Shown: positions 1-32,513 of the stretch, piece after piece
Layout: each line of letters starts with the position of its first letter
How positions within the stretch are numbered: position 1 is the first letter of the stretch
Source: Treponema sp.
GTDB lineage: Bacteria > Spirochaetota > Spirochaetia > Treponematales > Treponemataceae
Length of the DNA: 32,513 nt
Direction of reading: 5' to 3'
Assembly (NCBI GenBank): GCA_024699235.1
Contig: JAILPY010000165.1
Coordinates: forward strand, 1-32,513
Position numbers and translations under genes: made by a program
The notes under the pieces: model-generated
What the model saw: only the letters and a program-made list of their open reading frames with translations
The model's database searches: none
What the model was told of the DNA's origin: nothing

Positions 1-45
1 CAAGGCTTGCAGAACGAAGAGAAAAACTTCATACTGCAGATATAA
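1..45 (+). CDS. possible C-terminal tail of a gene cut by the window edge
   Basis: Frame 1 reads QGLQNEEKNFILQI and then TAA at 43-45. The composition is protein-like, and the stop is followed by hairpin and repeat sequence that looks intergenic. There are only 14 codons, so this is a guess. If real, it is the 3' end of a plus-strand gene lying left of the window, convergent with the WYL gene. The region 46-272 between them holds no gene I can support. Confidence 0.2.
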   Translation, partial: QGLQNEEKNFILQI

Positions 46-49
46 ACAG

Positions 50-101
50 AAAAGCTTATTGGTTGCAACTGCAGCAGGCTTAAACCACCTTATAAGCTTT
101 C
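50..101. repeat. long imperfect hairpin / inverted repeat
   Basis: AAAGCTTAT (51-59) is the exact reverse complement of ATAAGCTTT (92-100). Directly inside, TGGTT (60-64) pairs with AACCA (83-87), leaving CCTT (88-91) bulged and an 18-nt loop. There is no clean T-tract on either side. It could be a weak terminator for a gene left of the window or for the WYL gene on the other strand, or a structured intergenic element. Confidence 0.45.
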
Positions 102-133
102 CTAAAAAAGTCCAAGTTCACTTTGGGCAGAAC

Positions 134-179
134 AATCGTTATATGCAGTGTGCAAAATCGTTATGTACACTGCGCAAAA
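134..179. repeat. two tandem imperfect 22-bp repeats
   Basis: The unit starting AATCGTTAT at 134 is repeated at 156, with about 18 of 22 positions the same. Both units end in a GCAAAA sequence. The copies also create an inverted pair: GCAGTGT (145-151, frame allowing) and ACACTGC (167-173). The element lies about 100 bp beyond the end of the WYL gene. Its function is unknown; it could be a protein-binding site or a relic of a mobile-element end. Confidence 0.4.
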
Positions 180-272
180 TTTTATCAGCATATACTTGCC
201 AGGAAGTTTTTCAAGGACAAACACATAAAGGTCTCGTTCATAGATCACAAAGGATTTACTCATTTATGACCG

Positions 273-1334
273 TCATTCCGATTTACCGAGGTTTCCGTAC
301 GTCTTGAAAACCATATCTTTCCAGTCATCGACAAGCCTTTTCGGCTCTATCGGACGGGCATCAGGTCCCCATCCCATAACCCAGCGCAGTATCGGAAGGT
401 ACTGATTGTCTTCAAATTCTATTACCGTACCATTCCTGTCAGGCTTCACTGAGGGATTCAGGCCCCATACTCGTTCCCGGCAAAAGGTTTCTGCATAGCT
501 GTCCTTTTTAAGCCAGATCTTATATCGAGTCATTCCTTCTTCTTCTGGATCGCAAAAACATCCGAACGTTCCCGGCGTTACCGAATGAAAATCAAAATCC
601 TCCGGCAATATAAACCTGTCTGCGTCTTTCCTTATCGTTACATTCTTTATCCGTGAAAGGTTGTACAGCAATTTTTTTCTTTTCTTGCAGTCATACCCCC
701 AAAGGTCCCAGATGCCATCATCAAAAATAAGCTGATACGGTCTGACTCCCCTTTCGATGCTTTCAGAATGTCCAGAACTTGCATATTCAATGACTATATG
801 GTAGTTTCCTTCCATAGCCTTATATATATCGGCCCAGATTGAATCCCTTACACAACTTGCAGGAGCTCCAAGAAAGACTACACGGCTCACTGCAGTTTCA
901 TAAATCCTGTCCTCCTTTACTTCCTTTCCGTACCTATCCATCAAAGGAGCCTCTTTCGTTATTTCCTGGCATAACTCGCTTGCCTTTTCATATACAGGAG
1001 TATCCCTTATAGTTTCCAGAAGGCCGTTTATGAGCCGGATAGTCTTGCCTGTCTCTTCACGAGAAAGAAAGCCTGGCTTAGTAAGGGTCTTTGATTCACA
1101 GTAATACATCCTACCGTCAGGATCCTTTTCAAGAGGAACGTTAAGTTCCTCTTTCATTGCCTTAATCACTTTGTAAAGGATTTTTTCACTGAAGCCGCAG
1201 TTATTATCCCAGTCCGAATCATACTTTCTTTTATCAAAGTACTGTGCAAGTTCCTTGACGGAAGCCTTTTTTCCAGATGCAAAGTATTCATCAATCATCT
1301 GTATGCGCCTAAATTCATCCATGCCATAACCCAT
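273..1334 (-). CDS. WYL-domain transcriptional regulator
   Basis: A 353-residue DNA-binding regulator of the WYL family, whose WYL domain senses a ligand (often nucleic acid or nucleotide) and whose N-terminal helix-turn-helix binds DNA. The sequence shows an N-terminal helical HTH region (DEFRRIQMIDEYFASGKK, then VKELAQYF), a central WYL-like core around IWDLWGYD...LLYNLSRIKNV, and a C-terminal WCX-like extension ending near WKDMVFKTYGNL. The motif reads W-D-L rather than W-Y-L, so ligand contacts may differ. I chose the ATG at 1334 because AGAGGA lies 6 nt upstream. A longer frame from 1364 has no Shine-Dalgarno and starts inside the operator. It is divergent from the AAA gene at 1433. The 19-bp palindrome between them overlaps a TATTAT for this strand (1363-1368), which suggests autoregulation. 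Binding to that site is inference. Confidence 0.88.
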   Translation of the reverse strand: MGYGMDEFRRIQMIDEYFASGKKASVKELAQYFDKRKYDSDWDNNCGFSEKILYKVIKAMKEELNVPLEKDPDGRMYYCESKTLTKPGFLSREETGKTIRLINGLLETIRDTPVYEKASELCQEITKEAPLMDRYGKEVKEDRIYETAVSRVVFLGAPASCVRDSIWADIYKAMEGNYHIVIEYASSGHSESIERGVRPYQLIFDDGIWDLWGYDCKKRKKLLYNLSRIKNVTIRKDADRFILPEDFDFHSVTPGTFGCFCDPEEEGMTRYKIWLKKDSYAETFCRERVWGLNPSVKPDRNGTVIEFEDNQYLPILRWVMGWGPDARPIEPKRLVDDWKDMVFKTYGNLGKSE

Positions 1335-1356
1335 AAAAAATCCTCTGACGTAAGAT

Positions 1357-1375
1357 TTTCTCATAATATGAGAAA
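1357..1375. promoter_or_regulatory. operator copy 1, TTTCTCA-N5-TGAGAAA
   Basis: A perfect dyad, TTTCTCA (1357-1363), five bases, TGAGAAA (1369-1375), between the divergent WYL and AAA genes. An identical dyad with the same 5-nt spacer lies at 3196-3214 upstream of the second AAA gene. In both cases a TATTAT follows exactly 9 nt after the dyad. It is the likely binding site of the WYL regulator encoded next door. The sequence match is direct; the identity of the binder is inferred. Confidence 0.75.
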
Positions 1376-1384
1376 CGAATATTT

Positions 1385-1390
1385 TATTAT
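1385..1390 (+). promoter_or_regulatory. -10 box of the first AAA gene promoter
   Basis: TATTAT at 1385-1390 matches TATAAT in five of six positions. The position 17 nt upstream (1362-1367, CATAAT) is no -35 box and falls inside the operator, whose centre would sit near -31. This layout fits either a repressor covering the -35 region or an activator replacing it. The predicted start near 1397 leaves a leader of about 36 nt before the ATG at 1433. Confidence 0.5.
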
Positions 1391-1432
1391 ATATCCAGAA
1401 TGGCGGTAAAGCAAAGGAATAAGGATTTTATT

Positions 1433-3115
1433 ATGAAGACAATGGAATTCAATATAATTAAAGACATAGAAACTGTACGTAATTCTGCAGAAAAAAACAT
1501 GCTCTCCTTGGCCAGGACAAAGGAAGCTGATGCTGCACTCGTCCGCCTTAACGGATATTTCGGAACGGAAGAGATACAGACAGTCATCCTGTGCGCTGCA
1601 ATAGGCTTTTATTTTGAAGAAAGCGGAGATGTCCTTGAATACAGGAACCTGGCAAGATTCTTTGACGTTTCAATAATGCAGCTCCTCTTAAACAACGGAG
1701 ACATTGAAGTCCTGAAATCAAGGCAGTATCTTTTAAATGCAGAAAGTACTCGTCCTTTACGAATGAGGTTTTCTCAGCGGCAGGACCGGATGCTGCTAAA
1801 GGTAAACCGGAACTTGATTCAGTCCATACTTGAAAACAGGGAAATTTCCCTTTCCGACGATGAACCTGAAATCGATGAAATAGAATTCATTGTTAAAGTA
1901 GCGGAAAAAGTAGAGGAAAGGGAAAGCATCGGACAGAATACGGCCGACCTTCTTAAAGAACTTTCAGAATTCGAAGGAAGGCATCCAGAGATTCCTTTCA
2001 TAAAAGACACCTCTGCAATTCTAGACAGGATTGAAGACAGGATTCTTTTCTATTCCGTGTGCAGGGATTTCCTTAAGGGACGCTCAACGGGACTTGAAAC
2101 ACTGTTTTCTGACATTTATGATTCCGGCAGAGGTCTCAGGGAAACAAAACGCCTTCTGGAAGGAAGCCATCCCCTGATAAATGCTGCACTTGTAGAATTT
2201 GACAGGAAAGGTTCCATCTCACGTGCAAGCATTACGCTTGCTTCTGCAGGACAGAAACTTTTCCTAAAAGATAACAGTTACCTGTTTGACGCTCCTATAA
2301 ATGATGAGAATTTCATCAGTGCAGAAAAAATAGAAGAAAAAAAGCTCCTCTTTAACAAAGGGTTTACAGAACGCATCGATGAACTGAAAAGGTTCCTTGA
2401 AGAAAGTAAATTCTGTGAAATTCAGGATAGACTGCGGAAAAAGAAGATGAATCCAGGCCTTACGGTGCTTTTTTATGGCGAAAGCGGAACAGGAAAGACA
2501 GAAACCGTTTATCAGCTTGCAAAGGCAAGCGGACGCGGAGTGTATCATGTAGATATCGCCTCATTAAAATCCGCTTGGTTCGGAGACAGCGAAAAGGCTT
2601 TGAGGAAGGTATTCGCAAAATACAGGGCAGCATGTGATCAGGAAAAAAAATCTGGGCATCCCATTCCTGTACTCCTGTTTAACGAAGCTGATGCATTCTT
2701 CCGTACAAGGACCATTAACGATACTAGAAACATGAGCAGGACAGAAAATTCCATGCAGAATATCCTCCTTGAAGAACTTGAAAAAATCGATGGAATTCTG
2801 ATAGCAGCAACAAACCTTCCAGAATGCATGGACAGTGCCTTTTCAAGGCGATTTACCTTTAAGCTGGAATTTGAAATTCCAGATTCAGAAACTTCTGCTA
2901 ATATCTGGAAGGACAAGCTGGAATGGCTTTCTGATTCTCAGGCAGACAGACTCTCAAGGAATTATGCATTCAGCGGAGGATTTATAGATAACGTCTGTAA
3001 GAAGGCAACCATGTTTGAGACGCTATATAATCGACTTCCATCACAGGAAAGGATGGACCTTTACTGCAGCGAAGAAACAGCTTTACAGAAGTCTTTTCTT
3101 TCAACATCGAAATAA
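1433..3115 (+). CDS. single-domain AAA+ ATPase with an N-terminal helical region
   Basis: A 560-residue AAA+ ATPase of the SpoVK/FtsH-like broad group, expected to use ATP hydrolysis to remodel or unfold a protein partner. The first ~330 residues are helical; FGTEEIQTVILCAAIGFYFE near the start resembles the winged-helix region of related ATPases. The AAA domain has Walker A GESGTGKT (349-356), a pore-loop-like WFGDSEKALRKVF, Walker B LLFNEADAFF (Asn417 where Asp is usual), sensor-1 AATN and arginine-finger AFSRRF. The ATG at 1433 has AAGGA 7 nt upstream. An in-frame ATG at 1400 lacks a Shine-Dalgarno but lies close behind the -10 box, so a leaderless start 11 residues longer cannot be excluded. 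It stands 162 bp before the tandem-AAA gene, with no clear terminator between. The partner or substrate is unknown. Confidence 0.9.
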   Translation: MKTMEFNIIKDIETVRNSAEKNMLSLARTKEADAALVRLNGYFGTEEIQTVILCAAIGFYFEESGDVLEYRNLARFFDVSIMQLLLNNGDIEVLKSRQYLLNAESTRPLRMRFSQRQDRMLLKVNRNLIQSILENREISLSDDEPEIDEIEFIVKVAEKVEERESIGQNTADLLKELSEFEGRHPEIPFIKDTSAILDRIEDRILFYSVCRDFLKGRSTGLETLFSDIYDSGRGLRETKRLLEGSHPLINAALVEFDRKGSISRASITLASAGQKLFLKDNSYLFDAPINDENFISAEKIEEKKLLFNKGFTERIDELKRFLEESKFCEIQDRLRKKKMNPGLTVLFYGESGTGKTETVYQLAKASGRGVYHVDIASLKSAWFGDSEKALRKVFAKYRAACDQEKKSGHPIPVLLFNEADAFFRTRTINDTRNMSRTENSMQNILLEELEKIDGILIAATNLPECMDSAFSRRFTFKLEFEIPDSETSANIWKDKLEWLSDSQADRLSRNYAFSGGFIDNVCKKATMFETLYNRLPSQERMDLYCSEETALQKSFLSTSK

Positions 3116-3195
3116 TCCCAAGCCTTTGCCGAAATTTACGTTAAAATTCGCTTATATTTAAAATATTTCAAAAAAATTATAAAAAATTTTAGAAT

Positions 3196-3214
3196 TTTCT
3201 CACTTTTTGAGAAA
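3196..3214. promoter_or_regulatory. operator copy 2, TTTCTCA-N5-TGAGAAA
   Basis: TTTCTCA (3196-3202), CTTTT, TGAGAAA (3208-3214). The half-sites and their 5-nt spacing are identical to copy 1 at 1357-1375, and two further bases on the left (AT) also match. It lies in the 162-bp AT-rich gap before the tandem-AAA gene. With its T-rich loop it might be mistaken for a hairpin terminator, but the exact match to copy 1 and the conserved distance to TATTAT argue for an operator. Confidence 0.75.
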
Positions 3215-3223
3215 TCCACTTTA

Positions 3224-3229
3224 TATTAT
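3224..3229 (+). promoter_or_regulatory. -10 box of the second AAA gene promoter
   Basis: TATTAT at 3224-3229 is exactly 9 nt after operator copy 2, the same as at copy 1. There is no -35 hexamer at the expected place (3201-3206 reads CACTTT). The predicted start near 3236 gives a leader of about 42 nt ending in a GGAGG Shine-Dalgarno. Confidence 0.5.
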
Positions 3230-3277
3230 GTAAGCGTAGATCTGAGATTTCAAACATAAACTTATGGAGGAAACCTA

Positions 3278-5605
3278 ATGGAGCATAGAACCAGAAAGAT
3301 TATTAAAAGAAGATTCAGAGGGCGAAGCTGCAATTCATCATTAACGTATACTAAAGATGAACCTTATGCAATCTGTTTTTATCTGTACACTATCTTCGAA
3401 AACATACAGAATGTTTCACTTTTAAAGGATCATGAAGAAGTAATAAAAATCTTTTTAAAAAACATTAAAAGACTTAATAAAGCTGAACGCCTGGCAAAAG
3501 TCCTGTTATGCCAAATAAAAAATCTAGAAAAACAGAATATCTTAACTCCTAGTCATTTTCCTGCTAATGACGAAATGTGCTTTGAGGATACTAACATTCA
3601 TTACTACTATGAGCAGGATAAAAGCATTGACCGTGCTACTAGGTATTATGATGAGATTAATGAAGTCTTAATAAATCTTCTAAGAGTCTTGTACTTTACA
3701 GACAATCCGATTTTTTCGGCCATCATCAATACAACAGTATTCAGCAACACTTCAGATTATTCACTAAAGAATAATCTTCGCTTGCCAAAAAAGGTCGAGC
3801 AAGCAATCTTTGACATTTCAAAAACCCAGTTCCTGATTGACCAGGTAAAACTAAGTGAGAATGAAGCCAGGTTAATTCTTTTTAAATCACGATTTAATTC
3901 GATTGAAGAGTTACGAACCATTTCACGTTCTTTTGATGATGAAATAAAAATATTAACAGCAGATATGATTGGTGTATCTCAAAAAGAACTTAAATACATG
4001 CTTCATAATGACCAGAAGATTAAGTCATTCGGTTTTATAGACGAAGACGGAGACTTAGACTTAAGCATGAATGACTGCATCGAAGAACAAAGCATTGACC
4101 CTTATTTTACTGACTTACTCAAGCCTCTGGACTGCAGCAATTCCTATTCCTTGGACTCATTCTCTGCAAATGAAGAATCTGTTGAAATTTGTTTTGACCT
4201 GTTAAATGGAAACAGTCCTGTTTCAATTCTTTTTTACGGTAAGCCAGGAAGCGGAAAAACGGAACTCGCAAAGGCTATCTGCAAAAATACCGGAAAAAAA
4301 ATCTATATTTTCAAAAATGAATTGGAAACTGACGTAAATAAAAATATTCTTGGAAGGCTGGTATGCCTCCTTTCCATGGAACGGCAAGATTCTATAATCA
4401 TTGTTGATGAAGCCGACAGTATACTAAAGACTATTGAATTCTCTTTTTTGGGTCCTTACCCTTCCAAGTCAAAGGGAACTATAAACAAAATGCTTGAGAA
4501 CAATAAGGACAAGGTAATTTACATCATCAACCATCAGCAGCAGATTGATGAATCTACCAGAAGACGATTTACCTTCAGCATTAAATTTGAAGAAATGCCA
4601 TCTTCAATGCTTCATGCCATTGCAGAAACTAAGATTGCTACAATGGAAATATCACAAGATAATAAGGCTAAGATTCTTTCTTTGCTTGATAAGTATCACC
4701 TTACAGGCCAGAGCGTAGATAATATCGTAAAGACCATAGAAGGAATGACATGTAAAGATGAAGAAATATTATTAAAGAAAGTAGAAATCGTAATGAAAGA
4801 AAATTCTGTCCTTCTTAACGGAAAGGCAAAAATGCGTAATACCGTAAAAGCCGAATATGATCCGAAAGTTCTGAATGCATCTATGGATCCATTAAAAATC
4901 GTAGGGATGGTCAAGAATGCAGTAAAATTTGCAGAAAGGAATAAAGGAACCGAAAGCGGAATACGCATGCTTTTCTATGGATTGAGTGGAACAGGAAAGA
5001 CAGAACTGGGCAGATACATCTCAGAAAAACTTGGAAAACAGATTATTTTAAAGCGGGCAAGTGACATATTGGGTAAATTCGTTGGTCAAAATGAAGAAAA
5101 TATCCGTACAGCCTTTGCCGAAGCAGAAAGTTCAGGTTCAATACTCCTCTTTGACGAAGCGGACAGTTTTTTCTACGACAGGAACAAGGCACAATACAGC
5201 TGGGAACGCACTGCCGTAAATGAATTCCTTACCCAAATGGAAGAGTTTTCTGGCATTCTCATCTGTACTACTAATTTAAGGAATGTCATGGACCCTGCTA
5301 TGCAGAGACGATTTCACATTATGGTAGAGTTCAAGCCTATGAAGTTTGATGGCATAAAAATTATGGCAGAACGGTACTTTCCTGCCTATCACCTTTCTAA
5401 CAGTCAGATTGAAGAACTTGAAGACATGGAAAGCGTTACTCCAGGTGATTTTGGAGTATTAGCAAGCCGCATACGCTTCTTGGATTCTGACGACATAAAC
5501 TCTGATTACATTCTGTCAGAACTAAAAAAGTTCCAGGAAGAAAAGAAATGTGATTGGGAATCCGAAATTAATGGAAGAGAACATAGGATTGGTTTTTATG
5601 CGTAA
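3278..5605 (+). CDS. tandem AAA+ ATPase (two AAA domains)
   Basis: A 775-residue protein with a ~310-residue helical N-terminal region and two AAA+ domains. Domain 1 has Walker A GKPGSGKT (from residue 321), Walker B IIIVDEAD (Asp377-Glu378) and STRRRF at the arginine-finger position. It resembles the less canonical first domain of large COG0464-type ATPases. Domain 2 has Walker A GLSGTGKT (from 568), GKFVGQNEENIRTAF, Walker B ILLFDEAD (Asp626), sensor-1 CTTN and AMQRRF. Both domains look able to bind ATP. Domain 2 resembles the single AAA domain of the upstream gene, so the pair may have arisen by duplication or form a mixed ring. The start ATG follows GGAGG by 7 nt. A 13-nt gap to the coiled-coil gene suggests a two-gene unit. 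The gene looks more AT-rich than the first AAA gene. Function is unknown. Confidence 0.9.
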   Translation: MEHRTRKIIKRRFRGRSCNSSLTYTKDEPYAICFYLYTIFENIQNVSLLKDHEEVIKIFLKNIKRLNKAERLAKVLLCQIKNLEKQNILTPSHFPANDEMCFEDTNIHYYYEQDKSIDRATRYYDEINEVLINLLRVLYFTDNPIFSAIINTTVFSNTSDYSLKNNLRLPKKVEQAIFDISKTQFLIDQVKLSENEARLILFKSRFNSIEELRTISRSFDDEIKILTADMIGVSQKELKYMLHNDQKIKSFGFIDEDGDLDLSMNDCIEEQSIDPYFTDLLKPLDCSNSYSLDSFSANEESVEICFDLLNGNSPVSILFYGKPGSGKTELAKAICKNTGKKIYIFKNELETDVNKNILGRLVCLLSMERQDSIIIVDEADSILKTIEFSFLGPYPSKSKGTINKMLENNKDKVIYIINHQQQIDESTRRRFTFSIKFEEMPSSMLHAIAETKIATMEISQDNKAKILSLLDKYHLTGQSVDNIVKTIEGMTCKDEEILLKKVEIVMKENSVLLNGKAKMRNTVKAEYDPKVLNASMDPLKIVGMVKNAVKFAERNKGTESGIRMLFYGLSGTGKTELGRYISEKLGKQIILKRASDILGKFVGQNEENIRTAFAEAESSGSILLFDEADSFFYDRNKAQYSWERTAVNEFLTQMEEFSGILICTTNLRNVMDPAMQRRFHIMVEFKPMKFDGIKIMAERYFPAYHLSNSQIEELEDMESVTPGDFGVLASRIRFLDSDDINSDYILSELKKFQEEKKCDWESEINGREHRIGFYA

Positions 5606-5618
5606 GGAAGCAATAGAT

Positions 5619-6122
5619 ATGAATTCGAAGATCACAATAGAAGGAATTGAATTTGATGCAAACTGGACAAAAAAGGACTACACCATTACATGCAATATTG
5701 GAGACCTCCGATTTAAAGACTCTTGCCACATGATGTACATGAGCCCTAAGTCTTACAATGAAGAAGAAATTCGTAAAAGATGCGAGAAATTACTTCCTGA
5801 ATATATTGAAACTGCTAAAATAATAACTGAAAATAAGGAATTATTAAGTGAAAAAAAGGAATTCCTCTCAAAAATTAAATCTGATATTAATGCAGCCAAT
5901 GATAAACTTAATTCGAATCGAAAGCAACTAAAAAAGCAACTTAAGGAAGGAATTCTCACACAAAAAGAGTATCAGGCAAAGATTTCTGACTTAAAGAATG
6001 AGAAAGATGAAATTATAATAAAATCTAGAGATTTAATGATTAATTTAGCACAAGAGATATCTGCATCTAAACCTCAGTGTTCCAGACTGATTTATTATTA
6101 TCTGAATAATATGATGGAATAA
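5619..6122 (+). CDS. small coiled-coil protein, partner of the AAA ATPases
   Basis: A 167-residue protein I do not recognise. Residues 1-45 form a short strand-rich segment (ITIEGIEFDANW...YTITCNIGDLRF). Residues ~55-140 are rich in Lys, Glu and Ile with heptad-like spacing, so a long coiled coil is expected. The tail (QCSRLIYYYLNNMME) is more hydrophobic. There is no signal peptide or membrane segment. I chose the ATG at 5619 because TAAGGAAG, which overlaps the stop of the tandem-AAA gene, sits 8 nt upstream. A longer frame would run back into that gene. The tight spacing suggests translational coupling, and a role as adaptor or substrate of the ATPase (inference). A weak hairpin (6140-6152) followed by ATATATTTCTT may end the transcript. 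Confidence 0.8.
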   Translation: MNSKITIEGIEFDANWTKKDYTITCNIGDLRFKDSCHMMYMSPKSYNEEEIRKRCEKLLPEYIETAKIITENKELLSEKKEFLSKIKSDINAANDKLNSNRKQLKKQLKEGILTQKEYQAKISDLKNEKDEIIIKSRDLMINLAQEISASKPQCSRLIYYYLNNMME

Positions 6123-6171
6123 AATCCCTTCAAATGACCTGCCTTAAAGGCAATATATTTCTTACTTAGCA

Positions 6172-6206
6172 CAAAATAAAACGCCCCCAGATTATTCTGG
6201 GGGCGT
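6172..6206 (-). terminator. rho-independent terminator of the sugar-ABC ATPase gene
   Basis: An 11-bp GC-rich stem (6181-6191 with 6196-6206, loop TTAT) followed on the minus strand by TTTTATTTTGT. It lies 28 bp past the stop at 6234. On the plus strand no T-tract follows, so it serves the minus strand. Confidence 0.9.
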
Positions 6207-6233
6207 TCCGGCCATTACAGCAAAATCATAAAA

Positions 6234-7436
6234 TTATGAATTTGCAGATGCATCGCCTTCGATTTTGTCGTAGCCGACCTGTCCTGTCAAAGGATTCTTC
6301 AACCATGGAGCATCAATCTTTTCGCAAATGTTCTTTTCTTCGTCCAAATCTTCTGGATTCTTTGCAAAGAACTTACACTTCTCCATTCTTGGCTGGAAGT
6401 TAACTGTATCACCAATCTTGAATCCTTCCTTAGCAGCAGCCTGAACACGAGCAATAACGCTCTGGGCTTTTGTAGCAAGGAAAAGGTGAGTTTCTGCACC
6501 AAGAGGTTCCTTGTTAGAAATCTTCATCTGCATATTGTTTTCAGATGCAGGTGATTCACAGAACATTAAGTCTTCAGGACGTACACCAAAGTATATATCC
6601 TTTCCAACATAAGCCTTAAGAGCATCCTGCTGAGCAGCTGTTGGTGTAAGCTCAAAAGAACCTTCATCTACAACAATCTTGTCTCCAGATTTCTTTACAG
6701 TTACAGTCAAGAAGTTCATTGGAGGCGAACCAATGAATCCTGCTACGAATTTGTTAATAGGATGATTGTACAAGAACAGTGGTTCACCAATCTGCTGTAC
6801 ATGACCATCTTTCATAACAACAATTTTTGTACCCATCGTCATAGCTTCTATCTGGTCGTGAGTAACATAAATCATTGTTGCCTGAAGTCTCTGGTGTAAT
6901 GCAGCAATTTCGCCACGCATTGTTACACGGAGCTTTGCATCAAGGTTAGAAAGAGGTTCGTCAAACAAGAATACCTTTGGATTACGAACAATAGCGCGGC
7001 CTACTGCAACACGCTGTCTCTGTCCACCAGAAAGAGCCTTTGGCTTACGATCCAGATACTGAACCAGTCCCAAACTCTTGGCAGCTTCATCAACACGGCG
7101 CTTAATCTCAGCCTTATCCATTTTACGGATCTTAAGACCGAATGCCATGTTGTCATATACTGTCATATGAGGATACAAAGCGTAATTCTGGAATACCATT
7201 GCGATATTTCTGTCCTTTGGCGGAACATCGTTCATGAGTTCGCCATCAATGTACAGTTCACCTTCGCTGATATCTTCCAGACCAGCAACCATGCGGAGAG
7301 TTGTCGACTTTCCACATCCAGAAGGACCTACGAATACGCAGAAGTCCTTGTCTTCAATAGTGATATTGGCATTCTGAACAGCGCGAACGTCGCCGTCATA
7401 AATCTTACCAATACCCTTCAGTTCTACCTTTGCCAA
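6234..7436 (-). CDS. ugpC: sugar ABC transporter ATP-binding protein (UgpC/MsmX type)
   Basis: A 400-residue cytoplasmic ATPase that powers carbohydrate uptake by CUT1-type ABC permeases. It has Walker A GPSGCGKST (37-45), the Q-loop near 83, signature LSGGQ (135-139), Walker B VFLFDE (155-160), H-loop His193 and a C-terminal TOBE/MalK-like regulatory part. The start is a TTG with GGGAGG 5 nt upstream; no ATG is better placed. No permease or binding-protein gene is adjacent, and it has its own consensus promoter and terminator. It therefore probably serves several sugar importers encoded elsewhere, as the MsmX ATPase does in Bacillus. The substrate cannot be deduced; the name ugpC is the usual family label and does not prove glycerol-phosphate transport. 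Confidence 0.95.
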   Translation of the reverse strand: MAKVELKGIGKIYDGDVRAVQNANITIEDKDFCVFVGPSGCGKSTTLRMVAGLEDISEGELYIDGELMNDVPPKDRNIAMVFQNYALYPHMTVYDNMAFGLKIRKMDKAEIKRRVDEAAKSLGLVQYLDRKPKALSGGQRQRVAVGRAIVRNPKVFLFDEPLSNLDAKLRVTMRGEIAALHQRLQATMIYVTHDQIEAMTMGTKIVVMKDGHVQQIGEPLFLYNHPINKFVAGFIGSPPMNFLTVTVKKSGDKIVVDEGSFELTPTAAQQDALKAYVGKDIYFGVRPEDLMFCESPASENNMQMKISNKEPLGAETHLFLATKAQSVIARVQAAAKEGFKIGDTVNFQPRMEKCKFFAKNPEDLDEEKNICEKIDAPWLKNPLTGQVGYDKIEGDASANS

Positions 7437-7469
7437 TTTGGCCTCCCAAGGGGTTATATTATGTTTATA

Positions 7470-7498
7470 ATTATATGGCCATAATTATATGTTGTCAA
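7470..7498 (-). promoter_or_regulatory. consensus sigma-70 promoter of the sugar-ABC ATPase gene
   Basis: On the minus strand, TTGACA (7493-7498), a 17-nt spacer and TATAAT (7470-7475) make a perfect consensus. An inverted repeat ATAATTA (7467-7473) / TAATTAT (7482-7488) overlaps the -10 box and spacer and could be an operator. The leader of about 25 nt ends in GGGAGG. Confidence 0.85.
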
Positions 7499-7516
7499 AT
7501 TTTTTTTTGTGTTTTT

Positions 7517-7894
7517 TTATTTTTGTGACTTATAGAAGAAATACTTTCCTGAGCGGAATGCAGAAACATTTGATGAAGGATCGCTTACATCAATATGAGT
7601 CCCCATGCTTTTATTCCGCCAGTTGCTTTCATCCTGAGTAATATACCAATCATCCTCATCATCAAAAGAAATGCTCACAATGTTAGGACAGTTAACGAAT
7701 GCATTCTTATGAATGCTTTCTACAGAACTAGGAATTATAACCAGGACTATATCTTTCCTGTTTCTATAAGCCCCATAGCCTATAGACTTAGAATCTTCAG
7801 AAATATCTGCAGATCCTACTACAGCATAAGAGGATAATGTAATTAATACAGACAGCAATGAAACCAATTTTACTTTGTTTTTTAAGCTAATCAT
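7517..7894 (-). CDS. small exported protein with one BspA-type leucine-rich repeat
   Basis: A 125-residue protein. The start at 7894 is fixed by AAGGAGG 6 nt upstream; the longer frame to 7996 runs through the promoter. Residues 1-29 form a basic then hydrophobic segment (NKVKLVSLLSVLITLSSYAVVGSA), a likely signal peptide. The middle, IIPSSVESIHKNAFVNCPNIVSISF, is one LRR_5 (BspA/TpLRR) repeat. The tail (DDWYIT...HIDVSDPSSNVSAF...YFFYK) resembles the capping segment of treponemal LRR surface proteins. Family members usually carry many repeats, so this is either a minimal exported LRR protein or a remnant. It is flanked by its own promoter and by the promoter of the ABC ATPase gene. Confidence 0.75.
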   Translation of the reverse strand: MISLKNKVKLVSLLSVLITLSSYAVVGSADISEDSKSIGYGAYRNRKDIVLVIIPSSVESIHKNAFVNCPNIVSISFDDEDDWYITQDESNWRNKSMGTHIDVSDPSSNVSAFRSGKYFFYKSQK

Positions 7895-7967
7895 AGTGAA
7901 CCTCCTTCTGCTAAAATTAAAACCGCATAAAATGCAGAATCCTGCAATACATACAGCCTCTTCTATT

Positions 7968-7996
7968 ATTATATACTGTTTTATACATTTTTCCAA
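7968..7996 (-). promoter_or_regulatory. promoter of the small LRR protein gene
   Basis: Minus strand TTGGAA (7991-7996), 17-nt spacer, TATAAT (7968-7973). The start near 7961 gives a leader of about 67 nt containing a small TGCAG/CTGCA hairpin and a strong Shine-Dalgarno. The promoter begins just after the MATE gene stop. Confidence 0.75.
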
Positions 7997-8002
7997 AATT
8001 TT

Positions 8003-9346
8003 TTATGAAATTCTGTCAAATTTTCCCTTATGCTGCATAAAGGCAAAAATAAAGATGCAGATTAATACAGACAGCAATGAACCTAAAGGCGCAGCAAGTC
8101 CCATTGCATACAGAGTCTTTGGAAAGCATACGGCAGCTAAGTACGCTCCCGGTATGCGCACTACAATAATAGAACAAACATTATGGATAAAAGATACTAT
8201 TGAAAAACCGTATGCACTGAAAAAACCGCTGAATGGAAAATGAATTCCTGCAAATACGCAGTCAAATACATAAGTTTTTAAGTATTGGGTACCTAATTCT
8301 ATTACCGTTTCATCTTCCGTAAAAAATGAAAGCACAGGCCTAGATGCAAGCTGAAAGACCAAGGCAAAAAAAACTCCAATGCCTGCAGCCATAGACGCTC
8401 CTGCAAATAAAGTTTTCTTAGCCCTGCCGTATTCACCGGCACCAATGTTTTGGGCTGAAATAGCAGATACGGCAGAAAGTACTGTAGAAGGTACAAGAAA
8501 AAGGAAGCATATTATTTTTTCAACTATGCCTACAGCAGCTGCAACATCAACTCCCCTTCTGTTTGCTATTACAGTAATTAACAGAAACGAAACCTGAATA
8601 AAGCCGTCCTGGGCCGCTATAGGAAGACCTATAGACATCATCTGAGAATAATGACTGCCGGCAAATGAAAAATCTTTTTTTGAAAGATGAATTCCCATGT
8701 CAAATTTCTTTATGGCGCACGCAGCACACAAGACGCTAAAGCCCTGAGCCGCAACCGTTCCATAAGCAGCCCCAGACGCTCCCATTCCAAAAATGCCAAT
8801 GAAAACATAATCAAGGACAATGTTAAGTATGCAGGCTATTGCAATAAAAATCATAGGGCTTTTTGAATCTCCCATGCCCCTGAATATTGAACTGATAATA
8901 TTATATGCAATAATAAATGGAATGCCTGCAAAACATATTCTCAGGTACCGTTTTGTTTCTATAACAGACTCAGATGGCGTAGACATGACAGAAACAATGG
9001 CAGATGTAAATAAAAGCAGGACTATGCTTGCAATTACTGCAATTACAGAAAACAGGATTATTGTACTGCCTATAATGCCAGATATATCTTTTGTCTTACC
9101 GGCACCAACGGCACGGCTTATTAATACTGTAGTTCCTGTTGCAAGACCAACTATTATAACAGTAATCATATGCATAATCTGAGACCCTATGGCAACTGCA
9201 GAAATTACATCTGCACTGTTAAACTGACCTACTATAAACAAATCTGCAAGACCGTACAGGGTCTGTAAAAAATAAGAAAGTAAAAATGGAAGTGAAAAAA
9301 GAATAATATTTTTGGAAATGCTTCCTTTCGTAAGATTATATGTCAT
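8003..9346 (-). CDS. MATE-family multidrug/metabolite exporter
   Basis: A 447-residue inner-membrane protein with about twelve hydrophobic segments in two related halves. The N-terminus (TKGSISKNIILFSLPFLLSYFLQTLYGLADLFIVGQF) and the GTTVLISRAVGAG segment are typical of MATE transporters, which export cationic compounds using a Na+ or H+ gradient. The second half starts with an SIGLPIAAQDGFIQV segment. The length is usual for the family. The substrate is unknown. The ATG at 9346 has no clear Shine-Dalgarno. It follows the terminator of the tRNA-Leu gene, so it may have its own weak promoter (GATATT 8 nt before the ATG) or depend on read-through. Confidence 0.92.
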   Translation of the reverse strand: MTYNLTKGSISKNIILFSLPFLLSYFLQTLYGLADLFIVGQFNSADVISAVAIGSQIMHMITVIIVGLATGTTVLISRAVGAGKTKDISGIIGSTIILFSVIAVIASIVLLLFTSAIVSVMSTPSESVIETKRYLRICFAGIPFIIAYNIISSIFRGMGDSKSPMIFIAIACILNIVLDYVFIGIFGMGASGAAYGTVAAQGFSVLCAACAIKKFDMGIHLSKKDFSFAGSHYSQMMSIGLPIAAQDGFIQVSFLLITVIANRRGVDVAAAVGIVEKIICFLFLVPSTVLSAVSAISAQNIGAGEYGRAKKTLFAGASMAAGIGVFFALVFQLASRPVLSFFTEDETVIELGTQYLKTYVFDCVFAGIHFPFSGFFSAYGFSIVSFIHNVCSIIVVRIPGAYLAAVCFPKTLYAMGLAAPLGSLLSVLICIFIFAFMQHKGKFDRIS

Positions 9347-9371
9347 GCCGAAAGAATATCAAAAAAGAGAA

Positions 9372-9404
9372 TAAAAAAAAAGGACTGCTTTTTAGCAGTC
9401 CTTT
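9372..9404 (-). terminator. terminator of tRNA-Leu
   Basis: An 8-bp stem, AGGACTGC (9381-9388) with GCAGTCCT (9395-9402), followed on the minus strand by a run of eight to nine T. It lies directly 3' of the tRNA. Confidence 0.9.
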
Positions 9405-9406
9405 AA

Positions 9407-9488
9407 TGCGGAGAACCTGACTTGAACAGGCACAGCTCTCGCCACTAGCACCTCAAGCTAGCGTGTCTACCAATTCCACCATCCCCGC
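9407..9488 (-). tRNA. tRNA-Leu, anticodon GAG
   Basis: An 82-nt class II tRNA on the minus strand. The acceptor stem GCGGGGA pairs with TCTCCGC (one G-U) and the discriminator is A. The D-arm contains GGTAGACAC. The anticodon stem CTAGC/GCTAG encloses loop TTGAGGT, so the anticodon is GAG and it reads CUU/CUC. There is a long variable arm (TGGCGAGAGCTGT), and the T-arm reads GCCTG TTCAAGT CAGGT. CCA is not encoded. It has its own promoter and terminator. Confidence 0.97.
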
Positions 9489-9504
9489 GCTTGAATGTGA
9501 CTAC

Positions 9505-9533
9505 ACTATACACTTATGACAGAATCGTGTCAA
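9505..9533 (-). promoter_or_regulatory. promoter of tRNA-Leu
   Basis: Minus strand TTGACA (9528-9533), 17-nt spacer, TATAGT (9505-9510), 16 nt before the mature tRNA 5' end. It lies in the 75-bp gap after the chemotaxis gene, where I see no terminator. Confidence 0.85.
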
Positions 9534-9563
9534 GTATAAAGTCTTAAAATTTTAAAAATAAAA

Positions 9564-11090
9564 TTACAAAAGTCTAGCAATATTCTTTACATTTTGTGAA
9601 GAAGAAGAAATGCTTTCTGTCGTCTGACTGAAATTTTCAATGCCAACAGCAATCTGCTTAATTGTAGAATAAATCTGTTCATGAGAAGCTGCAAGCTGGA
9701 TTATAAATTCTGCTATATCATTACTGCTATTAGCCGTTTCTTCAGAAGACTTCTTTATGCTTGCAAACTGCCCCTGCAGGGACTTAATGCTATCATATCC
9801 AGAAGTGATTTTTTCAGAACCCTTTTCACCGACAAGAATCAAAGAATCTGAAGCTCCCTGGATTTCACCAATTTTTTCCTTGATTTCCTTTGTTCCATCA
9901 ATGATATTATCAGAAAGCCTTCTCACTTCACTGGCAACAATATGAAAATTCTTTCCGTACTCTCCAGCACTGTTAGCTTCTAGTTCTGCATTAAAGGCTA
10001 TTATCTTTGCCTGAGATGCAATATCATTGATAAGCGTTACAACTTCCCAAATATTATTAATCTTATCGCCTAAGTCTTTTATCCCTTCAATAGTAAGCTT
10101 ATTGGTTTCCATGACATCAAGAAGTTCATGAATATTCCTGTCCAGATATTCAACGCCTATAAGAACATCCTCTTTTGCCTTTTCAGAAGTCTCAGACACG
10201 CTTTTAAGCTTTTCATTTATATTTTTTGAAAGATTATTAGTATCTTCGATTGTCGAAACAATTTCCTTTACAGCAGTACTTTGCTCCACACTTGTAGCTG
10301 CAGACTCTTTTGTTGCAACTGCAAGATTCATAGTTTCAACATACAGGTTCTTACTGATTAATTTTTCAGTATCCCTTATTTTTTTTACCAGCAAAGAATA
10401 CGTCACATAACAGACAGCTACAGTAAGAATACCTGCGACAATAGAGTCACGAATAAAAATAATTAACAGATTTCCATCAGAACGCCCCATAAGAAGACCT
10501 ATAGGAACAGTCATCATGTTAAATATTGAAATGTAAACGCTTGCCGTTATTGCAACAGAAAGGGTCTTTGACAGGTCATTATTAATGCTGATGCCTACTT
10601 CCTGCAAAGCTTCAGCCATAATAATCCTTTTAATTCTAAAAACTACAAGAGTATAGCATATAAATCCAACTCCAATAGACTGCAATACAATAATAATAAA
10701 CAGCATAGGATTGAATTTTTCTACTCCAGTTAAAGACTCAACAACTGCAGTTGAGCCTGATCCCAGAAAAAAGCCAATGCCTTCTCCAATTGCTATCGCT
10801 ACGTCAAATTTCCTATATGCCTCAATGCATTTTACAGCATCTTCCTCTGACATTTTTTCCTTACTTTTTTTTGCACGATTAATTAATATTTCAAATGGGG
10901 ACAATATTTTATATTCAAATATGCATACTATAAGTATTAAGAATGCAGTAATTATGACAGTCGGTATACAGTCAAAAAAGATGCTGGAAGGCCTTCTATA
11001 TATAAAACCAAAATGAAATATACGGAGAAAAAATACTCCGCAGTACGTCAATATAATAACATATTTTAAAAAAGTTCTGAAAATTTTCAT
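9564..11090 (-). CDS. methyl-accepting chemotaxis-type receptor with a multi-pass membrane sensor
   Basis: A 508-residue protein. The N-terminal ~240 residues carry five or six hydrophobic segments (for example IIMIVLQS-like FIIIVLQSIGVGFICYTLVVF and SIVAGILTVAVCYVTYSLLV) with only short loops, so there is no periplasmic ligand domain and sensing is probably within the membrane. The C-terminal ~230 residues form the long helical signalling domain. The hairpin tip reads IIAFNAELEANSAGEYGKNF, then HIVASEVRRLSDN. This is clearly the MCP motif but diverges from the usual LNAAIEAARAGE, so coupling to CheA/CheW may differ. The start at 11090 is chosen because a strong promoter ends 6 nt before this ATG. 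The longer frame from 11171 begins inside the gltX terminator hairpin. There is no Shine-Dalgarno, so a leaderless mRNA is likely. Confidence 0.88.
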   Translation of the reverse strand: MKIFRTFLKYVIILTYCGVFFLRIFHFGFIYRRPSSIFFDCIPTVIITAFLILIVCIFEYKILSPFEILINRAKKSKEKMSEEDAVKCIEAYRKFDVAIAIGEGIGFFLGSGSTAVVESLTGVEKFNPMLFIIIVLQSIGVGFICYTLVVFRIKRIIMAEALQEVGISINNDLSKTLSVAITASVYISIFNMMTVPIGLLMGRSDGNLLIIFIRDSIVAGILTVAVCYVTYSLLVKKIRDTEKLISKNLYVETMNLAVATKESAATSVEQSTAVKEIVSTIEDTNNLSKNINEKLKSVSETSEKAKEDVLIGVEYLDRNIHELLDVMETNKLTIEGIKDLGDKINNIWEVVTLINDIASQAKIIAFNAELEANSAGEYGKNFHIVASEVRRLSDNIIDGTKEIKEKIGEIQGASDSLILVGEKGSEKITSGYDSIKSLQGQFASIKKSSEETANSSNDIAEFIIQLAASHEQIYSTIKQIAVGIENFSQTTESISSSSQNVKNIARLL

Positions 11091-11096
11091 AATAAA

Positions 11097-11126
11097 ATTA
11101 TAAAGTTCAACTTTTAACTTTGTCAA
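11097..11126 (-). promoter_or_regulatory. promoter of the chemotaxis receptor gene (leaderless)
   Basis: Minus strand TTGACA (11121-11126), 18-nt spacer, TATAAT (11097-11102), both perfect hexamers. The -10 box ends 6 nt before the ATG at 11090, so transcription should start at or next to the start codon. Confidence 0.8.
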
Positions 11127-11140
11127 CATTAATAATCTGT

Positions 11141-11182
11141 AAAAAAGCCCCTGAATGTCATGAATAAACATTACAGGGGCTT
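11141..11182 (-). terminator. terminator of gltX
   Basis: A stem of AAGCCCCTG plus AATGT (11145-11158) with ACATT and CAGGGGCTT (11168-11182), one bulged A and a 9-nt loop, followed on the minus strand by TTTTTT. It lies 20 bp after the gltX stop. Confidence 0.9.
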
Positions 11183-11201
11183 ATTTCTCATCTGATTAAA
11201 A

Positions 11202-12776
11202 TCAGAATGCTGCCAAAGTACGGTTAATGCGCTCTACGCTCTTTTCAACTCCAAGAATGAGGATTGAACCGATAAGAGGCGGTGAAACACGGCTTCCTGT
11301 TACAGCCATGCGTATTGGCATCATAAAATCTCCAAGCTTGATGCCAAGTTCTTCTGCATATTTTTTTGCAAGCGCTTCACTTGCTTCATGATCAAGAGAA
11401 GGAAGCTGCTTTACAAAATCTACTGCCTTTACAAGGACTTCTTTTGTCTTTGCTTCATCCAATTTCTTAGGAATAATATCGGTCTTTGCAGGAACAGCAG
11501 GTTCCGTAAACAAGAAATGAACCATTTCTGCCGCATCACACAAGAAGTGCAGGCGTTCCTTGATAAGAGGCATAAGCTTCATCAAGCTTTCCTTTACCTG
11601 TGCAGAAGACATATTCATATTTTTATCTACACAAACAGGTTCGCCGTCATCCCCAAGAGCTACGCCTGAATATTCAGGGCCAACCTTTGGCTTAGGCTGG
11701 GGATTATCAGGATTGATTTCAAGAGTAGCATCTCCTGTACCTGTAATGAACGGCAAAGTCCATTTATAAAGTTCCTCATCAGAAAGCATGCGTATATACT
11801 GGCCGTTATACCATTCAAGCTTTTTATAATCGAATACAGCAGGAGCCTTATTCAAATGTTCCAGCTTAAAGTTCTTTGCAAGTTCTTCAAGAGTATACAT
11901 GTCGCGACCGTCTTCATAAGAACATCCAAGAAGGGCGACATAATTTACTATAGCCATTGGCAGATAGCCTCTTGCACGGAATTCATTCAAGCTAGTAGAA
12001 CCGTGGCGCTTAGAAAGCTTTTTACCGTCAGAACCGTTAACCATTGGAAGATGGCAGAATTCAGGATGCTGCCAGCCGAAGGAACGGTACATCTGAACAT
12101 GTAGCGGAGTTGAAGGAATCCATTCCTGGGCACGCATTACGTGAGAAACATGCATCAAGTGATCGTCAACAATATTTGCAAGATGGTATGTAGGGAATCC
12201 GTCTGACTTTAGCAGAATAGGATCAGGAGAAATATCTTCGTTCTTCCAGATAATATCGCCAAGAAGATGGTCGGAGAATTTTGTTTCGCCTTCAAGAGGT
12301 ACCTTAAGGCGGATAACATAAGGCATTCCCTTGTCCAAATTTGCCTTTACTTCTTCAGGAGTAAGGAGACGGCAGTGACGGTCATATCCAGGAGCCATTT
12401 TATTTTCTGTCTGAATCTTACGGATTCTTTCGAGACGTTCTGAATCACAGAAACAGTAATAAGCCTCACCTTTTTCTACAAGTTCTTGGGCATATTTTTT
12501 ATACAAGTCAAAGCGTTCGCTCTGAACGTAAGGACCGTAATCGCCGCCCTTATCGCCGCCTTCATCCCAGTCTATGCCAAGCCATGCCATTGTATCATAA
12601 AGATTCTTTACATATTTTTCATCATAACGGGTACGGTCTGTGTCTTCCAGACGCAATATAAATTTACCACCCTTTGAACGTGCAAAAAGATAGTTAAAAA
12701 GTGCAGTTCTAACACCACCGATATGCTGCATTCCTGTTGGAGACGGTGCATAACGGACTCTTACTTCATCAGACAT
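11202..12776 (-). CDS. gltX: glutamyl-tRNA synthetase
   Basis: A 524-residue cytoplasmic class I synthetase that charges tRNA-Glu (and perhaps tRNA-Gln) with glutamate. It has the class I HIGH motif as HIGG (18-21) after RYAPSPTGMQ, the LRLEDTDR motif, and the KMSKS loop as KLSKR (253-257). The C-terminal anticodon-binding helical region ends with the RMAVTGSRVSPPLIGSI segment common in bacterial GltX. Two ATGs are possible. The one at 12776 has AGAGG at an 8-nt spacing, whereas the ATG at 12782 is too close to it. The gene has its own promoter and terminator and is monocistronic. Confidence 0.96.
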   Translation of the reverse strand: MSDEVRVRYAPSPTGMQHIGGVRTALFNYLFARSKGGKFILRLEDTDRTRYDEKYVKNLYDTMAWLGIDWDEGGDKGGDYGPYVQSERFDLYKKYAQELVEKGEAYYCFCDSERLERIRKIQTENKMAPGYDRHCRLLTPEEVKANLDKGMPYVIRLKVPLEGETKFSDHLLGDIIWKNEDISPDPILLKSDGFPTYHLANIVDDHLMHVSHVMRAQEWIPSTPLHVQMYRSFGWQHPEFCHLPMVNGSDGKKLSKRHGSTSLNEFRARGYLPMAIVNYVALLGCSYEDGRDMYTLEELAKNFKLEHLNKAPAVFDYKKLEWYNGQYIRMLSDEELYKWTLPFITGTGDATLEINPDNPQPKPKVGPEYSGVALGDDGEPVCVDKNMNMSSAQVKESLMKLMPLIKERLHFLCDAAEMVHFLFTEPAVPAKTDIIPKKLDEAKTKEVLVKAVDFVKQLPSLDHEASEALAKKYAEELGIKLGDFMMPIRMAVTGSRVSPPLIGSILILGVEKSVERINRTLAAF

Positions 12777-12832
12777 TATCATTACCTCTAAAAAAACGGT
12801 TAAATCATTTTTGATTGAATTTTGATTGGACT

Positions 12833-12861
12833 ATTATAATGATATATCTTGACTTGCTCAA
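12833..12861 (-). promoter_or_regulatory. promoter of gltX
   Basis: Minus strand TTGAGC (12856-12861), 17-nt spacer, TATAAT (12833-12838). The leader is about 50 nt with AGAGG near its end. Confidence 0.75.
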
Positions 12862-13132
12862 GATAGCATCATGCATGCACATTAACAGTCAGAAATGAAC
12901 TAAGGGACTTAAAGTAAAACATAAAAAATTGTTATAAAAAGAAAATAATTTGCCTTTTCAGCCGTTTTTTTGTAACTTAATTGCAGCTCGTTGTTTATTT
13001 TTTTCGATTATGCAAGAGCAAAATCACTGCAGTTTTACAAGTATATATTAAGCACACATGATATATACAAGTTTTCTGCATCCTCCTCTCCTTTGACCTC
13101 ACCTGCACGTTGTGCAAGTGAGGTTTTTCTTT
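12862..13132. other. intergenic stretch without a supported gene
   Basis: This is most of the 554-bp gap between gltX and leuA. It is AT-rich in its gltX-proximal half. I see an 8-bp inverted repeat GTATATAT (13041-13048) / ATATATAC (13061-13068) and a plus-strand 12-codon frame MIYTSFLHPPLL from 13058. On the minus strand there is a purine-rich AAAGGAGAGGAGG before an ATG opening a 27-codon frame. None has enough support to be called a gene. An orphan plus-strand terminator sits at its right end. Confidence 0.5.
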
Positions 13133-13134
13133 TT
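13095..13134 (+). terminator. strong orphan rho-independent terminator
   Basis: CCTCACCTGCAC (13097-13108) pairs with GTGCAAGTGAGG (13112-13123) with one mismatch and a 3-nt loop, then TTTTTCTTTTT. The T-tract is only on the plus strand, yet no plus-strand gene precedes it for thousands of bases. It may end a small RNA or a transcript starting in the gap. Confidence 0.7.
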
Positions 13135-13312
13135 AAGATAACTTTACGCACGAAAATATGCAGTGCACGGTTTTCGTTCCATCCTTGTTTCTGACTATAT
13201 TACCGTCAAGATTCTTTAAGCGGCCGTTTTTGTCATGCACGTATTTGTTACAAACTTGTTCAACAGGCAATAAAAAAGCCTCCATCCGAAGGTGAAGGCT
13301 TATAAAATACAT
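13133..13312 (-). pseudogene. short frame, possible gene remnant
   Basis: A minus-strand frame of 59 codons from the ATG at 13312 to TAA at 13133-13135. The last ~40 residues (NKYVHDKNGRLKNLDGN, then IVRNKDGTKTVHCIFS) look protein-like, in contrast to the AT-rich DNA beyond. However, the leuA terminator lies inside the 5' part of the frame, so expression as an intact gene is doubtful. It is best read as a possible 3' remnant of a lost gene. I do not recognise the family. Confidence 0.2.
13272..13301 (-). terminator. terminator of leuA
   Basis: Minus strand AAGCCTTCACC, TTCG loop, GATGGAGGCTT, then TTTTTT. It has a UUCG tetraloop with one mismatch in the stem and lies 36 bp after the leuA stop. 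Confidence 0.88.
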
Positions 13313-13336
13313 ATTATATCATCATTCCTGATTAAA

Positions 13337-15025
13337 TCAGACTATCTGGTTTATTGCGCTGACAACAGCGTCAATACCGGCCCTTCCAATATTTGTAGAC
13401 TTTCCTACGCCCCAGTACTGATTACCGTTTTCGCATGTAATCTGAATATAAGCAACGGCAGAAGTATTGTTTCCCTTACCGATGCTGTGCTCATGGAATG
13501 CTGTAATTGTAAAGCGAGGAACATCAATCTTAGCAAGGGCATTTGAGAATGCATCAATAGGTCCGTTTCCTTTATCTCCAATAGCATGCTGCTGTCCTTT
13601 CCATATAACTACAGCACGGCACAATGCATTTTCCTGAACCTCAGACTCACTGGATCCTTCAAGATGCGTTTCTGCCAGATCAACAATAGAAAGGTTACCT
13701 TTCTTTGAAAGCCACTGCTTAATAAACAAATCGTAAATTTCTTCTGCCTTAAGCTCTCTCTGAGCTTCATCAGCCGCATGCTTAACAACATCGCCAAGAG
13801 CAGGATGCATAGCCTTTGGAAGAGTAAGTCCGTAATCCTGTTCCAGAATGAATGCGGAACCACCCTTTCCTGACTGACTGTTAATGCGGATAATTCCCTC
13901 GTACTGACGTCCAATGTCATGAGGATCTATAAGCAGGTAAGGAACGTCCCACAAAGCATTCTTTGGCATTTTTGTGCGGGCCGCCATGCCTTTACGTATT
14001 GCATCCTGATGGCTTCCGCTGAATGCAGTAAATACAAGCTCTCCAACATAAGGAACCCTAGGTCCAATAGACATGCCTGTAAACTTTTCATAAAGTTCTG
14101 CAATTTCAGGAAGATTGTGAAGATCCAATTCAGGATCAATTCCCTGGGAGAACATATTCAAAGCTACATTAACTACATCAAGGTTTCCTGTACGTTCACC
14201 GTTTCCGAACAGACAGCCTTCTACCCTGTCTGCACCGGCAAGAAGACCCATTTCACAAGAAGCAACTCCTTCTCCACGGTCATTGTGGCAGTGCGTGCTT
14301 ATTATTACACAGTCCCTGTTTGTAATATGCTTAGAGAAATATTCAATCTGGTCTGCATAAACATTTGGAGTTGCACACTCTACAGTCGTAGGCAAGTTAA
14401 GGATAATCTTATCGTCAGGAGAACATCCCCATTCCTGCTTTACAGCTTCACAGATTTCAACGGCATAATCAATTTCCGTCATAGAAAAGCTTTCTGGAGA
14501 ATATTCAAGACGGATTCTCTTGCGGTCTTCTGCAGAAATACAGGATTTTATGCACTTTACGCCATCAATTGCAAGCTGCTTGATTTCTTCCTTTGATTTT
14601 CCAAATGTATAATTTCGCTGTGCCGGAGACGTTGAATTGTAAATGTGGAAGATTGCCTTTGGTGCACCTTTCAGACATTCAATTGTCTTTTTTACAAGCT
14701 TTTCCCTGGCCTGGCACAATACCTGAATGGTTACGTCATCAGGAATGCGTTTTTCTTCTATAAGTCTTCTGATAAATTCATATTCAGTATCGCTTGCTGC
14801 CGGAAATCCAACTTCAACTTCCTTGAATCCAAGCTTTACAATTAAGTCAAAGAATGCAAGCTTTGTTTCAATTCCCATAGGATCTACCAGAGCCTGATTT
14901 CCGTCACGTAAATCTACAGAACACCATAATGGAGCCTTCGTAATCTTGCGAGAAGGCCAGTCCCTAGTTGTCATAGGAATGTCTGCAATTGGGGCATACT
15001 TGCCGTTTGGATTCATACCTGCCAT
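13337..15025 (-). CDS. leuA: 2-isopropylmalate synthase, long (type 2) form
   Basis: A 562-residue enzyme that condenses acetyl-CoA with 2-oxoisovalerate, the committed step of leucine synthesis. It has the N-terminal extension typical of the long LeuA class (Corynebacterium/yeast-like), the DLRDGNQALVDPM motif (38-50) in the TIM barrel, the metal-binding HCHNDRGEG segment with His245 and His247, and a C-terminal LeuA dimer/regulatory domain from about 430 that ends in NIGRAGIDAVVSAINQIV. That domain normally gives feedback inhibition by leucine. The ATG at 15025 has AAAGGAG 6 nt upstream. The gene is single, with no leuBCD nearby. Transcription is controlled by a leucine-codon attenuator just upstream, so leucine should act both on the gene and on the enzyme. 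Confidence 0.95.
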   Translation of the reverse strand: MAGMNPNGKYAPIADIPMTTRDWPSRKITKAPLWCSVDLRDGNQALVDPMGIETKLAFFDLIVKLGFKEVEVGFPAASDTEYEFIRRLIEEKRIPDDVTIQVLCQAREKLVKKTIECLKGAPKAIFHIYNSTSPAQRNYTFGKSKEEIKQLAIDGVKCIKSCISAEDRKRIRLEYSPESFSMTEIDYAVEICEAVKQEWGCSPDDKIILNLPTTVECATPNVYADQIEYFSKHITNRDCVIISTHCHNDRGEGVASCEMGLLAGADRVEGCLFGNGERTGNLDVVNVALNMFSQGIDPELDLHNLPEIAELYEKFTGMSIGPRVPYVGELVFTAFSGSHQDAIRKGMAARTKMPKNALWDVPYLLIDPHDIGRQYEGIIRINSQSGKGGSAFILEQDYGLTLPKAMHPALGDVVKHAADEAQRELKAEEIYDLFIKQWLSKKGNLSIVDLAETHLEGSSESEVQENALCRAVVIWKGQQHAIGDKGNGPIDAFSNALAKIDVPRFTITAFHEHSIGKGNNTSAVAYIQITCENGNQYWGVGKSTNIGRAGIDAVVSAINQIV

Positions 15026-15038
15026 AAAAATCTCCTTT

Positions 15039-15157
15039 AAAAAAAAAGACCTGCTGCCGAAGCAACAGGTCTGTTAATTCCTTAATAAAATTCTAGAACA
15101 CCCAGCACCTATTCCCGGCTATCATAAGAGAAAGATAGAGCTAGTAGCTGTAGTGTT
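15039..15157 (-). promoter_or_regulatory. ribosome-mediated transcription attenuator of leuA
   Basis: Four minus-strand segments give three alternative helices. 1:2 is 15157-15147 with 15106-15097 (10 bp, one bulged A) and covers leucine codons 6 and 8. 2:3, the antiterminator, is 15113-15103 with 15073-15064 (10 bp, one bulged G). 3:4, the terminator, is 15072-15062 with 15057-15047 (11 bp, UUCG loop) followed by nine T (15039-15047). 2:3 excludes both others. The leader stop codon (15109-15111) lies inside segment 2, so a ribosome that finishes the peptide frees the terminator. A ribosome stalled at the CTA codons masks segment 1 and favours 2:3. The pairings were read by eye from the sequence. 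Confidence 0.85.
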
Positions 15158-15168
15158 ACATATTTCAT
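15109..15168 (-). CDS. leucine leader peptide of the leuA attenuator
   Basis: A 19-codon frame, MKYVTLQLLALSFSYDSRE, ending in TAG. Four of 19 codons are leucine (positions 6, 8, 9, 11), and all four are CTA, a codon that looks uncommon in the neighbouring genes. The -10 box ends 7 nt before the ATG and there is no Shine-Dalgarno, so the peptide is probably translated from a leaderless transcript. Its role is to couple ribosome position to the folding of the attenuator, as in the enteric leu operon. The peptide has no similarity I can see to the E. coli leader beyond its leucine run. Confidence 0.82.
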   Translation of the reverse strand: MKYVTLQLLALSFSYDSRE

Positions 15169-15175
15169 GTTTTTA

Positions 15176-15204
15176 TTTATATCGCATAAAATAATTATAG
15201 TCAA
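15176..15204 (-). promoter_or_regulatory. promoter of the leu leader and leuA
   Basis: Minus strand TTGACT (15199-15204), 17-nt spacer, TATAAA (15176-15181). The expected start is 15168-15169, at the leader-peptide ATG. Confidence 0.8.
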
Positions 15205-15274
15205 GTAAGACATAAAAATTCTCTGTCGAAAGCAAATCAATGCCCGTACAGACCAGACATTTAAATAAAATATC

Positions 15275-15303
15275 TTGCCTGTCATAATGTTATGCAGTAA
15301 AAT
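15275..15303 (+). promoter_or_regulatory. promoter of the DUF4197 gene (leaderless)
   Basis: TTGCCT (15275-15280), 17-nt spacer, TAAAAT (15298-15303). The -10 box ends 6 nt before the ATG at 15310. An alternative CATAAT (15283-15288) has a poorer -35; neither provides a Shine-Dalgarno. Confidence 0.6.
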
Positions 15304-15309
15304 AAATCC

Positions 15310-16056
15310 ATGAAAAATTTTACAAAAATCATTAGTAGCATTATGCTTTTTTTTACTATTCCAGTTATGGCAGAATCAAGCCTAAAGAAATCTATTACAA
15401 ATGATGATGCCGTACAGGGATTAAAAGAAGCCTTGGTAAAGGCGGCAACATCTTCATCTCAGATTCTTTCAAAAGAAGATGCCTATTACAAGAATCCTTT
15501 GTATTTTATTGACATGCCAAAAGATGCAGAAAACCTTATAAAGGTAGTTTCTAATATTCCAGGCGGAAAGGAAAAAATAGACGAAGTAGTCCTCAGATTA
15601 AACAGAACAGCTGAATCAGCAGCAAAGGAAATAATTCCAATTTTCAAGGAATCTGTCCTAAGCATGTCTTTTGACGATGCTTTTTCTCTTGTTGCAGGAA
15701 CAGATACCGCTGCCACAGAATATCTGAAAAAGACAACATACGAAAATCTTGTTTCATTATACAAGCCTAAGATTAATGACGTTCTAGACCAGAAAATTGT
15801 AGGTGAAAAATCAACTAGCGAAGCATGGACTTCTCTTGTTACTACTTATAACAAGGCAGGCGCAGCGTCAAATAAATTGGGATCGCTTTTTGGAAAAACT
15901 AAAGAAGTTACACCTGTAGAAACAGACTTGGCACAATATGCAACAGAAAAAGCCTTAGATGCTGTCTTTATACAAATGGGCGAAGAAGAAAAGAAAATCA
16001 GGGGAAACCCTGCAGCCTATGCATCCTCAATCATACAAAAGATTTTCTCAAAATAA
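15310..16056 (+). CDS. exported DUF4197-family protein
   Basis: A 248-residue protein with a signal peptide (MKNFTKIISSIMLFFTIPVMA, cleavage after the MA of PVMA) and a helical DUF4197 body. Recognisable family features are the QGLKEALVKAATSS start, the RLNRTAESAAKE segment, an FKESVLSMSFDDAFSLVAGTDTAATEYLK segment, and a C-terminal ALDAVFIQMGEEEKKIR followed by a stretch ending in IIQKIF. The family is found in many Gram-negative and spirochete genomes; its biochemical role is unknown. There is no lipobox, so a periplasmic location is likely. It is followed after 14 nt by the CHY zinc-finger gene and probably cotranscribed with it. Translation appears leaderless. Confidence 0.88.
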   Translation: MKNFTKIISSIMLFFTIPVMAESSLKKSITNDDAVQGLKEALVKAATSSSQILSKEDAYYKNPLYFIDMPKDAENLIKVVSNIPGGKEKIDEVVLRLNRTAESAAKEIIPIFKESVLSMSFDDAFSLVAGTDTAATEYLKKTTYENLVSLYKPKINDVLDQKIVGEKSTSEAWTSLVTTYNKAGAASNKLGSLFGKTKEVTPVETDLAQYATEKALDAVFIQMGEEEKKIRGNPAAYASSIIQKIFSK

Positions 16057-16070
16057 CTTCAGACTTCATT

Positions 16071-16424
16071 GTGGAAAAAGTACAGGCAGGCACATTAAAG
16101 ACTTCCAAAGGAATATATGGACGCATTATTGATGATGAAGGCAGGTGCGTCCATTATGGAAGCATCGCTGACATAATAGCAAACAGATGTTCAATATGCG
16201 GTAAGCTCTATGCCTGCTATAAATGTCATGATGAACTTGAAGACCATAAATTTGGGGCAGTCAGAGAGAACGAGGCAGATTCTGTAATGTGCGGAGTTTG
16301 CGGAACTCAGTTTTCATACATAACGTACAGCGGACTCTCAAAATGCCCTTCATGCGGATCGCTCTTTAATCCAAGATGTGCCCTGCATAAAAATTGTTAC
16401 GCAAAGCAGAGTAACTTACCTTAA
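16071..16424 (+). CDS. CHY-type zinc-finger protein
   Basis: A 117-residue protein with a dense Cys/His pattern: CSICGKLYACYKCHDELEDH, then CGVCGTQFSY, CPSCGSLFNPRC and HKNC. This matches the CHY zinc-finger domain, which binds several zinc ions. In yeast a relative (Hot13) acts in mitochondrial import; the bacterial role is not established. The reading frame opens with GTG 14 nt after the DUF4197 stop, and I see no Shine-Dalgarno, so translation may rely on coupling. Its 3' end overlaps the end of the convergent DUF4954 gene by 9 bp. Confidence 0.82.
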   Translation: MEKVQAGTLKTSKGIYGRIIDDEGRCVHYGSIADIIANRCSICGKLYACYKCHDELEDHKFGAVRENEADSVMCGVCGTQFSYITYSGLSKCPSCGSLFNPRCALHKNCYAKQSNLP

Positions 16425-18641
16425 ATTCCTAAACAGTTTTTCCAGAACAGCATTAAAGTCATCAGTAGAAGCTTTTAGAGTCTTAAGGAAACTGTTATCT
16501 TTAAGGGTACCAAGGACGGCATCTTTTTCTTCCTTGTTCCTAAATGTAATGGAACGGAAAAAGTCCTTAAAGTCCTTTTCTCGGGAAGAAATAGAAGATT
16601 CAAGCATATTCAGCGAAACGTAAGAAACATCCTTTGTAATATCAGAATAAACTTCACCTGTAAACTTATTCAACGGAAGCGTATAAAGCTGTTCAAGAAT
16701 ATACAGGGCATATCGGGCCTTGTCTTCTATATAGTTTTTCTGACATAAGTCATAGAATTCATGAACTTGCTGCCATGTGGAAATTTTACCGCTTTTTATG
16801 TCATTAAACAAATCATATATTCTTGCTTCAGGAATTACCTGTCCGCCAACATTAATCCACTTTGTATACAGTTCGTTCTTTTCAATAAGCTTTATGTCTT
16901 CTGCACAAAGTTCTTCTGTCTGGTGAATCAAGCCCCAGTCCATAAGAGTTTCTACGGCAAAATATTTTAATATCCTTCTGTATTCACGGTAAGCCTGAGC
17001 AGGCTTATATATGACAGCCCCATATTTTTTCTGACACCTGTCATCAGTAAGAAGGAACTGGGAATCTGGATTATGATGCAGATAATCCTTGGCAATCTGC
17101 CTTAGTTCGTCACCTTCAGAAACAGAACAAGCCCTATTACGGAAATCCTTTAAAATTTCAGGATTAGGATTATATGGAGTCATTTTTCCAATCATATCAT
17201 CCGGCAACTTTAAATAACGCTGCGTTAATTCAATTATGCGGGAAACAGCCTGAACGACTTCCTGAATCGTATCAGGAGCGAGCGGATTTGTTTCTATATG
17301 CTGAACTTTTACGATACGCTTATCACGCGATGCAAATTTATATTTGTTGCGTACAATTGCAAACATGTTGTACATAAACCAGTATGCAGGAATAATATGA
17401 ATGCAGTCTTCATTTTTACTCGTAGCAACAAGCGAAAACGGATAAGTAACATTCAGTTCATACTGATAGCTTCCTTTTGCAACAAGAACAAAAGAAGCAA
17501 ATTTAGAATCATATTTAAAGTCTGAACACAAGCCAGGCCAGAAACCTCTGCCAGCTATCATCTCTCCGTCTGGGGAACGGGAGTTATGATTTGAGCCTAT
17601 CGTAGCGGCAGAAGCTATGTTACTCTGCCCCATAACGGTTGATGCAATCAAGAATGAAGAATTATGATGCTGTTCATGAAAAGGATATATAAGATTGTTC
17701 AAAAGCTCACAGCATGAAACTGTAGAATTGTCACCAAGAATAGAGTTTAAAAGACGAGCCCCGTACTTTAAATGACAGTTACGGCCTATTATAAAGCGTA
17801 CGGCAACAGCCTGATAGAACACATGGCTGCCATATCCCATTATGCCGTTTACCATTTCTACGCCTTCGCCAATCTGGCTTGGTTCCTGTTCAGAAGACAG
17901 GACTGTAATGTTCTTTAGCTTAAAGGCGCCTTTTATATAAGCAAAGCTGCAGATATAAGCATCTTTTAGGAGAGTACAGTTCTTTATGACGACATCATCC
18001 TCTACAATTCCGACAGTATCATTCTTTCTGTCATTTCCTGCTTCTGTAAGCTCGACAAATTTATCCATAAGGGCAGAATCTTCCCTATACCTGGACCACA
18101 GATAGGCATCTGCAGGAATCATATCCTTAAAAGCCAGTACAGAACGGTTGCCGTTTTCATTACCCACGCCAATCCATATCCTGTTTTCTTCAGGCTCGCC
18201 TTCCTTTAGTATACCCTCGCCAAACTTCGAATGCTCTGTACAGCTCATTTCCTGTATGTTAAACAGCATTACCCTGTTGCCGATTTTGTAATTTGAAAGA
18301 TAGCTTACATTATGGACAACACAGTCGTCCCCTATTGTTACACCGTAAAGCACGGAACGGTAAATTCCAGTCCTTAATTCAAGATCATGATATTTAAGGG
18401 TAGCAGGACGTATAGTTCCAAGAACTACAAGTCCGTTAAATTCGCTCTGAACTACAAGTGTCGGATCAAATTCTCCTGGCTTATCGCTAACATAAACATT
18501 TTGCCAGTCTGGGTCGGAAGAAATGTTTCTATTTTGAATCAGTGTATATACTTCTGCAGGAGTAAGCTTTCTTTTTCCTTCTATGGAAATATTATAGTCA
18601 GTTATCTTTTTTTCTTTTGAAAGAATGGTTACCTGTGACAT
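16416..18641 (-). CDS. DUF4954 protein with a left-handed beta-helix region
   Basis: A 741-residue protein of the DUF4954 family, seen mainly in spirochetes and Bacteroidetes. The first ~340 residues show irregular hexapeptide-like turns (GVTIGDDCVVHNVSYLSNYKIGNRVMLF, VEDDVVIKNCTLLKDAYI, GRNCHLKYGARLLNSILGDNSTV), as in the beta-helices of sugar-nucleotide or acyl transferases. The C-terminal half is mostly helical. An acyl- or nucleotidyl-transferase-like role is only inference. There is no signal peptide. I chose the ATG at 18641 because the -10 box ends 7 nt before it; the ATG at 18650 lies within the -10 box. It is divergent from the M16 gene and converges on the CHY gene. Confidence 0.85.
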   Translation of the reverse strand: MSQVTILSKEKKITDYNISIEGKRKLTPAEVYTLIQNRNISSDPDWQNVYVSDKPGEFDPTLVVQSEFNGLVVLGTIRPATLKYHDLELRTGIYRSVLYGVTIGDDCVVHNVSYLSNYKIGNRVMLFNIQEMSCTEHSKFGEGILKEGEPEENRIWIGVGNENGNRSVLAFKDMIPADAYLWSRYREDSALMDKFVELTEAGNDRKNDTVGIVEDDVVIKNCTLLKDAYICSFAYIKGAFKLKNITVLSSEQEPSQIGEGVEMVNGIMGYGSHVFYQAVAVRFIIGRNCHLKYGARLLNSILGDNSTVSCCELLNNLIYPFHEQHHNSSFLIASTVMGQSNIASAATIGSNHNSRSPDGEMIAGRGFWPGLCSDFKYDSKFASFVLVAKGSYQYELNVTYPFSLVATSKNEDCIHIIPAYWFMYNMFAIVRNKYKFASRDKRIVKVQHIETNPLAPDTIQEVVQAVSRIIELTQRYLKLPDDMIGKMTPYNPNPEILKDFRNRACSVSEGDELRQIAKDYLHHNPDSQFLLTDDRCQKKYGAVIYKPAQAYREYRRILKYFAVETLMDWGLIHQTEELCAEDIKLIEKNELYTKWINVGGQVIPEARIYDLFNDIKSGKISTWQQVHEFYDLCQKNYIEDKARYALYILEQLYTLPLNKFTGEVYSDITKDVSYVSLNMLESSISSREKDFKDFFRSITFRNKEEKDAVLGTLKDNSFLKTLKASTDDFNAVLEKLFRNLR

Positions 18642-18648
18642 GGAGAGC

Positions 18649-18678
18649 ATTATACAATGCTTTTACACCCTTTTGCAA
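18649..18678 (-). promoter_or_regulatory. promoter of the DUF4954 gene (leaderless)
   Basis: Minus strand TTGCAA (18673-18678), 18-nt spacer, TATAAT (18649-18654), 7 nt before the ATG. Its -35 box is a palindrome also used by the divergent M16 promoter. Confidence 0.75.
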
Positions 18679-18699
18679 GTTTACTAAATATGCTATAGT
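18671..18699 (+). promoter_or_regulatory. promoter of the M16 gene (leaderless)
   Basis: TATAGT (18694-18699) ends 6 nt before the ATG at 18706. The -35 is TTTTGC (18671-18676, 17-nt spacer) or the overlapping TTGCAA (18673-18678, 15-nt spacer), on top of the -35 of the opposite promoter. Confidence 0.65.
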
Positions 18700-18705
18700 T
18701 TTATC

Positions 18706-21552
18706 ATGAAAAAGCATATCCTTAGCGTTATAATCTTTTACGCGCTGCTATTTATATATAAGGTAAATGCTCAGACAGAACCAAAAAATTTACATGCAAG
18801 CCAGCTAAAAAACGGAATGCACATATATATAAACCAAGTTCCTTCCTCTGCAATGATACACGTTGACTTTTTATGCAGGGCTGGTTACGGAGCGCAGGAT
18901 AATGCTAATGCCGGCTTTCTTGAACTTTATTCAAAGCTTTTCCTTTCTACTGCACAATCAGAGGAAGTCTTCAACTATGTGCCTGTATCATACAAGAGCA
19001 ATGCTGACAGAGTATTATATTCATGCGATGTGACGGCAGAACTGTTTGAGTCATACGTAAAGGCTTTTTCTAAATGCCTTACACAGCCTTATTTTTCAGA
19101 AGAAGACATTGTGCAAAACTACGAATCTATGAAAAAAAGGATTTCCACCTATCAAAACTCCGATGCAGGATTCATAAACAGCGCCATTGAATCAAAGGTT
19201 TCGCCTCAGACTCCCTGGAAGCAAAGCTTTGGTATCAACAGCGATACATTTTCTTCATATTCTCTGGAACAGGTAAAGTCTATACTTCTTTCAATACAGA
19301 AAAGCTATTACACTCCTGATAACTGTGCATTATTTATCACAGGAAACATAGAATGGAGTTCACTTAAGAAAATTGCACAGAAATATTTTTCGTCATGGAA
19401 TGGAAGATATACGGGAAGCCAATACAGGACTCAGAATCAAAAAAACAATCAAGACGGAGAAGAAAAAGTTCTTAATGAATATATTAATGTGCAAAAAAAA
19501 TACGTACTTACATCTCCTGATTTTTCTTCTGACATAACGCAGATTGCAGTTCAGTTTACAGACCTTACAAAAAACGAATGCCAGATTATTAATGAAATAT
19601 TTAATTCTGACGGTTCTCCTTATAAATACTTAATCCCAAAAGAACCTGCTCTGGCAGTACGCGGAAAGGAATACCTTTCATCTGCATGTACAAGCGAAGC
19701 TTCCGGGGCAAGGCTCATTCTTCAGGCCGTAATGGAAGAGCCTTATTCCATTATCAAAGACAAAAATCCTAAAAAAGTGACTCCTGCAGATCAGGCAGAT
19801 TTATTCGTACAGATTATAAAAGAAGCATGCCGGTCTGATCAGAAACTTTACGCGCAGGCTCAGAATTCATTGTATAAGACCTTTCTTGCACAAAGCGGAG
19901 CAAATCAAAAGCTTTTGCCCCTTATGGAAGATTTCTGGACGGCAAATCCATATATAATGCCAGAAAACCTATATAAAAGCATGATGAATGAAGGAAAAGA
20001 CCTTAAGGACTTAAGCATGGACACTATCATTTCTCATGCAACAAACGCACAGCCATTCGTCTTTATCATGACAAATGATGAAACTTATGATTCTAACAGG
20101 CAATCTTTTATTGACAAAGGCTTTGAGCTTATTACAAAAAAAGACGATGCCTGGTATAAAAACAATTCATATTCTATTTCTAACGAAGAAGTAAAAGAAG
20201 AAGAACCATCTACAGATGAACTGTTTTCAGATTCTTCTTATGCTAAATATTATGTAGACAACATAAGAACCATTTCTTCTGTAAAACTTAAAAACGGAAT
20301 TCCTATCACTACAAAAACTATAAAAGATTCACAGACTGTACTTACTTCCATTTCAATTGCAGGCGGAGAAATCCAAAGCCCGAAAAATCATAAAAAATTA
20401 AGGACTCTGCTTGTAAATACCAGTGCAGAACGCATTAATGCCGAACTGACAAAGCTTAGGTCAGAAGGAATATTTACAGGTAAAGTCAAAATTCTTTCAT
20501 GGACGACAGAAACTCATTCATACATAACTCTTGAATGCCAGAAAAATGAACTGAATGACGTTCTTACAGCAGCGATAAATGCACTTATATATGCAGAACT
20601 AGAACCTCTTACAATAGACCTTCTGATAGGTGATCAGAAATATCAATGGCGCAGGCAATCCGCAAGCCTATCTTTTCAGTTAAGGTCAAAGGCTATGGAA
20701 TATTTATATAAAGGAACGCCTTATGAATCCGTATATAACATAAAGCAAGACACTGAAATTCTTTCAAATACAAGTTTCCAGACTGTTCTGCTTTCTTATA
20801 CTCAGCTGCTGGATGCATCCCTGTATTCCATAGTTTTTACAGGCGATATAGATGTCAATACTGCAAGGCAGCATGCAGAATCAACATTTGGAATGCTAAA
20901 GCAGCAGAAGACAAGATCTCCTGTAAAAATACCTATTCCTAGGAAAGAAGCATCCGTATTATCTGTCCAGTTACAGCACAACTATACGTCACCGTTTTCT
21001 GCAGAATCTGCTCCTAAGGAATCTCCACTGCTTGTTCCTACGCAACAATTTAAGGATCCTATGCAATTATACTTTCCTTCCCCGTCTTCAGAATCTCAGA
21101 GAGAAATGTTTAATTCCGTTCTGTTTGAAATGGCAAAGCTTATGCAAGAAGACTTAGGAGAAGAATATCAATGCAGCACAGAGGGAGCAACTGCAATTGT
21201 TCAGGTAGGAAAAATAGAAGCAAGCGGACTTCTTAAAAAATCAAGTTTTATAAACGCATACACAAATGCCAGAAAAAAACTTATTTCTGAACTTTCTGAC
21301 GAAAGCACTTCTAACTTAAGGAAGGCAAGCATGCGTAATACATGGAGCTATAAAACATTAATAAATACTCAGACAAATGATGGAACTGCCAGACTAATTC
21401 AAAACAGCATTCTTAGTGGGGCAGCCCATTTATATCTTGAATCATTCCTGTTTGTTTCAAATGCCAGAAATACGGATTTCATTTCCATTGTAAATTCTTA
21501 TTTTCCAGAAACACCTCCATTACAGGTATTTTCATCAGATTCACAGGAATAA
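18706..21552 (+). CDS. exported M16-family peptidase homologue lacking the catalytic site
   Basis: A 948-residue protein with a signal peptide (about 1-22, cleavage after VNA) and two M16-like halves. The first begins ASQLKNGMHIYINQVPSSAMIHVDF; the second begins near residue 525 with SVKLKNGIPITTKTI. The M16 zinc motif HxxEH should stand in the AGFLEL segment, but it reads Gly70-Phe-Leu-Glu73-Leu74. Only the glutamate remains and both histidines are lost, so metalloprotease activity is unlikely. Non-catalytic M16 members usually act as partners of an active subunit or as peptide-binding chambers. No active M16 gene is adjacent. The location is periplasmic or outer-envelope. Leaderless start; a convergent neighbour lies 22 bp downstream. 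Confidence 0.85.
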   Translation: MKKHILSVIIFYALLFIYKVNAQTEPKNLHASQLKNGMHIYINQVPSSAMIHVDFLCRAGYGAQDNANAGFLELYSKLFLSTAQSEEVFNYVPVSYKSNADRVLYSCDVTAELFESYVKAFSKCLTQPYFSEEDIVQNYESMKKRISTYQNSDAGFINSAIESKVSPQTPWKQSFGINSDTFSSYSLEQVKSILLSIQKSYYTPDNCALFITGNIEWSSLKKIAQKYFSSWNGRYTGSQYRTQNQKNNQDGEEKVLNEYINVQKKYVLTSPDFSSDITQIAVQFTDLTKNECQIINEIFNSDGSPYKYLIPKEPALAVRGKEYLSSACTSEASGARLILQAVMEEPYSIIKDKNPKKVTPADQADLFVQIIKEACRSDQKLYAQAQNSLYKTFLAQSGANQKLLPLMEDFWTANPYIMPENLYKSMMNEGKDLKDLSMDTIISHATNAQPFVFIMTNDETYDSNRQSFIDKGFELITKKDDAWYKNNSYSISNEEVKEEEPSTDELFSDSSYAKYYVDNIRTISSVKLKNGIPITTKTIKDSQTVLTSISIAGGEIQSPKNHKKLRTLLVNTSAERINAELTKLRSEGIFTGKVKILSWTTETHSYITLECQKNELNDVLTAAINALIYAELEPLTIDLLIGDQKYQWRRQSASLSFQLRSKAMEYLYKGTPYESVYNIKQDTEILSNTSFQTVLLSYTQLLDASLYSIVFTGDIDVNTARQHAESTFGMLKQQKTRSPVKIPIPRKEASVLSVQLQHNYTSPFSAESAPKESPLLVPTQQFKDPMQLYFPSPSSESQREMFNSVLFEMAKLMQEDLGEEYQCSTEGATAIVQVGKIEASGLLKKSSFINAYTNARKKLISELSDESTSNLRKASMRNTWSYKTLINTQTNDGTARLIQNSILSGAAHLYLESFLFVSNARNTDFISIVNSYFPETPPLQVFSSDSQE

Positions 21553-21574
21553 ATGTTTTATATAAAGACATATC

Positions 21575-22213
21575 CTATGCATTGCAGTTTATAATGCCAG
21601 ACTGACTTACAACAAAATCCATCTTAACATCATGGACTTCGACAGGAACCGAAGTAACCAGCTGACAGTCAAAGCAAAATCCTATTGTATGCATAATGCA
21701 GTCATGAGATTCGGCATCTTCCTTTAGCTTCATAAGATAGGTATCATAATAGCCTCTTCCCCACCCCAAGCGGCTTCCATTTGCTGAAAAAGCACTTCCT
21801 GGAACAATTACCGTTATTTTCTTATTCTTAAAAGTCCTGCATGAAAACAAGGATCTCTTCAAAGGCTTAGGTTCCCATATATTCCACGAATTCTTAATGA
21901 ACTGTGAATAAAACAAAGTTTCTTCTGCAGCATCATGTACGCAAAAAAAATCCATATCCGGCAGGCCAGAAGGATTATTATGCTTACATCTTGGAAAGGC
22001 TACAGCTTTATGCTCATGCAGGGCAGCCGTCGCAATTCGGAAAGGATCTGCTTCATCTCCAACGGCCATATAACTCAATATGGCATCTGCCGATAAGAAC
22101 ATTTCTGACTTTAACACATGGAGACATGCTTTATGGGATGCAAAAAGCCTTTCCTGCTCAGGAATGGCACCCCTCAACATCTTTATTTTTTTTCGTAATT
22201 CTTTCTTTTGCAT
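21575..22213 (-). CDS. 5-formyltetrahydrofolate cyclo-ligase
   Basis: A 212-residue cytoplasmic enzyme that converts 5-formyl-THF to 5,10-methenyl-THF with ATP, returning a storage or dead-end folate to the one-carbon pool. It has the basic N-terminus (KKELRKKIKMLR) that binds ATP, the VPGSAFSANGSRLGWGRGYYDTYL motif (about 137-160) diagnostic of the family, and the usual C-terminal VPVEVHDVKMDFVVS segment. The length is typical. The ATG at 22213 has no evident Shine-Dalgarno. The gene is divergent from the HD-GYP gene (59-bp gap). Confidence 0.93.
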   Translation of the reverse strand: MQKKELRKKIKMLRGAIPEQERLFASHKACLHVLKSEMFLSADAILSYMAVGDEADPFRIATAALHEHKAVAFPRCKHNNPSGLPDMDFFCVHDAAEETLFYSQFIKNSWNIWEPKPLKRSLFSCRTFKNKKITVIVPGSAFSANGSRLGWGRGYYDTYLMKLKEDAESHDCIMHTIGFCFDCQLVTSVPVEVHDVKMDFVVSQSGIINCNA

Positions 22214-22223
22214 AATAAAATCA

Positions 22224-22252
22224 TTGCTAAAACATTAAATCAAGTTTAGAAT
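22224..22252 (+). promoter_or_regulatory. promoter of the HD-GYP gene
   Basis: TTGCTA (22224-22229), 17-nt spacer, TAGAAT (22247-22252). The short leader includes TTAGGAG before the ATG at 22273. Confidence 0.65.
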
Positions 22253-22272
22253 AATAAAGGTTAGGAGTAAAG

Positions 22273-23361
22273 ATGGCAATATATAAGCCAAAAATTCTTT
22301 TTTTTTATAGTACAGATATAAAAATCCCTTATTTGGAAAAATATGAGATTTTCTATGATATTATAAAAACAAATAATACTGACGAGGCTGTTCTACTGTC
22401 TTTTAAAGAACTGTCATCACTGTCAGCAATAATCATTGATGACAGTGATAATGAAAATATATTTGAAGTACTAAATAAATTTCATTCTATGGATATATTC
22501 AGAACAGTTCCGGGCATAATTATATCTGGAAACAAAGACTCAGAATATATTTCAAAAGCATTTGATTTTGGAATTTTTGACTATTTCAGTAAATCTTTAG
22601 ATTTTAACATTGCAAAGCAAAAAATATATAAAATCATAGAATTATTTAAAAACAAGAATCAGCTGGAACAGATTTTTAACCAGCAGATGCTTACAATCAG
22701 AACTCAAGAAGATGAACTAAAAGAAAACCAATGGAATATAATTGAAACTCTCGGCCAAGCCCTTGAAAGCCGCGACATTGAATCTGGAAATCACTGTTAC
22801 CGCATGAAAGAGATTGCAGAGACATTTGCAAAATACCTGTCATTAAAATATCCAAAATACATGATTACAGATGTTACCGTAAAGAATATTGCAAAGGTTA
22901 CGCCTCTTCATGACATTGGAAAAATTGCAATTCCTGACAGGATTTTATTAAAGCCAGAATCTGCTGGCCGACTTACAAATGATGAATTTGAAATCATGAA
23001 GACGCATACTATTGCAGGATGCCGACTTATTGATTCCATTCCAAATTTCAAGGAATCTTCACTATACAGATTCAGCTACAACATCTGCCGACATCACCAT
23101 GAACGATGGGACGGCAATGGCTACCCAGACAGACTTAAAGGTCCTGACATTCCTATTGAAGCCCAAATAGTTGCTCTGGCAGATGTTTTCGACGCTCTTT
23201 TATGCAAAAGAGTATACAAACCATCCTTTACTTTGGAAACTACAAAAAACATGATCCTTAACGGAGAATGCGGGGCATTTAACCCTGACTTAATAGAATG
23301 TCTGAAGAACTGTGCTGATGACATATATAAGAGAATATACGAAAACAAGAGCTTAGTATAA
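22273..23361 (+). CDS. HD-GYP cyclic-di-GMP phosphodiesterase with a degenerate receiver domain
   Basis: A 362-residue cytoplasmic protein. Residues 1-125 have the size and strand pattern of a response-regulator receiver (ILFFYSTD, SAIIIDDSD, VPGIIISGN, FDYFSKS). The acidic pair after strand 1 is missing, so phosphorylation is doubtful. A short helix links it to an HD-GYP domain with His213-Asp214 in PLHDIGKIAIPD, HHHERWDGNGYPDRLKG with Gly283-Tyr284-Pro285, and ADVFDAL. HD-GYP enzymes hydrolyse cyclic-di-GMP and lower its level, which affects motility and surface traits. The start follows TTAGGAG. Only 2 nt separate its stop from the dGTPase start, so the two are cotranscribed and probably translationally coupled. 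Confidence 0.92.
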   Translation: MAIYKPKILFFYSTDIKIPYLEKYEIFYDIIKTNNTDEAVLLSFKELSSLSAIIIDDSDNENIFEVLNKFHSMDIFRTVPGIIISGNKDSEYISKAFDFGIFDYFSKSLDFNIAKQKIYKIIELFKNKNQLEQIFNQQMLTIRTQEDELKENQWNIIETLGQALESRDIESGNHCYRMKEIAETFAKYLSLKYPKYMITDVTVKNIAKVTPLHDIGKIAIPDRILLKPESAGRLTNDEFEIMKTHTIAGCRLIDSIPNFKESSLYRFSYNICRHHHERWDGNGYPDRLKGPDIPIEAQIVALADVFDALLCKRVYKPSFTLETTKNMILNGECGAFNPDLIECLKNCADDIYKRIYENKSLV

Positions 23362-23363
23362 CT

Positions 23364-24623
23364 ATGAGAGATTCTTTTTTTTCTGTACGGACAGACCAGA
23401 ACAATACAAATTGGAACCAGTGCATAAAGCGAGATAATTCGTTATATGACAGAGGTAATTCAATAAGGTCCGAATTTGAACGGGACTACACAAGGCTGCT
23501 GCACAGTCTTGCTTACAGAAGGCTAAAGCATAAGACTCAAGTTTTTTATGCACCGCAAAATGATCATATATGTACAAGGATGGAACACGTTAGTCATGTT
23601 GCCAGCGTAAGCACTACCATTGCAAAATATCTGGGACTGAATACAGAACTGACAGAAGCCATTGCCATAGGGCACGACATAGGACATGCACCGTTCGGTC
23701 ATACAGGCGAAGACATTTTAAATTCGCTAGTTTCATTTCAGCCTGAAGGTAAGAATGCTCCAAAAAAATTCTGGCACGAACGGAACAGCCTGTTCTTTGC
23801 AGACTTCATTGAAACTCTAGAAGACCCTGAAGGAATTGAACGGAACCTTGATTTGACTTATGCCGTAAGGGACGGTCTAATATGTCATTGCGGAGAAATT
23901 GACCAGCAGGGACTCAAGCCCCGTGAAAAAGCAATCAACCTTTACGACATAAAGCGCCCGGGCATTACGGCTCCATACACATGGGAAGGCTGCATTGTCA
24001 AAGTAAGCGATAAAATAGCCTTTTTGGGCAGAGACATTGAAGATGCCAGAACATATCACATTCTAGATATGGCCAGCTATCGTCAGCTTAGAGAAATTGT
24101 TGCAAGTACATTGGGATTAGGCCGTAAAACAGAAACAAAAAGAAGCGGAAGAGCCATAAATACAACAGTCCTTATAAATGACATGATTGTTAATCTTTGC
24201 GAGCAAAGTTCACCTGAAAAAGGAATATGTTTCAGCAATGAATATTTTAAATTCATTAAGGAACTAAAAAAGTTCAGCTTTGCAAACATATATAATAACT
24301 GGAGGCTCATCGAATTCCAGAACTATGCAAAGGAAATCTTAGGCTGCATATACCGCATGCTTATGAATTCACATATTTATGCAAAAAACAGACGCCTAGA
24401 CCAATACCTTAAATACAATCCAAAATTAAGCAAGTCTTTTGTAGACTGGGTTATTAAATATACAAATTATGACGAATCTCGTAAAAAAATCTTAAAATAC
24501 GAAACAAAAGAAGTTTTTGATATAAATGACGAAGAAAGCTGGGAAAAATGCGTTATTGAATATATCAGCGGTATGACTGACCAATACGCCATTTCAGTAT
24601 TTGAAGAAATAATATCCTTTTAG
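23364..24623 (+). CDS. dgt: deoxyguanosine triphosphate triphosphohydrolase-like protein
   Basis: A 419-residue HD-superfamily enzyme that splits dNTPs to deoxynucleoside plus triphosphate. It has the N-terminal RSEFERDYTRLLHSLAYRRLKHKTQVF motif of the family, His in TRMEHVSHV, and the HD pair His104-Asp105 in IGHDIGHAPFGHTGE. A later KVSDKIAFLGRDIEDA carries the distal Asp. The length suits the shorter Dgt-like class found in many bacteria. It may control dNTP pools; some relatives protect against phage, which is not implied here. The ATG is 2 nt after the HD-GYP stop and lacks a clear Shine-Dalgarno of its own. A bidirectional terminator follows. Confidence 0.92.
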   Translation: MRDSFFSVRTDQNNTNWNQCIKRDNSLYDRGNSIRSEFERDYTRLLHSLAYRRLKHKTQVFYAPQNDHICTRMEHVSHVASVSTTIAKYLGLNTELTEAIAIGHDIGHAPFGHTGEDILNSLVSFQPEGKNAPKKFWHERNSLFFADFIETLEDPEGIERNLDLTYAVRDGLICHCGEIDQQGLKPREKAINLYDIKRPGITAPYTWEGCIVKVSDKIAFLGRDIEDARTYHILDMASYRQLREIVASTLGLGRKTETKRSGRAINTTVLINDMIVNLCEQSSPEKGICFSNEYFKFIKELKKFSFANIYNNWRLIEFQNYAKEILGCIYRMLMNSHIYAKNRRLDQYLKYNPKLSKSFVDWVIKYTNYDESRKKILKYETKEVFDINDEESWEKCVIEYISGMTDQYAISVFEEIISF

Positions 24624-24626
24624 GTT

Positions 24627-24681
24627 AAAAAAAAGGGGCTGCTTTAATGAAACTTCATTAAAGCAGCCCTATTTATATTTT
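24627..24681. terminator. bidirectional terminator between dgt and tkt
   Basis: A 16-bp palindrome (24636-24651 with 24654-24669). On the minus strand eight T follow (A run 24627-24634), which serves tkt. On the plus strand TATTTATATTTT follows, which serves dgt. Confidence 0.92.
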
Positions 24682-24687
24682 AGGCTT

Positions 24688-26655
24688 TTATTTCTTTAGA
24701 ACTTCTGCAAGCTTTGCAGATGTAAAGCCTAAATGTTCAGCAACCTTAGTTGCAGGACCTGACTCACCAAACCTGTCTATTGTAAACAGATCAGATTTCT
24801 TAGCGTATCCTTCCCAGCCCATGCGAACTCCAGCTTCTGCAACAACAACACGCTTTGCATTTCCAATAATCTTTTTCTGGAAATCTTCACTCTGTGATTC
24901 AAACAAAGTCTTATCTGTTACTGATACAACGCGGATTTTCTTGTTTTCAACAAGCTTTGCTGCATTCAAAGACATTTCTACTTCCGAGCCTGTTGCCAAA
25001 ATAGTAATGTCAGGACTGTCAGAACCAGTCTGTACAACATAAGCACCTTTACGTGCAGTATTACGCCAGTCTTTGTCATCCTTTGCGTAAACAGTCAATG
25101 CCTGGCGCGTAAATGCCATACATACAGGATGATCCTTGCTTTCCAAAGCCATTTCCCATGCAACCTGCGCTTCTTCTGCATCTCCAGGACGAAGAACCTG
25201 AACATTAGGAATACAGCGCAATGCAGCAATAGTTTCAATTGGCTGATGAGTTGGACCATCTTCACCTACATATATAGAATCATGCGTAAGAACATAGATA
25301 TTAGGCAGCTTGCTTAATGCTGCTACACGCAAAGAACCGCGGAAATAATCGCTGAAAACCAGGAATGTAGCACCAAAGGCACGCAAACCGCCATGAAGGT
25401 TTATACCACTGACAACCTGGCTCATTGCAAATTCACGGATACCATATTCGATTGTCCTACCCTTACGGTTTGCAGGACTAAATACGCCGTCATTATTCTT
25501 AATCTTTGTCTTATTAGGTCCTTCCAAGTCTGCAGAACCGCCAACAAGCCACTCAAAGCGGTCTGCCATACAGTTAAGGCTCTTTCCACTTGCATCACGA
25601 GTAGCAAGCTTGTCACCAGCAGCATAAGAAGGTGCAGCAGCATCAGCCGTAGGCTTTGCATTCCAGTATGCATCCCATTTCTTTGCAAGTTCTGGATTTT
25701 CCTTTGCCCATGCATCAAATTCTGAATTCCACTTATCTTCTTCTGCAGCAAGTTCCTTACGTCTTTCCTCAAAGTACTTATAAGCTTCTGGAACAACATA
25801 GAATTTTTCGTTTTCTGGCAATCCCAAAGCTTTTTTTGCAGCTGCACAGCCTTCTTCTCCCAAAGGAGCGCCATGAACGCCGGCAGTTCCTTCATTCGGA
25901 GCACCCTTACCTATAACTGACTTAAGAATGATGATTGAAGGCTTGTCTCTTTCGCGCTTTGCAACATTAACAAGGTCTTCGATTTCCTTAACATTATACA
26001 TCGATCCGCGAAGAACCTGCCATCCATAAGATTCATAGCGCTTCTGTATGTCATCAGTAAATGTTATGTCAGTATTTCCGTCTATAGAAATCTTATTCTC
26101 ATCATAGAAAACAATAAGCTTGCCAAGCTTTAAATTACCTGCAAGAGAACATGCTTCTGAAGAAACGCCTTCTTCAAGGCATCCTTCGCCGACAAGTGCA
26201 TAAGTATAGTGATCAACAATTGTATGATGAGAAGTATTAAAGCGGGCGGCAAGCATGCTTTCAGCAACAGCCATACCTACAGCTGCTGCAACTCCCTGTC
26301 CCAAAGGACCTGAAGTACACTCAACGCCATCTGTAATTTCTACTTCCGGATGACCAGGACACTTAGAACCGACCTGACGGAAAGACTTAATGTCATCAAG
26401 AGAAACCTTGTATCCTGCGATGTGCAGAATTGAGTATAATAACATTGAACCGTGTCCAGCAGAAAGAACAAATCGGTCTCTATCCTTCCATTTTGAATCG
26501 GCAGGGTTATGTTTCATAACCTGACCATATAAAACAGCTGCAACTTCAGCAGCTCCAAGAGGAAGTCCAGGATGTCCAGAGTTCGCCTTCTGAATGGCAT
26601 CCATAGAAAGACTTCGGATAGACAACGCAGTAGCTTCAATGCTTTTAGTGTCCAT
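24688..26655 (-). CDS. tkt: transketolase
   Basis: A 655-residue thiamine-diphosphate enzyme that moves two-carbon units between sugar phosphates in the non-oxidative pentose phosphate pathway. It has KANSGHPGLPLGAAEVAAVL at the N-terminus, a DRFVLSAGHGS segment, SGPLGQGVAAAVG, the ThDP motif starting at 156, and the C-terminal SDSPDITILATGSEVEMSLNAAKL. The ThDP motif reads GEGCLEEG, with Glu157 where the metal-binding aspartate of GDG is usual; this is conservative but worth checking. The length is typical. AAGGAG precedes the ATG by 9 nt. The gene has its own promoter, whose -35 box lies in the end of the PTS IIA gene. Read-through from that operon is also possible, as there is no terminator between. 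Confidence 0.95.
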   Translation of the reverse strand: MDTKSIEATALSIRSLSMDAIQKANSGHPGLPLGAAEVAAVLYGQVMKHNPADSKWKDRDRFVLSAGHGSMLLYSILHIAGYKVSLDDIKSFRQVGSKCPGHPEVEITDGVECTSGPLGQGVAAAVGMAVAESMLAARFNTSHHTIVDHYTYALVGEGCLEEGVSSEACSLAGNLKLGKLIVFYDENKISIDGNTDITFTDDIQKRYESYGWQVLRGSMYNVKEIEDLVNVAKRERDKPSIIILKSVIGKGAPNEGTAGVHGAPLGEEGCAAAKKALGLPENEKFYVVPEAYKYFEERRKELAAEEDKWNSEFDAWAKENPELAKKWDAYWNAKPTADAAAPSYAAGDKLATRDASGKSLNCMADRFEWLVGGSADLEGPNKTKIKNNDGVFSPANRKGRTIEYGIREFAMSQVVSGINLHGGLRAFGATFLVFSDYFRGSLRVAALSKLPNIYVLTHDSIYVGEDGPTHQPIETIAALRCIPNVQVLRPGDAEEAQVAWEMALESKDHPVCMAFTRQALTVYAKDDKDWRNTARKGAYVVQTGSDSPDITILATGSEVEMSLNAAKLVENKKIRVVSVTDKTLFESQSEDFQKKIIGNAKRVVVAEAGVRMGWEGYAKKSDLFTIDRFGESGPATKVAEHLGFTSAKLAEVLKK

Positions 26656-26702
26656 AATTCAATGCTCCTTATTAGCTTTTTCTGATATAAATCAACTTTA
26701 CT

Positions 26703-26731
26703 ATTCTACAACCATATTTTATTTATTGCAA
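26703..26731 (-). promoter_or_regulatory. promoter of tkt
   Basis: Minus strand TTGCAA (26726-26731), 17-nt spacer, TAGAAT (26703-26708). The -35 box overlaps the last codons of the IIA gene. The leader is about 40 nt. Confidence 0.7.
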
Positions 26732-27189
26732 TATATTTTTATTGCATCCAGCAGAACCTTTTGATCAGGCTTAGTCTTTAAAAGTTCTATAAATGACTTA
26801 TTCTGTACAAGAGCAGCAAGCGTTGACAAAATAGCCAGATGAGACTGAGACGTATATGTCAGAAGTACAAAAAAGGCAAATACGTTAGTACTGTCAGGAG
26901 AATGCATGCAAATGCTTTCCTGTGAAAAGCATACAGCAATCCTCTCATCGGATGGATTATGAATCAATTGGGTACGAGGATGAGGAATAGCAATTCCATT
27001 ACCAACTGCAGTACTTAAAATTTTTTCCCTTTCCATAAGTTCCTTGTTCAGAACATCCGCATACAGACCGTCAGGAAGCATTATCCTTTGACTAAAATTC
27101 TCATAGACCTCTTGAACGGTAGAACCTTTTATCTGCTTAAATACACCACCTTTACTAATTAACTCACAAAGTTCTTTAGAAGACAACAT
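26719..27189 (-). CDS. PTS EIIA domain protein (PtsN/fructose type)
   Basis: A 156-residue cytoplasmic single-domain EIIA of the fructose/mannitol/nitrogen class. The phosphorylatable histidine is His70 in GNGIAIPHPRT. The C-terminal half (HLAILSTLAALVQNKSFIELLK) is as expected. No EIIB or EIIC gene is near, so a regulatory rather than transport role is likely, as for PtsN. Its ATG is 6 nt past the stop of the 490-aa gene, and the Shine-Dalgarno GTGAGAG overlaps that junction. The two are one operon, which suggests the IIA may regulate or be regulated by the partner. Residues 20-45 include an unusual LPDGLYADVLNKELMERE linker common in PtsN-like proteins. Confidence 0.9.
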   Translation of the reverse strand: MLSSKELCELISKGGVFKQIKGSTVQEVYENFSQRIMLPDGLYADVLNKELMEREKILSTAVGNGIAIPHPRTQLIHNPSDERIAVCFSQESICMHSPDSTNVFAFFVLLTYTSQSHLAILSTLAALVQNKSFIELLKTKPDQKVLLDAIKIYCNK

Positions 27190-27195
27190 TTTCTC

Positions 27196-28668
27196 TCACC
27201 TCACAACTTTAAATCTATTGCAACGACATTCATCGATCGCTCCTAAAATAACATCCTGTATTCCTTCAAAATTACATCGCATTCCATCTAAAGATGCAAG
27301 TATCGCTTCACTTTCATCTCCGATATCTGCATCTGTCATAAATGACTGCAGAATGCGTATTATATGATTATACAATTGCGTAAGAATTACAAGTTCCTGC
27401 TGAGGAAAATCGGATAAACCGCCATAACATTTTTCTACTTCAAACATAAGTTCATTTACTTTTTTGTATAGCTCAAGGGCACTTTCCCTTATAGGGCCTG
27501 CTGTCTGATCCGCAAACCAATTATATATAAGGCGGAATTTTTCATTTCTGTCAGTCAGATTCATCATAACAAGACCTTTTTCACCCAAATGGAAGACATA
27601 ATCATCAGGATAAATTTGGTGCATAAGTTCTTTCACGTCTGTCTTATGGTGATAAAGCATGTCAAGGACATAATGATCCAATATGTCCGGTGAAACAGTA
27701 TAATAACAGCCTTCACCATCATAACTATAGGAAACAGAGCTATCAGCTGAATTCTGCAAATGCATATTCCATTTTCCAACTGCAGGAACTGACTGCCCCT
27801 TGTACCAGAGGCGGGTTTCCACTCCAAATTCCTGCATGCCGACTTTCTTTGCATACCGTTTTATATATTCTTCAACAGATCCGCATATCGGAACGCATAA
27901 TTCCTTACGATGCATAAAAAATATATAGGTAAGCTGCTCTTCTATGGCAGCACAGGGGCCTTCGTTTTCAAACTCCTCAAGGCAAAATGACTCAAGCTTT
28001 TCATACCAATCTAGTTTTGCATCACCTTCTGCACCGCAGTCAAACAAGTTGTGACCGTCATGGACTACAACCATATCAACATATCCAAGATTCCAGTCTC
28101 GGACATAGCATAGAATTCGATCCCCCTTCTGAAGATCGCCTTTTTTTATCAGTTCAGATATGTCTACTCCCGTAAGACTGACTTCATTAGGCAATTCAAA
28201 AGAATTAAGAAGAAGATTCAAGCTTTCATTTGCAGGATCTGAAGCAATGTACTGAGGCGCATACTCTTCGCCATACAGCATGAACATGTCTATTGCATCG
28301 TCTGAGTTAAATTTACCTATTTTTTGAGGCAACTTTTTATCTTCATAAAAAAAAGCAAGGGAATGGCAGCCTATTTCGGAATCAACAAAAGGCATGCATC
28401 TGTCTCCGGCAACGATGATATTTTGATCATACTCTGCCCCTGTAGGCTTAATGCTAAAAAGAACTCCTGTAAATGCACCTGCTTGAGTAATATACGTATC
28501 ATTTTCCAATGAAAAAACAAGGCTGTTATGCTCAAGAAAATCCCTAACATCCTTCAACGAGGTACGTATCCCCACACTTGAAAAAACTTTCAGCATATCC
28601 CTGACTGTAAAAACGTCCCGATATGTGCGGAGATATTTTTCAACGTAAGCCTGTGCCTGTATGTTCAT
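27196..28668 (-). CDS. unrecognised 490-aa protein in operon with PTS EIIA
   Basis: A 490-residue soluble protein I cannot assign. Residues 1-75 (VEKYLRTYRDVFTVRDMLKVF followed by SSVGIRTSLKDVRDFLEHN) look like a winged-helix or helical DNA-binding-like fold. Residues 75-240 are strand-rich with LQKGDRILCYVRDWNLGYVDMVVV. The remainder is acidic and helical with several Cys, ending CRCNRFKVVR. There is no signal peptide or membrane segment. It is acidic overall. The -10 box lies 5-8 nt before the ATG and there is no Shine-Dalgarno, so the mRNA is probably leaderless. Tight linkage to an EIIA suggests a sugar-status or phosphorylation-linked regulator, which is inference only. It may be restricted to treponemes. 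Confidence 0.8.
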   Translation of the reverse strand: MNIQAQAYVEKYLRTYRDVFTVRDMLKVFSSVGIRTSLKDVRDFLEHNSLVFSLENDTYITQAGAFTGVLFSIKPTGAEYDQNIIVAGDRCMPFVDSEIGCHSLAFFYEDKKLPQKIGKFNSDDAIDMFMLYGEEYAPQYIASDPANESLNLLLNSFELPNEVSLTGVDISELIKKGDLQKGDRILCYVRDWNLGYVDMVVVHDGHNLFDCGAEGDAKLDWYEKLESFCLEEFENEGPCAAIEEQLTYIFFMHRKELCVPICGSVEEYIKRYAKKVGMQEFGVETRLWYKGQSVPAVGKWNMHLQNSADSSVSYSYDGEGCYYTVSPDILDHYVLDMLYHHKTDVKELMHQIYPDDYVFHLGEKGLVMMNLTDRNEKFRLIYNWFADQTAGPIRESALELYKKVNELMFEVEKCYGGLSDFPQQELVILTQLYNHIIRILQSFMTDADIGDESEAILASLDGMRCNFEGIQDVILGAIDECRCNRFKVVR

Positions 28669-28673
28669 ACATT

Positions 28674-28704
28674 ATTATAATACTGCATTTTTTATTTTTG
28701 GCAA
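28674..28704 (-). promoter_or_regulatory. promoter of the 490-aa/EIIA operon (leaderless)
   Basis: Minus strand TTGCCA (28699-28704), then TATTAT (28677-28682, 16-nt spacer) overlapping TATAAT (28674-28679, 19-nt spacer). The -10 box ends 5-8 nt before the ATG at 28668. Confidence 0.6.
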
Positions 28705-28741
28705 ATATAAATAATATTTTTTAAAATATGGCCCAAGATAT

Positions 28742-28770
28742 TTGACATAACCGAAGTAATAATTTACTAT
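28742..28770 (+). promoter_or_regulatory. promoter of rny
   Basis: TTGACA (28742-28747), 17-nt spacer, TACTAT (28765-28770). The leader of about 30 nt ends in AAGGAG. Confidence 0.65.
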
Positions 28771-28809
28771 AAATAAGAATAATTCTAAAACAATAAGGAG
28801 AAAATGACA

Positions 28810-30342
28810 ATGTCACGCATTATGCTAAACATTCTTCTCCCCGTTGCAGGAATTGTTCTTGGATGGACTATTCGCTGGATTTATGCCAGATTTCAACTTT
28901 CCGCTTCAGAACAAAGAGCTGAACGCGTTAAACAAGATGCCATAAAGGAAGCCGAAGCTCAGAAAAAAGAGATTCTGCTTCAAGCAAAAGAACAACTCAT
29001 TCAGGACCGAAACCAGCAGGAACGGGAGAATCGTGAGCGAAGAACTGAACTTCAGCGTTACGAAAACCGTGTTTCTAAGAAAGAAGAACTCGTTGATCAG
29101 AAAAATCAAGAGATTGAAAAGAAGGAAAAGGATTTAGCAAATCGCTCAGCCGCTATGGCAAAACATGAAGAGGCCCTTGCAGAAAAGGAAGGAACTCTTT
29201 TAACGGAGTTGGAGCGCATTTCAGGACTGACAACAGCCGAAGCAAAAACCCTTATCATTCAAAACTTAGAAAATGAAGCCAGACATGACGCTCAAGCGTT
29301 ATTAAACAAAATTGACCAGGAAGCTCAATTCGTTGCCGAAAAAAAAGCCCAGGAAATTCTTGTAGCAACAATTCAGCGGCTTGCTACGGAAACTACAAGC
29401 GACATTACTGTTACAACAGTTTCCCTTCCAAGCGATGAGATGAAAGGCCGCATCATAGGACGCGAAGGCCGCAACATCCGTACGCTGGAAACGCTGACTG
29501 GAGTTGATATCATTATCGATGATACCCCAGAAGCAGTAGTAATAAGCTGTTTTGATCCTGTACGCAAGGAAATTGCAAAGGATTCTTTGGAACGCCTTAT
29601 CACAGACGGACGCATTCACCCTGCACGAATTGAAGAAATCGTACAGAAAGTAACCCGTGAAGTCCAGCAGAAAATTTACGAAGAAGGAGAAAAAGCCCTT
29701 TTCGACCTTGGAATTCATAATATGAATCAGGATGGCGTAAGGGCCATCGGCCGATTGTATTTCCGTACAAGTTACGGACAGAGCGTACTTACGCATTCAA
29801 AAGAAGTCGCAGAACTTGCAAGCATGCTTGCTGCTGAAGTTGGAGCAAACAGAGAACTAGCAAAGCGAGCTGCCCTGCTTCATGATATCGGCAAGGGTGC
29901 AGAAACTGATAGCGACCAGAACCATGCAGAAGTGGGAGCAGAAATGGCTCGGAAAATGGGAGAAGATCCTAGAGTCGTAAATGCAATTGCAGCACATCAT
30001 AATGACTGCGAACCAAATACGATTGAAGCCATAATAGTTCAGATTGCAGATGCCATAAGTGCAGCACGTCCAGGAGCCCGAAGAGAAACTGTAGACAACT
30101 ACATAAAACGGCTTGAGAACCTTGAAGAAACTGCAAAGAAATTCCCTGGAGTTGAACAGGCTTATGCTATTCAGGCAGGACGAGAACTTAGAATTCTTGT
30201 TAATAATGAAAAGATTCCAGACGACCAGGTTAAAGAGCTTGCACACCAGATTGCAAAGCAGATTGAAAGCGACCTGCAATATCCTGGCAGAATTAAAATT
30301 ACAATGATCCGTGAAACGCGCATCATTGAATACGCAAGATAA
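28810..30342 (+). CDS. rny: ribonuclease Y
   Basis: A 510-residue membrane-anchored endoribonuclease that starts mRNA decay. It has an N-terminal transmembrane helix (IMLNILLPVAGIVLGWTIRW), a long charged coiled coil (about 35-190) and a KH RNA-binding domain with GRIIGREGRNIRTLE (about 212-226). The HD catalytic domain carries His-Asp near 358-359 in ALLHDIGKG, and the C-terminus ends in a YPGRIKITMIRETRIIEYAR-type segment. All family landmarks are intact. Two ATGs compete; the one at 28810 has AAGGAG at 9 nt, while that at 28804 is only 3 nt away. It has its own promoter and terminator and is divergent from the 490-aa gene. Confidence 0.96.
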   Translation: MSRIMLNILLPVAGIVLGWTIRWIYARFQLSASEQRAERVKQDAIKEAEAQKKEILLQAKEQLIQDRNQQERENRERRTELQRYENRVSKKEELVDQKNQEIEKKEKDLANRSAAMAKHEEALAEKEGTLLTELERISGLTTAEAKTLIIQNLENEARHDAQALLNKIDQEAQFVAEKKAQEILVATIQRLATETTSDITVTTVSLPSDEMKGRIIGREGRNIRTLETLTGVDIIIDDTPEAVVISCFDPVRKEIAKDSLERLITDGRIHPARIEEIVQKVTREVQQKIYEEGEKALFDLGIHNMNQDGVRAIGRLYFRTSYGQSVLTHSKEVAELASMLAAEVGANRELAKRAALLHDIGKGAETDSDQNHAEVGAEMARKMGEDPRVVNAIAAHHNDCEPNTIEAIIVQIADAISAARPGARRETVDNYIKRLENLEETAKKFPGVEQAYAIQAGRELRILVNNEKIPDDQVKELAHQIAKQIESDLQYPGRIKITMIRETRIIEYAR

Positions 30343-30374
30343 AAAATTCGCAGATTTTAGGAATTAACTATAGA

Positions 30375-30411
30375 CCGCTAGAAAGAAAAACTTTCTGGCG
30401 GTGTTTTTTTT
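30375..30411 (+). terminator. terminator of rny
   Basis: CCGCTAGAAAG (30375-30385) pairs with CTTTCTGGCGG (30391-30401, one G-U), loop AAAAA, then TGTTTTTTTT. Confidence 0.92.
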
Positions 30412-30440
30412 GCCTAGAATTGCTGAAATTTTTTTCTAAG

Positions 30441-30479
30441 AAAAAAAGGAGACTCCAATCAGGAGTCTCCATCTTTTTT
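30441..30479. terminator. terminator of the dapA-asd operon, near-symmetric
   Basis: GGAGACTCC (30448-30456) pairs with GGAGTCTCC (30462-30470). The minus strand continues with seven T, which serves asd. The plus strand continues ATCTTTTTT, so it may also back up rny termination. Confidence 0.9.
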
Positions 30480-30492
30480 AAGATATAATGAC

Positions 30493-31587
30493 TTAGTCAA
30501 AAAAACCTTTAGCCTTAAGAAGTTCTGCATTAAGGATTCCTCCAAGTGCAGCTCCTCTCTTTGTATTATGACTTAAGGCAACAAATTTTACGTCAAATAC
30601 ATTGCATTTTCTTAAGCGTCCTATAACACAGGCCATTCCTTTTTCAGTTTCACGGTCTCTGCGAGGCTGAGGACGGTTTTCTTCATGACGGACAACAATA
30701 GGATGAACAGGAGCTGAAGGCAAATCAAGTTCCTGAGGTACGGACTTGAAAGAAGTCCATACGCGTTCAATTTCTTCAATAGAAGGTTTCTTATCTTCTG
30801 GAAGATCAAATTCCAGGCTGACAGTTGCTGTATGACCGTCAATGACAGGAACTCTTGTACATGTTGAACTTACAACAGGCAAAACTGCATTTTCAATCTT
30901 GTCACCAGAAACAGAACCTAAAATCTTAAGGCATTCCCTTTCAGTCTTTTCCTCTTCACCGCCAATATACGGTACAATATTATCTATCATATCGAAACTG
31001 GAAACACCAGGATAACCTGCACCACTAACAGCCTGAAGAGTTGTAACAATCATTCTTTTTACAGGATAGCCTGCCTGAATGAGAGCATACAATGGCATCA
31101 TGTAAGTCTGTAATGAACAGTTAGGCTTTACTGCTATGAAGCCTTTATTCCATCCATGATGAGCACGCTGTTTTTCAATAATATCAATATGCTTACTGTT
31201 TATTTCTGGAATAAGCATAGGGACGTCTTCTGTCCATCTGTTTGCACTTGCATTAGAAACTACTGGAATTCCTTCTGCTGCATAGCGTTCTTCCAGATTC
31301 TTAATTTCATCCTTACCCATTTCAAGGGCACTAAAGACAAAAGTACACTTTCCTAATGCCTTTTTTTCGTCATTAGCATCCTGAACAGTCAATTCTGCTA
31401 CATCAGAAGGAATGTCTGCCCCAATAAGCCAACGGCTAGAAACAGCATCCTTATACAATTTTCCGGCACTTCTTGGAGAAGCTGCAACATAAGTTACTTT
31501 AAACCAAGGATGATTTTCCAGCAACTTGATATATCTTTGGCCAACCATTCCAGTTGCACCTAATACTCCTACAGGTATCTTATTCAT
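30493..31587 (-). CDS. asd: aspartate-semialdehyde dehydrogenase (archaeal/fungal type)
   Basis: A 364-residue cytoplasmic enzyme that reduces aspartyl phosphate to aspartate semialdehyde with NADPH, feeding lysine/diaminopimelate, threonine and methionine synthesis. It has the nucleotide loop GATGMVG (10-16), catalytic Cys157 in KPNCSLQ, and the SGAGYPGVSSFDMIDNI segment. The sequence is of the archaeal/fungal-like class rather than the E. coli class. The ATG overlaps the dapA stop by ATGA, with AAAGGAG inside the end of dapA, so the genes are translationally coupled. The substrate made here is the one the upstream dapA product consumes. Confidence 0.95.
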   Translation of the reverse strand: MNKIPVGVLGATGMVGQRYIKLLENHPWFKVTYVAASPRSAGKLYKDAVSSRWLIGADIPSDVAELTVQDANDEKKALGKCTFVFSALEMGKDEIKNLEERYAAEGIPVVSNASANRWTEDVPMLIPEINSKHIDIIEKQRAHHGWNKGFIAVKPNCSLQTYMMPLYALIQAGYPVKRMIVTTLQAVSGAGYPGVSSFDMIDNIVPYIGGEEEKTERECLKILGSVSGDKIENAVLPVVSSTCTRVPVIDGHTATVSLEFDLPEDKKPSIEEIERVWTSFKSVPQELDLPSAPVHPIVVRHEENRPQPRRDRETEKGMACVIGRLRKCNVFDVKFVALSHNTKRGAALGGILNAELLKAKGFFD

Positions 31588-32489
31588 ATATTACACTCCT
31601 TTAAAGCAGCCTTTATTATTTCCTGAGCTTCAGGCTTAGCATCAACAAGAGGAAGCCTGCAAGGTCCTGCAGGCAAGCCTTTCATATTCATAGCAGCCTT
31701 GATGCTAGTAGGATTTCCATCTATAAATGCAGCACGGAAGAATGGCTGCAGCCTATAATGGATTTTTCTTGCATCTTCAAATTTACCGTCAAGACAGTCA
31801 TGGACAAGTTCAGTCATTAATGAGGGAATGATATTTGTAACAACAGAGAAAACTCCATTTCCACCTGCTGCCATAAGAGGCAAAGTAAGTCCATCATCTC
31901 CACTCATAACAGAAAAATCAGGATGCTTCAGTGCAATCTTTTCAATTACTTCCATCATCTGATTAATGCTTCCGCTAGCCTCTTTAACTCCTGCAATATT
32001 AGGAAGTTCTGCAATGCGAGAAAGAAGAGGAACAGAAATGTTTTTAGACGTACGTCCCTGGATATTATATACTATAATAGGGATTCCAACTTTAGAAACA
32101 GCCTCATAATGGCGGTAAACGCCTTCATCACTAGGCTTATTGTAATAAGGAGTCACAACAAGAGCATAATCTGCCCCTAGTTTTTTTGCACGTTCTACAT
32201 ATCTTACTGCATCGCGAGTATTATTACTTCCAGCACCAATAACAACTTTAACCTGTTTATTATTTTTTTTATTCCAATCTTTTACCAGAGGAATTACAAG
32301 ATTAATGATTTTTTCTTCTTCATCCTCATCAAGAGTAGGTGTTTCGCCTGTTGTTCCCAAAGGCAAAAGTCCATCGATGCCCTGCTCAAGCTGAAACAGA
32401 ACATTCTTCTTAAAGCCGTCGTAATCCACAGAACCATCTGCGTTCATCGGTGTAATCATAGCCGTAAAAGACCCCTGCAGTCTAGACAT
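31584..32489 (-). CDS. dapA: 4-hydroxy-tetrahydrodipicolinate synthase
   Basis: A 301-residue TIM-barrel lyase that condenses aspartate semialdehyde with pyruvate, the first step of the lysine/diaminopimelate branch. The Schiff-base lysine is Lys169 in GVKEASG. Other active-site residues are Thr46-Thr47 in GTTGE, Tyr141 in VYNIQGRT with Arg146, and the VVTPYYNKP strand. The usual YNVPGRT reads YNIQGRT. AAAGGAG lies 9 nt before the ATG. The promoter is beyond the right window edge, or further genes precede it. First gene of a coupled pair with asd. Confidence 0.95.
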   Translation of the reverse strand: MSRLQGSFTAMITPMNADGSVDYDGFKKNVLFQLEQGIDGLLPLGTTGETPTLDEDEEEKIINLVIPLVKDWNKKNNKQVKVVIGAGSNNTRDAVRYVERAKKLGADYALVVTPYYNKPSDEGVYRHYEAVSKVGIPIIVYNIQGRTSKNISVPLLSRIAELPNIAGVKEASGSINQMMEVIEKIALKHPDFSVMSGDDGLTLPLMAAGGNGVFSVVTNIIPSLMTELVHDCLDGKFEDARKIHYRLQPFFRAAFIDGNPTSIKAAMNMKGLPAGPCRLPLVDAKPEAQEIIKAALKECNI

Positions 32490-32513
32490 GATACATAACT
32501 CCTTTCTATAATA

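Follow-up and report, generated by a model that had tools for sequence, protein, structure and literature searches.

At the left end of a contig from a gut Treponema, a WYL-domain regulator, two AAA+ ATPases and a small coiled-coil protein are encoded side by side, and one palindromic operator is found at two positions among them. This raises the question of whether the four products work as parts of a single machine, as was proposed when the DNA was read by sequence only, or whether the genes are held together by common control. The window, by which we mean the whole stretch of 32,513 nucleotides that was analysed, makes up the left end of contig C82 in a 2.81-Mb draft genome. Since it begins at the contig's left edge, the left neighbour of the locus is out of view, and an effector could lie to the left of position 1. 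Close to the same edge there is a tandem direct repeat of 22 nt, its copies 82% alike (window 134-177).

The four ORFs are indeed present together, and Pfam finds the WYL and AAA domains expected of them. Gene starts were taken from ribosome-binding sites and are slightly internal to the ORFs: the WYL ORF opens at 1364, with its likely start at 1334, and the AAA1 ORF opens at 1400, with its start at 1433. The features of the locus are as follows.

273..1334, reverse strand: WYL-domain regulator, 353 aa, winged HTH - WYL (PF13280) - putative WCX, with the ribosome-binding site AGAGGA ahead of 1334
1358..1374, no strand: operator 1, TTCTCATAATATGAGAA, in the WYL/AAA1 intergenic region, one of only two TTCTCA-N5-TGAGAA sites in the genome
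1385..1390, forward strand: TATTAT, the -10 element for AAA1, exactly 10 nt past operator 1 (composite match C82:1358-1390)
1433..3115, forward strand: AAA1, ATPase with a single AAA domain (PF00004, 84 bits), 560 aa, NEAD as Walker B
3197..3213, no strand: operator 2, TTCTCACTTTTTGAGAA, a TTCTCA-N5-TGAGAA palindrome in the AAA2 upstream region
3224..3229, forward strand: TATTAT, the -10 element for AAA2, exactly 10 nt past operator 2 (composite match C82:3197-3229)
3278..5605, forward strand: AAA2, ATPase with two AAA domains in tandem (two PF00004 stretches), 775 aa, made up of a helical N domain, D1 and D2
5619..6122, forward strand: coiled-coil protein, 167 aa, behind a 14-nt gap after the AAA2 stop

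The regulator matches PF13280 with 41.7 bits (Pfam cut-off 21.8), and its putative WCX domain reaches 22.3 bits, just short of the cut-off of 23.9. AAA1 has one PF00004 domain, in which the Walker B motif reads NEAD, with Asn for Asp, instead of DEAD in all 28 homologues; its predicted structure, from an alignment of two sequences only, has a mean pLDDT of 38, too low to describe the N domain. Both AAA domains of AAA2 carry Walker A and B motifs, that of D2 being DEAD in 27/27. The AAA2 model (mean pLDDT 77) consists of an all-helical N domain at about residues 25-270 followed by the two AAA domains, and its best Foldseek matches are Rix7, p97 and Cdc48, with low whole-chain TM-scores of about 0.25. 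A Pfam search with the coiled-coil protein gave no family. Its gene is probably in one operon with AAA2, because the two are 14 nt apart and no operator lies between them. The same genome also has a second, shortened AAA2-like gene, on a 3.7-kb contig with an integrase-like ORF beside it (G000:C106; L065:1568-2698, 2923-3624).

A fixed operator-to-promoter geometry

The perfect palindrome TTCTCA-N5-TGAGAA occurs at 1358-1374 and 3197-3213 and at no third place in the 2.81 Mb of the window's genome, where the reversed control pattern gives no match at all; nor does any nuclease or toxin gene in this genome carry the operator. The duplicated operator that had been taken to link the genes is thus real, and its only two copies in the genome are both at this locus. 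It seems somewhat more likely than not that the locus is the whole visible regulon of its WYL protein in this genome.

The distance from the operator to the -10 element is invariant. Of the non-WYL targets selected only for the palindrome, 21/21 have a TAnnnT hexamer that starts exactly 10 nt past the operator; a larger set, some of it picked with the help of the motif, gives 37/39, the two misses being a truncated WYL gene and a gene to the wrong side of its site. These promoters have no -35 box, the best match being 2.5 of six letters versus 3.0 in shuffled sequence. On the assumption of a normal start site, the operator spans about -39 to -23, so that its proximal half-site covers about -28 to -23 and is centred near -26. 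Operator 1 also overlaps the upstream region of the WYL gene, and is thereby an inverted repeat at the regulator's own promoter.

In 274 genomes of the family, the 33-nt composite TTCTCA-N5-TGAGAA-N10-TAnnnT has 52 matches, versus 9 for the reversed pattern. All 13 genomes with a close WYL have the composite promoter, as compared with 12 of the 261 others (p about 9e-16). At least two of these 12 motif-bearing genomes without a WYL at the cut-off (G234 and G214) contain a truncated or degraded WYL gene adjoining AAA2, and a further one, G104, has a more distant WYL.

A regulator clade linked to one operator and one ATPase

With an alignment of WYL proteins we collected 45 loci, every one of them from a spirochaete (Treponema or another), and split them into 11 with a WYL nearest to that of the window and 34 with other WYLs; most of the relatives compared are metagenome assemblies. 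When all 6-N5-6 palindromes were counted de novo in the 11 near loci, TTCTCA came out with 16 copies and the next palindrome with 2. The operator is present in every one of the 11 and in none of the 34 (p about 1e-10). In the WYL tree, the window and L151-L153 form a clade of four (100/99) within a clade of 14 rows (100/95). The TTCTCA-bearing WYLs make up one clade (100/95), one member of which, L185, is without the operator; a distant WYL, that of G104, also comes with TTCTCA sites. A close-clade WYL is found in 13/274 family genomes. AAA2 adjoins it in 10 of the 11 near loci, the eleventh contig being too short to judge, and with the window and G091 added, in all 12 loci that can be assessed.

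The other two genes are far less faithful. Orthologues of AAA1, 51-57% identical, exist in G243 and G249, which brings AAA1 at 50% identity or more to three genomes including that of the window. In G243, another Treponema (locus L153), the order WYL/operator/AAA1/AAA2 is as in the window, with three operators, and the notion that the AAA1/AAA2 gene pair is unique to the window's genome was ruled out by this layout. In G249, AAA1 lies on another contig and starts about 50 nt past the same promoter. The coiled-coil gene is directly behind AAA2 in only 2 of 15 WYL-positive or borderline genomes, namely the window's and that of L156, where the protein is 37% identical. Single-protein queries of IMG/VR contigs, which reach close relatives only, found nothing related to AAA1, AAA2 or the coiled-coil protein; a phage-borne origin of the module was set aside on this result.

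The sequence-only reading had joined all four proteins into one system and called for a co-occurrence search across genomes. That search returned a single constant pair, WYL and AAA2, and a four-protein complex as one conserved system was rejected on it. A narrower version, in which AAA1, AAA2 and the coiled-coil protein build one mixed or sequential machine, could draw on the operator common to the genes and on the three-gene cluster kept in L153. However, AAA2 mostly occurs without an AAA1 or coiled-coil partner, and the homologues of AAA1 and AAA2 are mostly on different contigs (for example in G091, G110, G084 and G109), and we regard such a machine as improbable. What links the genes appears to be shared control; the comparison of relatives lends no support to physical assembly of the proteins. 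The WYL protein and AAA2 are probably the core of a small WYL regulon, as suggested by the uniqueness of the operator, its tracking of the WYL clade, the adjacency of AAA2, the shared composite promoter and the existence of other targets.

These other targets are varied. In relatives, TTCTCA promoters precede GmrSD restriction genes (L069/L160), a gene for a DnaB-like protein (L153) and many genes without recognised function; a FliM-like protein is encoded directly behind such a promoter in L156 and as the second gene after one in L159. FliM-like proteins (PF02154 + FliMN_C) occur in accessory arrays by AAA genes at L156:4908-6236 and L159:4679-5860, and likewise near AAA genes at L073:4965-6107 and 8620-9873 and L102:7609-8787. 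A voltage-gated-type ion channel (PF00520) lies behind a TTCTCA promoter at L228:579-1448. One protein without assigned function (MSLMSLGIKINAL...) recurs in several genomes behind TTCTCA promoters (L159:5877-6398, L229:883-1446, L237:89-355), and the one copy searched had no match in Pfam or PADLOC. For eight further TTCTCA targets Pfam and PADLOC gave no defence family, and the idea that all targets are recognisable defence genes was dropped.

A sister operator, CTATCA-N5-TGATAG, tops the palindrome count in AAA1-type loci (19 copies, the next having 4) and precedes Abi_2, PD-(D/E)XK nuclease, SNF2, RtcB, FliG_C and DnaB-like genes. Its -10 element is at +10 or +11, ahead of varied genes in islands (L085-L104, L131-L150), and a single T. 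bryantii contig of 240 kb has about ten such sites. At L101:9368-10129, L098:6845-7696, L079:10827-11570 and L136:7323-8108, FliG_C proteins about 250 aa long adjoin AAA genes or stand behind the CTATCA operator. The window may be read as the smallest form of such a regulon.

The description of the locus as a regulated accessory module was borne out: the operator is shared, the layout recurs in L153 and AAA1 is under the same promoter in G249. As the promoter signature in relatives also precedes phage-defence, helicase and flagellar-switch-like genes, the genes are probably a stress- or infection-triggered set and not one four-part machine. GmrSD behind TTCTCA and the Abi_2 and nuclease genes behind the sister operator fit the proposed response to stress or phage, and a role in defence would be consistent with them.

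Mode of control and rival readings

We favour, at somewhat better than even confidence, a ligand-responsive WYL activator that runs AAA1 as well as the AAA2/coiled-coil gene pair. A WYL dimer would bind TTCTCA-N5-TGAGAA in front of AAA1 and in front of AAA2 and the coiled-coil gene, and, by analogy with PafBC at its -26 motif, would activate by replacing the missing -35 contact; the operator lies at a fixed 10 nt from the -10 element. The regulator may also damp its own gene, where the operator sits downstream of a shared AT-rich -10, a position that would suit negative autoregulation. The WYL protein probably senses a nucleic acid that signals damage or infection, given that PafBC and DriD respond to ssDNA. 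The predicted products are a double-ring unfoldase of Cdc48/Rix7 type (AAA2) and a single-ring AAA protein with an altered Walker B motif (AAA1), which may remodel target proteins under stress or phage attack; in the window's strain, the coiled-coil protein would be a partner or substrate. Several findings speak against this reading: 12 genomes have the motif but no WYL at the cut-off, no nuclease or toxin gene is under the operator in the window's genome, and PafBC is a heterodimer on a non-palindromic site.

The direction of control might be the opposite, with the WYL protein acting as a repressor of BrxR/CapW type that covers the -35 region at both ATPase genes, keeps RNA polymerase out and is freed by a ligand made during infection. 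The closest studied WYL regulators of defence genes, BrxR and CapW, do repress (PMC9122601, PMC9122588), BrxR sites too have 5-bp spacers, and an operator over the -35 region would also suit blocking. However, a blocking site need not be placed to the exact base, as it is in all 21 targets, and the want of a recognisable -35 is what one expects if the regulator is required for promoter recognition. Because one operator arm lies near -26, the position of the PafB contact, whereas BrxR and CapW bind on or behind the -10, we infer activation to be about twice as likely as repression, which is still worth serious consideration. That the operator belongs to another regulator, the WYL gene being a mere neighbour, is very improbable. 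A candidate would be the small XRE-type HTH protein by AAA2, whose gene separates WYL from AAA2 in L066 and L156, but the window, L151, L153, L155 and L157 have the operator without this gene, and the operator tracks the WYL clade.

As regards the inducing condition, a module for DNA damage or general stress instead of phage defence is a substantial possibility, though one we place a little below even. PafBC, DriD and SiwR are WYL activators of responses to damage or genotoxic stress, and among the genes behind the sister operator are those for RtcB, an SNF2 helicase and DnaB-like ATPases. On the other hand, GmrSD, Abi_2 and PD-(D/E)XK nucleases are among the operator-linked genes, and the islands differ between close relatives.

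If the favoured activator does work at -26, the sigma adaptation known from mycobacteria would extend to spirochaetes, to defence-type genes and to a palindromic site. From the 33-nt pattern, members of the WYL regulon can be predicted throughout Treponema genomes, even where they have no assigned function or lie on other contigs. The pattern also suggests that AAA+ unfoldases are candidate effectors controlled by infection or damage, and that paralogues of flagellar switch proteins belong to the same regulon. A wider and rather unlikely proposal is that TTCTCA and CTATCA promoters, WYL-dependent, -35-less and with a fixed -10, form an inducible accessory regulon of Treponema that co-controls AAA+ unfoldases, restriction enzymes and extra FliM-/FliG-like switch proteins, such that stress or infection would both switch on defence and rebuild or slow the flagellar motor.

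Comparison with known systems

IetA, the AAA ATPase of the IetAS anti-phage system, is the best NCBIfam and PADLOC match of both AAA proteins, but the scores are 88.8 and 111.3 bits where the cut-off is 510, and membership of IetAS was rejected on these scores. AAA2 differs from IetA in having two AAA domains, and no subtilisin-like protease IetS was seen by eye among the neighbouring ORFs, the left side of the contig being missing. With Cdc48/p97 and Rix7/NVL, AAA2 shares two classical AAA domains, whereas its N domain is an unrelated helical one and its TIGR01243 score is 75 bits versus 803.

Among regulators, BrxR and CapW, the WYL repressors of BREX and CBASS, share with the window's regulator a wHTH-WYL layout (the WCX domain that follows being just under the cut-off here), an inverted-repeat site and adjoining accessory genes. 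However, their sites lie over or behind the -10, while here the operator ends 10 nt before the -10 of AAA1 and AAA2, and neither BREX nor CBASS genes are present. DriD, the Caulobacter WYL activator of DNA-damage genes, likewise serves several target promoters, and the WYL protein described here would resemble it in activating them, but DriD sites are at varied positions and its targets are unrelated. A parallel in promoter architecture is the mycobacterial activator PafBC, which combines a -26 promoter motif, sigma adaptation and an ssDNA ligand (PMC11804915), with PafB contacting the promoter near -26 while PafC holds sigma region 4 (PMC11804915, PMC12340889). PafBC is a heterodimer on a non-palindromic site, in another phylum and with other targets, whereas the Treponema locus has a single WYL gene and a perfect palindrome; in both, the regulator's site adjoins the -10 on its upstream side and takes the position of a -35, and here the proximal half-site is centred near -26.

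Follow-up and report, generated by a model that had tools for sequence, protein, structure and literature searches.

The question raised by this locus is whether leuA of a Treponema is governed by a leucine-codon attenuator of the classic kind. The window, meaning the whole stretch of 32,513 nt that was analysed (contig JAILPY010000165.1 of assembly GCA_024699235.1), carries the gene on its minus strand. A sequence-only reading had proposed that the region just upstream, 15039-15204, holds a leader peptide with four CTA leucine codons, a 1:2 helix over those codons, a 2:3 antiterminator and a 3:4 terminator with nine T. That proposal is upheld by the comparison described here, as the Leu run, the terminator and the 1:2 and 2:3 pairings are conserved in the genus. 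The favoured interpretation, to which we give a probability of roughly 0.9, is that leuA is under ribosome-mediated transcription attenuation, in which a leaderless leader peptide would serve to sense charged leucyl-tRNA. The gene had been correctly named, passing the cut-offs of both TIGR00970 (698.4 bits, cut-off 697.4) and NF002991 (782, cut-off 455). The features of the locus are these:

15199-15204, minus strand: -35 element TTGACT, from the sequence
15176-15181, minus strand: -10 element TATAAA, from the sequence, after a 17-nt spacer and 7 nt upstream of the leader ATG
15109-15168, minus strand: leader peptide ORF MKYVTLQLLALSFSYDSRE and stop, 19 codons, from the sequence and the genus comparison; predicted to be leaderless (5' AUG)
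15137-15168, minus strand: segment 1, the 5' arm of the 1:2 helix, containing the AUG and Leu codons (fold and swap tests)
15136-15153, minus strand: regulatory codons 6-11, CTA CAG CTA CTA GCT CTA, four of them Leu, CTA being enriched
15128-15132, minus strand: UUCUC motif, conserved as YCUC
15085-15116, minus strand: segment 2, the 3' arm of 1:2 and 5' arm of 2:3, holding the leader stop (fold, swap tests and stalled-ribosome fold)
15064-15081, minus strand: segment 3, AAUUAACAGACCUGU, with conserved AAAUUACAGACCUG, which pairs with 15113-15095 as the antiterminator or begins the terminator
15047-15072, minus strand: 3:4 terminator hairpin, 11 bp with a UUCG loop (fold and covariation)
15039-15047, minus strand: nine-T tract of the terminator, from the sequence
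15031-15037, minus strand: leuA Shine-Dalgarno sequence AAGGAGA, from the sequence
13337-15025, minus strand: leuA, 2-isopropylmalate synthase, 562 aa, ATG at 15025, from profile matches

The leader peptide can be read directly in the sequence, its four CTA triplets being codons 6, 8, 9 and 11, and its stop codon TAG (15111-15109) falls inside segment 2, as had been claimed. A typical leader of the genus follows the pattern MKxTLLLL.SFS..CRK, with a median spacing of 27 nt between the last regulatory Leu codon and the stop. CTA accounts for 292 of the 518 Leu codons in genus leaders (56%) but for only 18 of 1193 (1.5%) outside the leader in 30 leuA genes and 29 of 373 (7.8%) in eight genes of the window. 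The window also carries a tRNA-Leu gene with anticodon GAG (9407-9488, minus strand), which is not expected to read CUA.

The promoter upstream of the leader is of the sigma-70 type. Across 99 genus loci, in which the leader ATGs were picked by a script that ignored the promoter, the -35 peak (TTGAC) lies at -35 to -31 and the -10 peak at -12 to -7 relative to the ATG, exactly where they should fall with the A of AUG as +1. The gap between the -10 element and the ATG is 6 nt in 53 of these loci and 6-8 nt in 76. A Shine-Dalgarno-like sequence precedes 14% of the leader ATGs as against 100 of 110 leuA starts. Twenty more distant loci, where the ATGs were chosen by eye and the evidence is weaker, show a gap of 6-8 nt in 15 cases and a Shine-Dalgarno sequence in none. 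Since the leader ATG sits at the predicted transcription start and Shine-Dalgarno sequences are rare, the treponemal leader peptide is probably leaderless, an addition to the sequence-only reading, which missed this geometry. Such a design has precedents: many mRNAs of Leptospira interrogans are leaderless (PMC5243855), and leader peptides of this kind have been reported in Streptomyces (PMC8079986) and Sinorhizobium meliloti (PMC7298713).

The leader RNA folds with an energy of -40.6 kcal/mol, compared with -31.0 +/- 3.3 kcal/mol for dinucleotide shuffles (z -2.9), and its minimum-energy structure is 1:2 plus 3:4. The terminator stem pairs 15072-15062 with 15057-15047. With its T tract on the side facing leuA, the hairpin is a terminator for transcription into leuA and not for the opposite strand. 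Covariation in this stem is strong, with 98.2% paired cells and double changes in nine of ten pairs, a result matched by none of 500 shuffles. The 1:2 helix pairs 15168-15137 with 15116-15085 and covers the start codon itself as well as the Leu codons. When segments were exchanged from divergent relatives, a procedure that removes shared ancestry in part only, the 1:2 duplex had an energy of -18.0 kcal/mol with its own partner, -13.9 with swapped and -11.1 with shuffled partners, and the advantage of own over swapped persists on 68 representatives. The 2:3 antiterminator (15113-15095 with 15081-15064) appears when the fold assumes a ribosome stalled on the Leu codons. Its energies of -9.2 (own), -8.4 (swapped) and -7.0 kcal/mol (shuffled) differ significantly (p 0.0013 against swapped, 7e-11 against shuffled), the gain over swapped partners being modest.

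All three proposed helices find support, and the suggested check by covariation was borne out in full for the terminator. For 1:2 and 2:3 the swaps and shuffles are positive, but a column-wise test of the 1:2 core, made on 7-bp and 6-bp cores in registers chosen by script, is not significant: 79% of cells are paired against 77%, a level reached by 546 of 5000 shuffles, and in the other class by 3997 of 5000. The case for 1:2 consequently comes from the whole-region swaps. RNAalifold, given an alignment of 52 sequences, recovered only the terminator because segment 2 aligns poorly. In a simple occlusion model that places the ribosome at the final regulatory Leu codon, 2:3 sequesters 6.4 bases in the 5' arm of the terminator, and only 2.7 once the ribosome is at the stop codon; with the stalled ribosome at least four arm bases are sequestered in 92% of leaders. 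The comparison thus points to a strongly covarying terminator, a species-specific 1:2 pairing and a 2:3 pairing that is less strongly, and moderately, supported.

LeuA homologues occur in 183 of 196 same-genus genomes, and 109 leuA upstream regions had enough sequence to be compared. One locus (L012) is truncated by a contig end. A script found the leader ORF and terminator in 101 of the 109 regions, and no terminator in the other eight. At least three Leu within a six-codon window are present in 95 of the 101 script-picked ORFs. Homologues keep both the Leu codons and the competing helices, which is what the sequence-only reading had proposed as a test. Four of the six leaders below this threshold (L048, L050, L052 and L055) read MIYTALLYAN.. 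or similar, with two adjacent Leu; a fifth, L035, had been misassigned and was left out. The attenuator is absent from L042, L100, L139 and L141, where the upstream gene almost adjoins leuA. The neighbour in L042 is similar to the window ORF at 16416-18650, a layout which suggests that the attenuator is lost when leuA joins an operon.

A covariance model (R1) built from 52 leaders matches 139 of the 196 genomes, nearly always immediately upstream of leuA or where a contig ends, and named hosts include Treponema socranskii, Treponema sp. JC4 and Treponema sp. C6A8. The window's own genome has a single strong site, at leuA (91.4 bits, compared with 26.8 for the next). No match was obtained at E 0.01 in 57 genomes; several of these were inspected and have leuA directly behind another gene, or a different upstream region. 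A genuine second leader copy, one exception to the location at leuA, was found in genome G161 (L191:201-329, G161:C67:23312-23440), where leader and terminator lie ~1.9 kb upstream of the copy at leuA and the gene behind them resembles a class V aminotransferase. Weak R1 matches in G007, G015 and G090 are ordinary intergenic terminators.

Such weak matches, few as they are, speak for a chance ORF before an ordinary terminator, or for a small RNA with no regulatory role. This explanation is very improbable. For each stretch of 300 nt upstream of leuA the top-scoring small ORF was counted and set against dinucleotide shuffles for 15 amino acids. Leu was the only one clearly enriched, at 61% in the genus against 3.6% in shuffles, and at 44% against 2.3% in other members of the class or phylum. 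The CTA bias, the terminator covariation and the promoter geometry, fixed over ~100 species, argue in the same direction. Judged from these comparisons, the attenuator elements are far above chance and conserved across the genus.

A leucyl T-box, or another riboswitch sensing tRNA or a metabolite and ending in the same terminator, also deserves consideration, as T-boxes control branched-chain synthesis genes in many Firmicutes. The leader matched no Rfam family at the gathering score, including T-box RF00230 and the enteric Leu_leader RF00512, and nothing credible appeared at a relaxed threshold. Moreover, the ~130 nt after the promoter are mostly occupied by the leader ORF and its helices, and conservation is concentrated in the Leu codons. 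We consider a riboswitch scarcely credible here.

Sequence and comparison show the ORF, its Leu codons, the promoter geometry, the lack of a Shine-Dalgarno sequence, the covarying terminator, the species-specific 1:2 complementarity and statistical support for 2:3; the start site, translation, stalling and response to leucine are inferred. The transcription attenuator that we prefer would operate as follows. RNA synthesis would begin at the leader AUG or within one or two bases of it, and a ribosome would load at this 5' AUG as soon as it leaves the polymerase. With ample Leu-tRNA, the ribosome would pass the CUA codons, reach the stop and cover segment 2, and the 3:4 terminator would form ahead of leuA. 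With scarce Leu-tRNA, it would stall at the rare CUA codons and mask segment 1; segment 2, then free, would pair with segment 3 (AAUUAACAGACC), so that the terminator would be blocked and leuA transcribed. With no ribosome, the AUG would be sequestered by 1:2 and the terminator would form. The switch should turn leuA on when leucine is short in gut and rumen treponemes. Anyone studying how treponemes of the rumen, gut and mouth handle leucine would thereby have a definite point of control to examine. The probable leaderless design would also set the ribosome on the first bases of the RNA, a clean natural test of 5'-AUG initiation against the pace of RNA polymerase.

The UUCUC at 15128-15132 is a further feature of these leaders, overlooked by the sequence-only reading. 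YCUC, mostly as UUCUC, occurs 0-13 nt downstream of the final Leu codon in 100 of 100 genus leaders, compared with 23% by chance, and would lie under a stalled ribosome. It is found in all three reading frames of the leader ORF, which points to selection on the RNA rather than the peptide. By sequence, the motif could base-pair with GAG in the Shine-Dalgarno sequence of leuA, both sides are nearly invariant, and GAG is present in 86 of 90 distinct combinations of motif and Shine-Dalgarno sequence. Control might then be translational, in addition to termination or as the main effect: without a stalled ribosome, YCUC would pair with the leuA Shine-Dalgarno sequence, as proposed for the actinobacterial LEU element. 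The presence of YCUC in ilvB leaders is in keeping with this. The pairing beats shuffled motifs but is not species-specific (own -5.43, swapped -5.76 kcal/mol), a result that, with both sides nearly invariant, speaks neither for nor against it. A clear intrinsic terminator already accounts for regulation, and a translational arm seems unlikely.

Leucine leaders before leuA appear, from the upstream sequences, to extend beyond treponemes, a further addition to the earlier reading. Model R1 still matches in other genera of Treponemataceae. In further classes and families of the phylum, leuA is preceded by Leu-rich ORFs that are unrelated in sequence and for the most part look leaderless. Within the window's own class they mostly have a terminator, an example being MKKFLSQLHLGLLGLVLPKKLRAA in L144. 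In L160 the Leu-rich leader ahead of leuA reads MKTNFVLNLLALLLLENR. Two loci of another class of the phylum, L158 and L172, have no obvious T run; their leaders end in LLLLPRL and stop, or similar, just before leuA, and are followed by a bare hairpin (arms gcgccgtaaggg..cccttatggcgc in L172). Control in these two may possibly be translational rather than transcriptional.

Other amino acid operons were also inspected. At three of the ilvB loci examined in relatives (L217, L256 and L209) Val/Leu-rich leaders, MNAKLLVTVVTVLVLKVFR, ..ILVTVVTVLVLKVKM and MHFLSLVKVVTVLVLSVD, each ending in a stop, lie close behind a -10 box, contain CCTC or TCTC and are followed by terminators; they are probable branched-chain attenuators. 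The ilvB copies that were inspected in the genome of the window showed no Val/Leu-rich leader, and the hisG upstream regions of relatives showed no His-codon leader. The trpE-like genes of L238, L241, L242, L243, L245 and L248 have repeated palindromic boxes across -35 and -10, including GTTACTATTGACAGTAAC and GTTTCTATAAGTAGTAAC, suggestive of a repressor operator and not of an attenuator. A broader and rather doubtful conjecture is that leaderless leucine attenuators before leuA form an ancient family spread over the whole phylum, to which treponemes added YCUC so that one stalled ribosome would control both termination and leuA translation, in a layout shared with ilvB.

Among known systems, the enteric leu attenuator (leuL, RF00512) is alike in its four-segment logic, its Leu-codon leader and its terminator ahead of leuA. 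Rare CUA codons in a leu leader have a precedent in Salmonella and are shared with the treponemal leader, which differs from leuL in having no sequence match, a probable leaderless ORF, a TIGR00970-type leuA and the YCUC motif. In Streptomyces lividans, leuL1 (before leuA) and leuL2 (before leuS) encode short Leu-rich leader peptides whose transcripts are reported to be leaderless; a terminator is present in leuL2 but leuL1 lacks a typical one, and peptide and RNA are unrelated to the treponemal ones (PMC8079986). The actinobacterial LEU element also has a Leu-run uORF upstream of leuA, but is a pseudoknot in which the Leu codons pair with the leuA Shine-Dalgarno sequence, in place of the 1:2, 2:3 and 3:4 helices and terminator found here (PMC1262725). 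The treponemal leader was not assigned to it, having a terminator and Leu codons that pair with segment 2. The trpL of S. meliloti is a transcription attenuator whose RNA 5' end begins with the leader ATG, although it concerns tryptophan, Alphaproteobacteria and a different RNA (PMC7298713). A leucine-rich leader in Staphylococcus aureus is reported to control branched-chain synthesis genes outside Proteobacteria, but in Firmicutes and with other genes and sequence (PMC5794164).

According to a survey of 2010, leader-peptide systems had until then been known from Proteobacteria and Actinobacteria only; the survey itself contributed one for histidine in Firmicutes (PMC2965389). In the open-access library that was searched, no paper describes such a leader in a spirochete. 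The leader described here would add Spirochaetota to these phyla, with ~140 genomes in one genus. The type of attenuator is itself classic; the parts most deserving of specialist attention are its leaderless geometry and the conserved YCUC.
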